From Pricia antarctica (GTDB lineage Bacteria; Bacteroidota; Bacteroidia; Flavobacteriales; Flavobacteriaceae), in contig DRGL01000043.1 in NCBI GenBank assembly GCA_011050085.1, forward strand, positions 1-64,000: a stretch of 64,000 bases of DNA. Reading direction: 5' to 3'. A model generated the notes under the pieces. The model was given only the letters and a program-made list of their open reading frames with translations, had not been told where the DNA came from and ran no database searches. Position 1 is the stretch's first letter; every line of letters starts with the position of its first letter. The translations under genes were made by a program, and so were the position numbers. Positions 1-64,000 of this stretch are shown piece by piece.

Positions 1-65
1 CTTGCATGTGTTAGGCCTGCCGCTAGCGTTCATCCTGAGCCAGGATCAAACTCTTCATCGTTGTG
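1..65 (-). rRNA. rrs: 16S ribosomal RNA, 5' end only (gene continues beyond window start)
   Basis: Reverse complement reads ATGAAGAGTTTGATCCTGGCTCAGGATGAACGCTAGCGGCAGGCCTAACACATGCAAG, the conserved 16S 5' end (27F site). The exact 5' boundary is approximate. Confidence 0.97.
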
Positions 66-133
66 CTTTAAATATATTCGCGCACAGCGCCGAAGAGGCC
101 CTCCCGGCCCCGTCTCTCTCTATTAAATCATCC

Positions 134-159
134 GCCCCGCCGGCCTACGCCGGCAGGGC
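134..159 (-). other. GC-rich hairpin in the 16S leader (11-bp stem, 4-nt loop)
   Basis: GCCCCGCCGGC (134-144) / CTAC / GCCGGCAGGGC (149-159): inverted repeat with a single wobble position. Confidence 0.7.
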
Positions 160-291
160 AACTTTATTATATGGTTCCTTCCGGAGGCCTCTCGGCCCCC
201 GGTCGTTTTATTGTCTCCACAGTATGTCAATGAACTTCAAAACTTACGCCCCTTCGGTCTAAACTTGTTCGTTTGTCTCTCAAAGCGGGTG

Positions 292-299
292 CAAATATA
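292..299 (-). promoter_or_regulatory. Putative rrn promoter -7 box
   Basis: Minus strand reads TATATTTG (TAnnTTTG consensus) ~230 nt upstream of the 16S 5' end, with A/T tracts further upstream. No clear -33 TTG at the usual spacing. Confidence 0.65.
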
Positions 300-596
300 A
301 GAGGGTTTTTCGAATAAAAAATACATTCAAAGAATTTTTTTAAACTTTTTTTCGAGCTATCCTCTTAGCCTCTATTTCCTAGTACTTTACGTTCTAAATT
401 AATTTTAGAGGGTCTTGAATATAAAACAATTTATCGTTCAGCGCAAGCTTTTGACCCTTTTAAATTTCGTTCCAAAACAGAAAAGTAGTTCACAGCCTTT
501 ACATTCACAAAGCAAGGATGACCATCCCTATCAAACATCCTAAGTAAAAAAGAGATAACACTATATAAAGATTAGAAAAACCATAATACCCATCCT

Positions 597-850
597 TATA
601 CAACACTACTCACCTTGATTGCTAAATCCATCCTAGTATATCATTCCTAACCTTATTTAATAATTCCCATCCTTACCTAACATTCCTATCCTACTTAATA
701 ATTCGATTCGTATACAACACTCCTCACCTTGCTTACCAAATCCATCCTAGTATATCATTCCTACCCTTATTTACTAATTCTCATCTTACTATAACATTCC
801 TAACCACCTAATCATTCCATCCCTGTATAACATTCCTACACTACTATATA
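597..850. repeat. Degenerate tandem repeat, ~38-bp unit (about 7 copies) with a ~114-bp higher-order period
   Basis: Core cAnTCCTanCC recurs at 604, 642, 681, 718, 756, 795 and 831 (spacing 36-39). tatacaacactNctcaccttg recurs at 597 and 711. Confidence 0.8.
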
Positions 851-853
851 ATG

Positions 854-884
854 TTGTACGCATCGGCTCGGATTGCTATCTTTG
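854..884 (+). promoter_or_regulatory. thrS promoter (Bacteroidetes sigma-A type)
   Basis: TTG (854-856) - 20 nt - TATCTTTG (877-884), ~19 nt before the thrS ATG. Confidence 0.75.
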
Positions 885-903
885 ACATCCTTAAAAAAAA
901 CAC

Positions 904-2847
904 ATGATCAAGATTACCTTACCGGACGGTACTATAAAGGAATTCGAAAAGGGCAGTACGCCTATGGATGTTGCCAATAGCATCAGTGCGGGATTAGCGC
1001 GCAACGTGATTTCGGCCAAGTTCAATGACAAAATCGTGGAAAGTGTGACCGCCCTTCAAGAGGATGGTAATCTGACACTGTATACATGGAACGACAAAGA
1101 AGGGAAAAAAGCATTCTGGCATTCGACATCACATATTGTTGCCCAAGCCTTGGAGGAATTATATTCAGGAATAAAACTGACCATAGGACCAGCCATCGAT
1201 AACGGATTTTATTATGATGTGGATTTTGGGGAGCATACACTTTCTGAAAAGGACTTTCCGGACATTGAAAAAAGGGCCATCGAAATCGCGCGAGGAAAAC
1301 ATGACTTTACACTACATCCGGTATCAAAAACGGATGCCCTATCCTTATATAAGAAACAAGGGAATGAATATAAGGTAGAACTCATAGAAAATTTAGAAGA
1401 CGGTACCATTACTTTCTGTGACCACGATACATTTACCGATCTCTGCCGTGGCGGACATATACCCAATACCGGTATCGTCAAGGCGATTAAAATATTGAGC
1501 GCCGCGGGTGCTTATTGGCGCGGTGATGAGAACAATACACAATTGACCCGTGTGTACGGAATATCTTTTCCAAAACAAAAAGAGCTTACTGAGTATTTAG
1601 AAATGCTCGAGGAAGCCAAAAAAAGGGATCACCGAAAACTTGGTAAGGAGCTTGAACTGTTTACTTTTTCACAAAAAGTCGGGCAAGGCTTACCGCTCTG
1701 GCTGCCTAAGGGCGCAGCTCTGCGTGAGCGCTTGGAGAACTTTCTTAAAAAAGCACAGAAACAAGCCGGTTACGAAATGGTCGTTACCCCTCATATCGGC
1801 TCTAAGGAACTGTATGTCACTTCAGGGCACTATGAGAAATATGGCGCAGATAGTTTTCAGCCTATAAAAACCCCAAAAGAAGACGAGGAGTTTCTATTAA
1901 AACCCATGAACTGTCCGCATCATTGTGAAATTTACAATACTCGACCTTTCAGCTATCGCGAACTTCCAAAACGCTATGCGGAATTTGGTACGGTGTACCG
2001 TTACGAACAGAGCGGTGAGCTGCACGGCTTAACCCGGGTGCGTGGTTTCACTCAAGACGATGCCCATATCTTCTGTACCCCGGACCAGCTTGATCAGGAA
2101 TTTAAGAATGTCATCGATCTTTCTTTATATGTGCTTGGCAGTTTGGGTTTCGACAATTTCACTGCGCAGGTCTCTATCAGGGATTTAGCTACCCCTGAAA
2201 AATATATCGGCTCCGTTGATAATTGGGAAAAGGCGGAAAATGCAATTATCGAAGCAGCGACCGAAAAAGGACTGGATTTCGTTATCGAAAAAGGTGAGGC
2301 CGCGTTCTATGGTCCGAAATTGGACTTCATGGTGAAAGATGCCTTGGGAAGGCAGTGGCAGTTGGGTACCATTCAGGTAGATTATAATTTGCCGGAACGA
2401 TTTGACCTTACCTATAAAGGCAGCGACAACGAACTGCACCGCCCAGTGATGATTCACCGTGCGCCCTTTGGCAGTATGGAACGCTTTATCGCTTTGCTTT
2501 TGGAGCATACAGGAGGAAATTTCCCATTATGGTTAATTCCTGAACAGGCTATTGTATTGCCTGTTAGCGAGAAACATGAAATATATGCAGAAAAAGTTTT
2601 AAGTTCCTTGGAAAATAACGAAATTCGCGCCCACATCGATAATAGAAGCGAAACCGTAGGTAAAAAGATTCGGGAAGCTGAAATGAACAAAATACCGTTT
2701 ATGATTATTGTCGGTGAAAATGAAGAGGAAGCGCAAACGATATCTGTGCGTAGGCACGGAGGAGAAGATTTAGGATCGATTTCCGTAGAGGAATTTATCG
2801 ACTTGGTCGTTACTGAAATAAATAGTACCTTAAAGTCGTTCAAATAA
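904..2847 (+). CDS. thrS: Threonine--tRNA ligase
   Basis: 647 aa; TGS domain N-terminus, class II motifs (LKPMNCPHHCEIY, YRELPKRYAEFGTVYRYEQSGELHGLTRVRGFTQDDAHIFC), C-terminal anticodon-binding domain. Confidence 0.98.
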   Translation: MIKITLPDGTIKEFEKGSTPMDVANSISAGLARNVISAKFNDKIVESVTALQEDGNLTLYTWNDKEGKKAFWHSTSHIVAQALEELYSGIKLTIGPAIDNGFYYDVDFGEHTLSEKDFPDIEKRAIEIARGKHDFTLHPVSKTDALSLYKKQGNEYKVELIENLEDGTITFCDHDTFTDLCRGGHIPNTGIVKAIKILSAAGAYWRGDENNTQLTRVYGISFPKQKELTEYLEMLEEAKKRDHRKLGKELELFTFSQKVGQGLPLWLPKGAALRERLENFLKKAQKQAGYEMVVTPHIGSKELYVTSGHYEKYGADSFQPIKTPKEDEEFLLKPMNCPHHCEIYNTRPFSYRELPKRYAEFGTVYRYEQSGELHGLTRVRGFTQDDAHIFCTPDQLDQEFKNVIDLSLYVLGSLGFDNFTAQVSIRDLATPEKYIGSVDNWEKAENAIIEAATEKGLDFVIEKGEAAFYGPKLDFMVKDALGRQWQLGTIQVDYNLPERFDLTYKGSDNELHRPVMIHRAPFGSMERFIALLLEHTGGNFPLWLIPEQAIVLPVSEKHEIYAEKVLSSLENNEIRAHIDNRSETVGKKIREAEMNKIPFMIIVGENEEEAQTISVRRHGGEDLGSISVEEFIDLVVTEINSTLKSFK

Positions 2848-2874
2848 TTAAAGTTTAACTTAAAAGTAGAAGTC

Positions 2875-3429
2875 ATAGCAATTCGTAAAAGATTTAGGCC
2901 CCAACCCAGAAGAGAGAACAAGAACCCTCATAAGATCAATAGGAAGATATTGGCCCCGGAGGTTCGATTGGTAGGTGACAATGTAGAACCTAGTGTAATG
3001 CCTATACGTGAGGCATTGGATAAATCCGTTGAATTCGGATTGGATCTTGTAGAAATATCGCCGAACGCCAACCCTCCTGTAGTCAAGATAATGGACTACA
3101 AGAAATTCCTTTACGAACAGAAGAAGCGAGAAAAAGCCATGAAGGCCAAGGCTTCAAAAGTGACCGTTAAGGAAATACGTTTTGGTCCGAACACCGATGA
3201 CCATGATTATGAGTTCAAGAAGAAACATGCTGAAGGATTTTTGAAAGATGGGGCCAAGTTAAAGGCTTATGTTTTTTTTAAAGGTCGTTCCATCGTTTAT
3301 AAGGATAAGGGGGAAATACTACTTCTGAAACTTGCCCAAGAACTGGAGGATGTTGGTAAAGTAGAACAGCTACCCCGTTTGGAAGGTAAACGCATGACCA
3401 TGTTCATTGCACCTAAGAATAAGAAATAA
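2875..3429 (+). CDS. infC: Translation initiation factor IF-3 (start extended upstream of the ORF-track TTG; probable ATA or ATT start)
   Basis: [13 protein letters not shown]... typical IF-3. In-frame sequence from 2875 encodes (M)[29 protein letters not shown], a typical IF-3 N-terminus. No ATG/GTG/TTG in frame between the thrS stop (2847) and 2950. Confidence 0.93.
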
Positions 3430-3450
3430 GAAACGGGATGATTTGCGAGT

Positions 3451-3480
3451 GATTTCAAATTATTGATTACTTTTGCAATC
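3451..3480 (+). promoter_or_regulatory. Putative internal promoter upstream of rpmI
   Basis: TTG then ~22 nt then TACTTTTG (TAnnTTTG) within the infC-rpmI gap. Confidence 0.5.
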
Positions 3481-3492
3481 CCTTATAAATAT

Positions 3493-3513
3493 CAAGCCCT
3501 ATATCAGGGCTTG
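3493..3513 (+). promoter_or_regulatory. Hairpin in the rpmI 5' leader
   Basis: caagccctatatcagggcttg: 8-bp inverted repeat arms, just downstream of the putative promoter. Confidence 0.5.
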
Positions 3514-3641
3514 TTCAGTGTAAAACAATTATGAAACTTGAATCGGCGTAGTAGCTAAATTCATTTTAGTAATTGTAAGCCTGATTTTTTAAAAGGCTGA
3601 AAGAGTTTAATAAAATAGTGAGATTCATATAAATAGTAAAA

Positions 3642-3839
3642 ATGCCAAAACAAAAAACAAAATCCAGTGCCAAGAAGCGTTTTAAGCTGACCGGTTCCGG
3701 AAAAATTAAGAGAAAACACGCTTTTAAGAGCCACATTCTTACAAAGAAATCCAAAAAGCGTAAACTTAAATTGACACACAGCACATTGGTCCATAAAGCC
3801 GATGAACCTGGTATCAAAGAGCAGTTGTGCCTGAAATAA
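3642..3839 (+). CDS. rpmI: 50S ribosomal protein L35
   Basis: [42 protein letters not shown]...; synteny infC-rpmI-rplT. Confidence 0.97.
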
Positions 3840-3964
3840 ATCAGGTAGAAAATCAGTAAGGTGAATTATTAACCATGGAGTAAGGCAAAAAAAAGAGTCA
3901 GTTTAGAATCAAGATTGAAAGATTCCAATCAAATTGACCGCCTACTACAAAAACAATTAAAAGT

Positions 3965-4309
3965 ATGCCAAGATCAGTAAATGCAGTGGCTTCACGCGCA
4001 AGACGAAAGAAAGTGATGAAGCAGGCCAAGGGGTATTTCGGACGACGTAAAAACGTTTGGACGGTTGCCAAAAATGCGGTTGAAAAAGCGATGTTATACG
4101 CTTACCGCGACAGAAGAAATAAGAAAAGAACTTTCCGCGCATTGTGGATTACCCGTATCAATGCAGGCGCACGTCAGCATGGGATGTCATATTCGCAGTT
4201 TATGGGCGGATTGAAAGCCAGCGGAATCGAACTTAATCGAAAGGTTTTAGCCGATTTGGCGATGAACCATGCAGAAGCTTTCAAAGCTCTTGTGGATAAG
4301 GTAAAATAG
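3965..4309 (+). CDS. rplT: 50S ribosomal protein L20
   Basis: [42 protein letters not shown]...; canonical L20. Confidence 0.98.
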
Positions 4310-4334
4310 TTTTAACAATATATCTCACTTAAAT

Positions 4335-4370
4335 AAATCCGTTAGGTTCAACAACCTGGCGGATTTTTTT
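4335..4370 (+). terminator. Rho-independent terminator after rplT
   Basis: aaatccgttaggtt / aacctggcggattttttt stem with T run. Confidence 0.85.
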
Positions 4371-4791
4371 ATGTTCCAAATGCGGTAATCACCAATTTAC
4401 GCCCCGAAGCACGGTTACGATGTTCGCAAAGATAGATACCTTGCCAAATACCTAGATTCAACTTACCATTAGTAATCGGGATCTGTACCGAAGCCCCCAT
4501 TAATGAGGCTTTGATATGAGCCGGCATGTCATCTGGACCTTCGTAATTATGAACATAATACGAAGCGTTTTCCGGAACCATGACATTGATATGGCTCTCA
4601 AAATCTGTTCGAACCGTCGGGTCGGCATTTTCATTAATAGTGAGACTAGCGGAAGTATGTTTTATAAATACTTGAAGTATTCCTGAGTTGATATCCAGAA
4701 TTTCTGACAACGAGCGCTCAATTACTCCTGTAATCAAATGAAAACCACGTTTGTGGGCCGGTAATTGAATTTCTTTTTGATAAAATTTCAT
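4369..4791 (-). CDS. YjbQ family (UPF0047; secondary thiamine-phosphate synthase-like) protein
   Basis: 140 aa; FIKHTSASLTINENADPTVRTDFE and GIWQGIYLCEHRNRASGRKLVIT motifs. Confidence 0.9.
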   Translation of the reverse strand: MKFYQKEIQLPAHKRGFHLITGVIERSLSEILDINSGILQVFIKHTSASLTINENADPTVRTDFESHINVMVPENASYYVHNYEGPDDMPAHIKASLMGASVQIPITNGKLNLGIWQGIYLCEHRNRASGRKLVITAFGT

Positions 4792-4830
4792 ATTAATGTA
4801 AAACTAAACCTTAAATCCACCTATTACAAA

Positions 4831-4838
4831 TACCTTTG
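4831..4838 (+). promoter_or_regulatory. Putative -7 box for the HAD hydrolase gene
   Basis: TACCTTTG 22 nt upstream of the ATG at 4860. Confidence 0.55.
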
Positions 4839-4859
4839 CAACTTTGAAAAATTAATATA

Positions 4860-5660
4860 ATGGATCTATCAGGTATTAAAATGATCGTCACCGATATGGA
4901 CGGCACACTGCTCAACTCGAACCATGAGGTGAGTGAGCGGTTTTTTAAAATTTTTGAAAAGTTAAAAGAACGTAATATTCTTTTTGTAGCGGCCAGCGGT
5001 AGACAGTATCAAAGCATAGTGGACAAATTAGACCCTATAAAAGATGACATCATGGTGATTGCCGAAAACGGTGGTGTCGCTATAGAAAAAGGAAAAGAAT
5101 TGATTTCATCGCCACTAGCCTCTAAAGATAAAAATCGCGTTTTAGACGTTGTACTGAAGATTGATAATGTACACCCTGTTCTTTGCGGAAAAAACAGTGC
5201 CTATATCTTGGGTAATTCAAAAGAGTTCGAAGAAAAACTTCAGGAATATTACTCCAATTATACCATTCTTGATGATTTAAAAGCATTCGATGAAGAAATT
5301 TTGAAAATTGCTATCTATCATTTTGAGAGCTCTGAAAAACATATTTATCCAGAAGTCAAACATTTGGAGGACAATTTACAAGTAAAAATTTCGGGACAGA
5401 ATTGGGTTGATGTTTCAAGTCCGAATGCAAATAAAGGATTTGCATTGCAAAAGGTGCAGCAACTATATGGTATTACACCGCAAGAAACTATGGTTTTTGG
5501 GGATTACAATAACGATTTGGAAATGTTGGCCATGTCAGAATTTAGCTTTGCTATGGAAAATGCTCATCAAAATGTAAAAAAAGCGGCAAAGTTCAGCACT
5601 TCGAGCAATGATGATTTTGGTGTAGAGCGTATTTTGGATCAATTGTTAACGAATGTCTAA
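4860..5660 (+). CDS. Cof-type HAD-IIB family hydrolase
   Basis: MIVTDMDGTLLNSNHEVS N-terminal HAD motif; FGDYNNDLEMLAMSEFSFAMENAHQNVKKAAK C-terminal motif. Confidence 0.95.
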   Translation: MDLSGIKMIVTDMDGTLLNSNHEVSERFFKIFEKLKERNILFVAASGRQYQSIVDKLDPIKDDIMVIAENGGVAIEKGKELISSPLASKDKNRVLDVVLKIDNVHPVLCGKNSAYILGNSKEFEEKLQEYYSNYTILDDLKAFDEEILKIAIYHFESSEKHIYPEVKHLEDNLQVKISGQNWVDVSSPNANKGFALQKVQQLYGITPQETMVFGDYNNDLEMLAMSEFSFAMENAHQNVKKAAKFSTSSNDDFGVERILDQLLTNV

Positions 5661-5956
5661 ACGTGTGCTTTTAATATCTACCGAAGGCTTATTTTACGGG
5701 AAAATATGAGGTGCCAATTTCGATTCTTTTTTATTAATGAAATTGGAATTAGTCTGGATTCCGCCAGTACATATTTACACACCTACATATAGGAAAAATA
5801 AGTCTCAAACCTATAGGTAAATGGAAGTTCGCATTTAGGTTTAAGAAATCAGGACTTGGTTCTGTTGCTACGCATTGGGTAGGTAATGGGAAATAAAGTA
5901 ATATTTGGTATACTATCGAAAACTAAGTTTCTATGATTAAGGTCTCATAGAACCCA

Positions 5957-7219
5957 TCACGTTTTCTGCTTCTTCTTCCGTGCCGCTGGAAACAAAACAT
6001 TATTCAAAATCAAACGGTAGCCTGGAGAATTTGGGTGAAGTTCCAATTCCGTTTTTGGGTCTCCTACCCTATGCTGATAATCTTCAGGGTCATGACCCCC
6101 ATAAAACGTAAAAAAACCTTTACCCTTTATTCCGTGAATATAACGCGCCTCTCCATTAAGTTTGTTCTCACCCAATACCATAACCGTGGGTTTAATCTCT
6201 TTTCTTTCAAAGGCAGTAGTCTGACCCATAAAGCCTTTTACAAGAGCCGTGTGGTTTTGACAGAGCATTGTAGGAACGGCATCCCACTTTGCGGAAAAAT
6301 CCATCAATGAGAAATAGTCCCTCTCCTTCGGAACATTACCGCGTTTTGTGGTCATGTCAATTGACGAAAATTCGTATTTCAAAGGACTCCGTTCCAAAGT
6401 AAAATCGGTAAAGGCAAACGTATTTTGATAATCTAATTTAGCTTGGTAATTAGCATCGGATGCATCTCCATCAAACATGGGTTCACATATATCTAAACCA
6501 TTAGCTGCCAATGCGATATCAAAACTATCAGTTGCTGAACACATCGCAAACATGAATCCACCACCTATCACATAATTCCTTATTTTTTGTGCTACCGCAC
6601 TTTTTTCTTCCGAAACTTTCGTAAATCCCAGTTGCAACGCTAAAGCCTCAGCGTCTTCCTTCTGCTCTATGTACCAAGGGGCTGCGCGATAAGCACCATA
6701 GAATTTACCATATTGACCTGTAAAATCTTCGTGATGTAGGTGCAGCCAGTCATAAAGTGCCAATTTATCTCCCAGTACTTCCTCATCGTATATGGTAACA
6801 TATGGAATCTCAGCGTAGGTCAACACCATGGTAACCGCATCATCCCAAGGGGCATTTCCCTTTGGTGAATAGACCGCAACTTTCGGGGCTTTTTCTAGAA
6901 TAACCGCTTCCTGATTTTGCGAAGGACTACTTATACCGTCGAGAATGGATTGGGCCTGTTGATCAGATAATATTTCAAAAGATACACCTCTTATCTGACA
7001 CTCCTTCCTAATCGCATCCCCATCGGGTAAAAGAAATGAACCGCCCCTATAATTGAGCAGCCATTGTACCTTTTGTTGTTTGGTGAGTACCCAAAAAGTA
7101 ATTCCGTAAGCTTTTAGATGGTTATCTTGAGTATCGGAATCCATAGGAATTAAGATGGAACTAGCTATTATCGGATAACAAAAAAGGAAACAAAGAACAG
7201 TGAGTAAATGATTGCGCAT
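5957..7219 (-). CDS. Secreted conserved Bacteroidetes protein (family often auto-named 'asparagine synthetase B')
   Basis: 420 aa with signal peptide; SSILIPMD..HLKAYGITFWVL..WLLNYRGGSFL typical of the family; no recognisable AsnB motifs. Confidence 0.65.
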   Translation of the reverse strand: MRNHLLTVLCFLFCYPIIASSILIPMDSDTQDNHLKAYGITFWVLTKQQKVQWLLNYRGGSFLLPDGDAIRKECQIRGVSFEILSDQQAQSILDGISSPSQNQEAVILEKAPKVAVYSPKGNAPWDDAVTMVLTYAEIPYVTIYDEEVLGDKLALYDWLHLHHEDFTGQYGKFYGAYRAAPWYIEQKEDAEALALQLGFTKVSEEKSAVAQKIRNYVIGGGFMFAMCSATDSFDIALAANGLDICEPMFDGDASDANYQAKLDYQNTFAFTDFTLERSPLKYEFSSIDMTTKRGNVPKERDYFSLMDFSAKWDAVPTMLCQNHTALVKGFMGQTTAFERKEIKPTVMVLGENKLNGEARYIHGIKGKGFFTFYGGHDPEDYQHRVGDPKTELELHPNSPGYRLILNNVLFPAARKKKQKT

Positions 7220-7498
7220 TGGCGGATTTTTTCAAGTATACACTCAAAGATAACGCATTAATGGGGCTGAGGATTGTCTCATGGAGTTAAAGGTTTCCAA
7301 AGAACAGCATTGATAAGAAGAATACTAGCAGTCTTGCTTTGCACTACCAAGGTAAATTAGAGTCCAACTTCAAATTACCGAATATTACGAACTGGCCAAA
7401 GACCTTATTCGTTTGAATTCGAAATATCTTTAGATAATGAACTACTAAAGTATTACTAGTTCTTCGTATGACCTGTGGGAAGACTGATTTTAAAAAAT

Positions 7499-9064
7499 TT
7501 AAAACGGAACATCGTTATCGTCAAGTCCAACTCCATCGTTCATCGAACTACCGAAAGCTTCATTAGGACCAGGAAGGTTTTTAGTGATAAAAGGATTTTC
7601 TTCGTTGTCATTCATTTTTGATTGGAATTCGAATGGCGAATCGAAATCGTCTAGGTTATCGAATTTACCCAATTGCCCGATGAATTTGAGTCGAATATTC
7701 TCTAGACCACCATTACGATGCTTGGCCACAATAAATTCAGCCTGACCTTGTGTCGGCGAACGCTCCTCATCATCCCATTCATCAATCTTGTAATATTCGG
7801 GTCGATAAATAAAGGATACGATATCGGCATCCTGCTCGATAGCCCCTGATTCCCGAAGGTCAGAGAGTAAGGGCCTTTTGCTACCACCACGGGTCTCAAC
7901 CGCTCGCGATAACTGTGACAAGGCAATCACCGGTACGTTCAATTCTTTGGCCAATGCTTTCAAGTTCCGCGAGATGGTAGAAATCTCCTGTTCACGGTTA
8001 CCGCCTTTTTGGCTTCCACCCGCAGTCATCAATTGTAAGTAATCTATAATTATCAATTTGATACCGTGCTGCGAAGCCAAACGTCTTGCTTTCGCCCTTA
8101 AATCGAAAATAGAAAGCGATGGTGTGTCGTCGATGAACAAAGGCGCTTTTTCCAAAGACTTTACCTTAACGTTCAATTGTTCCCATTCATGTTTCTCTAA
8201 TTTTCCAGTTCGAAGTTTTTCGGAGGATAGCCCGGTTTCTGATGAAATTAGACGGGTAATCAACTGTACAGAAGACATCTCACAGGAGAAAAATGCAACA
8301 GGAATATTATTGTTGACGGCCATATTTCGAGCCATGGATAGGGTTAAAGCCGTTTTACCCATACCCGGACGAGCAGCTACAATTATTAAATCACTTGGCT
8401 GCCAACCTGAAGTCAGCTTGTCGACCTTATCGAAACCGGATGGAACACCACTAAGTCCTTCTTTATTCGCAATTTCTTCAATCCGCTTTTTAGCCTGTAT
8501 CACCAAGTTCTGCGCTGTTTCCGCAGAACGTTTTAAATTGCCTTGGGTTACGTCGTATAATTTGGCTTCTGCGTTGTCTAGCAAATCAAAAACGTCAGTA
8601 CCATCATCATAAGCTTCCTCAATAATTTCATTTGAAATTTTGATAAGACTTCGCTGGATATATTTCTGTAAGATTATTCTTGCATGGAATTCGATATGGG
8701 CCGAAGAGGCAACCTTTTGGGTAAGTTTTATAAGATAAAAATCACCTCCAATGGAGTCTAACTTGCCATCTTTCTTTAATTGAGAGGAAACTGTTAATAA
8801 ATCAACTGGTTCCGAGGTTTCGAACAATTTAAAGATAGCCTCATAGATAAAACGGTGGGCATCCTTGTAAAACGCATCAGGATGTAGGATATCTATTACT
8901 TCATCAACCCCTTTCTTATCAATCATCATCGCACCGAGAACAACTTCCTCCAAATCAACCGACTGTGGAGGAATTTTTCCACGTTCTAGACTTATGAGCG
9001 TAGATTTGTCAATCTTGCGGCCGATTACGGGGTTCGTTTTTTCCATAGCTACGAAATTATGCAA
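7499..9064 (-). CDS. dnaB: Replicative DNA helicase
   Basis: 521 aa; Walker A AARPGMGKTAL, LIIIDYLQLM, SQLSRAVETR, SDLRESGAIEQDADIV. No intein. Confidence 0.98.
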   Translation of the reverse strand: MHNFVAMEKTNPVIGRKIDKSTLISLERGKIPPQSVDLEEVVLGAMMIDKKGVDEVIDILHPDAFYKDAHRFIYEAIFKLFETSEPVDLLTVSSQLKKDGKLDSIGGDFYLIKLTQKVASSAHIEFHARIILQKYIQRSLIKISNEIIEEAYDDGTDVFDLLDNAEAKLYDVTQGNLKRSAETAQNLVIQAKKRIEEIANKEGLSGVPSGFDKVDKLTSGWQPSDLIIVAARPGMGKTALTLSMARNMAVNNNIPVAFFSCEMSSVQLITRLISSETGLSSEKLRTGKLEKHEWEQLNVKVKSLEKAPLFIDDTPSLSIFDLRAKARRLASQHGIKLIIIDYLQLMTAGGSQKGGNREQEISTISRNLKALAKELNVPVIALSQLSRAVETRGGSKRPLLSDLRESGAIEQDADIVSFIYRPEYYKIDEWDDEERSPTQGQAEFIVAKHRNGGLENIRLKFIGQLGKFDNLDDFDSPFEFQSKMNDNEENPFITKNLPGPNEAFGSSMNDGVGLDDNDVPF

Positions 9065-9156
9065 TTAACCTTAAGTTAACGTGACCGAAACAATTGCGAT
9101 ATTCACAGTTCTTCCACATTTGCGTGTTAATAAGTTACGATTTTGTGTTGATAACT

Positions 9157-9189
9157 AAAAAAATCCGAAGAAGTACTTCTTCGGATTTT
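9157..9189 (-). terminator. Rho-independent terminator of accA
   Basis: Perfect 30-bp palindrome aaaatccgaagaagtacttcttcggatttt (9160-9189), followed on the minus strand by a 7-T tract. Confidence 0.9.
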
Positions 9190-9212
9190 GCTATAGTTGA
9201 TGAATCCTTGGA

Positions 9213-10166
9213 TTATCCATTAAATACGCCCATGTTGGCATATTTATCCATACGCTTATTTACCAAATCCTTTGGGGATAATTTTTGAAGTTCTTTATAC
9301 GTGGAAGTAATTTTACTTTTTACAATTTCAAAAGTTTTTTCACGATTTCCGTGTGCCCCACCAGCAGGTTCACGTACGATTTCGTCAATCAACTTCAATT
9401 TTTTCATATCTGTTGCAGTCAACTTTAAAGACTCCGCCGCCTGTTCCTTATACTCCCAACTGCGCCATAGAATAGAGGAACATGATTCGGGGGAAATGAC
9501 GGAGTACCATGTATTTTCCAACATCAATACCCTATCCCCTACGCCAATACCCAAAGCTCCACCCGAAGCTCCTTCGCCTATAATAATGACAATTATGGGC
9601 ACTTTTAAACGGGTCATCTCTAATATATTACGCGCAATGGCTTCACCTTGTCCACGTTCTTCGGCCTCAATACCTGGATAGGCACCGGGGGTATCTATAA
9701 GGCATACCACGGGAATTCCAAATTTTTCAGCAGACTTCATAGCCCGTAATGCTTTCCGGTAGCCTTCAGGATTTGCCATCCCGAAATTACGATACTGCCT
9801 TGTTTTAGTATTGTAACCCTTCTGTTGCCCGACAAACATGTAGCTTTGGTCATCTATTTTCCCAAGACCGGTAATCATAGCTTTATCATCCTTGACATTT
9901 CTATCGCCGTGAAGTTCCAAGAATGCTTCTCCGCATATCGCGTTGATGTAGTCTAAAGTGTAAGGTCTGTTCGGATGTCTAGATAGCTGTACCCGTTGCC
10001 AAGCCGTAAGATTCTTATAGATATCTTTTCGGGTCTCGACCAATTTTTTTTCGATCTGCTTGCAGGTCTCGGTCACATCGACCTCGCTCTCTTCACCGAT
10101 AATCATACATTTATCGAGCTGTTCTTCAAGCTCCTTAATAGGGAGTTCAAAATCGAGATATTCCAT
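9213..10166 (-). CDS. accA: Acetyl-CoA carboxylase carboxyltransferase subunit alpha
   Basis: 317 aa; [63 protein letters not shown]. Confidence 0.98.
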
Positions 10167-10277
10167 AATATAATAGGTTTAGGTTTTTGCGATTTTTGTC
10201 AATGCACAAATATAAAATTTTCTAAACGTTTGTGCTGTTTTTAAATTACCAAGGCCAGTGCAATTCAGATTCAACGG

Positions 10278-11360
10278 CTACCTTTTGGCCTTTTGTAATA
10301 GTACGAACGCTAAAACACCAAATAAAAAATTCGGCAAGATCACGGCCCAAAGCGGCGAAAATCCTGCCTGTTCCGCTAACGTTCCAAAGACTTTATCGAA
10401 AAAAATAAAAATAAAGGCAACTACGATTCCGAAGGCCAAATTAACCCCCATGCCTCCCCTACGCTTAACCGATGCCACGGCAACAGCGATTATGGTAAGT
10501 ATGAATGCGGCTATCGGCAAAGACCATCGCTTATATTTTACAAGCACATAGGCATTAATATTTGAGGCTCCCTTCTGTCTTTGGTCGTCTATAAACTTGT
10601 TCAGTTCAAAAAGGTTTTTGGTTTCCGCAACATATGAAACTGGGGTAAGGTCACCAATATCGAAAGTGAAAACGGTATCTAAGCGACGTTTGGTCTGTAC
10701 CAATGCTGTATCGTTCACCAATTTTCTCTTTTGATATGAGGTCAAACGGTACATACTATCTTTAGGAATCCAGCGGATATTGGCCGCTGAAATTTTGAAA
10801 TCTAGCTTATCATCTTCGGTAAACCGTTCGTATGTAAAATTATAACCGATCTGTCTGGCAGGGTCAAAACTGCTGACATAAATAAAATCAGTTTTATTGA
10901 GCTGGGTAAAAACATTATTCGTTACCCGATCTTGCTTTCCCTTTTTTAAATACTTGTACTTGAATTCGTTAAAACCAAGACTAGCTTTGGGCACAATGAA
11001 CATACCCATAATGAACATAATTAAGGCTATAATGGTCGCCCCAATGAGATAGGGTCGCAAAAAACGGTTGTAAGATACCCCTGAACTTAAAATAGCTACA
11101 ATCTCCGTATTGCTAGCCAGTTTTGAGGTAAAGAAGATGACGGAAAGAAAAAGAAAAATTGGGAAAAGAAGACTACCTATATATATAGTGAAGTTTCCAA
11201 AATAGATTAATATTTCGTCTAAAGGCGCCTCGTTAGCTTGCATCTTGCCAATTTGCTCGGCCAAATGGGCCATGATTCCGATAGGTATGAATAGCAGAAT
11301 CATCACTCCAAAAGTGACGAGGTAACGCTTTAGTATATATTTGTCGATGATGCTCAGCAC
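10278..11360 (-). CDS. LptF/LptG family permease (YjgP/YjgQ)
   Basis: 360 aa; IIDKYILKRYLVTFGVMILLF N-terminus; multiple TM segments. Confidence 0.92.
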   Translation of the reverse strand: MLSIIDKYILKRYLVTFGVMILLFIPIGIMAHLAEQIGKMQANEAPLDEILIYFGNFTIYIGSLLFPIFLFLSVIFFTSKLASNTEIVAILSSGVSYNRFLRPYLIGATIIALIMFIMGMFIVPKASLGFNEFKYKYLKKGKQDRVTNNVFTQLNKTDFIYVSSFDPARQIGYNFTYERFTEDDKLDFKISAANIRWIPKDSMYRLTSYQKRKLVNDTALVQTKRRLDTVFTFDIGDLTPVSYVAETKNLFELNKFIDDQRQKGASNINAYVLVKYKRWSLPIAAFILTIIAVAVASVKRRGGMGVNLAFGIVVAFIFIFFDKVFGTLAEQAGFSPLWAVILPNFLFGVLAFVLLQKAKR

Positions 11361-11362
11361 TG

Positions 11363-12493
11363 CTAAAGCCTTTTATCCATTTGTTTGACCATTATGGTCT
11401 TCCACTGCGAAAAATCGCCCGCTAAAATATGTTTTCTCGCCTCGCGCACCAGCCAAAGATAAAAACCCAAATTATGGATGGTTGCAATCTGTTTGCCAAG
11501 GTATTCATTTGCGGCAAAAAGATGCCGTAAATAAGCTTTAGAATATTCGGTATCTACGAAGGTAAGTCCCATTTCATCGACCGGGGAAAAATCATCCTCC
11601 CACTTCTTATTTTTAATGTTGATGGTACCGTGCGCCGTAAAGAGCATGCCGTTTCTTGCATTTCGAGTTGGCATTACGCAATCGAACATATCGACCCCTA
11701 AGGCTATGTTTTCTAATATATTGATGGGAGTGCCGACGCCCATTAGGTAGCGAGGCTTGTCTTCGGGTAAAATGGCACAGACCAATTCGGTCATCGCATA
11801 CAGCTCTTCGGCCGGTTCTCCCACGGATAATCCACCAATCGCATTGCCTTCCGCACCTACCCCAGCAATGTATTCAGCTGATTGTTTGCGAAGGTCTTTA
11901 TATGTCGATCCTTGAACTATCGGAAAGAAGGTTTGTGAATAGCCATATTCGAATGGGGTTTTTTCTAGATGCGTGATACAACGCTCCAGCCAACGATGCG
12001 TCATATGCATTGACCGTTGGGCATACTTATAGTCACAAGGGTACGGTGTGCATTCGTCAAAGGCCATGATGATATCGGCGCCGATGGTACGCTGAATTTC
12101 CATGACGCGCTCGGGTGTGAACATATGGGTCGAGCCATCAATGTGCGATTTAAACTTGACCCCCTCCTCTTTAATTTTACGGTTGTTAGACAAAGAATAC
12201 ACTTGGTAGCCCCCGCTATCCGTAAGAATATTCCGGTCCCATCCCATAAATTTATGGAGTCCCCCCGCTTTTTTCAGGATTTCCGTTTTGGGGCGGAGAA
12301 AAAGGTGATAGGTATTTCCCAATATAACATCAGGATTTATATCATCCTTAAGCTCTCGCTGATGTACACTTTTTACAGTGGCGACCGTGCCGACAGGCAT
12401 AAAAATTGGGGTTTCTATAATACCGTGATCGGTGACCATGGTACCGGCCCGTGCCTTGCTATGATCGTCTGTTTGGTGTAGGGTAAATTTCAA
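11363..12493 (-). CDS. tgt: Queuine tRNA-ribosyltransferase
   Basis: MPVGTVATVKS, ILTDSGGYQVYSL, GGLSVGEP, DCVMPTRNARNGMLFT. Confidence 0.98.
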   Translation of the reverse strand: MKFTLHQTDDHSKARAGTMVTDHGIIETPIFMPVGTVATVKSVHQRELKDDINPDVILGNTYHLFLRPKTEILKKAGGLHKFMGWDRNILTDSGGYQVYSLSNNRKIKEEGVKFKSHIDGSTHMFTPERVMEIQRTIGADIIMAFDECTPYPCDYKYAQRSMHMTHRWLERCITHLEKTPFEYGYSQTFFPIVQGSTYKDLRKQSAEYIAGVGAEGNAIGGLSVGEPAEELYAMTELVCAILPEDKPRYLMGVGTPINILENIALGVDMFDCVMPTRNARNGMLFTAHGTINIKNKKWEDDFSPVDEMGLTFVDTEYSKAYLRHLFAANEYLGKQIATIHNLGFYLWLVREARKHILAGDFSQWKTIMVKQMDKRL

Positions 12494-12602
12494 AACTTAA
12501 TTTATGGGGGCAAAGATAGGCAACTAGGTCACATTCCATCCTTAAGGAAAAAATAAAGTTGAACACCCTACTGTATAGCATCAAAAATAAATCCAGCACC
12601 AC

Positions 12603-12633
12603 TTGTATTCCCAAAAGATTGCGATTACATTTG
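12603..12633 (+). promoter_or_regulatory. Promoter of the split transketolase genes
   Basis: TTG (12603-12605) - 20 nt - TACATTTG (12626-12633), 26 nt upstream of the ATG. Confidence 0.75.
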
Positions 12634-12658
12634 GGAAATTCTTAAATCAAAGTATATA

Positions 12659-13504
12659 ATGGCAGAACTGGATACATTACAGGATATAGTAACACAGACC
12701 CGAAGAGATATCGTACGAATGGTACATAATGTAAATTCAGGGCACCCTGGAGGTTCGTTGGGCTGTACCGAGTTTGTAGTCGCTTTGTATAACGAGGTTA
12801 TGGATTTAAAGGAAGGATTTGATATGGATGGCAATGGGGAAGACCTTTTCTTTTTGTCGAACGGCCATATTTCTCCAGTATGGTACAGTGTTCTTGCCCG
12901 TAAGGGATATTTTCCGGTAAAAGAATTGAATACCTTCAGAGCCCTAAATTCCCGATTACAAGGTCATCCGACTACACATGAGGGACTGCCCGGAATACGA
13001 GTTGCTTCCGGTTCCTTGGGTCAGGGCATGTCAGTCGCCATTGGTGCGGCTCTTGCCAAAAAACTAAATGAAGACGACCATTTAGTATATAGCCTTCATG
13101 GCGATGGTGAACTACAGGAAGGCCAAAACTGGGAAGCTATTATGTACGCCGCCGGAAATAAAGTCGACAATATCATTTCGACCATTGATCGCAACGGACA
13201 GCAAATTGACGGTCCTACAGAAGACGTACTTCCTCTAGGAAACTTAAAAGTGAAATTTGAGGCCTTTGGATGGGATGTTCTCGAAGTGCAGGACGGTAAC
13301 AATTTGGAGGCCGTTATTAAAGGACTGAATGAGGCTAAAAGCCGGACTGGAAAAGGTAAACCTGTTTGTATCATTTTAGATACAGTAATGGGCCACGGTG
13401 TAGATTTTATGATGCATACCCACGCATGGCACGGGAAAGCACCCAATGATGAACAACTTGCCGATGCACTTTCGCAAAATGCAGAGACTTTAGGAGACTA
13501 TTGA
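12659..13504 (+). CDS. Transketolase, N-terminal (TPP-binding) subunit
   Basis: 281 aa; SGHPGGSLGCTEFVVALY, HGDGELQEGQNWEA, VMGHGVDFM. Confidence 0.95.
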   Translation: MAELDTLQDIVTQTRRDIVRMVHNVNSGHPGGSLGCTEFVVALYNEVMDLKEGFDMDGNGEDLFFLSNGHISPVWYSVLARKGYFPVKELNTFRALNSRLQGHPTTHEGLPGIRVASGSLGQGMSVAIGAALAKKLNEDDHLVYSLHGDGELQEGQNWEAIMYAAGNKVDNIISTIDRNGQQIDGPTEDVLPLGNLKVKFEAFGWDVLEVQDGNNLEAVIKGLNEAKSRTGKGKPVCIILDTVMGHGVDFMMHTHAWHGKAPNDEQLADALSQNAETLGDY

Positions 13505-13618
13505 AAGTCATTTCCCTGATTCTCCGAGGAAAAGAATAGGAACAAATTTTTAAATTGTCTATTCTCTTTAAATTTTAGGCTTGTCATAAGTGAAAACCGA
13601 AACAATAAAAATTAAGAA

Positions 13619-14569
13619 ATGCAATATACAGACCAAGGTAAGAAAGATACAAGAAGCGGATACGGAGCGGCCATGACCGAATTAGGCAGAAGTCACCCAA
13701 ATGTTGTAGCCCTTTGTGCGGATTTGGTGGGTTCTCTTAAAATTGAAACCTTTATTGAGGAAAATCCTAAGCGCTTTTTCCAGACCGGTATTGCGGAAGC
13801 GAATATGATGGGCCTTGCGGCCGGTTTGACTATTGGTGGCAAGATTCCTTTTGCCAGTACGTTTGCCAACTTTGCCACTGGCCGGGTGTACGACCAGATT
13901 CGTCAGTCGATTGCATATTCAGGTAAGAATGTCAAAATTTGTGCCTCACATGCCGGTCTGACCCTTGGGGAAGATGGAGCTACGCACCAAATTCTAGAAG
14001 ATATCGGAATGATGAAAATGCTTCCGGGCATGACGGTAATCAATCCTTGTGATTTTAACCAGACCAAGGCGGCTACACTCGCCATTGCTGATTATGAAGG
14101 ACCTGTTTACCTCCGTTTCGGACGCCCCAAAGTAGCCAACTTTACGCCTGTAGACCAAAAGTTCGAAATCGGAAAGGCAGTTTTATTACAAGAAGGCACC
14201 GATGTAACCATTATCGCCACAGGCCATTTAGTTTGGCCGGCCTTGATTGCCGCAGACAATCTTAAAGAGAAAGGTATATCCGCAGAGGTACTGAACATTC
14301 ACACCATTAAACCCCTGGATGAGGAAGCGGTGTTAAAATCCGTTAAAAAAACGGGTTGTGTGGTGACTGCCGAAGAGCATAATTTTATGGGCGGACTCGG
14401 AGAAAGTATCGCTAGAACCCTTGCCATTCAGCATCCTACACCACAAGAATTCGTCGCCACCCAGGATACTTTTGGTGAAAGTGGAACTGCAGAAGAATTA
14501 ATGGATAAGTATGGGCTGAACAATAAAGCTATCGAAGACGCCGTTGTTAGGGTTAAGAACAGAAAATGA
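13619..14569 (+). CDS. Transketolase, C-terminal subunit
   Basis: 316 aa; pyrimidine-binding and C-terminal domains: FQTGIAEANMMGLAAGLTIGGKIPFASTFANF, GLTLGEDGATHQILEDIGMM. Confidence 0.95.
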   Translation: MQYTDQGKKDTRSGYGAAMTELGRSHPNVVALCADLVGSLKIETFIEENPKRFFQTGIAEANMMGLAAGLTIGGKIPFASTFANFATGRVYDQIRQSIAYSGKNVKICASHAGLTLGEDGATHQILEDIGMMKMLPGMTVINPCDFNQTKAATLAIADYEGPVYLRFGRPKVANFTPVDQKFEIGKAVLLQEGTDVTIIATGHLVWPALIAADNLKEKGISAEVLNIHTIKPLDEEAVLKSVKKTGCVVTAEEHNFMGGLGESIARTLAIQHPTPQEFVATQDTFGESGTAEELMDKYGLNNKAIEDAVVRVKNRK

Positions 14570-14619
14570 CCATGGTATCGTTTTTGATATCATGATACCG
14601 TAACAAAAACGAGAACTAT

Positions 14620-15237
14620 ATGAAAAATGCACTTCTTACAGTGGTGTTTGCTATGGGTAGCATCGCCGCTTTTTCACAATCAGATTCAGGCTTCGGTATA
14701 AAAGCCGGTTTAAACTACAACCAAAATGGAGACCTTCGCATCGAATCGGTCGGCAATGCCGCCGAAGATATCATACAAGGCTCTGATGGCAAGGTTGGCT
14801 ACAACGTAGGTATTTTCGGTAAATTGGCTTTTTCGAGGCTGTATATACGTCCGGAGTTAATTTATACCAAAACACAAAGCGCCTACAATCTTAATAATGG
14901 CACGAAATACGATATTTCTAAATTAGACCTTCCCGTACTGTTCGGTGCAGAAATTATAGGACCGCTACATATCTTTGCGGGCCCTGCCTTTCAATATATG
15001 CTTAGCAATGACCTGCAAGGTTTCAGTATCAACGATGCGGAAAAAGACTTTACCGTTGGCTTGCACGTCGGAGCGGGCGTCAATCTTGGCCGGTTAGGTT
15101 TTGATGTTCGTTATGAGCGCGGTTTTTCCGAGAATGAAGCACAATTTATCAGTGAAAATATAACTCAAAGCGATATAAAAGGGCGCGTTGATTCCAGGCC
15201 TTCCCAGATAATCTTCGCAGTATCACTTAAACTATAA
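14620..15237 (+). CDS. Outer membrane beta-barrel protein (PorT-like family)
   Basis: Signal peptide; GIKAGLNYNQNGD, RLYIRPELIYTKTQ, LPVLFGAEIIGPLHIFAGPAFQYML. Confidence 0.8.
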   Translation: MKNALLTVVFAMGSIAAFSQSDSGFGIKAGLNYNQNGDLRIESVGNAAEDIIQGSDGKVGYNVGIFGKLAFSRLYIRPELIYTKTQSAYNLNNGTKYDISKLDLPVLFGAEIIGPLHIFAGPAFQYMLSNDLQGFSINDAEKDFTVGLHVGAGVNLGRLGFDVRYERGFSENEAQFISENITQSDIKGRVDSRPSQIIFAVSLKL

Positions 15238-15317
15238 TCCCTGAGCTAGGCTCTGAAATTCATTTGTGTTGAAACACAGATTGTTATTTCTTATAAGAAT
15301 CTAATCATATTTTAATG

Positions 15318-15351
15318 CCGAAGCCCCGACATGTAAGTGTCGGGGCTTCGG
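15318..15351. terminator. Bidirectional terminator between convergent genes
   Basis: ccgaagccccgaca (15318-15331) / tgtcggggcttcgg (15338-15351): perfect 14-bp stem. Confidence 0.8.
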
Positions 15352-15377
15352 TATTTATCGTTTAGAACGTAAGTTAA

Positions 15378-16340
15378 TTAGTTTGTGTCAGGATCTAAAT
15401 GGTCGGGAACACCGTCATTATCCGCATCAGGAAAAGGTAGGATTAAATTGCCCGCATCATCGAATGAAATCTCATCCCGTGTCGGAATCCCATCATTATC
15501 ATCATCGGTGTCCTCATGATTATAAATCGGCCGATTTCCGGATTGGGTTGCAGAAAAATCTCCATCCGTATTATCATTATTTAAAATACCATCCCCGTTA
15601 ACATCTTCTAAGATTGAAGGTATACCATCATTATCATAGTCAGTGTCTTCTTCATATAAGCCTAATTCCAATGTAAACAATAAAGGATCATACTGTTGGA
15701 TTATAGTTCCTCGAGGCACATTGTAATAGCCTAAACCAGACGGAAAAATAATCAATCCTATTCCTGTATTCTCTATCGATGTTGTACCATCGTTGTTGAC
15801 AATTATGTCTCCGCCAGCATTCAATTTCGACATTCCGATAGAAAAACCCCGTAAGAAATTGGGCAGATATCGCCAACTAAACGATGTTGAAGAATCAAAT
15901 AATTCTCCGTTCAACCTTCTACCCTCATATTTGAAAAAGGTAGAGTCCGCAACGGTAGGGCTTCCACCTTCTCCCTCTCGAGCGACTAAATAATAGTAGG
16001 TAAGCTGAACATCGCCACCTTCCTCTATCCCTAAATCAGAAGAAGATACTGCTACCGTTTCCGATGTCATGTCTTCAGCAAGAGACCTTTTATCCGAATT
16101 TTCGCCGGCAATGGTATCGATGACAATCTTAAAATCAAAGTTTTCAGGTATACTATCGAACTCTTCGTAATTGTAAAAATGGGTGTCTATATAGGCCTGT
16201 ATTTTAGCATCCTCTTCAACAGCAACCTCAGTTAAGGGCCTGGGCGGAATCGGTTCCGGAGTAGCAGGACCATCATCATTATTACAGGAAACTATCAGAA
16301 AAATAAATATAAGAAAAGCCGCAATTCGATTTTGTGTCAT
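15378..16340 (-). CDS. FKBP-type peptidyl-prolyl isomerase-like lipoprotein with C-terminal acidic Asp-rich (thrombospondin type 3-like) repeats
   Basis: Lipobox LIVSCNNDD; FKBP-like ..FKYEGRRLNGELFDSS...; C-terminal DTDYDNDGIPSILEDVNGDGILNNDNTDGD...DTDDDNDGIPTRDE...DADNDGVPDHLDPDTN. Confidence 0.8.
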   Translation of the reverse strand: MTQNRIAAFLIFIFLIVSCNNDDGPATPEPIPPRPLTEVAVEEDAKIQAYIDTHFYNYEEFDSIPENFDFKIVIDTIAGENSDKRSLAEDMTSETVAVSSSDLGIEEGGDVQLTYYYLVAREGEGGSPTVADSTFFKYEGRRLNGELFDSSTSFSWRYLPNFLRGFSIGMSKLNAGGDIIVNNDGTTSIENTGIGLIIFPSGLGYYNVPRGTIIQQYDPLLFTLELGLYEEDTDYDNDGIPSILEDVNGDGILNNDNTDGDFSATQSGNRPIYNHEDTDDDNDGIPTRDEISFDDAGNLILPFPDADNDGVPDHLDPDTN

Positions 16341-16411
16341 CGTTGTTTTTTAAGAACCGGCAAGATACAATTTTCCCTTACTTTTGTTCGAGACCTTAAC
16401 AAAGAATTTAA

Positions 16412-16807
16412 ATGCGTATCGATAAATACCTTTGGCACATCCGCTATTTCAAAACTCGGAGCATCGCTTCTACGGCCGTCAAAAAGGGACAGGTAAAAGT
16501 GAACGGTCAAGTCGTAAAACCGTCTCGGGAAGTGTATGCGATGGATGAACTGATTGTTCGTAAAGAACAAATCGACCTTCAATTGACTGTACTCGATATA
16601 CCCAAAAGCCGCGTTGGGGCGAAACTTGTAGATATCTATAGGAAGGACACCACCCCGAAAGAAGCGTATGAACATGGGGAACTAGTCAGAAAAGCTAAGG
16701 AGCATTATCGCAAACAAGGCACGGGGCGGCCCACTAAAAAGGATAGACGTGATATCGATGGTTATCTCGAAGGCGATGATATACCCTTTGATGAAGGTTG
16801 GCAATAG
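16412..16807 (+). CDS. RNA-binding S4 domain protein (Hsp15/HslR-like)
   Basis: MRIDKYLWHIRYFKTRSIASTAVKKGQVKVNGQVVKPSREV. Confidence 0.93.
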   Translation: MRIDKYLWHIRYFKTRSIASTAVKKGQVKVNGQVVKPSREVYAMDELIVRKEQIDLQLTVLDIPKSRVGAKLVDIYRKDTTPKEAYEHGELVRKAKEHYRKQGTGRPTKKDRRDIDGYLEGDDIPFDEGWQ

Positions 16808-16889
16808 TCCGGTAAAATTAGTTTAAGAGCGGTTGGGTTCTACTAATCGGCATATTAAATGGCTTTTTTTGCTTCGATGTTCAAAATAG

Positions 16890-17723
16890 CTATTCAACAT
16901 CCCTTCTTTTCTGCGCAACGAACCAATCGTAAAGAGTTTCGGTATCGTAGGCCTGTATCCAAGAATCGTGACCTACCCCTTTATATCTGGTAAAGCGCAC
17001 ATCATAACCCATCTCCCGTAATTTTTTGACCATGGTATCGGATTCCGAAATTGGAATGGACTCGTCTTCTATGCCGTGGAATACCCAAATCGGCATTTTC
17101 TTATCGATCCACGAGGCATAAGGATAGGGAGTCATACCGCAAACGACTGCCATAGCCGCAAAAGTTTCAGGGTACTGTACGGCCATTTCCCATGCGGCAC
17201 CGCCCCCTCTGCTCAAACCCGTAAGATAAATGCGGGATGGGTCTACGTTGTTGTTAGCAACGATAGTGTCAAGCAATTGTTTAACAGCGCGGGTATCCCA
17301 CCACATCTTTTTATGTGGATTTTGTGGTGCCAGTATTAAAAAAGGAAATTTCTTGCCACGAGCGATTAATTTAGGAGGTCCGTTGCGGCGGACCTTAACT
17401 AGACTATCACCGGATTCCCCACCACCGTGCAAAAATAATAATAAGGGGAATTTTTTTTCGGACTTAATAATTTCATCCTTGTTATCTGAAGTATCCGTCT
17501 TATTTAAGGTATCCTTTTCGTCGCCATTTCTAACATCCTCTTCACTACCTTCATCCAAAGCAATATCCTCATAATCCTCTGGATAGTACAAATAATAACT
17601 GTACGTATCCTTAAGAACCGTTTCTTGCTCGGCATCTATCAATCTATATTTCGATTGGGCCGAACAGCCTTGAAATAGTAACCCAATCATCAGCAAAAGC
17701 CCTATTCTTTGGAAAATTAGCAT
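16890..17723 (-). CDS. Lipoprotein alpha/beta hydrolase (prolyl oligopeptidase/phospholipase-like)
   Basis: Lipobox LLFQGCS; LFLHGGGESGD, YLTGLSRGGGAAWEMA, GVGHDSW catalytic motifs. Confidence 0.85.
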   Translation of the reverse strand: MLIFQRIGLLLMIGLLFQGCSAQSKYRLIDAEQETVLKDTYSYYLYYPEDYEDIALDEGSEEDVRNGDEKDTLNKTDTSDNKDEIIKSEKKFPLLLFLHGGGESGDSLVKVRRNGPPKLIARGKKFPFLILAPQNPHKKMWWDTRAVKQLLDTIVANNNVDPSRIYLTGLSRGGGAAWEMAVQYPETFAAMAVVCGMTPYPYASWIDKKMPIWVFHGIEDESIPISESDTMVKKLREMGYDVRFTRYKGVGHDSWIQAYDTETLYDWFVAQKRRDVE

Positions 17724-17791
17724 ACCTAAATTTAAGCTGTAAAGATATCAATTAATGACTATGGAAAATGTTACGCATGAAGTTAGTCCAT

Positions 17792-17818
17792 AAAAAAAGG
17801 ATGCCCAAAGGGACATCC
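17792..17818 (-). terminator. Rho-independent terminator of the adhesin gene
   Basis: Minus strand GGATGtCCC-TTT-GGGcATCC followed by a T tract. Confidence 0.8.
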
Positions 17819-17847
17819 GATTCTATAAAATTCAAAATAAGTAATTC

Positions 17848-20800
17848 CTAACGATAAAGTGTAAAGTGGCCTACATATCGAGTAGAACGCTTGTCGTTCT
17901 GGTTGACAACGTACCAGTAATCACCCGATGGCAATTCTTTGCCGTCGTATAATCCGTCCCATTTACTAACCTGGTCGAGTTCGGCCACTACCCTACCGTA
18001 ACGATCGTAAATAATCACTTCGATATTGGGGAAGAACTCTCTGTTTTTAGGCGACCAAAAATCGTTCTCATTGTCACCGTTAGGGGTGAAGAACTGTGGT
18101 AGTTCGAGCATTCCGGTAAATTCAAAGGGAATGCTGGCCACGGCAACGCAGCCGTTTTGATCTACTACACGCACTTCTACCATACCGCTTTCGGTGGTTG
18201 TGTAAACATTTTCATCGCCATAGGATTCTCCGTTGAAAAAATACTCATAGCCTCCGAATCCGCCACCCGCAATCGCCGTCAGTTCGTTCGGACCGGTTTT
18301 CTGGGCTTCTAAAGTCAAGGGCTCATAAGCCTCTATCGTAAATTCCACGGTGTTGGTACATCCGTTCTCGTGGTAGATATACACGATGTGTTCACCGGCA
18401 GGCAAATCGCCCCAAGCACGTTCCGTGGTAGCGATAGCGGTAACTGCATCGGAGGGGTTGATAGGATCCAAGGCAAACAAAATTTCCGATATACGGGTAT
18501 TATCCTCTAATTCGACTCGTGCCGTGCTGTTCGGAAAAATAACCTCACAACCATATTGAACAATCGGCTCTGCAGTTAGATCGACACCGATTTCAATCGG
18601 AACCTCAACGAAAGTACCGCACATATTCGCATCTTGAACAAACACAATATAGCTTACGCCCCCGGCCAAATTCTGAAAAATTAAATTATCGTTTCTTAGA
18701 AAAACTTCGGTTCCGTCTGACGTGGGGCCTATTAGTCTAGTCTGGTAATATTCGACCGGATTCATTGGATCGGTATTGTCAACAAAAGGCGTTCCTCCCT
18801 CAATGAACAGCTGTGCAGAACCATCGGCGGCGGCAATACAGGTTTCAGGGTTCGTAGTAACGTCCGTTACCGAAAGCTCTTCGGGCGTCTCGACGTATAT
18901 TTCGAAAGTTTGTGGACAGCCTTCCGCATCTTGTGCCAAAACAATGTAACCCGGACCATCGCCAAACGGTCTTGGAGCTAAATCTGTAAAGGTATATGTC
19001 ATCGGATTATCGGGGTCACTAAAGAACTCGCTCAAGTTGGGTTCGATCGAAAATTTCACCAATCCAGGGGTTGCACTGGTTACATTCATCGTAATGGTAC
19101 CGTCACTTTCACCGAAACATGTGGTTGGAGTTGCGCTTTGTGTAATAATTACGGGTGCTGCGGGCGCAATGGTAAAAGGACCTTGAACGACACCACAGTT
19201 TTGGCGACTTATAACGGATATCCAATAATCACCTGCATCTAGGTTTTCAAAAGTTCCAAAATCCTGCATGGCACGGTTCTCATACGTTGTTAATGGTAAG
19301 GCCGCGAAAGCATCCGCTCCCGGGTCGGAATCATAGACCCGGAACTCATATATTCCTGTACCACCTGTAGCAATAGCTTCAATTCTACCATCCACTTCAT
19401 AGGCACATGAAACGTCAAAAGTCGGGGACGTAGGTTCCAGAACCAGAGGTTCAGCCTCGGTTATGGTGATACCCCGTGTTTTTCGCGCCAAACAAGATGT
19501 TGAAGTACCATTTCTTCGGACTTCATAGCGATACGATTCATTGACCGTTCCAGGGATATCCCTTTTAACCGGTAATCCGTTGGCATCAATCTCATCAACC
19601 GGAAGCCACACGATACTTGGGTCTCCAGGTGGAACGTACATGGGATGTGTATCAGGATAAATGCGTCGATACTCATATGTACCCCCCTGCGGATTGTTTA
19701 CCCGAATCAACATAGTTGCGATATTACCGCATGCGGGAACAGAAGTCTGAATCAAGGCAGGTTCAATTGCCGGAGGTGGAACGACTTGAATCGGAACCGT
19801 AAACGATTGGCAATTCAATGTGGATACAATCTCTATGGCATACCATCCACCGGAAATAACACCCGTTCCGGCCGAACCTTCAAACTCCGGTTCGTTCTGC
19901 TGACCCGTAGTCGAAATTATATTAGCAGGATCAGTCAAATCTAAAGCTCCCGGGTTTGCGGGGTCTAAATTAGTTGGATCAATACGTAACAGTCGATATT
20001 GATAACCACCCCCTGATACGCCTCCGATAGCTCCTGGGTTTGTGGTGCCCGGTTCTACGGCCACGATAACGGCATCATTTCCGCTAGGACATTCCAACTG
20101 CCTATCAATCCTAGCTTCGGCTTCTATAGGGTCCACTGGATTTAGAATTACGGTTTCGGAATGTTCACACGCTTCGATATCGCGAACAGTTACCCGATAG
20201 TTCCCGCTAGAAAGTCCGGTAAATCGGTTGTTGCTTCCATTAGATGCAAAAGTGGCATATGCAGCACTGGTAGAAGGCACGTAATTACTGCCGTCGAAAT
20301 ATTCCAACCTATAGACATACGGAGAATTGTCCCAACCTCCTGTGGTATTGGCAACGATCTCGCCCAAGTCATTGTTACAGCCCACCCGACCTATTTCCTC
20401 TAAAGTTGTTATGCGTAATTGTTCGCTAGGGGTGTCAATAAATGAAGCGTTACTGAAAATATTACAGGCAGTAACTGTCTTATTACTTTCATGGATGACA
20501 ACCCTTAAATTGCCCGTTGGGAGACCCGTAATCGTTGCCGGATTTCCTGCGGATGAAATATCGATTGTTCCTGAAGAATTTCCAGCAACAGGAGTGCCAA
20601 AAGCTCCACCGGAAAATCCGGGGTCGGCCGCATCATAAACGATATAATCGTAAATACCGGAGAAACCTACCAAACTAGCCAAATTGGTTATCTCAATCTC
20701 GAGAATACCATCTGTTGCTCCGAGACATCCTACCGGCTCGTTCTGGCGGATGGTTGCGGTAGGCAAAACCGGCTCCGTTACGATATACGGCTCCAAAGGA

Positions 20801-23800
20801 TAGGTACAGCCGGCCACATCATTAATTTGTAGGCGGTATTCCCCAGCAACTTGTGGTAGATCGAACTCCACAACACTAGTACCCGAAACATCGGTTACCG
20901 GAGATACCGAAGAACCTTGGTCTTGTATGATAAAATTGCTTGAATTTGTAACAGTTATCCGTATACGTTCTGGCAGTTCACAATCCATCGCACGAACTTG
21001 TGTGATGGTCGCCGTTACGTCGTTCGGTGCCAAAATTGTTATTGTAGCGTTAGATTCACAACCATTATCGTCTATGGCGTACACAGTTATCGTTTGGTCG
21101 GTACCGTTATCGACAATCAAGAAATCGGGACTGGCCTGATAGCTATCCGTAGCATCGATTTTATAGCCATACGGACCGCCGTTGCCTATATCGGCCCCTG
21201 AATTCGCAATAGTGGTTCTTATAAATGTAGTGCTATATTGATTGGCATTGGGATTACACACCAACGGATCGGCACTAACTTCAATTCCAAATACAGGCGG
21301 ATCAATAATGGTTACTTCCTCGCGATCATAACAGTTTCTATCGGTCACTACTTCGACTACGTATATACCCGGACCCAAATTTTCGAAAGCACCGGAAACA
21401 TTATTGTCAATTCGAGATGTCACATCATAATTCGATGGCATGGATGCTAGGTCGCTATTATATAAATTATATTCTTTGATTGTTGGATTGTTATCCGGTA
21501 CAGGATCAACAATCAACGACACACCAATACTACCATCATTTAGACCATTACAGGATATATTAGTGGCGCCGGTATCATCAATATCAGGTTGGATGGGTTG
21601 AGATCGAAAAATTCCATCGACTATAAAAGTACAAGGGCCGACCGGTGAACCACCTGTGACAACCTGGTCTTCTACTTCAACTTCATAATCGCCTGGGGGA
21701 AGGTTCGTAAAATCAACCGTAAAATTATGGATACTATCATCGCCATCGTCAAGAATGCTTCTAGAAATTGGATTTCCAAGAAAATCTACCCCAGATAGTA
21801 CATAATTGAAATTCCCACTACCACCATTTGCAGTAATACGGATAGTACCATCGGGGTTTTCGCAATTCGGACCTATGCCAATGAAATCTCCTGAGGCCGA
21901 AAGTACTTGAAAGACTTCTGCAACAGTATCAATATCACAACCATTCGCGTCGATGATGTGCACCGGATAGCGGCCAATGCTTCCTACGTTAAAAGTAGCT
22001 TGGGTCGGAACTCCAGGTGTGTAAACTGGCGTTTGGGTTATCCCGTTTAGGGTAAAAGTAGGGGTATCGATATCACCCGGCATTTCGATAGTGATGTCCC
22101 ATCCGGTAGGGGGTGGTGTAACATCACACTGGTTGTTTACCATTATGGTCGGCTCGGGCAAATCTGGATTGAGTTGAATCATTGCTGCAGATGTTGTAGC
22201 CGGACATCCAGCGCCATCCAAAACCCAAATATCATAAATGACACCGGTCAAGGAACCTGCCAAAGCCTGAGTTGGGGATGAATCAAAGTCGGATAGCGGT
22301 GGAATATTACCAAGAGGAAGCGTTCCCTGTTCAATAAAGGCATATTCATACGGAGCAGTTCCGCCATTGGCCCGTACCGTAATTTGGCCTAATGCATTAC
22401 AGTTGGCATTCTGGTTCTCGATAATATCGACGCGCGGTAAATTTAATATCGCTTCGCCTTCATCACCACCACTACAACTTGGTGCAGCAGAATCGACTAC
22501 AGAAACGCCATAACGACCAGCAGGAACGGATAAATCGGCTGCCAAGGTCAACAATGAGGATCCAGTAACGTTATAAACGACAGTACCATCATTTAAATTC
22601 GTAATTATCACATCGAAAGGCGCAGTGCCTGATGTAATATTATAATTGACTCCAACATTACCATTTCTACAGGTAAGACCATCGACCAAAATGTCAACGT
22701 CTATTCCCGGGCTATCCGGCAAGGTAATCACCTCTTCATAGGTACAACCCGTTGTGGTATCGCGAACCTCAACCGTATAGGAAACGCCAAAAAGCAAGTT
22801 ATTAAAACAGTGCCTAGTTGGTGTATTGTTCGGGTTTTGAAAAGGGGATGATGGAGATGTAACTAATCGTATCTCATAATTGCCGGAACCATTGACAATG
22901 TCAACACAAATCGTAGTGCCTCCAGGAGTACAAACAACCGGTGCGGGAGGAAGATCTGGAATAATGTCAAGGTTGGTCGTATCAATAAACAAATCCTCTT
23001 GATCGATACATCCTCTTGAATCAACCACGATAACCTGATAATTACCAGGCACAAGACTAGGGTCTTCTATAGCTAAGGGCAAATCTCCCGGAGCCACATT
23101 AGTTAAGGTTATAAAACTATTTCCAAAGTTATCTTCAATGGTGATCGTGTAATTTGGAACTCCTGGGGATAACATTGGATTGATAGTAACACCACCGGAT
23201 AGATTTCCAGTACTACAAGTAGCATCAATGGGTGTAATGCTAGCATCTACAGCGGCGATAGGGTCGGTAATCACCTCAATTCTTGTCACAGGAGAGGTGA
23301 CACAATCCCGCGCATCTTTGACTACGTATTCATAAAACCCTGCAGCTAATCCGGAATAGATGTTCTGCGATGAGAACGAATACGTGTTCGTCGGATCAGG
23401 ATTGTTCGGGTCAGCGACAAGAACGCCTGGCGAAGGTGCCGGGGCAAAGACCACTTCGAAAGGCGGAACACCGGACGAAACCGTAGGTATTATTTCAACA
23501 AAACCACTGTTTGGGTCACCACAACTTGGGCCGACTATTCTATGGGTCGCGTCAATATTTGTAGGTTGTTCAAAGGTAATCGGTGCTGAAACAATACTAC
23601 ACCCATTAGTATCGGTAACGGTGACCCTATAATTACCATCGGCACTAAACGGAACTGTATATTGAAAGACACCTGAAGGCAAAGGCACACCACTATGACC
23701 CGTAACGGGAGCATAAGGACTGAACGGTGTGGCTGATTCAAATTCTATGGTATATGAAGTGGCTGACAAGTTCGAAATATCGCCCCCACTAATTGAAATC

Positions 23801-26775
23801 TCCATTTCACCATCATTTCCACAAGGAATTTCGCTCGTGACATCTAAATTAACCTGTATCTGGGGAGGTATTCTAACTGTAGGAAGTGATGCCGAACAGT
23901 TGGCATCGTCGACCACTTCAATAATATAATTTCCAGGAAACAAATTTGTAAAAGTAAATGTACCCACGGTACCCGGGGTCTGTAATGGTCCACCATTGAT
24001 ACGATAGCGATGTGTAGATAAGGCGGCCGTACCGGCACCCGAAGTCACGGTTATTTCACCATCATTGGTTGCTGAATAGCAATAGTCTGCCGTATCTAGG
24101 GTAATGGTAGGTGCATTGACGTTTGAAAGGGTGAATCGTGTTTCAGCGGTACAACCTTCAGAATCAATCACGGTAAGTATATATTCACCTTCAACGGTCA
24201 AGTTGCTAAAGGTTCGTCCTGTTTTCGGACCTTGAACGGTAGTGGACGGCGAAGGCCAAGTCAACTGGTATCGGTAACCTCCAAAACCATCAAGCCCAGT
24301 GGCCTGAACTCTACCAACATTACCATTTTGACAACTCATAGCCGTTACATTACCTGTAATACTTAAGGGGTTTGCAGGTTCAACCACATCGAACGAAGCG
24401 GCTGAAATACAATTCGTATCGTTATCCGTAACCGAAATTTCATAAGTACCGGCACCAAGACCCGTAATTACAATTTCAAAATTAGTTTCTCCAGTGCCGG
24501 AAGACTGTGTTACCGGTGGGCCGACCGTTGGCGTATAGGTTATTACATAATCATAATCAGTGTCAAACCCATCCACCAAAAAAGCACCGGTACCGTCAGT
24601 AGCGGTGGGACATACTCTTCTATCACCACCTGATTTTACCTGGGCCCTGATAGAACTAAATCCGCCGGTAGTGAAATTTTCGGTGTAGGTACAACCGTTG
24701 GCATCGGTAATTTGGAATTGATAGAACGTATCCAGATCCAAACCGGGGAAAACGTTACTAGGCTGCGCAGGCGGTAATGTAGTCGTCGGACTTGAGGAAA
24801 TAATTTCGTATTGGGCCACAGCAAAAGAACTCGGCTGCACATCAATAGTTACCCGACTGGTTCCCGAAGCACAGTCCAGATCATCTTGAATAAAAATAAC
24901 GTTGGTCGGTGGTACCGGTTCCGTTACTGTTATTGGGGCAAGAGCCTGATAACATCCGGCGTCATCCCGAACATAAGGTATATAAGTAGACCCAGGTGTC
25001 AATCCTCCAAAAGTCAGTCCTGTTTGGTATGTTACGTTGTCAACACTATACATATACCCAAATCCCGAACCACCGGTGGCCGTAACGAATTCTATAATTC
25101 CCTCGCCATTTCCACAGGTATAATCCTGAATTAAACTTGCAGAACTGCTTAAACCGCCCGCCGAGGTGACCGTCACGGCCGGCAAGGCCAATGTACACGT
25201 AAAGGCTCCCTGTGTATAGCGAACCTCAACAATGGAATACGTAGCGTCAGGTACAGGAATGGTCGATGAACTGGTAAAGGGATCCCCTGCGGTGTTGGTT
25301 GCCCTAAATTCCAAATTAAACCCTCTTGGATTTGTCACATTGAATGCCACTTTTCCACCCCCGTTCGTACAAGTGCCAACTATATCGGTCGCCGTAACAT
25401 CAGGCGGGGACAGTTCGGCCACGTATTCCGATTTCTCGGCCGTACAACCTTGATCATCTTCAATAAAAAAGGTATATGTACCTGGAGTGAAAACTGTATA
25501 CGGTCTAGTTCCAGAAAAGAATCCCGGACCGGAATCGCCTCCATCACTCACGGTATATCGATAACTACCGGAACCGCCCGTTGGCGTAACGTCGATATCT
25601 ATACTGGTAATGTCAGCGCAACCGAAACTCATACCATTTGTGTCGGTAATTACGGTAATCGGATCTAATCCTGTACCTACCTCTATTGGGTTTCCACTTG
25701 TATCGGTATCCTGAATCGGAGCAGCGATACCATTTGGGATGTCTTCCTTACAATCGTTAGTCTCAACTTGAACGGCATAGGTTCCTTCACTTACAGCTCC
25801 GAACGTATATGAATTACTGGATATGGTAGAAGTAAATTCAATCTCTGCACCATTCTCATCCAATAAGGTGTAGACATAAGGACCCGGAACTGCGGAATTT
25901 ACGGTAGCCGTTATCGTACCATTTTCTCCACTACATACGGGATTGGTAAACGTTACCTCTATCGCGATATCTACAGCTTCTATTTGAATGGGATCTAAGA
26001 GATATTCACAAACCGACCCCCCGATATTCAAACGGGCCTGAACTTGATATGAACCTGGATTAAGGTTCGAAAAAATGGAGGAAGACCCATAAGGTCCGAA
26101 TGGATTAGAGCCTTGTCTAACACGAAACTGATAGCTATTGGGTAGACCCGTTATTTCGATACGCCCTGGATTGTTACAGACAAAATTCTTCTTCAGAACG
26201 TCATACTCTATAGTACTTTTTACGACTTCGAAATAATACACTACGCCGTCGGCCAATACCCTATATTCAGCACCCGTACTGGCAGGTACAGATGATGCGT
26301 TCAATAAGAAGGTCTGATTCGGAGAGACTTGACTATAATTGGAAGGATTCGTATTCGGACACTCGGCATTGGTATTTGGTGCTGTACCGTCTAGAATTTC
26401 CCAAGATACCGTTGTGTAAGGTCCACCAGATAAGGATATGGTTCGATTATCGGAATCTCCACAGAGAATGAAACGGGCTATTGAACGACCATCGGCACTA
26501 CATACTACGACGTCATCGGCCCCTTGAATTGGGGTCATAAGTATTGGTGCGACCGCTTTACCAGTGACACCTGACTTGGTATTTAAAGTCTTTTTACTTT
26601 CGGCTATTGTAGTCGACTTAGCGTCTTCTTCTATGGATGCTATATCTACTATAACAGAGGCAACTTCTGTAAGGATAATGTGAACCTTATTTTTTGCAAT
26701 TGCCGTTGTACCGATGACAGAAAAAATCAGCAAAACAAAAGCATACAAAAGATGCCGTGGGTTTTTTGGAAGCAT
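17848..26775 (-). CDS. Giant SprB-like repeat adhesin with T9SS type B (gliding motility-associated) C-terminal sorting domain
   Basis: 2975 aa; signal peptide; many repeats of the type C.G..DG.I.V...GG...Y.Y....G.Y...V.D..GC; C-terminus PQFFTPNGDNENDFWSPKNREFFPNIEVIIYDRYGRVVAELDQVSKWDGLYDGKELPSGDYWYVVNQNDKRSTRYVGHFTLYR. Confidence 0.95.
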   Translation of the reverse strand: MLPKNPRHLLYAFVLLIFSVIGTTAIAKNKVHIILTEVASVIVDIASIEEDAKSTTIAESKKTLNTKSGVTGKAVAPILMTPIQGADDVVVCSADGRSIARFILCGDSDNRTISLSGGPYTTVSWEILDGTAPNTNAECPNTNPSNYSQVSPNQTFLLNASSVPASTGAEYRVLADGVVYYFEVVKSTIEYDVLKKNFVCNNPGRIEITGLPNSYQFRVRQGSNPFGPYGSSSIFSNLNPGSYQVQARLNIGGSVCEYLLDPIQIEAVDIAIEVTFTNPVCSGENGTITATVNSAVPGPYVYTLLDENGAEIEFTSTISSNSYTFGAVSEGTYAVQVETNDCKEDIPNGIAAPIQDTDTSGNPIEVGTGLDPITVITDTNGMSFGCADITSIDIDVTPTGGSGSYRYTVSDGGDSGPGFFSGTRPYTVFTPGTYTFFIEDDQGCTAEKSEYVAELSPPDVTATDIVGTCTNGGGKVAFNVTNPRGFNLEFRATNTAGDPFTSSSTIPVPDATYSIVEVRYTQGAFTCTLALPAVTVTSAGGLSSSASLIQDYTCGNGEGIIEFVTATGGSGFGYMYSVDNVTYQTGLTFGGLTPGSTYIPYVRDDAGCYQALAPITVTEPVPPTNVIFIQDDLDCASGTSRVTIDVQPSSFAVAQYEIISSSPTTTLPPAQPSNVFPGLDLDTFYQFQITDANGCTYTENFTTGGFSSIRAQVKSGGDRRVCPTATDGTGAFLVDGFDTDYDYVITYTPTVGPPVTQSSGTGETNFEIVITGLGAGTYEISVTDNDTNCISAASFDVVEPANPLSITGNVTAMSCQNGNVGRVQATGLDGFGGYRYQLTWPSPSTTVQGPKTGRTFSNLTVEGEYILTVIDSEGCTAETRFTLSNVNAPTITLDTADYCYSATNDGEITVTSGAGTAALSTHRYRINGGPLQTPGTVGTFTFTNLFPGNYIIEVVDDANCSASLPTVRIPPQIQVNLDVTSEIPCGNDGEMEISISGGDISNLSATSYTIEFESATPFSPYAPVTGHSGVPLPSGVFQYTVPFSADGNYRVTVTDTNGCSIVSAPITFEQPTNIDATHRIVGPSCGDPNSGFVEIIPTVSSGVPPFEVVFAPAPSPGVLVADPNNPDPTNTYSFSSQNIYSGLAAGFYEYVVKDARDCVTSPVTRIEVITDPIAAVDASITPIDATCSTGNLSGGVTINPMLSPGVPNYTITIEDNFGNSFITLTNVAPGDLPLAIEDPSLVPGNYQVIVVDSRGCIDQEDLFIDTTNLDIIPDLPPAPVVCTPGGTTICVDIVNGSGNYEIRLVTSPSSPFQNPNNTPTRHCFNNLLFGVSYTVEVRDTTTGCTYEEVITLPDSPGIDVDILVDGLTCRNGNVGVNYNITSGTAPFDVIITNLNDGTVVYNVTGSSLLTLAADLSVPAGRYGVSVVDSAAPSCSGGDEGEAILNLPRVDIIENQNANCNALGQITVRANGGTAPYEYAFIEQGTLPLGNIPPLSDFDSSPTQALAGSLTGVIYDIWVLDGAGCPATTSAAMIQLNPDLPEPTIMVNNQCDVTPPPTGWDITIEMPGDIDTPTFTLNGITQTPVYTPGVPTQATFNVGSIGRYPVHIIDANGCDIDTVAEVFQVLSASGDFIGIGPNCENPDGTIRITANGGSGNFNYVLSGVDFLGNPISRSILDDGDDSIHNFTVDFTNLPPGDYEVEVEDQVVTGGSPVGPCTFIVDGIFRSQPIQPDIDDTGATNISCNGLNDGSIGVSLIVDPVPDNNPTIKEYNLYNSDLASMPSNYDVTSRIDNNVSGAFENLGPGIYVVEVVTDRNCYDREEVTIIDPPVFGIEVSADPLVCNPNANQYSTTFIRTTIANSGADIGNGGPYGYKIDATDSYQASPDFLIVDNGTDQTITVYAIDDNGCESNATITILAPNDVTATITQVRAMDCELPERIRITVTNSSNFIIQDQGSSVSPVTDVSGTSVVEFDLPQVAGEYRLQINDVAGCTYPLEPYIVTEPVLPTATIRQNEPVGCLGATDGILEIEITNLASLVGFSGIYDYIVYDAADPGFSGGAFGTPVAGNSSGTIDISSAGNPATITGLPTGNLRVVIHESNKTVTACNIFSNASFIDTPSEQLRITTLEEIGRVGCNNDLGEIVANTTGGWDNSPYVYRLEYFDGSNYVPSTSAAYATFASNGSNNRFTGLSSGNYRVTVRDIEACEHSETVILNPVDPIEAEARIDRQLECPSGNDAVIVAVEPGTTNPGAIGGVSGGGYQYRLLRIDPTNLDPANPGALDLTDPANIISTTGQQNEPEFEGSAGTGVISGGWYAIEIVSTLNCQSFTVPIQVVPPPAIEPALIQTSVPACGNIATMLIRVNNPQGGTYEYRRIYPDTHPMYVPPGDPSIVWLPVDEIDANGLPVKRDIPGTVNESYRYEVRRNGTSTSCLARKTRGITITEAEPLVLEPTSPTFDVSCAYEVDGRIEAIATGGTGIYEFRVYDSDPGADAFAALPLTTYENRAMQDFGTFENLDAGDYWISVISRQNCGVVQGPFTIAPAAPVIITQSATPTTCFGESDGTITMNVTSATPGLVKFSIEPNLSEFFSDPDNPMTYTFTDLAPRPFGDGPGYIVLAQDAEGCPQTFEIYVETPEELSVTDVTTNPETCIAAADGSAQLFIEGGTPFVDNTDPMNPVEYYQTRLIGPTSDGTEVFLRNDNLIFQNLAGGVSYIVFVQDANMCGTFVEVPIEIGVDLTAEPIVQYGCEVIFPNSTARVELEDNTRISEILFALDPINPSDAVTAIATTERAWGDLPAGEHIVYIYHENGCTNTVEFTIEAYEPLTLEAQKTGPNELTAIAGGGFGGYEYFFNGESYGDENVYTTTESGMVEVRVVDQNGCVAVASIPFEFTGMLELPQFFTPNGDNENDFWSPKNREFFPNIEVIIYDRYGRVVAELDQVSKWDGLYDGKELPSGDYWYVVNQNDKRSTRYVGHFTLYR

Positions 26776-26934
26776 AGGTTAAGTCGTATTTGGGCAAGAA
26801 AGGCCGCCATTTGGGAAGCGACATATTCTTCGTGTAATTCTATATACTTATAAAAATCTGTTTATCTTTAGCAGGTAGCTTCAGAATGAAATACACCTTC
26901 GGCTACCTAGAATATTATCATTTAACGTAAAATC

Positions 26935-28059
26935 ATGAAAAAAAGTGTACTGTTACCTTTCCTATTCATTGCCATTTTTAACTTTTCCTGTGCTCAGGAT
27001 GCTGAAAACGAAGTAGATACTCCAGAAAAGATACCATTTACAGCAGAATTGTTGATCGATGAAATACCCATTCCCTGGGGAATGGCATTTTTACCTGATG
27101 GCAGTATGCTGGTGACCGAGATAGCGGGCGATTTGATTCATTTCAAGGATGGCAAGAAAACCATGGTTTCCAATACTCCGGACGTCTATAAAAGAGGTCA
27201 AGGCGGATTATTGGATGTTGCTATCGATCCGGATTACGAGAACAACGGATGGATATATATTTCGTATTCTTCTGAAGAAGGGGATGCAAAGGGTGGACAT
27301 ACTGCTTTAATGCGGGCAAAACTTAAGGATAATGCCTTGGTAGAAAATGAGGTTCTATACAAAGCCACACCGAATACTACAAAAGGCCAACATTTCGGAT
27401 CTCGGATTGCATTCGATAACGATGGCTTTCTATTTCTTTCCATCGGCGAACGGGGTGACCGAGATACGAATCCACAAGATGTTACTAGGGATGGAGGGAA
27501 AATATATCGCTTCAACACTGATGGCAGCATACCCGAAGACAATCCCTTTGTGGGTACCGATGGCGCAAAAACGGCCATCTATAGTTACGGACACCGAAAT
27601 CCACAAGGCCTTGCCAAAAATCCTGAAACCGGTGAAATCTGGGATAATGAACATGGTCCAAGAGGTGGCGACGAAATTAATATCATCAAACCTGGAAATA
27701 ACTACGGATGGCCGTTGGTTACTTATGGAATAAATTATAGCGGAACTCCCATTACCGACAAGACCAAGATGGAGGGAATGACCCAACCAATCCACTACTG
27801 GTTACCGAGTATAGCTCCGAGCGGGATGGCGTTTATTTCCACTGAAACATATGGTGCTGATTGGAAAGGAAGCGTATTGGTCGGTTCGTTGAAATTTCAA
27901 TACCTAGAGCGTCTAGCCATGGATGGCAATACGGTTACCAAGCGCGAAAAATTGATGGGCGATCTTGGTCGGGTACGTGATGTAAAAGAAGGACCAGACG
28001 GATTGATTTATGTAGCGGTCGAAGGTAAAGGGATTTACAAGTTGGTACCTGCCATTTAA
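26935..28059 (+). CDS. PQQ-dependent sugar (aldose) dehydrogenase family lipoprotein
   Basis: IPWGMAFLPDGSMLVTE, GGLLDVAIDPDYENNGWIYISYS, SYGHRNPQGLAKNPETGEIWDNEHGPRGGDEIN. Confidence 0.93.
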   Translation: MKKSVLLPFLFIAIFNFSCAQDAENEVDTPEKIPFTAELLIDEIPIPWGMAFLPDGSMLVTEIAGDLIHFKDGKKTMVSNTPDVYKRGQGGLLDVAIDPDYENNGWIYISYSSEEGDAKGGHTALMRAKLKDNALVENEVLYKATPNTTKGQHFGSRIAFDNDGFLFLSIGERGDRDTNPQDVTRDGGKIYRFNTDGSIPEDNPFVGTDGAKTAIYSYGHRNPQGLAKNPETGEIWDNEHGPRGGDEINIIKPGNNYGWPLVTYGINYSGTPITDKTKMEGMTQPIHYWLPSIAPSGMAFISTETYGADWKGSVLVGSLKFQYLERLAMDGNTVTKREKLMGDLGRVRDVKEGPDGLIYVAVEGKGIYKLVPAI

Positions 28060-28078
28060 TTACTAATACTTACATTGG

Positions 28079-28501
28079 ATGAAAATATTTCTGCTTAGCA
28101 TTTTGACTTCTATATTCGCCCTATCCTTCTTTCTATTTCAAGATAAGAATGATTATCAAGATCCCAAGCTCGTGGAAAGCATGGAGCGTGGTAGCGAAAT
28201 CTATTCCGATTTTTGTGTGACCTGCCATCTACCAAATGGTGAAGGTGCCGGTGGCACGTTTCCGCCATTGGCCGGTGCGGATTACTTAATGGAAAACCGG
28301 GAAGCCAGTATCCGTGGAGTGAAATATGGACAACAACAAGAAATTGTTGTCAATGGAGAAACCTACACTACCGCTATGCCAAATCCGAGACTTGAGGATG
28401 AGGAAATTGCCGATGTGATGAACTATATACTGAACTCTTGGGGGAACGCTTCCGAAGATATTGTGACCCTTGAAGAAGTAGAAGGTATTACAGAAGAATA
28501 A
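28079..28501 (+). CDS. Cytochrome c (c-type, single heme)
   Basis: CVTCHLPNGEGAGGTFPPLAG heme motif; TAMPNPRLEDEEIADVMNYILNSWGN. Confidence 0.93.
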   Translation: MKIFLLSILTSIFALSFFLFQDKNDYQDPKLVESMERGSEIYSDFCVTCHLPNGEGAGGTFPPLAGADYLMENREASIRGVKYGQQQEIVVNGETYTTAMPNPRLEDEEIADVMNYILNSWGNASEDIVTLEEVEGITEE

Positions 28502-28611
28502 GCAGCAATTAACTTGGGCAGATTTTTCTGAGCGTAGACTTTTCTGCCCTTTAATTTATAGGGTAGCAGAGCCACTGTGCTGATAGTGGGTTCTTTACCA
28601 TTGACATACGT

Positions 28612-29421
28612 TTACTTTCTCGCATCCAAGGCTGCTTTCACCGAACCATATTTTTTCAAAAGAGATTCCGCCTCTTTATAATCCACCCCCAAACCTTCCA
28701 TCACGTACCGTGTACCACGATCGACCAATTTATCGTTACTGAGCTGCATATTTACCATTTTATTGCCCTTAACTCTTCCGATTTTTATCATCAGCGCTGT
28801 GGAAATCATATTCAGCACCAATTTTTGGGAGGTCCCACTTTTCATACGGGTACTTCCAGTAACGAACTCCGGACCCACATCGACGGCAATGCCTAAGTCA
28901 GCCAATTTCTCTAAAGGTGAACCAGGATTATTGGTTATTCCAGCCGTAAGCAGTCCATTTTTCTTTGCATCCTCTATTCCACCAAGAACATAAGGTGTAG
29001 TACCTGAGGCGGCTATGCCGACTACCACATCGGTCTCATTAACATCAAATGCCATCAAATCTTTCCACGCCTGTACCCTATCGTCCTCGGCATTTTCCAC
29101 TGATTTACGTATGGCGGTGTCACCTCCAGCTATAATGCCGATGACGCGAGTATGCGGCATGCCAAATGTAGGAGGAATTTCTGAAGCATCTAAAATGCCT
29201 AACCGCCCACTTGTGCCAGCACCGATATAAAAAAGCCTTCCTCCCTTATCAAAACGTTCGGACAAGGCGTCGACTAAAAGCCTAATTTCAGGAATGACCT
29301 TGGCCACGGCAGATGCCACTTGTTGATCTTCTTGATTCATTTTAGTCAGTATGGAAACCGTATCCAACTGTTCCAAATTATCGTGGTTTGAAGGCGTTTC
29401 GGTAATTTTTTTGAAATTCAT
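28612..29421 (-). CDS. murQ: N-acetylmuramic acid 6-phosphate etherase
   Basis: 269 aa; GAGTSGRLGILDASEIPPTFG, GIIAGGDTAIRKSVENAEDD, EFVTGSTRMKSGTSQKLVLNMIST. Confidence 0.97.
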   Translation of the reverse strand: MNFKKITETPSNHDNLEQLDTVSILTKMNQEDQQVASAVAKVIPEIRLLVDALSERFDKGGRLFYIGAGTSGRLGILDASEIPPTFGMPHTRVIGIIAGGDTAIRKSVENAEDDRVQAWKDLMAFDVNETDVVVGIAASGTTPYVLGGIEDAKKNGLLTAGITNNPGSPLEKLADLGIAVDVGPEFVTGSTRMKSGTSQKLVLNMISTALMIKIGRVKGNKMVNMQLSNDKLVDRGTRYVMEGLGVDYKEAESLLKKYGSVKAALDARK

Positions 29422-29502
29422 AGGGTTAGGAGGTTACTAAGAGTCAACGTGTATTTTTTATCTGGGCTCTTGGTGTTTGCCAAAGAGGCGATGGACAACT
29501 TG

Positions 29503-30270
29503 TTAAAGTAATCGAATATCATGCTGTCGAAAGGGATTCAAGAGTTTATTTTCGGGCGATAATTCCGTTATCATGGTATTGATGGCATTTATATCACAGG
29601 TCTTATAACGGTGTTGGGAGTTCAGTTTTTCGGATATGGATAAAAGTACCGTTTTTTTGGCGCATTTGATAACGGCTTTTTTGACCTGAACGATATCCCA
29701 ATCGAATTCGGTAAGACCGTACTGAGAGTCTACATAGCCTGTACCGATGAAACTGAAGTCAACCCTAATTTCCGACAGCTGGTGTATAGCGCTAGCCCCA
29801 ACTGAGGTCTGCGATTCTTTTGAAACCTGGCCGCCAACCATAATTACGCTTACATTTGGCTTGTGCAACAGTTCCATCGCGACAGGAAGGCTGTGGGTAA
29901 AGCAAGTCAATTCTGGTGTAGTAGGCAGGAGTCTGGTCAATTCTAGACAGGTCGTTCCACCGTCAATAAAGATTACCGCTCCATCCTTTAAGAGTGTCGA
30001 GGCCTTTTCGGCTATGACACTTTTCTCCGCTAGTTTATAGACATTAGTATTCCTAGTGCTATTTGTAGTAAATCCCAAAGATATAGCCCCACCGTGTACC
30101 TTTCTTAATTTATGATCTCCATCTAATTCCTTGACATCACGACGAACGGTATCAATGGAAACATCCAAGGTCTCGGCGATATCGGTAAGCAGAATTCTAT
30201 TATGAAGCTCTACTTCACTTAAAATTTTCTGTTGGCGTTCTTCCTTTAGCATTTGTATTTGTAGTTTCAA
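29503..30270 (-). CDS. DeoR/GlpR family transcriptional regulator (start may be the internal Met, MLKEERQQ)
   Basis: ERQQKILSEVELHNRILLTDIAETLDVSIDTVRRDVKEL HTH; sugar-phosphate-sensing DeoR C-terminal domain. Confidence 0.95.
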   Translation of the reverse strand: MKLQIQMLKEERQQKILSEVELHNRILLTDIAETLDVSIDTVRRDVKELDGDHKLRKVHGGAISLGFTTNSTRNTNVYKLAEKSVIAEKASTLLKDGAVIFIDGGTTCLELTRLLPTTPELTCFTHSLPVAMELLHKPNVSVIMVGGQVSKESQTSVGASAIHQLSEIRVDFSFIGTGYVDSQYGLTEFDWDIVQVKKAVIKCAKKTVLLSISEKLNSQHRYKTCDINAINTMITELSPENKLLNPFRQHDIRLL

Positions 30271-30319
30271 GCTTTGAAGTATTCCGAATCATTATAGGCG
30301 ATACAGGAGTATATCAATT

Positions 30320-30327
30320 CAAAGATA
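30320..30327 (-). promoter_or_regulatory. Putative -7 box of the deoR-murQ operon
   Basis: Minus strand TATCTTTG (TAnnTTTG), ~50 nt upstream of the DeoR start. Confidence 0.6.
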
Positions 30328-30344
30328 AACATTATTTGTATATG

Positions 30345-30363
30345 CCGTTTTTATCCGTTTTTA
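30345..30363. promoter_or_regulatory. Candidate operator: two 9-bp direct repeats
   Basis: CCGTTTTTA at 30345-30353 and 30355-30363 (10-bp period), immediately upstream of the deoR-murQ -7 box. Confidence 0.45.
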
Positions 30364-30437
30364 AATTTTTATATCTATAAAGTCGCAAAATAAAGCATAA
30401 TTAAAAGCAATATACTGCATCATAAAGTTTTATTATT

Positions 30438-30445
30438 TACATTTG
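30438..30445 (+). promoter_or_regulatory. Putative -7 box of the nagB::PIG-L operon
   Basis: TACATTTG 43 nt upstream of the ATG at 30489. Confidence 0.55.
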
Positions 30446-30488
30446 CCGAAAATATCAACTGCCTGGGGGCGCTAAATTATACTGACCC

Positions 30489-32417
30489 ATGAAAGCTACT
30501 TTAGAAAAAAAACAAATCGACATCAGTTATAAACCGGTAGGCCAATTCGAGGAGACCCGTTTTGAAAAAATTCATAATGTCATTTTTTCCGATTCCAATG
30601 TAGCATCAGTAAGGGTCGCGCATGAGATTGCGGCACTGATTCGCAAGAAACAAGCTGCGGATAAAAACTGTGTCCTTGGACTAGCTACAGGATCTTCTCC
30701 TTTACGCGTATATGAAGAGCTCGTACGCTTGCACAAAGAAGAGGGCCTTAGTTTCTCTAATGTCATCACCTTCAATCTCGATGAATACCTTCCCATGGAA
30801 AAGGAAAATCGGCAGAGCTATTGGTACTTTATGCATGAGAATCTTTTTAACCATATCGATATCCCGAAAGAAAACATCCACATTCCCGATGGCACCATCG
30901 ACGGTGACGATGTAATTGAGTACTGCTTATCGTACGAGAAGGATATCAAAGAATATGGCGGACTTGATTTTCAACTGCTGGGTATCGGTCGTACGGGACA
31001 TGTAGGCTTTAATGAGCCTGGTTCCCACTATAATTCGGGAACCCGTGTTATTACCCTTGACCATATTACCCGGGTTGATGCCGCCCCAGCTTTTTTCGGT
31101 ATAGACAACGTTCCTAGAAAGGCCATTACCATGGGGATTGCTACCGTGCTCAATGCCAAACGTATCGTATTGCTGGCATGGGGACAAAATAAGGCCAAAA
31201 TTATCCAGGAAACCATAGAGGGCGATATTTCTTCCGCAGTTCCGGCGACCTATCTGCAGGATCATAAAAATTGTACTTTCGTTCTTGATGCTGGCGCTGG
31301 TAGTTTGCTTACCCGAAACAACACCCCTTGGCTGGTCGACGAATCGCTGGACTGGACCGAAGAACTCACTCGTAAAGCCGTAGTCTGGCTTTGTACGTTG
31401 ACCGGCAAGTCCATTTTGAGCCTTACAGACAAGGATTACAACGATAACGGCATGTCGGGACTACTAGCGGTTCAAGATTCATACGATTTAAACATTACGA
31501 TGTTCAATCGCCTACAACACACCATCAGCGGTTGGCCCGGAGGTAAACCGAACGCCGATGACACTAACAGGCCAGAGCGCGCCGAACCTGCCAAAAAACG
31601 AGTGCTTATTTTCAGTCCCCACCCTGATGATGACGTTATTTCAATGGGCGGTACCCTTGATCGGCTTATTCAGCAAGGACACGATGTACATGTGGCCTAT
31701 CAAACATCAGGAAATATTGCAGTATCAGATAAAGAGGCCCTAAAATTCGCGGAAATATCAAAGCGAATTTACAAATCGAAAGAAGCGCAGGAAATCATCG
31801 ATTATATTAAAACCAAAAAAGAAAGTAGCTACGATTCAAAACAGGTACTACGGCTAAAAGGGGATATTCGTAGAGGGGAGTCATATGCCGCCGTTCGATA
31901 TCTTGATCTTGACGATGCCAACGTTCACTTTTTAGACATGCCTTTTTATGAGACCGGACGTGTTAAAAAGGATAATCTATCAAAAGCTGATATTGATATT
32001 ATTGTTGACATTATTCAAAAAATACAACCCCAGCAGATCTATGCCGCCGGTGACTTGGCGGATCCCCACGGTACACACAAAGTGTGTTTAGATGCCATAT
32101 TCGCAGCCCTTGAACGCTTAAAATCGGAACCATTTATGAAAGATTGCTGGGTTTGGCTATATCGGGGAGCCTGGCACGAATGGGATACCAATGAAATCGA
32201 AATGGCCGTACCGATGAGTCCCGGGCAAGTACTGCGAAAGCGGAACGCCATATTTGCCCATCAATCCCAAAAGGACGGCGTTATGTTTCAGGGCGATGAT
32301 TCAAGAGAATTCTGGATGCGGGCCGAAGAGCGAAACAAAGAGACTGCCAACCGCTATCATGCACTCGGTCTAGCCGACTACGCTGCCATGGAAGCGTTTG
32401 TACGGTACCATTTTTAA
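30489..32417 (+). CDS. nagB: Glucosamine-6-phosphate deaminase fused to a C-terminal PIG-L/LmbE deacetylase-like domain
   Basis: N-terminal: LGLATGSSPLRVYEELV, TFNLDEY, LLGIGRTGHVGFNEPGS. C-terminal: RVLIFSPHPDDDVISMGGTLDRLIQQGHDVHVAYQTSG, DPHGTHKVCLDAI. Confidence 0.95.
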   Translation: MKATLEKKQIDISYKPVGQFEETRFEKIHNVIFSDSNVASVRVAHEIAALIRKKQAADKNCVLGLATGSSPLRVYEELVRLHKEEGLSFSNVITFNLDEYLPMEKENRQSYWYFMHENLFNHIDIPKENIHIPDGTIDGDDVIEYCLSYEKDIKEYGGLDFQLLGIGRTGHVGFNEPGSHYNSGTRVITLDHITRVDAAPAFFGIDNVPRKAITMGIATVLNAKRIVLLAWGQNKAKIIQETIEGDISSAVPATYLQDHKNCTFVLDAGAGSLLTRNNTPWLVDESLDWTEELTRKAVVWLCTLTGKSILSLTDKDYNDNGMSGLLAVQDSYDLNITMFNRLQHTISGWPGGKPNADDTNRPERAEPAKKRVLIFSPHPDDDVISMGGTLDRLIQQGHDVHVAYQTSGNIAVSDKEALKFAEISKRIYKSKEAQEIIDYIKTKKESSYDSKQVLRLKGDIRRGESYAAVRYLDLDDANVHFLDMPFYETGRVKKDNLSKADIDIIVDIIQKIQPQQIYAAGDLADPHGTHKVCLDAIFAALERLKSEPFMKDCWVWLYRGAWHEWDTNEIEMAVPMSPGQVLRKRNAIFAHQSQKDGVMFQGDDSREFWMRAEERNKETANRYHALGLADYAAMEAFVRYHF

Positions 32418-32639
32418 TGGTAATACTCTTTTAGAAGTGAGGTAAAGGCAAAAACTAATGGAATTTTAGTGAATATTTGTTTAGCACTTCTTTCATAAGG
32501 TTCTACAATCATTCCATCATGATGTGCTAGGTGCGTTCGAGAAGGACATAAGATTTCATATTAATTTATACCCTATTTTTATATGCAGCTTCGAAGGTGA
32601 ATCGATTACTCATTGCAAAGGCGAATTACAACCAAACGA

Positions 32640-34163
32640 ATGCCTAAATTACTGATATCGCTTACTCTTTTTACGTTACTTACATCTTGTGCCATTTTCA
32701 ATCCCGTCCCTCAACCAAAGAGAGAATTCCGTGGTTTTTGGGTAGCCACCGTTGTGAATATAGATTGGCCTAAAAACGGTACTGATTCCATTGAAAAGCA
32801 AAAGGCGGACTATCTTAAAATCCTAGATTTTTACGATGAACTAAATTTCAATGCCGCCATAGTGCAGGTGCGAACTGCAGGAGATGCCTTCTATGCTTCT
32901 AAATACGCCCCTTGGTCACGATTTTTGACAGGGGAAGAAGGTAAAGCCCCGAAAACTGAAGAAAGTATTTTACGGTGGATGATTTCCGAAACACATGCTA
33001 GAGGTATGGAGTTTCACGCTTGGCTCAACCCCTATCGCGCTACATTTGATCTGAATACGGAGTTGTTAAGTCCTGATCATGATTTTAACCAACACCCTAA
33101 TTGGATGTTGAAATACGGAAAAAAATTCTATTACGATCCCGGACTTCCCGAGGTACGCCAACGTATGGTTTCTGTAATCGATGAATTGGTATCAAATTTC
33201 GATATCGATGCCATACACTTTGATGACTATTTTTACCCTTATACTATTGCCGGCGAGATATTTCCTGATTCACTAAGTTTTAATACATATGCATTAAAAG
33301 GTCAAGCCTTGGCAGATTGGCGTCGCAGTAATATCGACGCCTTGGTCAAGGACAGTTACGAAATAATTAAAGCCCGAAAGCCTTGGGTACAATTCGGGAT
33401 TAGTCCTTTTGGGGTCTGGAAAAACAACAGCGTCGACCCCAAAGGGTCGGATACTAATGCTGGTCAAACTACGTATGAAAACTTATTTGCCGACCCTTTA
33501 CTTTGGATGCAGAAAGGATGGCTTGACTATATTGTACCGCAAGTCTATTGGAGCATGGAACTTCCTGTCGCCTCTCACCGAAAAATAGTAGATTGGTGGG
33601 CCAAGAATTCAATCAACACTAATCTATATATCGGCAATGGGCCCTATAAAATCCGAAATAACGCCGACAAAGCTTGGGATAAAAAAAGAGAACTTTCCGA
33701 CCAATTGAATCATGCACGACATACAAAGGCGGTTAAAGGCAATGTTTTTTTCAGTGCCAAAAGTCTTATAGAAAACAATACGGATGTAACAAAACTCATA
33801 TACCGAAAATTTTATAAAAAGGAAGCTCTTCCCCCTACTTCACCTTGGATTTCAGGCAAGTCCGATTCACCGATTAGTATGGAATCGATACAAAAGGTGA
33901 ATGACTATTTTATACTTGAGTTCAATAATTTACAAGAATTTGAATTTCTGACCATATATCCTTCAGGATTTAGAGCAAAATCTCAATATGCTATCCAAAA
34001 ACTATTGGCGAAACTTCCCATAACCCATAGCAATAAAATTCAACTTACTCCGAGAATAATAGGTCAACGAAATCAGATTGCGTTGGTATTTATCGATCGG
34101 TATGGACGGGAATCCGAAGCTATAGTTGTAGATTTAAATCAACAAGGGGGAAAGAATGATTAA
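32640..34163 (+). CDS. Glycosyl hydrolase-like 10 (DUF187) family lipoprotein
   Basis: Lipobox LLTSC; REFRGFWVATVVNIDWP, YDPGLPEVRQRMVSVIDELVSNFDIDAIHFDDYFYPY. ATG at 32640 preferred over the track's TTG at 32613. Confidence 0.93.
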   Translation: MPKLLISLTLFTLLTSCAIFNPVPQPKREFRGFWVATVVNIDWPKNGTDSIEKQKADYLKILDFYDELNFNAAIVQVRTAGDAFYASKYAPWSRFLTGEEGKAPKTEESILRWMISETHARGMEFHAWLNPYRATFDLNTELLSPDHDFNQHPNWMLKYGKKFYYDPGLPEVRQRMVSVIDELVSNFDIDAIHFDDYFYPYTIAGEIFPDSLSFNTYALKGQALADWRRSNIDALVKDSYEIIKARKPWVQFGISPFGVWKNNSVDPKGSDTNAGQTTYENLFADPLLWMQKGWLDYIVPQVYWSMELPVASHRKIVDWWAKNSINTNLYIGNGPYKIRNNADKAWDKKRELSDQLNHARHTKAVKGNVFFSAKSLIENNTDVTKLIYRKFYKKEALPPTSPWISGKSDSPISMESIQKVNDYFILEFNNLQEFEFLTIYPSGFRAKSQYAIQKLLAKLPITHSNKIQLTPRIIGQRNQIALVFIDRYGRESEAIVVDLNQQGGKND

Positions 34164-35430
34164 AAAGGATAAATGGGCTTGGGCATGGGTGCCCGTTCTC
34201 TATTTCACACAGGGATTACCCTATGTGCTCGTGGTAACCGTTTCGGTTATTATGTACAAAAAGCTTGGTGTCAGCAATGAAGATATTGGTCTGTATACCA
34301 GTTTGCTCTATCTCCCTTGGGTATTAAAACCGTTATGGAGTCCTTTCGTTGATCTTAAAAGTACCAAGCGAAAATGGTTTTTAGGCATGCAGTTGCTCAT
34401 TGCCATTGCCCTTTTGGGAGTAGGCCTAAGCCTGCCGACCAGCTTGTTCTTTACCACTACCCTGGCCTGCTTCTGGATGGCGGCTTTCGCCTCGGCAACC
34501 AATGATATAGCCTCTGATGGGTATTATATGCTGGGCCTCTCAGAACAAAAGCAATCTTTCTTTGTTGGCATGCGAAGTACTTTCTATCGATTGGCCATGG
34601 TCACTGGAGAAGGTCTTATCGTAGTTATTGCAGGATTTCTAGAAAATAAGTATGGCGATAATACGAAAGCTTGGAGCATAACCATGAGTGCAGCAGCATT
34701 TTTAATGCTGGCCCTGACCGTAGCCAACTTTTTTACAACACCAAAATTCGAGTCCTCAACTGCGATTGAGAAGGATAAGCCTGAGGGGTTTCTCGCCGTA
34801 TTTTCTTCCTTTTTTAAAAAAAAGAACATTGGTATAGCGCTTGCATTCATCTTGACCTTTCGACTGGGTGAATCCCAACTTGTAAAAATGGCCGCCCCAT
34901 TTATGCTCGATAGCCCAGAAAAAGGAGGCCTTGGCTATTCCACCGAACAATTGGGAACAATTTTCGGAACAGCAGGAGTTATTTTTCTATCCATTGGTGG
35001 CATTCTAGGTGGTATCTTAATTTCAAGGGACGGTCTTAAAAAATGGATGTTGCCGATGGTACTTTCGCTGAATATTCCGAATATATTATATGCCGTCTTG
35101 GCTATGACCGGCACTACTAATATCTACGCAGTCACCACCACTGTTATCTTTGAAAAATTTGGATATGGCTTTGGTTTTGCTGCCTTTTTGATGTATCTCA
35201 TCTATGTCGCCGAAGGAAAATCCAAGACCTCCCACTATGCCATCGCCACAGGTTTTATGGCCTTAGGAATGATGCTACCGGGCATGGTTTCAGGCTACAT
35301 GCAACAATGGCTCGGGTATGGCGGTTTTTTTGTATGGGTAGTGATAGCCGCTTTGCCCGCATTATTTTTATTAAAATTTATTGATTATCCTGCCGACTTT
35401 GGCAAAAAAACCGACGATACCAATGCTTGA
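34156..35430 (+). CDS. AmpG-like MFS transporter (muropeptide permease-like)
   Basis: 424 aa; WVPVLYFTQGLPYVLVVTVSVIMYKKLGVSNEDIGLYTSLLYLPWVLKPLWSPFVD; NDIASDGYYM; 12-TM pattern; start overlaps upstream stop. Confidence 0.85.
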   Translation: MIKKDKWAWAWVPVLYFTQGLPYVLVVTVSVIMYKKLGVSNEDIGLYTSLLYLPWVLKPLWSPFVDLKSTKRKWFLGMQLLIAIALLGVGLSLPTSLFFTTTLACFWMAAFASATNDIASDGYYMLGLSEQKQSFFVGMRSTFYRLAMVTGEGLIVVIAGFLENKYGDNTKAWSITMSAAAFLMLALTVANFFTTPKFESSTAIEKDKPEGFLAVFSSFFKKKNIGIALAFILTFRLGESQLVKMAAPFMLDSPEKGGLGYSTEQLGTIFGTAGVIFLSIGGILGGILISRDGLKKWMLPMVLSLNIPNILYAVLAMTGTTNIYAVTTTVIFEKFGYGFGFAAFLMYLIYVAEGKSKTSHYAIATGFMALGMMLPGMVSGYMQQWLGYGGFFVWVVIAALPALFLLKFIDYPADFGKKTDDTNA

Positions 35431-37042
35431 AGCGATACCCTATACAAAGGCAACTGAACTACTGACGAAGAAGGATAAAATAGGGCAATTATTTATGCCT
35501 TCGGCCTTCATAAACGATACGGAATCCGAGATTCAAGAAATTGAAAAACTGATTCGTGAAGAACAGGTCGGTAGTCTGTGTTTTTTTCATAGTCGTGCCA
35601 GTGCAGCAACTAATTTTGAAGGCCTAAAACCCATTATTCATAACGAAAACAGTTTTATTACCCTTAAAAAATTAATAGGTAGATATCAACAAGCCTCCAA
35701 GTACCCCTTATTGATTGCCATCGATGCCGAATGGGGATTGGCAATGCGCATTGAGAACACACCGCAATATCCCTATGCTATTACCCTAGGTGCACTTCCC
35801 GATAGCTCGGCCGATTTAATTTATGATGTTGGAAAAGATATAGCCTTAGATTGTAAAAAAGCGGGTATACATTGGAACTTGGCTCCCTGTGTTGACATAA
35901 ATAACAATCCTAATAATCCAGTAATAGGATACCGGTCTTTTGGGGAGAATAAATTCAAAGTAACCCAAAAAGCTTTAGCCTATATCAAAGGCACGCAAGA
36001 CGCCGGGATCTTGACGAGCATCAAACATTTTCCCGGTCATGGAGATACCGATGCTGATTCACATTTAGAACTTCCTTTGATAGATAAAACCAAACAGGAA
36101 CTACTCGAAAATGAACTGTTTCCCTTTCAAAAATTGATTGATGAAGGCGTTGATTCCGTAATGGTAGGGCATCTGTCCGTTCCCGCCTTAGCAAATGGTA
36201 GCACTATATCCTCAAGCATATCCAAAGAGATAATTAAAGGTATGCTGAGAAATGAAATGGGCTACAAGGGAGTTGTTATATCCGACGCGCTCAATATGCA
36301 CGCTGTTTCGAAAAACTATACGGTCAAAGGTGAACTCGCTTGGCTTGCTTTCGATGCCGGTAACGATGTACTTTGTTTTGCAGAACATATTCCTGAGAGT
36401 GTCCAAACCATTCTTGCAAAGGCATCCGAACCTCAGATTGAAGAAAGCTTCCGTCGGATTTGGCAATTGAAGGAAAAAGTGTTTGCTGCAACTTTATCCA
36501 CAAAACAATCAACTGTCATAGATAAACCAATAAACGAATTATCGCCAAATTCAATCCTTGGTAATTCGGCTGACCTAAATAGAAAGATTGCCATGAAAAG
36601 CCTTACCCTTGTTAAGGGTACGGAAAAGCTAATTTCAGATTTTAAAGGCACTAATTTTGTAGGTATACAATTTTCGAAAAGCATTGAAAATCAATTTTTT
36701 AAAAATATCAATCAAAACATTGAGTTTACATTGTTACCATCAATAGATTCAGTTTTAAATAGCGGAGACAATATCCTTTTAGCCCTATTTCCACCCCAGG
36801 TAAAACCCAACCAAAATTTCGGTTTTACCAAGGAGGAGTTGATTTTTATCAACGAGCTGGTTCAAACTAAAAACGTCGTACTATACCTGTTCGGAAATCC
36901 TTATGTATTGCAACATATCGATGTGAAAAATATAAAGAGCCTAGTACTCGTCTATCAAGACTTCGATGTGTTTCAAGAGGTAGCGGCGGAACATTTTCTA
37001 GGAAATTTTACGGCTCAAGGGAAACTTTCCGTAAGCATATGA
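35423..37042 (+). CDS. Glycoside hydrolase family 3 beta-N-acetylhexosaminidase (NagZ-like)
   Basis: IGQLFMPSAF, IAIDAEWGLAMR, TSIKHFPGHGDTDADSHLELP, MVGHLSVPAL, VISDALNM. Start at 35423 overlaps the AmpG-like stop by 8 nt. Confidence 0.94.
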   Translation: MLEAIPYTKATELLTKKDKIGQLFMPSAFINDTESEIQEIEKLIREEQVGSLCFFHSRASAATNFEGLKPIIHNENSFITLKKLIGRYQQASKYPLLIAIDAEWGLAMRIENTPQYPYAITLGALPDSSADLIYDVGKDIALDCKKAGIHWNLAPCVDINNNPNNPVIGYRSFGENKFKVTQKALAYIKGTQDAGILTSIKHFPGHGDTDADSHLELPLIDKTKQELLENELFPFQKLIDEGVDSVMVGHLSVPALANGSTISSSISKEIIKGMLRNEMGYKGVVISDALNMHAVSKNYTVKGELAWLAFDAGNDVLCFAEHIPESVQTILAKASEPQIEESFRRIWQLKEKVFAATLSTKQSTVIDKPINELSPNSILGNSADLNRKIAMKSLTLVKGTEKLISDFKGTNFVGIQFSKSIENQFFKNINQNIEFTLLPSIDSVLNSGDNILLALFPPQVKPNQNFGFTKEELIFINELVQTKNVVLYLFGNPYVLQHIDVKNIKSLVLVYQDFDVFQEVAAEHFLGNFTAQGKLSVSI

Positions 37043-37148
37043 AGGACAATTAAATTTCAACAAATAATTGCCTCTGGTTTGATTTCAGTTGGTAATTCTT
37101 AAGTAGCAGCTTCAAGACAAGCATTAAATCTAATCATATAAGAGGGAT

Positions 37149-38225
37149 ATGAAAGTTCATAAAATAATAGGCCTTATGTCCGGTACTTCCCTAGACGGAC
37201 TCGATCTAGCCTTATGCCACATATGGGAAGAAGATGTACGATGGAGATATAAGATTACAGCGTCTAAAAGTATATCCTACGCTTCTGAAATGCAGTCAAA
37301 ATTACAGCATTCCATTTCGCTTCCGGCGGAAGAGCTATTACAGTTCCATAATTTTTATGGTACCTGGCTAGGCGAACAGACCAAAACCTTCGTAGACGAA
37401 AATAGGCTGGATGTTGATTACATTGCAAGTCACGGACATACAACCCACCACCGTCCGGAAATGGGCGTTACCTTTCAAATCGGGTCTGGTCAACATTTGG
37501 CCAATGCCAGCGGTCTAAAGGTTATTTGTGATTTTCGCACCAACGACGTCGCACTCAAAGGTCAAGGTGCCCCTTTAGTACCTATTGGCGACCAATTATT
37601 TTTTGGTGGATACGATTTTTGTTTGAACCTCGGTGGTATTGCCAATATATCTTTTGATACGAAGGGCGAACGGAAAGCCTATGATATCGGTCTGGCCAAT
37701 ATGATCCTTAACCATATCACGCGAAAAAATGGATTGGATTACGATAAAGGTGGAACGTTGGCCCGTAGTGGAGTGGTAAATACCAATCTACTGCAAAATT
37801 TGAACCATCTGGAATTTTATCGGCTCCCATACCCAAAATCAATTGGTTACGAATGGTTTGTTAAAAAGGTAATACCGCTAGTGGATGCTGTGGATGATAA
37901 GATGGAAAATCTATTGTGCACGGGTGTACATCACATATGTGAACAGGTTGCCGTACAGGTCAGGGCGCAAAGCAGTAAAACAGAAAACTCCCTATTAGTT
38001 ACAGGAGGAGGTGCTTTAAACGATTATCTAATCGAAACCTTACAGCAAAAATTGGGCGGCCATACCAAAGTAGTTGTACCAAAAACCCAACTGATAGAAT
38101 TCAAAGAGGCGCTGGTATTTGCCCTTATGGGGGTACTTCGAATTGAAGGTAAAATCAACGTGCTGAAGTCGGTGACAGGGGCTGTTAGAGATTCTTCAAG
38201 TGGCGTGGTTTTTTTACCCGCTTAG
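37149..38225 (+). CDS. anmK: Anhydro-N-acetylmuramic acid kinase
   Basis: 358 aa; IGLMSGTSLDGLDLALC, SHGHTTHHRPEMGVTFQIGSG, LNLGGIANIS, VTGGGALNDYL. Confidence 0.97.
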   Translation: MKVHKIIGLMSGTSLDGLDLALCHIWEEDVRWRYKITASKSISYASEMQSKLQHSISLPAEELLQFHNFYGTWLGEQTKTFVDENRLDVDYIASHGHTTHHRPEMGVTFQIGSGQHLANASGLKVICDFRTNDVALKGQGAPLVPIGDQLFFGGYDFCLNLGGIANISFDTKGERKAYDIGLANMILNHITRKNGLDYDKGGTLARSGVVNTNLLQNLNHLEFYRLPYPKSIGYEWFVKKVIPLVDAVDDKMENLLCTGVHHICEQVAVQVRAQSSKTENSLLVTGGGALNDYLIETLQQKLGGHTKVVVPKTQLIEFKEALVFALMGVLRIEGKINVLKSVTGAVRDSSSGVVFLPA

Positions 38226-38493
38226 GGAAAAATCGAATGGATACCGCCTTGTTATTCTAAGGCTTCTCGTACTATTTCTTATCCGATGTAGTTTCAATAG
38301 CTCGGGTACTATTGAGAATATGGATTATATATTACACCCTGGGTGTATAAGTTTGATCTGTAGTAATTTTAAGCATGAAATACATCACAAACCTTGTAAG
38401 CACAAAAAAACATCAACAGGCTCGTATGCATTTATCTGATGGAATAGAAGCGTCCACTACACTTAAGAAAGGACTTAAATAGTTTATTGATTT

Positions 38494-39720
38494 TTATGCG
38501 GTAACCACCACTCTGCTTCTACGTGCTAGTAGCATTATTCCCAACGAAATCAATCCACAAATTGCCAATCCTACAAACATCGGCCATACCGTCTCCTGCA
38601 CAAAGTTGCCAATATAATTGGCGATGGGCACTGCCATTATAGTAGAAACAAATCCGTTAATCGCAGCCCCAATTCCTGCTATGTGGCCAATCGGCTCCAT
38701 AGCGATGGACCTAAAATTGCCCCATAAAAAACCTAAGCAAAAAAACTGAGCGAACAAAAACGCAACCAGAATTACAACATTCGGATTCTGAGTATCATAA
38801 AAAATCACCACATACAATACTGCAATAGCACAAAAAGCCGTAAGAGCCATCAATGCCAACCTGCGCATACCAAAACGCATCACTAGCGTACCGTTCAAGA
38901 ATGTCGATAAGCCCACAGAACATGCCAGTCCGGCAAAAATATAGGGGAATGATTCCGTAAGTCCGTACTGATCTTCAAAAACGTGCTGCGATGCACTCAG
39001 ATAGACCAAAAAAGAACCGGTAATGAAACCAGAGGTGAAGGTGAAGGCAACGGACTCTTTGTATTTAAGGAATTCCCGAAGCCCGTTTACAAACACTTTT
39101 CCCGAAAATGGAATTTTATACTCAGGTTTCAAGGTTTCGACCTGTCGTTTCCAGAACCAAATGGCTACAAGAAGTGCAAAAAAGAGTTGCACATAGAAAA
39201 TTGCCTCCCATCCAAAGGCATCCATAATCCATTTACCAATTGCAGGTGCTACTACGGGTACCAATATAAAAAATGCGGTGACAAACGACATAATTCGCGC
39301 CATGTAGTCACCTTTATATGTATCTCTAATGATAGATATGGCGATGGTACGTGGTGCCGAAAGGCCGATACCTTGCAAAATACGTCCGGCAATCATTACT
39401 TCCAAAGAGGGGGCAAAAACACAAATTATGCTAGCCACAGCAAAAAGAGCGAACCCCATATAAACAATAGGTTTTCTACCAAAGCTGTCCGAAAGCGGTC
39501 CAAAAAAAAGCTGGCCAAAGCCCAAACCTAAAAAAATCATGGTAATCAGTAGCTGATTATCCGTTGGGTCTAAGCTATTTATGGTGATTCCGATATGCGA
39601 AATTGCGGGTAACAACGCATCGATGGCCAAAGCGACAATGGACATCAAGGACGCCATTAGGGCAATAAACTCAAAGTTTGGTTTTACGTTTTCATTTTGC
39701 ATTCGGCAAAAATACTGCAA
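38494..39720 (-). CDS. Bcr/CflA-type multidrug efflux MFS transporter
   Basis: 408 aa; LGLGFGQLFFGPLSDSFGRKPIVYMGF; RILQGIGLSAPRTIAISIIRDTYKG. Confidence 0.92.
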   Translation of the reverse strand: MQYFCRMQNENVKPNFEFIALMASLMSIVALAIDALLPAISHIGITINSLDPTDNQLLITMIFLGLGFGQLFFGPLSDSFGRKPIVYMGFALFAVASIICVFAPSLEVMIAGRILQGIGLSAPRTIAISIIRDTYKGDYMARIMSFVTAFFILVPVVAPAIGKWIMDAFGWEAIFYVQLFFALLVAIWFWKRQVETLKPEYKIPFSGKVFVNGLREFLKYKESVAFTFTSGFITGSFLVYLSASQHVFEDQYGLTESFPYIFAGLACSVGLSTFLNGTLVMRFGMRRLALMALTAFCAIAVLYVVIFYDTQNPNVVILVAFLFAQFFCLGFLWGNFRSIAMEPIGHIAGIGAAINGFVSTIMAVPIANYIGNFVQETVWPMFVGLAICGLISLGIMLLARRSRVVVTA

Positions 39721-39763
39721 GCAATTGGCAACTGAAATGGAAACGATAGATTAATTAGGGGAT

Positions 39764-41110
39764 TTATTCCCCCAGAGCTGATTTTATCCTTGGAATCAGA
39801 AAAAGTTCAGTTTGCCTACCATTTATATAGCGAAATCCCTGCTCGCCGTAAAGTCCTGCCTCCTCTAACATAATCCGGATATCCTTTTTCCATTCGGGAA
39901 CAGTTATGGTGGTGTTGAGTTCGATGGCATATACCGTATTAGGATTTAGGGGATAACGCTCGCCATCATCTGCCCTTACACCGTTTTGGGAATCCCACAT
40001 ACCAATGGTTGTCCCGGCGGAATGACCATACAGTCCTAAAGGATGCGTATAAATCGCGGGTCGCAATCCAGCAGCTTTGGATTCTTGCAATGACTTTGCC
40101 AAAATCTCGTTGCCCGAGCTTCCTTTTTTCATATTTTGGGTGAGAAAATCCTGCACTTGATTTCCAGCTTTAAGGCCTTCCCTTAAAAATTCAGGGGCTT
40201 CTTTTTCGCCTGGCTTCAAAACATAGGCCAGCTCTTGGCAGTCGGTATTCAAACGTAAATAAGAGATTCCGAAGTCACAATGCACAAGATCGCCCGGCAT
40301 GATGACCATATCCTCGGGACGATCTGAAAAGCCATATAAATTTCCGTTTACTGCATTGTGAGCCCTTTGCACGTCGACCGTGGGGTGAAACCAGGTTTTC
40401 AAACCCATATCGGTCACTTTTTGGCGCATCCACCACTCTACTTCGGTAGTAGTGGTAATGCCAGGGGTAATCACTTTTTCCGAAAATGCTTCGGCTATTA
40501 TATCGTGCGTAATATCCACTAGTTGATTGTAAATAATCATCTCACGTGCAGTGCGGGTCTCTATCCATCGCACCGCTAAAGGCTCGGCGGTAACTACCTT
40601 AGCGCGGAATTTTTTCGGAAGGTGTTCCATAAACGCGTCATAATCGGTTTTATCCAATCCGTCCGCTATATTGAAATCCTTCGAAAAATTTAGTCCGATT
40701 TTGTTAGGGTTTCTAATCTCGATCAATTGCATCAATCGCTTCCACTGGTCGGGCTCTTTTTCTTTGTCCCATGCAGATTTGATATTTTCACCAACGTTAT
40801 ATCGCGCCACCGCCAGTTTCTCAAAAGTATTTTCGGCAGCATCCCTAAAAAAAAGCAGTATAGTTCTTCTACGAGCATTGAGCCAAGTAGCTGGCAGCAT
40901 GGTTCGCAAAACTGGATCTTCATTATATTCCCGGGAAATAACGATCCACATATCAATGCCGGTATCGTCCATCAATTTCGGTAACAATGTATCGAAACGT
41001 TCTGCTAAAATTTCGTCTACAACCCTTGCCCTTTCAACTTCGGGAAGAATTTGCTGGGCGTTCGTTGATAGGAAAGCGCAATACGTGATTATTATAAAGA
41101 ATTTCGTCAT
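39764..41110 (-). CDS. M24 family metallopeptidase (Xaa-Pro aminopeptidase-like), secreted
   Basis: Signal peptide; GDLVHCDFGISYLRLNTDCQ, YTHPLGLYGHSAGTTIGMWD, YAIELNTTITVPEW. Confidence 0.9.
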   Translation of the reverse strand: MTKFFIIITYCAFLSTNAQQILPEVERARVVDEILAERFDTLLPKLMDDTGIDMWIVISREYNEDPVLRTMLPATWLNARRRTILLFFRDAAENTFEKLAVARYNVGENIKSAWDKEKEPDQWKRLMQLIEIRNPNKIGLNFSKDFNIADGLDKTDYDAFMEHLPKKFRAKVVTAEPLAVRWIETRTAREMIIYNQLVDITHDIIAEAFSEKVITPGITTTTEVEWWMRQKVTDMGLKTWFHPTVDVQRAHNAVNGNLYGFSDRPEDMVIMPGDLVHCDFGISYLRLNTDCQELAYVLKPGEKEAPEFLREGLKAGNQVQDFLTQNMKKGSSGNEILAKSLQESKAAGLRPAIYTHPLGLYGHSAGTTIGMWDSQNGVRADDGERYPLNPNTVYAIELNTTITVPEWKKDIRIMLEEAGLYGEQGFRYINGRQTELFLIPRIKSALGE

Positions 41111-41212
41111 AGCTTATGATTCGAATTTTTATTCAATTTCTAAAACTCCATTCAAATTTTAATATATACACCGGATTATAGGCTAGACTCCATTTATCAA
41201 GATTTATGATTT

Positions 41213-42391
41213 TCAATTTGAAAGCTTAAATCTTCTTAAAGTGTCCATTCTTCTGATTTTTTCACTATCCGTATCTAGAAATTCAGTAACATGATAAATT
41301 TCTATGGGCACCTCAAATCTTTCCAGCGTTTGTAGCAATCGGATTTTTTGTAAGATTTCCTCCTTTTCGCCTTCTCCCTCTACGATTAGCACAAGTTTTT
41401 GTCCCAAACGTTCATCGGCAAGTCCAGCTACAAAAAATCGTCCATTAATAATAGGTTCAAGTTTTGCCTCTATCTGTTCGGGAAATAACTTAACGCCACC
41501 AGAGTTGATGATGTTATCAAATCGGCCCAACCATTGGAATTCGGTATTTGAAATTAAATTGACCACGTCATTGGTTACTATAGTTTCCTTAGAAATTTTT
41601 GGAGCATCAATACGAAGACAATTTCTATCGTCTGTTGAAATCGTAATCTCAGGCAAGATTTTAAAATTCAACGTATCAGTTTGCCGTTCGACTATTCTTC
41701 CAATCTTTCCTAAGTTATCAATCAGGCCAACTCTTAGCTTTTTTAAAGCGATATGGGTGATGGTCTCGGTCATCCCATAGGTTTCGAAAACCTCAGTTGA
41801 AAAATTTTTGGTAGATACTACGTCGCCCTTGGCCCTTTGTAGTTTTCGTTCCTGCAGTCTTTCTAATTTTAATAGAACTATTTGGGTTATCGGCGCGCCC
41901 CCTACAATCAAAATCTTTATCAGATAAAGTCTATCCAAAGAATTTTCTAGTTGCAAGGGAACCATAGCGCAAAAATCATACGACTTGCGAATGTCAATAA
42001 GAGGCTTGGAAGAAGGCGGCACATAGTCCAATTCCAAGCCCAATACTATTGCCCTTACCAGCATCATTTTGCCAGCAATATATACAACAGGCAAACACAG
42101 TAAAGCTGAATCTCCGGGCTCAAGTTCGAGAAATTTACCAGTAGCCAAAGCGGAGTTGACCATATGGCTTTTTTGTAGCGTAATGGTCTTAGGTTTGCCC
42201 GTAGAACCGGATGTATGCACCTGTAATGTCGGACTTTCATCTAGCCAATCCAACAGAAAATCACCGATTTCCTTTTCAAAAGAGTCGGCCTCCTTAATGA
42301 GACTATAAGCGACCTCCTTAAGTTCGTCACGGGAGAACGAATTACCGTTCAGTTTGAAACGACTATGGATTTTTCGGTAAAGTGGTTTCAT
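41213..42391 (-). CDS. menE: o-Succinylbenzoate-CoA ligase-like AMP-binding protein
   Basis: AMP-binding P-loop LQVHTSGSTGKPKTITLQK; ETYGMTETITHIA; between menC/CPBP and peptidase. Confidence 0.9.
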   Translation of the reverse strand: MKPLYRKIHSRFKLNGNSFSRDELKEVAYSLIKEADSFEKEIGDFLLDWLDESPTLQVHTSGSTGKPKTITLQKSHMVNSALATGKFLELEPGDSALLCLPVVYIAGKMMLVRAIVLGLELDYVPPSSKPLIDIRKSYDFCAMVPLQLENSLDRLYLIKILIVGGAPITQIVLLKLERLQERKLQRAKGDVVSTKNFSTEVFETYGMTETITHIALKKLRVGLIDNLGKIGRIVERQTDTLNFKILPEITISTDDRNCLRIDAPKISKETIVTNDVVNLISNTEFQWLGRFDNIINSGGVKLFPEQIEAKLEPIINGRFFVAGLADERLGQKLVLIVEGEGEKEEILQKIRLLQTLERFEVPIEIYHVTEFLDTDSEKIRRMDTLRRFKLSN

Positions 42392-43337
42392 TGGTTTGCA
42401 AGGCTAAAAAATTTTCTTTTGAGGGAACTCCGCCCGTAAGACGTTCTTTCCAATTGGTCCATTTATATTTTCGCGAGAAAATGTAAAGAAGGATGGGATA
42501 TACTACCAAAACAGGCACTAAAATATCCCAACCCAAAACGGGATCAGCAATATCACGATATACAGAATCCGTTTGAAAAGCCGTCCAGTCAGCGGTAACC
42601 AGAAGTGCCCCGGTAAGGTTATTTGCGGCATGAAATCCAAGGGCGAGTTCAAGACCCTCGTCCATTAGAGTGATTATCCCTAAGAAAAATCCCGTACCAA
42701 TATAATACACCATAATACCGTATCCCAATTTTTCAACTTCCGGATTGAAGAGATGTGCCAAGCCGAAAAGCAGCGAAGTAACCACTAAGGGTAACCATCT
42801 ATTTTTAGCCAATACACCTAGACCCTGCATCATATACCCACGCATATAATATTCTTCCATACTAGTCTGAATGGGAATCATGACCAGGGCAATTGCCGCA
42901 AGTATAAGAAAAGGTTTTAAGTTGAAGTTATAAAGATAATTTTCAGGTGACAATTGAATGTCGATAATAATGAACGTTATAGATATGGAAGCCCAAAGGA
43001 GAAAAGACATAACAATTCGCCTCCAATCGACCTTTTTTCTAGAAGTTGTCAAAGCCGTGATACTTTGCTTATGCACAAATTTGACGTAAAGAAATAGTGA
43101 CAGCAAACCTATTGCAAATGTCAATAACATCAGGAATAGAAATGGATTTGTACCCAAAATTTCTGCCATAAGGCCAAGATCGCCACTAGCTAAAATCGAA
43201 AGAGAATCGGCCTTTAATACCAATGCGGCTATCAAAGGGATGCCACCTAGCACTTGCCAGCAAATAAATATTGCCAAAATCCCTAAAACATATCTCCATG
43301 ATTCACTTAAACCCTTATACGCCTGTGCTATGTACAT
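42363..43337 (-). CDS. CPBP (CAAX protease/bacteriocin-processing) family intramembrane metalloprotease
   Basis: Abi/CPBP motifs SMEEYYMRGYMMQGL and SLLFGLAHLFNPE; FHAANNLTGALL. Confidence 0.93.
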   Translation of the reverse strand: MYIAQAYKGLSESWRYVLGILAIFICWQVLGGIPLIAALVLKADSLSILASGDLGLMAEILGTNPFLFLMLLTFAIGLLSLFLYVKFVHKQSITALTTSRKKVDWRRIVMSFLLWASISITFIIIDIQLSPENYLYNFNLKPFLILAAIALVMIPIQTSMEEYYMRGYMMQGLGVLAKNRWLPLVVTSLLFGLAHLFNPEVEKLGYGIMVYYIGTGFFLGIITLMDEGLELALGFHAANNLTGALLVTADWTAFQTDSVYRDIADPVLGWDILVPVLVVYPILLYIFSRKYKWTNWKERLTGGVPSKENFLALQTNETTLPKNP

Positions 43338-44380
43338 ATTTCTTCAATTAAATCGTTTTTCCAAGGCATCTCCTTTTTATAATATAGCTTACCACTATCT
43401 ACAACAAGCGGACTACCAAAATTATTACTGTACAAGGCTCCCGTTCCTAAGCCTTGTGGCATTGGGCTATTCAGGGTGTAGGTCCATTGTGCAATAGCGT
43501 TCAGACCAATATTGCTTTCAAGGGCACTCGTCACCCACCATCCGATTTTTTCGTTATCGGCGAGCTCTATCCATTCCCTACTTCCACGATACCCACCTAC
43601 AAAACTTGGTTTTAGAATGATATACTGTGGTTGTATAGTCTTTAGTAACTGTTTTCGGTCCGTTGCATTTGTAAGCCCTATCAATTCTTCATCCAAGGCT
43701 ATCGGTATCGGCGAGAGCTCACAAAGTTGTCGCATGGCCTTGAAATTGCCCTTCGGTATCGGTTGTTCAATAGAATGCAAATCATACTGCGAGAGGCGCT
43801 GTAATTTTGTTAAGGCCGTTGAAGGTTCAAAAGCCCCATTCGCATCGACCCGTAATTCAACCTGTTCTAATGAAAATTTCTTGCGGATTGAAGCCAATAA
43901 CGATATTTCGGTCTCAAAATCAATCGCCCCGATTTTCATTTTAATACATCGGAAACCTTCTGCCAATTTTTGGTCAATCTGTTCGTGCATATACCCTTCT
44001 TCGCCCATCCAAATCAATCCGTTAATAGGGATAGGACTTCCTTTTTTCACGAAATCGGATTCGAAAAGCATAAAAGGATTCTCGGAATATAGGGATAAAA
44101 ATGCCTGCTCAATCCCGAATTGAATACTGGGAAAATCAGATAAAGACTCCCAAAGCGCGTCACATCCTAAATCAATATTTTCACACGTCCAAGCTAACGT
44201 ATCCTCATAACCTTCGACATCATCGAAACTCAATCCCCTTAGAAGTCCGCATTCACCTATACCCCTTTTTCCATTTTCCTCTAGAATGAGAAACCAAGTT
44301 TCCTTTTGATGAAGCGTTCCGCGAGAGGTTCCACTCGGACGTTTAAAATCAAGGATGTATTTTTTATAATGAGCTTGCAT
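43328..44380 (-). CDS. menC: o-Succinylbenzoate synthase
   Basis: Enolase superfamily: CIKMKIGAIDFETE, LRVDANGAF, IEQPIPKGN, IALDEELIG, ILKPSFVGGYRGSREWI. Confidence 0.93.
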   Translation of the reverse strand: MQAHYKKYILDFKRPSGTSRGTLHQKETWFLILEENGKRGIGECGLLRGLSFDDVEGYEDTLAWTCENIDLGCDALWESLSDFPSIQFGIEQAFLSLYSENPFMLFESDFVKKGSPIPINGLIWMGEEGYMHEQIDQKLAEGFRCIKMKIGAIDFETEISLLASIRKKFSLEQVELRVDANGAFEPSTALTKLQRLSQYDLHSIEQPIPKGNFKAMRQLCELSPIPIALDEELIGLTNATDRKQLLKTIQPQYIILKPSFVGGYRGSREWIELADNEKIGWWVTSALESNIGLNAIAQWTYTLNSPMPQGLGTGALYSNNFGSPLVVDSGKLYYKKEMPWKNDLIEEICT

Positions 44381-44425
44381 AGTTCGACGCCAAATTTAGC
44401 CATATTTTTGGGACAAAATATAGCA

Positions 44426-45220
44426 ATGGATTTACAGGACGGAAAAATAGTTTGGATTACCGGTGCATCTTCAGGAATCGGGGAGGCATTGGCCTATGCG
44501 CTAAACAAACAAGGCTGTAAATTAATCTTATCTTCCAGAAAAAAGGATGCTCTTGAAAAGGTTCAAAAGCAATGTGCGCAACCAGAAAACGTTAGCATCG
44601 TTCCCCTTGACGTCTCTGAGTTCGATACATTGTCGGATAAAGCTGTTATTGCCCTTGCCGCTTTTGGGAGCATTGATGTGCTGATCAATAATGCGGGCAT
44701 AAGCCAGCGCTCTTTGATTATCGAAACCAAAATGGAGGTTTACAAACGGATCATGGATGTTGATTTTTTCGGTGCTGTCGCGCTTTCGAAGGCAATACTT
44801 CCGCATTTTGTAAAACAACAAAAAGGCCATTTTGTAACTATCAGTAGCCTCATGGGTAAATTCTCTTCCCCAAAACGCTCCGGATACTGTGCCGCCAAAC
44901 ATGCGTTACACGGGTTTTTCGATGCACTGCGGATGGAGCATCAGGATGATAATATCGGTGTTACAATGGTTTGTCCCGGTTTTGTTCAAACCAATGTTGC
45001 CAAAAATTCGTTACAAGGTGATGGCAGCCCTAAGAATGAGCAAAGCGATTCTATCGCGAACGGAATTCCGGTAGAAGTAGCTGCAGAAAAAATTATACGC
45101 GCTGTTGAACGTAATAAATTGGAAGTTTATATGGGCCAAAAGGAAGTTGTCGGAGTGTATCTAAAACGGTTTTTTCCTAGGCTTTTGCACCAAATCGTTT
45201 CGAAACGAAAAGTTACTTAA
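44426..45220 (+). CDS. SDR family oxidoreductase (short-chain dehydrogenase)
   Basis: VWITGASSGIGEALAYAL, NNAGISQRS, SSLMGKFSSPKRSGYCAAKHAL. Start 44426 chosen because the track's 44306 start overlaps divergent menC. Confidence 0.94.
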   Translation: MDLQDGKIVWITGASSGIGEALAYALNKQGCKLILSSRKKDALEKVQKQCAQPENVSIVPLDVSEFDTLSDKAVIALAAFGSIDVLINNAGISQRSLIIETKMEVYKRIMDVDFFGAVALSKAILPHFVKQQKGHFVTISSLMGKFSSPKRSGYCAAKHALHGFFDALRMEHQDDNIGVTMVCPGFVQTNVAKNSLQGDGSPKNEQSDSIANGIPVEVAAEKIIRAVERNKLEVYMGQKEVVGVYLKRFFPRLLHQIVSKRKVT

Positions 45221-47198
45221 AATTGAACCAGTAGCGGACGCCAGACACTCCACTATCGACATTCAATGTCGTCTGTAACTGATTTGCCAAACGATTCATC
45301 AACCGTATACCCATTGAGCTTTTACTTAAGTCTTCAGAATCTTCGGGAAGACCAATACCATTATCCGAATACTCGAAAAAACCTTCCTGACTTTCGCTCT
45401 TTTTTATAATAATGTGGATTTTTCCTTTGCCATCATCAACAGGAAAGGCATATTTGAAAGAGTTCGATACCAATTCGTTTAGGATTAATCCAAAAGGTAT
45501 GGCCCGGTCAATATCGAGCTCCACCCCTTCCGTATCAACCTCAATAGCTATATTATGTCCATTTTTTCGATAAACGGATTGCACACTATTTATGAGGCTT
45601 TCAATATAACCCTGCATCTCTATTACCGAAAGGTCTTCATTTTGATACAGCTTCTGGTGAATCAAAGCCATGGCCTTGACCCTGCTTTTCCCCTCTTCCA
45701 AAGCTTCAATGGCAGCTTTGCTTCGCGTATTTTTGGTCTGCAAGCTTAATAAGCTCGACACCATTTGAAGATTGTTCTTTACCCTGTGATGAATTTCTTT
45801 CAAAAGCGAATCTTTTTCGACCAACGAATTTTCGATGATATACTTCTGCTCGGCAATCAGTCGTTGGTTCTTGATACTTTTTAAATACGCATAGACCAGG
45901 CCGGCAAATCCCAAAAGTGTAAAAAAGAAGGATATCAGCACCAATTTACTGGTACGCTCTTGAGCATCGAATTCCCTTCTACTCTTTTCAATTTCAAGTT
46001 TTTGTTTGGCCATCATAGTTTTTGACAGCTCACGTTCTTCGCTCATAACAGTTGCCAACTGCTGCTTCCGCAATTCAGACTCGTTACCAATAATTGAATC
46101 GCGTATCCGAAGGTTTCTTCTTAAATAAAAAGCGGCGTTTTTAAAATCTTCGGTCTTATCGTAATACATAGATAGCAACCTATTTTTTTGCAAAAGATTT
46201 TCGGTTGAATTGGTTTGAAGGTCATCGCTAAGATAATCGGTTGCCCGGGCATAATCTTCCAAATGTAAGTAACATTCTGAAATAGCAAGACTGTTCTCGG
46301 TCGTCTCCGACGTAAGAGTGCCATTACCAAATTCCTTAATTGTAGCAATGGCGCTTTCTAAATATGGAATGGCATCTTCATACTGTTTTAGCTGTACATA
46401 ACATTTACCGATATTACCTTCGATTACACCGTTCAATAAGCCTGCCTTGGTCTTTTCACTTTCCTCATTTTGACGGGTGACATCGTTTAAAAGTACGGTA
46501 ATAAAGCTTTTAGCCTTTTTATAATTACTTAAGGCCGTTGCGCTTGAATTGTCCAACCTTAAAAAATTACCGAGCATATTATAATATTCGGCCTGCCCGT
46601 AAAAATCGTTTTCTTCAATGTTTTTTTTAACCTTTTCTATATAATCGCCCATTGCGGTTCTATACAGACCCAAATTTGAATAAATATCGTAAAAGACCAC
46701 ATTATCACTTATACCAAGATCATGAATTTTTTTTCGGACCTCAATCTGTTCGGGATACATATTTAGTTTCCCGTAGTTGTCATCCATCAAGTCTAATAAT
46801 TTCGAATTAAAATAGATATCGAAATCGTCGACCCGAGTGTACAATTCTTTGGCAATTGCCAACGCCTTATCATAATCGCCTAAATCGAAGTACACACGAG
46901 ATCGGATAAGTTCATACTTAACAATTTCGTTGACATTTTGTTTTTGGGTTGCGGTGTTGAGATACTTATTCACCTCATCCAACCAATCGTAGGTGGAGTT
47001 TTGAGTATACCTTTCCGTTGTATTAAAGAAGAAATTGAAACGTTCTTCGGCAGAATCCAGCTGCTGAAATTCAGCAAAGGGACTTATAACTGTTTTACCT
47101 TTTTGTTGGGCACTACCGAATGGCGCTATTACCAAACAGAACAGTATAACCGTAATATTTTTAATTAGTAATTTTTTCATATTAGTGAACGGGAACAT
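45213..47198 (-). CDS. TPR-containing sensor histidine kinase (HisKA_2 family)
   Basis: TPR-like N-terminus, single TM, LLKEIHHRVKNNLQMVSSLLSLQ, LILNELVSNSFKYAFP, EYSDNGIGLPE. Confidence 0.93.
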   Translation of the reverse strand: MFPFTNMKKLLIKNITVILFCLVIAPFGSAQQKGKTVISPFAEFQQLDSAEERFNFFFNTTERYTQNSTYDWLDEVNKYLNTATQKQNVNEIVKYELIRSRVYFDLGDYDKALAIAKELYTRVDDFDIYFNSKLLDLMDDNYGKLNMYPEQIEVRKKIHDLGISDNVVFYDIYSNLGLYRTAMGDYIEKVKKNIEENDFYGQAEYYNMLGNFLRLDNSSATALSNYKKAKSFITVLLNDVTRQNEESEKTKAGLLNGVIEGNIGKCYVQLKQYEDAIPYLESAIATIKEFGNGTLTSETTENSLAISECYLHLEDYARATDYLSDDLQTNSTENLLQKNRLLSMYYDKTEDFKNAAFYLRRNLRIRDSIIGNESELRKQQLATVMSEERELSKTMMAKQKLEIEKSRREFDAQERTSKLVLISFFFTLLGFAGLVYAYLKSIKNQRLIAEQKYIIENSLVEKDSLLKEIHHRVKNNLQMVSSLLSLQTKNTRSKAAIEALEEGKSRVKAMALIHQKLYQNEDLSVIEMQGYIESLINSVQSVYRKNGHNIAIEVDTEGVELDIDRAIPFGLILNELVSNSFKYAFPVDDGKGKIHIIIKKSESQEGFFEYSDNGIGLPEDSEDLSKSSMGIRLMNRLANQLQTTLNVDSGVSGVRYWFNFK

Positions 47199-47470
47199 TT
47201 ACTCCGAACTGGTCTTTAAATACAAGGGTTTGACATATCATAGTTGACTATGTACAGAACAGGAAAACGGGTTCAAGAATCAAAAATAACAGTAAAAGTG
47301 AAAAATTCTAACTTTTTGTTGTCTGTTGCTAGAATAGTTAATTTTCGTTTGAACAAAAATAAAAAGTTGCGTACCAAAATTGATGATTACTAAATTAAAC
47401 TTAATAAAGCATTTTTGAAAAATGATTGAAGGGAATGCCCTAAAATTAAAGGCCTCCGGAGCGTTTTATA

Positions 47471-47505
47471 AATTGTTAGGTAATTAATAGGGTGACCTAA
47501 CAATT
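47471..47505. repeat. 11-bp perfect inverted repeat in the HK-RR intergenic region
   Basis: AATTGTTAGGT (47471-47481) ... ACCTAACAATT (47495-47505), 13-nt spacer. Confidence 0.7.
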
Positions 47506-47952
47506 AATTTCAACGGATTTAACGCACAATTAAACGCTATAACTACACCTATATTTGCCTAAAGTGCCAATTTGTATTTGTTGTGAAACCTCCTATTTCT
47601 GTTGTGAATTTAGAAATCACACATCCACTTGTCACTTTAATCAATGAAAATAAATTAATAAAAATCTCATTATTCTCGGTGAGATAATACCGATTATACA
47701 TTTTATTGTCCTGCATTCTAATTTATCTTCCCAACGTTTACATCATTTTGACAAGGAGTTTTATGCGTTGATGAAAAATTGAAGCATCATTAACATAAAT
47801 CCTTTCAAAAGATTACCACATGAAATATGTATCAAAAAATAACATAATACTTTCTTCAGAATTGTTTTAAATGTAATGATATTCAAATTTTACTATAAAA
47901 TTTCAGTAAGCGACTTTAAAGATATAGTAGCTATTTCATTTAAGGTTTAAGC

Positions 47953-47980
47953 AAAAAAAGAGACGCAAATCAAGCGTCTC
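47953..47980 (-). terminator. Rho-independent terminator of the LytTR response regulator gene
   Basis: Minus strand GAGACGC-ttgattt-GCGTCTC followed by a 7-T run. Confidence 0.9.
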
Positions 47981-48007
47981 TCAGATAGTGTTACTAAATA
48001 GAATTAA

Positions 48008-48757
48008 TTATGAATTCATAGCAGATATGATAAATTCCTTAAAATCTTTTGATATTGGGATAAGGGTATCCTTTATCATAATATCCCTAGAATTAATGGC
48101 GTCGATATGATCTACGTTCACTATGTAGGATTTATGTGCCCTATAAAATTTATTTTTAGGAAGTTTTTCGAGATAATCTTTTAGGGGTGACCGGACCAAG
48201 AATTTTTTATCTACGGTATTTACCTCCAAATACACATTATCCGCTTTTATAAAGCGAATGTCATCGAATTGAATACGATAATATAAATGCTGCTTTTTCA
48301 CAAAAATAGAATCTTTGAGTACCGCATTCGACATTGCTATATCTTCAACAGCCGCAGCTGATGCCGCAGCTTTATCACTGTAAACGAAATTAGATAATGC
48401 TATCTCAATAGAAGTGTACAAATCTTGCTGCTCGAATGGTTTTACAAGATATCCGTTCGGCTTGACCGACTTCGCATTTTCAACGGTTGCCCTATCTGAA
48501 TTGGATGTTACGAATATGAAGGGAATATCATAGTTCTCACGTATATGCTTGCCCAAATCGATACCGGTCTTGTCAGAGGCCAAAATGATGTCTATTAAAA
48601 CAAGATCAACATGATGGTTTTTCAACACTTCTTCAGCTTGCTCATAGACGATGACATTGTCTACGATTTCGTAACCAATCTCCTCAAGCATCGATTGCAT
48701 ATCGTCGGCAATGATAACATTATCTTCAACAATCAAAATTTTAATGGGCTGTTCCAA
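48008..48757 (-). CDS. LytTR family response regulator
   Basis: REC: ILIVEDNVIIADDM, LVLIDIIL, VKPFEQQDL; LytTR: IRFIKADNVYLEVNT, FYRAHKSYIVNVDHID. Confidence 0.95.
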   Translation of the reverse strand: MEQPIKILIVEDNVIIADDMQSMLEEIGYEIVDNVIVYEQAEEVLKNHHVDLVLIDIILASDKTGIDLGKHIRENYDIPFIFVTSNSDRATVENAKSVKPNGYLVKPFEQQDLYTSIEIALSNFVYSDKAAASAAAVEDIAMSNAVLKDSIFVKKQHLYYRIQFDDIRFIKADNVYLEVNTVDKKFLVRSPLKDYLEKLPKNKFYRAHKSYIVNVDHIDAINSRDIMIKDTLIPISKDFKEFIISAMNS

Positions 48758-48792
48758 AATAGCGGGGTTTAAGTTGGTTCTAAAAATTAAAT

Positions 48793-49710
48793 TTACAAAA
48801 AATTATTACAAATTACGTACATAAGTACTGCCAAAAAAAAGCTACTTAATGCTAACTTCTTTAATTCTGGGTCAATTAATTCAGGGTTACTCGTAAGATA
48901 TATTGTTTTTAAATGCCAGAATATCGGTACGAATGCTATCAGCGGAATAAAGCCTAGCCAATTTTCGAAACTCCTGAATAGAAAAAAAGCCATGCATAAA
49001 AATGCAGTGATTAGTAGTACATAATGGTATATCTTGCCATTCTCAAACCCCAAGTATACTACTAAAGTGTTTTTTTTAGCTTTTTTATCGGATTTAAAAT
49101 CACGAAGATTATTTAAATTAAGTACCCCAACACTTAACAGGCCTATGGCCGTGGCTGGTAAAAAAGCTAAGGCCGTAAGAAATTTTGTATAAAGAAACAT
49201 TGTACCCATTACGGCCACTAGTCCAAAAAAAAGAAATACAAAAACATCTCCTAGACCTTTATATCCATAAGCCGAATCACCAATAGTATATTTCAAGGAT
49301 GCCCAAATGCTAGCTGCCCCCAAGAATAAAAATATCAATAAAAAAACTAAATTTTGGGGGCCAAATGCTGCAAGAATCAATACAATCACTAATAGTGCAT
49401 CGATGACTACCGAAATTAAAATACCACGTTTTAATGCTGTCTTTGAAAGTAAACCGCTTTGTAGCGCCCTTGCTGGCCCAATACGAGCGGAGTTGTCTGT
49501 ACCTTTCACACCATCGCCATAATCATTGGCAAAATTTGAAGTGACTTGAAAACCTATAGTTGTAAGCAATGCCAATATAAAAATCAAATAATTGCTATGG
49601 CCGTAGAGTTCAGCCAAGGCGGTACCGATAAGTACCCCAGAAATGGATAAAGGCAAAGTTCTCAATCTGGCCGCATTAAGCCAAGCTGCTATAGTTTTTT
49701 TAGTACTCAA
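48793..49710 (-). CDS. menA: 1,4-dihydroxy-2-naphthoate polyprenyltransferase
   Basis: UbiA family; AWLNAARLRTLPLSISGVLIGTALA, NFANDYGDGVKGTDN. Confidence 0.95.
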   Translation of the reverse strand: MSTKKTIAAWLNAARLRTLPLSISGVLIGTALAELYGHSNYLIFILALLTTIGFQVTSNFANDYGDGVKGTDNSARIGPARALQSGLLSKTALKRGILISVVIDALLVIVLILAAFGPQNLVFLLIFLFLGAASIWASLKYTIGDSAYGYKGLGDVFVFLFFGLVAVMGTMFLYTKFLTALAFLPATAIGLLSVGVLNLNNLRDFKSDKKAKKNTLVVYLGFENGKIYHYVLLITAFLCMAFFLFRSFENWLGFIPLIAFVPIFWHLKTIYLTSNPELIDPELKKLALSSFFLAVLMYVICNNFL

Positions 49711-50310
49711 TTATTTGGAAGCTTCAATCTGCAACCTTTTTCCATCTTTATAGGATGCTACGAATGCATCTTGAAAACCAATATCTACAAGTTGCTCCCT
49801 AAATTTCTGTGCCTCCTGTAAGGTTTCAAAATTGCCCAAAGAATAGGAATAAAACGGATTTGTTTTAACGAAGATGGTATTGGCCAATGCTTCAGAAGCT
49901 AAGGTCATATTATTATCAACAAACGATTTTACCTGAACCGAGTAAATTTTCTCTTTGTCGAGAAACTCTTTGGCCAAGTAAAATTCTTTTACTAGACTTA
50001 GTTCTTCGTTCTGTTGTTTTAAGTTATCGATACGAGATTTGATAGCGTCTAAGCTGTCGATGGAGACCAGTAGATTACTCGGACTTTCATAATTATTGGA
50101 AATACTTCTTCCGGCAGAAAAAGAAAATACGGTTAATGTGCCAATTAGGAAAAGTGCAGTTACGCCAGCGAAAATATTTCGTTGCACTTTATTCGAACGA
50201 ATTTCTTTGTTCTTGAATTTAATTTGACCAAGCAAACGTTCATTGATAATTTGAGCCTTGTCAATATCTTTGTGCAATTCTAAAAGATCGCTTTCTTCTA
50301 TAAATGGCAT
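49711..50310 (-). CDS. SPOR domain-like membrane protein
   Basis: Single TM plus C-terminal YSVQVKSF...YSYSLGNFETLQEAQKFREQLVDIGFQDAFVASYKDGKRL (SPOR-like). Confidence 0.75.
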   Translation of the reverse strand: MPFIEESDLLELHKDIDKAQIINERLLGQIKFKNKEIRSNKVQRNIFAGVTALFLIGTLTVFSFSAGRSISNNYESPSNLLVSIDSLDAIKSRIDNLKQQNEELSLVKEFYLAKEFLDKEKIYSVQVKSFVDNNMTLASEALANTIFVKTNPFYSYSLGNFETLQEAQKFREQLVDIGFQDAFVASYKDGKRLQIEASK

Positions 50311-50487
50311 ACCTTCTTTTTTGTAGTTTAACCGAATGTTTCTTAACGTTGTCGATAAAGTTAACCAAATTCCTGAAAGATCGATGAAATACAGTCTTGG
50401 AATGTTGCGAAACCCGCCATTTATGTGGTACAGAACGATTTATCTCAGGTCACCCAACAAAAAAATGTTTTTTTAAGGTCGAAAAAA

Positions 50488-51318
50488 TCAAATTGCCTTT
50501 ATCCCGTTTTCAGAAATTTCAATTTTACGTTCCTTGTACAAGGTTCCAATCCCCTTTTTAAAGGTTTTTTTACTCATCTGTAATTCTTTCTTAATCTGGT
50601 GTGGATCTGATTTATCGTGAAGCGGCAAAAATCCACCATGGGCCATTAACCGTTCGAATATTTTGTTCGCGGCCGGTTCCAAAATTTTCTCACCTAAGGG
50701 TTGTAGGGAAATATCTATCTTGTTATCCTGACGGATGTTTTTTACAAAACCTTTCATAAAATCCCCTACAGCGACCGGTTTGAAAATTTCATTGTGGTAC
50801 ACTAAACCTTTGTGAAGGTCATTAACAATCACTTCCCAACCCAAATCGGTCAACCGGGTAAAGAGAAGATTGACTTCCTGTCGCTCTCTCACCGTTAGCG
50901 TCTCGTTGTTCAAGAACTTGTCTAACTTGTTCGAGGCAACAATTCGAAACGAGACCTCATCTAAATAGCAATACACTACATACCACTGCCCTTCCTTCAT
51001 TTTTTCGCGCTGTTCGCTGAAGGGAACCAAGAGGTGTTTCTGGAGACCCCAGTCCAAAAAAGCACCTATATTATTAACTTCCACAACTTGTAAAAAACCG
51101 AACTTATGGCGAACCACGGTTGGTGTCAAAGTCGCGGCAATTGGCCTTTCTTCGTAGTCAAGGTAACAGAATACATTGAGCATATCACCTATTTCGGTAC
51201 CTTCGGGAATATATTTGATGGGTAATAATATTTCGACACCAGTCTTACTGCCCAAAAACAATCCCACACTAGTATCCCGTAATACCTCTAGCTCGTTATA
51301 ATTTCCTAGTTCGATCAT
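50488..51318 (-). CDS. CvfB-like S1 RNA-binding domain protein
   Basis: GLFLGSKTGVEILLPIKYIPEGTEIGDMLNVFCYLDYEERPIATL-type N-terminus; S1 GFLQVVEVNNIGAFLDWGLQKHLLVPFSEQ. Confidence 0.92.
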   Translation of the reverse strand: MIELGNYNELEVLRDTSVGLFLGSKTGVEILLPIKYIPEGTEIGDMLNVFCYLDYEERPIAATLTPTVVRHKFGFLQVVEVNNIGAFLDWGLQKHLLVPFSEQREKMKEGQWYVVYCYLDEVSFRIVASNKLDKFLNNETLTVRERQEVNLLFTRLTDLGWEVIVNDLHKGLVYHNEIFKPVAVGDFMKGFVKNIRQDNKIDISLQPLGEKILEPAANKIFERLMAHGGFLPLHDKSDPHQIKKELQMSKKTFKKGIGTLYKERKIEISENGIKAI

Positions 51319-51518
51319 GTGTGCAAAAATAAGTTTAATTGATGTAAAGGCCTTATGTTGAAAGCGGAGAATTACGCCATGAAAAGTTCAATCCAAAGTT
51401 CTTTCCTTTTTACCTCAAAGCTAAACACCTTATGAAAGAGTTTCGTAAACATAATAGCCGCAACATACCAATTGTATCATAACGTTTTAGACTAGCTACC
51501 CCTCGGATGACATCTATG

Positions 51519-51545
51519 AAAAAACCGTTCATGAAAGTGAACGGT
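51519..51545 (-). terminator. Rho-independent terminator of the DUF2853 gene
   Basis: Minus strand ACCGTTCA-ctttca-TGAACGGT followed by TTTT. Confidence 0.8.
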
Positions 51546-51570
51546 CTGTTGTAATAAAAATAAAAATTAA

Positions 51571-51912
51571 TCAGTATATAGAAGCTTTATCGAAGTGTTT
51601 GCAAAGTATATAGTAGACAACAGCCCTATACTTATTTTTATTGGAGCTTCCGTAGGTATTCATTACCGATTTGATAGCCTCCATTAATTTGGGACTATCT
51701 TTCATACCTAATTTTTTTATTAAGTAGTTCTTTTTGACGGTTTCGAGTTCTTTTTCATCGCCGCCGGAAACCTTCGAGGAATCTACATTGTAAATGGCGG
51801 GACCTAATCCTATCGCCACTTTGCTTAGAAGATCCATATCGGGTTCCTCATCAAATTTTTCTTTGATATCTACGGCATATTTTGCTACTAAATCGTCCCT
51901 TTTATTGCTCAT
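51571..51912 (-). CDS. DUF2853 family protein
   Basis: 113 aa; LVAKYAVDIKEKFDEEPDMDLLSKVAIGLGPAIYN. Confidence 0.8.
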   Translation of the reverse strand: MSNKRDDLVAKYAVDIKEKFDEEPDMDLLSKVAIGLGPAIYNVDSSKVSGGDEKELETVKKNYLIKKLGMKDSPKLMEAIKSVMNTYGSSNKNKYRAVVYYILCKHFDKASIY

Positions 51913-51947
51913 GACACGAAAGTTTTTTATAAGTGTTTAAGTATAAA

Positions 51948-53741
51948 CTATTTATAAACCGAAGATATGAAATCAAAGTAACCAAGCAAAATTTTGTCAT
52001 TCAAAACTCTAGGGGTGTGAATTTCGAGTAATTTTGGACTGTCAGAGACAGAATAGAAGTCGGAAAGCGCAGTATTCAACTCATTTTTATTCTCGACAGA
52101 TAGATAGTCAAACCCGAACTGCTTACTCAAATGTTCGGCATCGAGTTGATGGGCAGTTTCAAAAAAACGCTGAAAATTTTCTGTATCTTCCCTTCCCGGT
52201 AAAATCCTAAAAATTCCTCCCCCATTATTGTTAATAAGTATGATTCGAAAGTCGGGCCGAACATAGTTATTCCATAATCCATTGCTGTCGTAGAAAAAAC
52301 TCAAGTCACCCGAAATCAATAGTGTTGGTCCATCGGCATACATTGATGAGCCGACCGCGGTCGATGTACTGCCATCGATGCCACTTGTTCCCCGATTACA
52401 AAAAACTTTTAAAGATGTCTTTAGATCTACCAGTTGAGCATAACGTACCGTTGAGCTATTTGCCAAATGCAACTGGTAATTTTCAGGAATCGCTGCGGCT
52501 GCACGCTCGAAAACATACATATCCGAAAAGGGGATACTGTCGATGTATTCCCTGCGCTTTAATTTGTAAGCCGTTCGTATAGAATCCCAATAGGTAAAAT
52601 AGTCACTTTTCGCTAATTGTACATGCGGCATAAACTGCTGAAAAAAGCCGTTGGCACCCATCTTAAAATGATGGTTCAGTGAAAAAAAAGTATCATAAGC
52701 CTTCAACGAATCAATGTGCCAATGGTGCCTAGGTTTATACTCCCTTAAAAATGCCTTAATCTTTTTGGAAACGACTAGTCCCCCAAAGGTTAATAAGATT
52801 TCTGGCCTTAACTTTTCAAACAATTCTTCGCGGTTTTTACGCTTCTCTATCGGAGCTAAAATACTGTCAATACTTGAGAAAAAATGTGAGTTATGTAAAT
52901 TAGACGTTGTCTCTGTGAACACAATTACTGAGGAATCATAGGCCAAATAATTCAAAAACTGCTGTTCGACCGAATTTGGTGGATTTACGCCTACAAGAAC
53001 CATTTTCCTTGATGATGCATTCCATAATTCAGTGTAAGTCCTTATTTCCGGTATTTCAGATTCTTCCTTCTCTTCAGCGGGGACCACCAAAGGTACCGCA
53101 GCCGGTTTAAGCGCCGTGTCATAAAGCGGTTCTTCAAAGGGAACATTAATATGCACCGGTAATTTTAGCTTAAGGGCTACATTTAAGGCCATGTTCAATT
53201 CGCTGTCGTTGTGCTGTTGAATCTTTTTCTGCAAGTTGTCCTCTAAATCACCTTCGATCCATTTGGGAGCATACTTTGCAACACTTTCCCTTGCATGGGA
53301 GATATCCTGTTGCATATGGGCCGAATATCCTATGTGCCTATGAAAAACATTATCCTGACGAATAGTCTGCCCGTCACCTACATCGATTTTATATACTGGT
53401 CTATCTGCTGATATGACCACAAGTGGAATTCCGCTATAAAATGCCTCGGCCACGGCTGGGTAATAATTTAAAAGCGCACTCCCGGAAGTACAGACGACAG
53501 CTGCAGGTTCTCGCAAATGCTGTGCGATGCCCAAGGCAAAGAAAGCCGCACTACGCTCATCGACAATACTGAAACAGGAAAAATAGGGGTCTTCAGTGAA
53601 ATCAATAGTTAAAGGGGCATTTCTGGATCCCGGTGAAATGATAATATTCTTGATCCGTTTTGCCTTGCAATGCTGTACGACCAATTGTGCCGAGGGAATA
53701 CTTGAGTGTCTCATTGACTGCAAAAATACGATGCTATACAA
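51948..53741 (-). CDS. menD: 2-succinyl-5-enolpyruvyl-6-hydroxy-3-cyclohexene-1-carboxylate synthase (start likely the internal Met, MRHSSIPSAQ)
   Basis: AQLVVQHCKAKRIKNIIISPGSRNAPLTIDF, DERSAAFFALGIA, TSGSALLNYYPAVAEAFYS, NRGTSGIDGSTSTAVGSS, NNNGGGIFRILPG. Confidence 0.97.
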   Translation of the reverse strand: MYSIVFLQSMRHSSIPSAQLVVQHCKAKRIKNIIISPGSRNAPLTIDFTEDPYFSCFSIVDERSAAFFALGIAQHLREPAAVVCTSGSALLNYYPAVAEAFYSGIPLVVISADRPVYKIDVGDGQTIRQDNVFHRHIGYSAHMQQDISHARESVAKYAPKWIEGDLEDNLQKKIQQHNDSELNMALNVALKLKLPVHINVPFEEPLYDTALKPAAVPLVVPAEEKEESEIPEIRTYTELWNASSRKMVLVGVNPPNSVEQQFLNYLAYDSSVIVFTETTSNLHNSHFFSSIDSILAPIEKRKNREELFEKLRPEILLTFGGLVVSKKIKAFLREYKPRHHWHIDSLKAYDTFFSLNHHFKMGANGFFQQFMPHVQLAKSDYFTYWDSIRTAYKLKRREYIDSIPFSDMYVFERAAAAIPENYQLHLANSSTVRYAQLVDLKTSLKVFCNRGTSGIDGSTSTAVGSSMYADGPTLLISGDLSFFYDSNGLWNNYVRPDFRIILINNNGGGIFRILPGREDTENFQRFFETAHQLDAEHLSKQFGFDYLSVENKNELNTALSDFYSVSDSPKLLEIHTPRVLNDKILLGYFDFISSVYK

Positions 53742-53911
53742 TGAAAGGTATTACTGAAGTTTAGATTTCTTTTTTTGGTCCTTCGGAATTTTACAGTGTA
53801 CATCGATACGCTTAGCTAGCTACCCGATTATCAAAAAAACGGGGTTACTAACAAAGAATTTTTATAATAAGTTGCTGATTATAAATTTGCTTGGTTTTCT
53901 TAACGTCAATA

Positions 53912-53919
53912 CCCCCCCC
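53912..53919. repeat. Homopolymeric C8 tract in the menF-menD intergenic region
   Basis: caatacccccccctacat, 8 consecutive C. Confidence 0.9.
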
Positions 53920-54147
53920 TACATAATTTTTGCGGAAACGATTAGGGTTTGTTTTGCATTCGAATTGATTTATCGATTAGGGAATGTCTTACCAGCTTAC
54001 TCCTCTCAACGATAATGCTATTTACAACTTAGCTTTTACGGGAAATTTGTTGTACTACCAAGAGTCTTAATAAGTATGAAAAGTTACAGAACTTTGTATC
54101 CGTCATTCCACAACTTTTGAATAAAACGCAAAACGAATGAAGTTGAC

Positions 54148-55254
54148 CTAATTATCTAAAATGGATAACATGGTTTCACTCTTCGCTACAGTCTCCTCCC
54201 ACTCTCGTTCCGGGTTGGAATCTTTTGTAATTCCCCCACCTACATACAAAAAGGCTTTATCATTTTTAAGTTGCATACAACGTAAATTGACATAAAGGGT
54301 TGTGGTTGATGAAATGGCACGGTAGGCTTGGTTCTCTTGATTTTTTCGACGGGCACTCCTTTGCTTTTCAGTCTTTAGATTCAGTTCACCTAAAAAGCCC
54401 GTATAATATTCACGATCGTAATTCTCGTAGTTTGTAATGAAGTCCCTTGCATTTGCCTTGGGCATACCACAAACGGCCGGGGTGGGGTGCAGGGCCTTTA
54501 CAATATCTTTTACATTATCTTTTGAAACAACTCCTGTAATTTTAGTTCGTAAATGCAAAAGATTACCCGCACGAACTGTTTCGGTATCTGTTTTTTCAAG
54601 CTTGTCGACCAACCCCTTAAGAGCATTTACAATGTAATTCGTGACTAGTTGCTGTTCCTCAAGTTCTTTATTTCCCCATTCTACATAATCTTTTCCGGTA
54701 AATTTCTGAGTTCCAGCAAGAGACATTGTGGTGAGCTGTCGGTTTTTAAGCAGTATTAAAATTTCAGGAGTAGCTCCCAACCAAAGTCCCACTTTCGGAT
54801 GGTACCATAAGTAACACAGCGCATTGGGATAACTAACTAAAAGTTTCTTGAACAAATCTATTGGCAAGAGGTCCGAACCAGTTTCGATGCGTCTAGATAG
54901 CACCACTTTTTCAATGGAGCCCTTTTCAATTTCATCCATACCCCGTTTAATAAGATGTAGATGTGCGTCCCTTTTTTCTTGGTCAACTGTTTCTCGAAGG
55001 CTATTCGGTTCTAAAGTATTAAATGGAAGTTCACTAGCAGGAATCTCCACAATCGTATCAGGCTTAAGCAAAACGGTCGGTTGTTCTTCAGCAAAGGGAG
55101 CGAAAACAAATCCCGTTTCGGTGTAGGTTTCTAGAGAATGAAGTTGGTCATCATTTTGAAAAATTGCTTTGACCGTTACTTCGTTCGGCTTTCGGTATGC
55201 CACGAAAGGAAGTTGTTTACTGAAATGCGTAGTTATGCGTTCAAGAAAATCCAA
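54148..55254 (-). CDS. menF: Isochorismate synthase
   Basis: Chorismate-binding family: EKVVLSRRIE, SLAGTQKF, HPTPAVCGMPKANARDFI, YYTGFLGELN, VGGGITKDSNPEREWEETVAKSETM. Confidence 0.95.
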   Translation of the reverse strand: MDFLERITTHFSKQLPFVAYRKPNEVTVKAIFQNDDQLHSLETYTETGFVFAPFAEEQPTVLLKPDTIVEIPASELPFNTLEPNSLRETVDQEKRDAHLHLIKRGMDEIEKGSIEKVVLSRRIETGSDLLPIDLFKKLLVSYPNALCYLWYHPKVGLWLGATPEILILLKNRQLTTMSLAGTQKFTGKDYVEWGNKELEEQQLVTNYIVNALKGLVDKLEKTDTETVRAGNLLHLRTKITGVVSKDNVKDIVKALHPTPAVCGMPKANARDFITNYENYDREYYTGFLGELNLKTEKQRSARRKNQENQAYRAISSTTTLYVNLRCMQLKNDKAFLYVGGGITKDSNPEREWEETVAKSETMLSILDN

Positions 55255-55261
55255 TGGTATC

Positions 55262-55684
55262 CTATTTTTTGGGGAGCGCTATGGTAGTCAGTTTACAAAC
55301 TGAAATCAACTTTTCTTCGGCGTCGGTAATCTTGATATCCCATAGCTGCGTGGTCCGGCCTTTATGAAGTATTCTAGCGGTAGCAAAAACCTCGCCCTTA
55401 CGGATACTTTTCACGTGGTTAGCGGAAATCTCAATACCTCTAATGGCAAACTGCTGTGCGTCAAGAAAGATATATGAAGCCATACTACCGACACTTTCAG
55501 CTAGTGCCACCATAGCGCCTCCGTGCAATACACCGTCAGGTTGATGTACCCTTTTATTTACGGGCATTTTACCGGTAAGAAAATCTTCCCCAACGTCGAC
55601 ATATTCAATCTGAAGGGTTTCCATCAACGTATTTTTGGAGGATGCGTTGCAAACCTTGAGAATTTTGTCTTTGTAGTCATCCAT
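55262..55684 (-). CDS. PaaI/hotdog-fold thioesterase (possible DHNA-CoA thioesterase)
   Basis: 140 aa; NKRVHQPDGVLHGGAMVALAESVGSMAS; adjacent to menF. Confidence 0.9.
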   Translation of the reverse strand: MDDYKDKILKVCNASSKNTLMETLQIEYVDVGEDFLTGKMPVNKRVHQPDGVLHGGAMVALAESVGSMASYIFLDAQQFAIRGIEISANHVKSIRKGEVFATARILHKGRTTQLWDIKITDAEEKLISVCKLTTIALPKK

Positions 55685-55799
55685 ATCCTGTATTTTTGGT
55701 CTTTTGTCGATGCCTTCTTAATTTTATGCGCTTTTGAACGAGTACAACCAGCATCCAAAATTAATCATACTACCGCAAAATCGACTTCCTTTAAAGTAA

Positions 55800-56453
55800 A
55801 TGTTTATGACTCCTTCCGAAAATACCGTTACCTACACCTCCACTAATTCGTATACTACCCTAAATACGTTTACGGATACCACTAAAAATGTGTGGATTGT
55901 TTTACATGGAATTGGCTACTTGAGCCGATATTTTCTCAAATATTTCGACGGACTCTCCTCTGACGAAAACTATATCATTGCCCCACAGGCACCCTCAAAA
56001 TATTATCTAAACACAACCTACACCCATGTCGGCGCAAGTTGGTTGACGAAAGAAGATACCGAACGTGAAACCGAAAATGTGATGGCGTATTTAGATGCGG
56101 TTATGACGATGGAAAATCTCCCTGAAAATTGCAATTATATTATTCTTGGATTTTCACAGGGCGTTTCAATCGCCACACGATGGGTAGCGAAACGTAAGAT
56201 CAAATGCGATCAATTGGTATTGTACGCCGGTGGCATCCCCAACGAACTTCATGCTTCAGATTTCGAATATTTAATTAAAAATGAAACCAAAATAAGCATT
56301 CTCGTGGGCGATAAAGATGAGTATCTCAACGAAGAGCGGCGAAAAACGGAGATGCTAAAAATCGATAACCTTTTCGGCGCAAAAGCGGAACTGATGATTT
56401 TTGACGGAACCCACGAAATGAAAAGGGATTTGATAAATGCTTTGGTAACGTAA
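55800..56453 (+). CDS. Alpha/beta hydrolase (carboxylesterase/phospholipase-like)
   Basis: IVLHGIGYLSRYFLKYF, YIILGFSQGVSIATRW (GxSxG), GTHEM. Confidence 0.88.
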   Translation: MFMTPSENTVTYTSTNSYTTLNTFTDTTKNVWIVLHGIGYLSRYFLKYFDGLSSDENYIIAPQAPSKYYLNTTYTHVGASWLTKEDTERETENVMAYLDAVMTMENLPENCNYIILGFSQGVSIATRWVAKRKIKCDQLVLYAGGIPNELHASDFEYLIKNETKISILVGDKDEYLNEERRKTEMLKIDNLFGAKAELMIFDGTHEMKRDLINALVT

Positions 56454-56479
56454 ACAAGGTTTAGAAACTATAATCATTA

Positions 56480-57727
56480 TTAAAATCGGCGTTCAGGAGC
56501 AAAGGCGGAAATATCCATCGAAGTTTTCTTACCATCAATAATTTCCGAAACCAATTTGCCGGTAGCTGGCCCAAGGCTCCAACCCATCATGGCGTGACCT
56601 GTTGCAAAGGTCAGGTTTTTTAAATCCCTTGATTTGCCGATATAGGGAAGTCCGTCAGGCGATACGGGGCGCATACCGGTTTTGGCATCGGCTATTTCTT
56701 CTTGCGTTATTTCCAGTTCAGGATAGAATTTTTTAGCCCCATTTGCGATTGCCAAGACCCGTTCTTTTCGAATCGTATTATTAATACCCGAGAATTCCAT
56801 CGTTCCGGCGAAACGGGTGAAATCACGCATCGGGGTTACCGCCATACTGGCTTCCATTAGAATAGCGGGCATCGTTATGCCTGTAGGCCGTGAGACGTTT
56901 ATACGATATCCTTTTCCTGCTTGCAATGAAAGTTTGATGTTCAATTTCTTGGAAAGCATACCGCTCCAAGATCCTGCGGCCAATATAATTTCGTCTGCCG
57001 AATACGTTCCTTTAGAGGTTTTCACTTCATTAATCCTTTCGTTCATCACTGACAGATCGAGTACTTCCTCATTTATGTTTACTTGAACACCGGTACTTTT
57101 TAGGTACGCCAACAACTTGGGCATTAGTTCCGTTGGGGAGGTGTGGCCATCGCATTCATAATGAATGGCTCCCTTTGCATCAATTTTTATATTAGGCTCT
57201 ATGGCTCCTAATTCAGATTGGTTCAGCTCGGAAACTTCCAGCCCCAAAAAACTGGCTTTTTCCGCTACTTCCATTTCGTGGTCAAAAGATTCGTCCGTTT
57301 TATAGATCATTAAAAGGCCTTTGCGTTCTAAATGAAAGTCTCCTAAATCGCCGGAATCCTTTATATCCTTGAATAACTCGCGGCTCATGATATTGATATC
57401 CTTTATAACAGGAATCGCTTTTTCTACTTTCGCGGTGGTCGACGATTTATGAAAATACCACGTCCATTTTAGAAAATCAATATCTAAGCGTGGTTTAACG
57501 TAGAAGGGACTTGCGGAGTTAAACATCCACTTTATGCCCTGTGCCATTTTTCCAGGGGAAGCCATGGGCACGATATGGCTTGGCGTGATATAACCGGCAT
57601 TAACAAAGGATGCACCCGAGGTGATATCGGACTTGTCGATAACCGTGACTTGATGCCCCTCCTTTTGCAAAAAATAAGCGGAGCTTAATCCTACAATGCC
57701 TCCACCGATTATAAGTATATTTTTCAA
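56480..57727 (-). CDS. FAD-dependent D-amino acid dehydrogenase (probable D-hydroxyproline dehydrogenase)
   Basis: ILIIGGGIVGLSSAYFLQKEGHQVTVIDKSD (GxGxxG); DAO fold; context with 4-Hyp epimerase. Confidence 0.88.
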   Translation of the reverse strand: MKNILIIGGGIVGLSSAYFLQKEGHQVTVIDKSDITSGASFVNAGYITPSHIVPMASPGKMAQGIKWMFNSASPFYVKPRLDIDFLKWTWYFHKSSTTAKVEKAIPVIKDINIMSRELFKDIKDSGDLGDFHLERKGLLMIYKTDESFDHEMEVAEKASFLGLEVSELNQSELGAIEPNIKIDAKGAIHYECDGHTSPTELMPKLLAYLKSTGVQVNINEEVLDLSVMNERINEVKTSKGTYSADEIILAAGSWSGMLSKKLNIKLSLQAGKGYRINVSRPTGITMPAILMEASMAVTPMRDFTRFAGTMEFSGINNTIRKERVLAIANGAKKFYPELEITQEEIADAKTGMRPVSPDGLPYIGKSRDLKNLTFATGHAMMGWSLGPATGKLVSEIIDGKKTSMDISAFAPERRF

Positions 57728-57824
57728 TGGTTATTTTTTTATAGTTTAAGATATTCTAGATATCCTTTCTGAAATAAATGCTCTTGTCCGCTACCTGAAA
57801 AACCGCGTCACAATCGGGATGGCA

Positions 57825-58832
57825 TCAAATTACTTGAAATCCGTGCGCATACGGATCATCATCATCAATTGTAATGGTATTGTGTCCGTAAATTTTTGCC
57901 CAGCCTTGGATACTCGGAACAATTGCCGGCCTTCCTGCCAGAATGGTCTCCTCTTCTACCCTACCGATAAATTGCGAACCGATAAAGCTCTCGTGGATAA
58001 ATTCGTCTCCTAATTTGAGTTTTCCCTTCGCATGCCACTGTGCCATTCGAGCAGATGTACCAGTGCCACAAGGAGAACGATCTATAGCCTTATCACCGTA
58101 AAAAACTGCGTTTCGCGCCGTGGCCAATGGTGAAATCGGGATGCCCGACCACATCAAATGGCTAACATCGCGAATAGTTTCATCTTCAGGATGAATGAAC
58201 ATATTGGGATATTTTCGATTAATTTTTTCTCGGATTTCTTGACTAAAGTGTACTAATCGCCCTGCGGAATAGTGATTTAGTCCTGAAAAGTTCGTTTGAA
58301 TATCTAGTATAGCGTAATAGTTGCCCCCATAGGCGACATCAAAAACCAGCTCTCCAAGATCAGAGCTTTCTATCGAAAGTTCCGTTGCCGCCAAATACGA
58401 TTTTACATTGGTGAGTTTGACCCATTCCACTTTTTTCCCTGCCATCTTATAATTAATCTGTACAAGTCCGGCAGGAGTTTCCATTCGAATTTTTCCCTTA
58501 ATCTTTGGTTTTAAGAGGCCTTCTTCAATTCCGATGGTGATGGCACCGATCGTACCGTGCCCGCACATGGGTAAACATCCACTCGTTTCAATAAAAAGGA
58601 TGCCGAAATCATTCTCGGGATTGGAGGGCGGATAGAAAATGCTACCGCTCATCATGTCATGGCCCCTAGGCTCGAACATTAATCCCTTCCGGATCCAGTC
58701 ATATTCCTTCAAAAAATGCTGTCTTTTTTCACTCATGTCGGCACCCTTCAGTTCGGGACCGCCCTGTGAAACAACGCGTACCGGATTACCGGCCGTATGG
58801 GCATCGATACAAACAAAAGTATTGTGTGGCAT
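57825..58832 (-). CDS. 4-hydroxyproline epimerase / proline racemase family
   Basis: Two catalytic Cys motifs: CLPMCGHGTIGAITIGIEEG and DRSPCGTGTSARMAQW. Confidence 0.93.
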   Translation of the reverse strand: MPHNTFVCIDAHTAGNPVRVVSQGGPELKGADMSEKRQHFLKEYDWIRKGLMFEPRGHDMMSGSIFYPPSNPENDFGILFIETSGCLPMCGHGTIGAITIGIEEGLLKPKIKGKIRMETPAGLVQINYKMAGKKVEWVKLTNVKSYLAATELSIESSDLGELVFDVAYGGNYYAILDIQTNFSGLNHYSAGRLVHFSQEIREKINRKYPNMFIHPEDETIRDVSHLMWSGIPISPLATARNAVFYGDKAIDRSPCGTGTSARMAQWHAKGKLKLGDEFIHESFIGSQFIGRVEEETILAGRPAIVPSIQGWAKIYGHNTITIDDDDPYAHGFQVI

Positions 58833-58876
58833 GTAGCTGTTTTATAACGATTCGAAATTATGGTATCTGTTTCTGC

Positions 58877-60610
58877 TCATTTTACGGAGGTAATGTAGGC
58901 ATCTATACGTCGCTCTAAAATTGGCAGGGTGACCGTTCCCTGTTCTAAAATAATCTCGTGGAACTGGCGAATATCGAATTTTGCACCTAGCGCTTCCTTG
59001 GCCCGCTTACGCAACTCTCGGATTTTCAACTCCCCAATTTTATAGGATATGGCCTGACCCGGCCACGCAATGTAACGGTCTGTCTCTGTATTCACCTCGT
59101 GTTCCGAAAGTGCCGTATTTGAAAGCATATATTCTAAGACCTGTTCCCGTGTCCAGCTTTTTGCATGTATTCCGGTATCGACTACTAGACGGCAGGCACG
59201 CCACATTTCATAGGTAAGTCTACCAAACTGTTCATATGGGGTTCTATATAGTCCGAAATCGTTCGCCAAAAATTCGGTATACAATGCCCATCCTTCGCCG
59301 TAAGCCGACAGGTAAAGATCTTTGCGGAATTGTGGTATGCTATCTCCCAGTTCCATGGTCAACGAGCCTTGCAGATGATGGCCGGGAACCGCCTCATGGG
59401 CTGTTAATGCCGGTAAGGTGTACAATGGCCGACTATCTAATTTATAGGTATTGACTAGATAATGACCGGATTCCGTTTCGTTTGTAGGACCGGAATAACG
59501 CCCACCTGTATATTTCGGAGCGATAGCATCGGGTACTTTTATTACGCCATAGGGCCTTCGGGGAAGTGTTTTAAAAAACTTGGGCAATTCACCATCTATA
59601 CGCTTCGCAATATCGCGCGCCTCTTTTAGCAAGTCCTCACCAGAAGTGGCATAAAACTGTCGATCGGTACGTAGAAATGTTAAGAAATCGGCAAAGCTAC
59701 CTTGAAAACCTACCTGCTTAACAATGCTATCCATTTCAGATTTTATGCGGGCTACTTCCGCTAATCCAATGTTATGTATGTCATCAGCGGTGTATTCACT
59801 GGTAGTGGTGTAATAATTAATCCGATTTTGATAAAATACTTTACCATTGGGCGTTTCCGAAATACCCAAACTTTTACGGGTTTTAGGGATATATTCGGTT
59901 TCGAAAAAGCTTTTTATCTTCTTAAAAGATGGGACGACACTTTCTTGAATAGCTGTTTTTGCAGCCGCTAAGACGGAATCTTTCTGGGTTGGAGAGATAG
60001 CATCCGGTAATTTATCAAAAGGAGCATAAAAATCACTTTTCGAGAAATCGGATACAATGTGATTATTATAAGTGGACTCGTACCCCTGAAAAATAATCTT
60101 AGGTTGTGAAATCCCTTTTTTCAATCCCTCCCGAATGAAAACTAGCTGTTGATCCACATAACGGGGAATAGCGTTCAGTATATTCAAGTAATCTTTGGCG
60201 TCGGCATAATTCAGAATGGGTTTGATGCGATAGTTTAAATCGAGGTGAAAGCATTGGTCGGCCTGAATCGGGTTCAGGTGCATCCCGTAAGTATACTCAT
60301 CCACTCTGTTTTGAAGGATGAATCGCATCAGCTCAAAAGAAATCGCTTCGGTATCGGAGAGGCTATCAGAGGGTAAAGAATCTATTCGTTTCAACTGACT
60401 TTTGGCAAATTCCGCCTTTTCCATCTCCCAATCTGCCTCATAGTTCCCTAAAGGATAAGCTTTACTATTATAGGGTTCGAAGTTCTCTACCTTCTCTATG
60501 ATGGATGCCAGTTTATCAGAAGTAGTTTTACCATTCTGGGCAATCAAGGAAAAGGATGAAAAAATCGTACAAAATAAAGCAAGCTTAACTCCTAAAGGAT
60601 GTATGCGCAT
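58877..60610 (-). CDS. DUF885 family protein (metallopeptidase-like)
   Basis: 577 aa with signal peptide; LPALTAHEAVPGHHLQGSLTMELG; typical DUF885 C-terminus. Confidence 0.92.
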   Translation of the reverse strand: MRIHPLGVKLALFCTIFSSFSLIAQNGKTTSDKLASIIEKVENFEPYNSKAYPLGNYEADWEMEKAEFAKSQLKRIDSLPSDSLSDTEAISFELMRFILQNRVDEYTYGMHLNPIQADQCFHLDLNYRIKPILNYADAKDYLNILNAIPRYVDQQLVFIREGLKKGISQPKIIFQGYESTYNNHIVSDFSKSDFYAPFDKLPDAISPTQKDSVLAAAKTAIQESVVPSFKKIKSFFETEYIPKTRKSLGISETPNGKVFYQNRINYYTTTSEYTADDIHNIGLAEVARIKSEMDSIVKQVGFQGSFADFLTFLRTDRQFYATSGEDLLKEARDIAKRIDGELPKFFKTLPRRPYGVIKVPDAIAPKYTGGRYSGPTNETESGHYLVNTYKLDSRPLYTLPALTAHEAVPGHHLQGSLTMELGDSIPQFRKDLYLSAYGEGWALYTEFLANDFGLYRTPYEQFGRLTYEMWRACRLVVDTGIHAKSWTREQVLEYMLSNTALSEHEVNTETDRYIAWPGQAISYKIGELKIRELRKRAKEALGAKFDIRQFHEIILEQGTVTLPILERRIDAYITSVK

Positions 60611-60614
60611 ACCC

Positions 60615-62198
60615 TTAGATTTTGGCGTCGGTATGTTTCCCGTTTACAATGCGTGAAAGACCTAAAGGATTTTCATCCTTTAAAGCATCTGGCAAAGATT
60701 CAGCTGGCCAGTTTTGAAATGAAACGGGCCTGACCCATCTTTTGGCAGCAGATGTCCCAACAGAAGTAAAACGACTGTCCGTAGAAGCTGGAAAAGGACC
60801 ACCGTGTTGCATTGATGGACAAACCTCTACACCGGTTGGAACCCCATTGAAAATTATTCGCCCTACCCTGCCCTGTAATGCATCAACAATTTTAGCGTAC
60901 TTTTTGATTTCCTCTTCATTTCCCAAGATTGTTCCGGTCAATTGGCCTTCCAATTTGTCGAGTACCTGTTGCAACTCGCTAGCATCGGCACAACGTACTA
61001 CAATTGAAAATGGTCCGAATACCTCTTGATGCAATTTCGGATTTTTCAAGAAATTGGATCCGTTGACCGAAAGCACTTTTTGCTGCGCTACGTTCGGAGC
61101 AACATTCGATTCATAAGCGGCTACCGTGTCGGTTCCGCCTTGTACCGAAAGTTCCTTTTTTCCCTTTTCATAATTTTTATGGATGTTCGGGTGCAGCATA
61201 CAACTTGGTTCAAGCTTCTCGATTTCTTTTCCCAAAGTAGCGATGAACCCATCTAAACCTGTACTTTTTATGCCAATGATAAGGCCAGGGTTGGTACAGA
61301 ACTGGCCAGCGCCCAACATAATAGAACCGGCATATTGCTTTGCCCAATCATCCCCTTTAGCCGCTAATGCGGATGGTAGGATGATAACAGGATTTATACT
61401 ACCCATTTCCGCAAATACCGGAATGGGCTCTTTGCGGTCGTTCGCCATTCTATAAAGTGCAGTACCTCCATTGATACTTCCCGTAAACCCAACACCTTTG
61501 ATTTTGGAATGCATTACCAGCTGCTGGCCTACCTCATTGCCACTGCTATTTAAGTTAGAAAAAACACCATCGGGCATACCAGTGCGTTCCGCAGCCTTGA
61601 TAATGGCCGAAGAAATCAACTCTCCCGTTCCAGAGTGCATTGGATGACTCTTAACAATTACTGGACAACCGGCGGCCAAGGCACTGGCAGTATCGCCACC
61701 AGCTGTTGAAAAAGCGAAAGGAAAATTACTGGCTCCGAATACAGCTATAGGTCCTATCGGCAAAAGCATCTTGCGGATATCGATTTTCGGCATTGGCTCA
61801 CGATCAGGCTGTGCCGTATCGATTGTCGCCTCGACCCATGAGCCTTCCTTTAGCAAAGTGGCAAAAGCGCGCATTTGACCTATGGTACGCCCACGCTCAC
61901 CATTGGCACGGCCTTCCGGCAAACCTGATTCTTTCGTGTAAGCTTGGATTAATGGGTCACCCAAAGCTTCGATCTCATCGGCAATAGCTTCCAAAAACGT
62001 TGCTTTTTTTGCACCTGAAAACATTTTATATACCTGAAAGGCATCATGCGCCTTATCTGCGGCAGCATCAATTTCTTCCTTCGTCGCTTGATGAAAAACC
62101 CATTCCGTATCGGAGTTTTGTTTCGGGTCAAAAGTATGGTAGGTATCGCTGCCTTTTGCAGATAGTTCTTTTCCGATGTAATTTTTTCCAGTAATCAT
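60615..62198 (-). CDS. Aldehyde dehydrogenase, 2,5-dioxovalerate (alpha-ketoglutarate semialdehyde) dehydrogenase type
   Basis: 527 aa; FGASNFPFAFSTAGGDTASALAAGCPVIVKSHPMH, FAEMGSINPVIILP, GAGQFCTNPG. Confidence 0.93.
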   Translation of the reverse strand: MITGKNYIGKELSAKGSDTYHTFDPKQNSDTEWVFHQATKEEIDAAADKAHDAFQVYKMFSGAKKATFLEAIADEIEALGDPLIQAYTKESGLPEGRANGERGRTIGQMRAFATLLKEGSWVEATIDTAQPDREPMPKIDIRKMLLPIGPIAVFGASNFPFAFSTAGGDTASALAAGCPVIVKSHPMHSGTGELISSAIIKAAERTGMPDGVFSNLNSSGNEVGQQLVMHSKIKGVGFTGSINGGTALYRMANDRKEPIPVFAEMGSINPVIILPSALAAKGDDWAKQYAGSIMLGAGQFCTNPGLIIGIKSTGLDGFIATLGKEIEKLEPSCMLHPNIHKNYEKGKKELSVQGGTDTVAAYESNVAPNVAQQKVLSVNGSNFLKNPKLHQEVFGPFSIVVRCADASELQQVLDKLEGQLTGTILGNEEEIKKYAKIVDALQGRVGRIIFNGVPTGVEVCPSMQHGGPFPASTDSRFTSVGTSAAKRWVRPVSFQNWPAESLPDALKDENPLGLSRIVNGKHTDAKI

Positions 62199-62479
62199 AT
62201 TAGTTCACTTATTTTGAGTTCTTCGCTAAGATAATGGAAGCGAAGGAGAAATGCTGTTAATGCCGTTTTAAGATTGATAGATAAATTATAGCCAAGATGA
62301 TAGAATCTATTAAATCAAAAACTATATGACCAAGCACAACTTCCGCGTTCCGCATTCACCGTTGTTGATACCGACCCTGCGCGAAAACCAAAGTACTTGA
62401 CCGCTCCGCTGTCTGCTAACTGATTTGAAAATCAAAAGATTCCATCGTTTAAGCTGTTCAACACCTTAGTATCAATCTT

Positions 62480-63421
62480 CTAAACCAAGTCCAGATTTCC
62501 ATTAGGTTTTAAATTCTTATAATCTGGCAAGTTCGGCCGGGTCTTTAGGGAATCGTTGATAACCTTTAGCACGCGTTCTCGCTCCTTGCCCTGTAATTCA
62601 AGTCTGGGCTTTCGAACAGTTTCTGTACCGATGCCGGTTGCTACCTCTGCCAATTTGATGTTCTGCACCAGTTGCGGACTGATGTCCAGCTCTAACAAGG
62701 GCAAGAACCATCTATAAATTGCTGTAGCTTCTTTGGCATACCCGGCCTTGGCCAATTCATATATAGCTACAGTTTCGGCAGGAAACGCACAAACCAGACC
62801 GGCTACCCAACCATCGGCACCGATAAGAAGGCTTTCCAGGGCCAGGGGATCAACCCCGGTCAACACCTTTAGGCGTTCTCCAAAACGGTTCTGTAATCTT
62901 CCGATATTTATAATGTCACGGGTAGATTCCTTTACAGCTTGAATGTTATCAAGTTTCAAGAGCTCTTCAAACATATCAGGGGTAACCTCGATTTTATAAT
63001 CTACCGGATTGTTATAGATCATTACCGGTAAATTGGTACTAGTGGCAATATCCTTAAAATAGGTTACCGTCTCTTGATCCGTTGACTTATAGCGCATCGG
63101 CGGTAATATCATTAAGGCATCAGCGCCATTCTTTTGGGCTTTTTGCGCTTCAGCAATGGCCACTTTGGTAGATTGTTCCGCAATGGTCATGACCACCGGA
63201 ATTTTTTTGTCGACCATCTTAGCGGTCAACTTAATAAGTGTTACTTTTTCTTCGGACGTCAATGTGCTGGCCTCTCCCAAAGAACCCCCCAATACTATAC
63301 CATGAACCCCGGCATCTATTTGTGCCTCAATATTTTTCCTGAACATTTTCAGGTCTAAAGTATCATTATCGTTAAATTTTGTAGTTACTGCAGGCATTAC
63401 ACCTTTCCATTCGAATTGCAT
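62480..63421 (-). CDS. Dihydrodipicolinate synthase family protein (probable 1-pyrroline-4-hydroxy-2-carboxylate deaminase)
   Basis: GIVLGGSLGEASTLTSEEK, MIYNNPVDYKIEV, IQAVKESTRDIINIGRL (Schiff-base Lys). Confidence 0.9.
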   Translation of the reverse strand: MQFEWKGVMPAVTTKFNDNDTLDLKMFRKNIEAQIDAGVHGIVLGGSLGEASTLTSEEKVTLIKLTAKMVDKKIPVVMTIAEQSTKVAIAEAQKAQKNGADALMILPPMRYKSTDQETVTYFKDIATSTNLPVMIYNNPVDYKIEVTPDMFEELLKLDNIQAVKESTRDIINIGRLQNRFGERLKVLTGVDPLALESLLIGADGWVAGLVCAFPAETVAIYELAKAGYAKEATAIYRWFLPLLELDISPQLVQNIKLAEVATGIGTETVRKPRLELQGKERERVLKVINDSLKTRPNLPDYKNLKPNGNLDLV

Positions 63422-63579
63422 GTTACGCTATTTTGAGATTAAGTTCAAAAATAAATCAGAATGCAACGGATGTATTATCGAATTTTATCCAAAGCTGAGC
63501 GTATCTTAACCGGTTTTCGGTAGATTCTAATAGATTTGCATTTATATTTGCACATAAATGCCGTTTCAGTCCAGTATAT

Positions 63580-64000
63580 ATGAAAGTCTTTCCGTTTCAG
63601 ATTCCCAAGCCTCTTCACGAAAACCTGATTGTTCAAGAAGATAGGCAAGCACAATTTTACGGTCAATTGCACCAACATAAGGAACTACAGCTAAGCCTTG
63701 TCTTACTTGGAAAAGGAAAATTGATAGTGGGCGACAGCATACATCCTTTTGAGTGCGGTGACTTTTTTGCCATCGCTGCCAATAGTCCACATCTTTTCAG
63801 CAATGAACCCAGCGAAGATGGCGTTCACATGGTTACCTTGTTTTTTACGGATAAAACTTTCGGTGATAATTTTTTCGAGCTTCCAGATTTGGCCCAATTG
63901 CGTTCTTTTTTTAAGATGGCCAAGGTGGGTTTTCGTTTGCTCTCACATCGAAAATCGATTACCCAACTAATGCTTCATATCGTAGCATCAGACAAACTTG
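63580..64000 (+). CDS. AraC family transcriptional regulator, N-terminal cupin part (truncated by window end; absent from ORF track)
   Basis: Uninterrupted frame from ATG 63580: MKVFPFQIPKPLHENLIVQEDRQAQFYGQLHQHKELQLSLVLLGKGKLIVGDSIHPFECGDFFAIAANSPHLFSNEPSEDGVHMVTLFFTDKTFGDNFFELPDLAQL... No stop before 64000; TATATTTG box at ~63543. Confidence 0.85.
   Translation, partial: MKVFPFQIPKPLHENLIVQEDRQAQFYGQLHQHKELQLSLVLLGKGKLIVGDSIHPFECGDFFAIAANSPHLFSNEPSEDGVHMVTLFFTDKTFGDNFFELPDLAQLRSFFKMAKVGFRLLSHRKSITQLMLHIVASDKL

Follow-up and report, generated by a model that had tools for sequence, protein, structure and literature searches.

A NagB::PIG-L fusion protein that may carry out both deacetylation and deamination of GlcNAc-6-P in Bacteroidota

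Introduction

GlcNAc-6-P is the junction of the chitin, mucin, sialic-acid and cell-wall-recycling pathways. E. coli converts it to fructose-6-P, acetate and NH3 with two enzymes, NagA (TIGR00221) and NagB. The same net reaction is proposed here for a single protein, in which the putative deacetylase has an unrelated fold (PIG-L/LmbE instead of the amidohydrolase TIM barrel) and is covalently joined to NagB. That a PIG-L enzyme can supply the deacetylation in amino-sugar catabolism is known from the archaeal chitin pathway, whose Dac (PDB 8bgo/3we7) is a fold match to the fusion. Unlike NagB::PIG-L, Dac is not fused to a deaminase, and its substrate is unphosphorylated chitobiose or GlcNAc.

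The LmbE/PIG-L superfamily (MshB, BshB, PIG-L) is defined by an HXD1D2 + H metal motif, with a described spacing of 97-148 residues between ligands 2 and 3 (PMC4101496). The fusion has this motif in common with the superfamily but differs in that PIG-L is joined C-terminally to NagB and that the position of MshB Tyr142 is taken by Asp525.

Proteins of this architecture are already catalogued as NF002557 (PRK02122) under the name "glucosamine-6-phosphate deaminase-like", which covers the deaminase only and leaves the second domain without an attached function. Our search of the open-access literature found no published role for that domain; a proposed role, a cryptic long family and a split gene pair are what we add here. 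PGN_0606 of P. gingivalis is an NF002557-type protein by name (PMC3764172), and BT0258 of B. thetaiotaomicron is probably another member, judging by annotation or context. Deleting the chitin-locus NagB of F. johnsoniae, Fjoh_4557, did not affect growth on chitin, the protein was not expressible in E. coli, and NagA was assigned to Fjoh_3974 (PMC5127042). Accounts of this locus mention no deacetylase domain (PMC5127042; PMC7426924). From its position in the locus, Fjoh_4557 (ChiUL NagB) is probably the fusion described here.

We analysed a stretch of 64,000 nucleotides from Pricia antarctica (contig DRGL01000043.1, positions 1 to 64,000; hereafter the window) and followed its fusion gene through a sample of 297 Bacteroidota genomes. 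This comparison of about 300 genomes suggests that the second half of the protein does the job of NagA.

Results

A fusion gene within a recycling cluster

The protein encoded by the fusion gene (Table 1) is a full-length member of NF002557, matching residues 6-641 with 1050.1 bits (curated cut-off 384). Both halves are recognised above cut-off by Pfam, as Glucosamine_iso (residues 38-261, E 2.9e-21) and as PIG-L (PF02585; residues 373-540, E 2.3e-19, 70.6 bits against a gathering score of 28.2), and the NagB profile TIGR00502 reaches 261.4 bits (cut-off 236.9). Because two domains exceed curated cut-offs, the full-length model matches and 121 other genomes carry the same architecture, the fusion is not a chance product. 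The NagB::PIG-L fusion of the original prediction is thus confirmed, and the PIG-L/LmbE metal motif, SPHPDDDVISMGG followed by DPHGTHK, lies in the C-terminal half just as that prediction had it. Pfam and NCBIfam profiles give no amidohydrolase match in the protein, which also lacks the NagA signature of TIGR00221; at most it works like NagA, and it is itself no NagA.

Table 1. Features of the fusion gene and of the surrounding cluster (window coordinates)
Feature	Position	Strand	Details
NagB::PIG-L fusion gene	30489..32417	+	642 aa, ATG start; NF002557 full length
NagB (GlcN-6-P deaminase) domain, residues 38-275	30600..31313	+	TIGR00502; ~40% identity to B. subtilis NagB 2bkv
DEY motif	30780..30788	+	Asp98 = E. 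coli NagB Asp72; Asp in 172/174 fusions
TGHVGFNEP	30993..31019	+	Thr169 (E. coli Asp141), His171 (His143), Glu176 (Glu148)
Interdomain linker, residues 276-368	31314..31592	+	contains ISGWPGGKPNADDTNRPER, kept among near relatives
PIG-L/LmbE domain, residues 369-642	31593..32414	+	Pfam; fold match to BshB 2ixd and Pyrococcus Dac 8bgo, E ~1e-7
HPDDD	31620..31634	+	His378, Asp381 predicted metal ligands, Asp380 predicted general base; H, D, D, D each 174/174
DPHGTHK	32061..32081	+	His530 predicted third metal ligand; His527 = MshB His144 position
murQ (MurNAc-6-P etherase; product GlcNAc-6-P)	28612..29421	-	TIGR00274 305.6 bits, cut-off 302
DeoR-family regulator, divergent to fusion	29503..30270	-	Pfam, neighbourhood comparison
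GHL10 glycosyl-hydrolase-like protein	32613..34163	+	Pfam
AmpG-like muropeptide transporter (MFS)	34156..35430	+	TIGR00901 188.8 bits, below its cut-off
GH3 (NagZ-like) hexosaminidase	35381..37042	+	Pfam, NCBIfam
anmK (anhydro-MurNAc kinase)	37149..38225	+	Pfam, NCBIfam

None of the neighbours of the fusion matches NagA in Pfam or NCBIfam, in line with the earlier remark that the cluster holds no nagA. Around 40 of the near relatives compared have the same MurQ/AmpG/NagZ/AnmK cluster around the fusion. Elsewhere the gene stands between SusCD and GH20, in chitin-type loci with a two-component pair and an MFS transporter, or together with a sugar kinase of BadF type (recognised by inspection), a ROK kinase, AnmK or NagX-like genes. 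These other contexts recur in separate clades, and the GH20-type context resembles the F. johnsoniae chitin locus. The recycling cluster also has a large neighbour, a 2975-aa SprB-repeat / CHU_C type IX secretion protein (window 17848-26775, minus strand), which is conserved beside it in 36 related loci.

Both active sites are conserved

We followed conservation across 174 fusions, which represent more than 20 families. Within the PIG-L site, His378, Asp380, Asp381, Asp382 and His530 are invariant (174/174) and His527 is present in 173 of the 174 sequences. The arrangement His378-Pro-Asp380-Asp381 ... His530 separates ligand 2 from ligand 3 by 148 residues, the upper limit of the described spacing. 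Position-by-position comparison suggests that MshB Tyr142 and Asp146 correspond to Asp525 and Thr529.

The NagB site is kept nearly as well: Asp98 is found in 172 sequences, His171 in 171, and Glu176 and Lys235 in all 174. Thereby the catalytic Asp72, His143 and Glu148 of E. coli NagB are all matched in the 642-aa protein (by Asp98, His171 and Glu176). E. coli Asp141 is not matched, the position being Thr169 here and mostly Thr across the fusions; B. subtilis NagB has Asn there, so Asp141 is not universal within NagB.

An AlphaFold2 model of the fusion has moderate confidence (pLDDT 72, pTM 0.48, which cannot place the two active sites relative to each other). Foldseek matched this model to B. 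subtilis NagB (2bkv) and its C-terminal half to BshB (2ixd) and Pyrococcus Dac (8bgo), the latter two with E values of ~1e-7 and target TM scores of ~0.5-0.6. Accordingly, the C-terminal half is predicted to adopt the LmbE Rossmann-like fold.

No canonical cytoplasmic NagA found in the P. antarctica genome

The note that drew attention to the gene had proposed looking for nagA in the genome (5.48 Mb, 99.7% complete). Our profile search found no canonical cytoplasmic NagA. Only two proteins resemble NagA, both of them divergent amidohydrolases; they score 221.5 and 219.8 bits (TIGR00221 cut-off 225.65) and have, by inspection, signal-peptide-like N-termini. Both carry GNGCANE(I/D)NRH.NPLW in place of the NAM...REPG of B. 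subtilis and Flavobacterium NagA, a segment that contributes to phosphate binding in E. coli NagA. The two proteins (L024:8156-9382, L022:11331-12584) represent a NagA-like subfamily that is found in sugar-processing clusters and probably deacetylates unphosphorylated sugars.

The genome further encodes a second copy of the fusion (C74, L021:9239-11170; 1049.5 bits to NF002557) and two more, unfused NagB-like proteins. The operon of the second copy (L021:9239-15126) combines it with a GHMP kinase, a nucleotidyltransferase and an SSS symporter.

Most genomes with the fusion lack NagA

The fusion had been thought widespread in Bacteroidetes, and it is indeed present in 122 of the 297 sampled genomes; NagA is present in 42 and MurQ in 213. 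Among the 121 genomes with both MurQ and the fusion, NagA is absent from 98, and a canonical NagA accompanies the fusion in the other 23 (about a fifth).

As a control, B. subtilis was missed in the TIGR00221 search at E<=1e-5 although its NagA scores 603 bits. We therefore rechecked the absence of NagA with an exact DNA pattern and by rescoring all candidates. The pattern for the NagA signature G-x-HLEGP-aromatic was found in 37 genomes, only one of them outside the profile set, and this one is a chance frame of 66 residues. When all candidates were scored, a NagA above cut-off turned up just once among 20 selected fusion genomes and in none of 17 genomes in a second set; NagA-like matches did not exceed ~37 bits in most of the fusion genomes rescored.

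For MurQ-positive genomes as a whole, NagA and the canonical fusion show no association (Fisher p=0.86). A contrast appeared once unfused NagB, the long fusion and the split pair (both described below) were separated, a division made after seeing the data: NagA is present in 10 of 12 genomes whose only strong NagB is unfused and in 31 of 149 with either fusion (Fisher p=2e-5, taking no account of phylogeny, as for all distribution statistics here). Four families hold both fused and unfused NagB, and there NagA occurs in 9/10 unfused versus 4/18 fused genomes (p=0.001). Two of the unfused-NagB genomes lack NagA, and one of them is the genome that carries a free PIG-L gene. The fusion is also associated with MurQ (p=1e-22); phylogeny explains much of this association and we set it aside as evidence.

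In three Flavobacterium loci NagA is the gene immediately upstream of the fusion and PIG-L is still intact there, which argues that the two are not simply interchangeable. Of the MurQ-positive genomes, 56 have no NagA and none of these fusions. The presence of MurQ thus does not by itself require such a deacetylase, though nearly all of the 56 also lack a strong NagB match.

NagB-dead fusions, a split pair and a long family

G230 and G238, two genomes from a single genus, encode fusions (L317, L318) that have Tyr for Asp98 and Asn for His171 but an intact PIG-L site. Each of these genomes also encodes a separate NagB whose four catalytic residues are complete (~420 bits), and NagA was not found in either when all candidates were scored. 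Such NagB-dead fusions should not persist unless the PIG-L half has a function of its own.

The C-terminal domain was also used by itself as a query against the MurQ-positive genomes that have neither NagA nor the canonical fusion. This search recovered a split pair and a divergent family of long fusions. The split pair, in the NagA-less genome G219, consists of a free NagB gene (L297:9059-9850, minus strand) followed by a free PIG-L gene (L297:8175-9035, minus strand) whose product belongs to the PIG-L subfamily of the fusion and is 42% identical. The two genes are in different frames, the canonical linker is absent, and the PIG-L gene has no ATG, its start being presumably a TTG behind GAGG. 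The pair comes from a single draft genome, where a frameshift could still account for the separation.

The long NagB::PIG-L proteins (~790 aa) are ~25-27% identical to the canonical fusion and fall below the cut-offs of both models (Pfam PIG-L E 0.012; NF002557 ~218-227 bits). They retain PHHDD and DPEGSGPDTHYK, that is HxDD + H. The NagB half has Asp141, with Val in place of Glu148. We found the family in 27 genomes, all of them without the canonical fusion (0/27). Its gene is directly divergent from murQ in one genome (G132; L299:8289-10622) and lies within several kilobases of it in two others (G035, G074).

Discussion

We propose that one protein catalyses two consecutive reactions in the breakdown of GlcNAc-6-P. 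Its C-terminal PIG-L domain would be a mononuclear metal-dependent de-N-acetylase, with His378, Asp381 and His530 as ligands and Asp380 as general base, and would remove acetate from GlcNAc-6-P supplied by MurQ or GlcNAc kinases. GlcN-6-P would then be turned into fructose-6-P and ammonia by the N-terminal NagB domain. Our data establish the domain composition, the conserved residues, the gene neighbourhoods, the distribution and the complementarity with NagA; we infer the PIG-L activity, its substrate and the order of the steps. The channelling of GlcN-6-P between the two sites, as originally suggested, would be a further and speculative feature. In most bacteria with the fusion, the PIG-L domain would take the place of NagA, an amidohydrolase. 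We give this reading a probability of roughly 0.6. The idea of a combined deacetylase and deaminase, as originally put forward, gains from the invariant sites, the absence of NagA and its complementarity with the fusion, the NagB-dead fusions, the split pair and the long family. It loses from the fifth or so of fusion genomes that keep a canonical NagA, because of which the replacement is not universal.

The PIG-L domain could instead have a different acetylated amino sugar as its substrate (free GlcNAc, chitobiose, GalNAc-6-P, GlcNAc-1-P or a muropeptide fragment), with GlcNAc-6-P left to NagA or an unrecognised enzyme. We consider this unlikely, though it has real arguments: the solved PIG-L relatives use unphosphorylated diacetylchitobiose or GlcNAc conjugates, some genomes keep NagA beside the fusion, and the second P. 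antarctica copy has the GHMP kinase, nucleotidyltransferase and SSS symporter genes as its neighbours, not murQ. Yet the partner NagB domain uses GlcN-6-P, the gene contexts repeatedly supply GlcNAc-6-P (MurQ, GlcNAc kinases), the fusion is complementary to NagA, and NagB-dead fusions occur in genomes that lack NagA. A bifunctional protein whose PIG-L step is auxiliary is a distinctly improbable alternative; the fusion would then be mainly a NagB, and the true NagA would be elsewhere, for example among the divergent NagA-like amidohydrolases. These do keep HLEG and the metal-site residues, both in P. antarctica and in several relatives, and the nagB deletion of F. johnsoniae had no chitin phenotype (PMC5127042). 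However, the divergent proteins lack NAM...REPG, those of P. antarctica would not meet cytoplasmic GlcNAc-6-P given their signal-peptide-like N-termini, and most fusion genomes have no NagA-like match above ~37 bits even with all candidates scored.

A PIG-L domain that is no longer catalytic and plays a structural or regulatory role, such as GlcNAc-6-P sensing for the deaminase, is very improbable. The metal and base residues are invariant in 174 of 174 sequences, and HxDD + H is kept both in the ~25% identical long family and in the NagB-dead fusions. What could be said for such a role is that GlcNAc-6-P is an allosteric activator of E. coli NagB and that the literature search found no demonstrated activity for the PIG-L domain of the fusion. 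We also considered BT0259 ("aminohydrolyse", PMC10434189) as a divergent NagA beside the fusion and dropped it; the gene beside the fusion in some f23 loci (c60) is TatD-type by inspection and not NagA.

Taken more broadly, Bacteroidota may have replaced NagA with a NagB-joined PIG-L in two diverged forms (642 aa and ~790 aa), which would be the main GlcNAc-6-P route in most members with MurQ and NagB; we give this wider claim even odds. Annotation and metabolic models seek NagA and, as most fusion-bearing Bacteroidota lack it, the step appears there as a pathway gap. If our proposal is true, NagA has undergone a non-orthologous replacement by an unrelated fold, and the models of many environmental and gut bacteria would be corrected. 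PIG-L enzymes would likewise gain a phosphorylated monosaccharide as a substrate.
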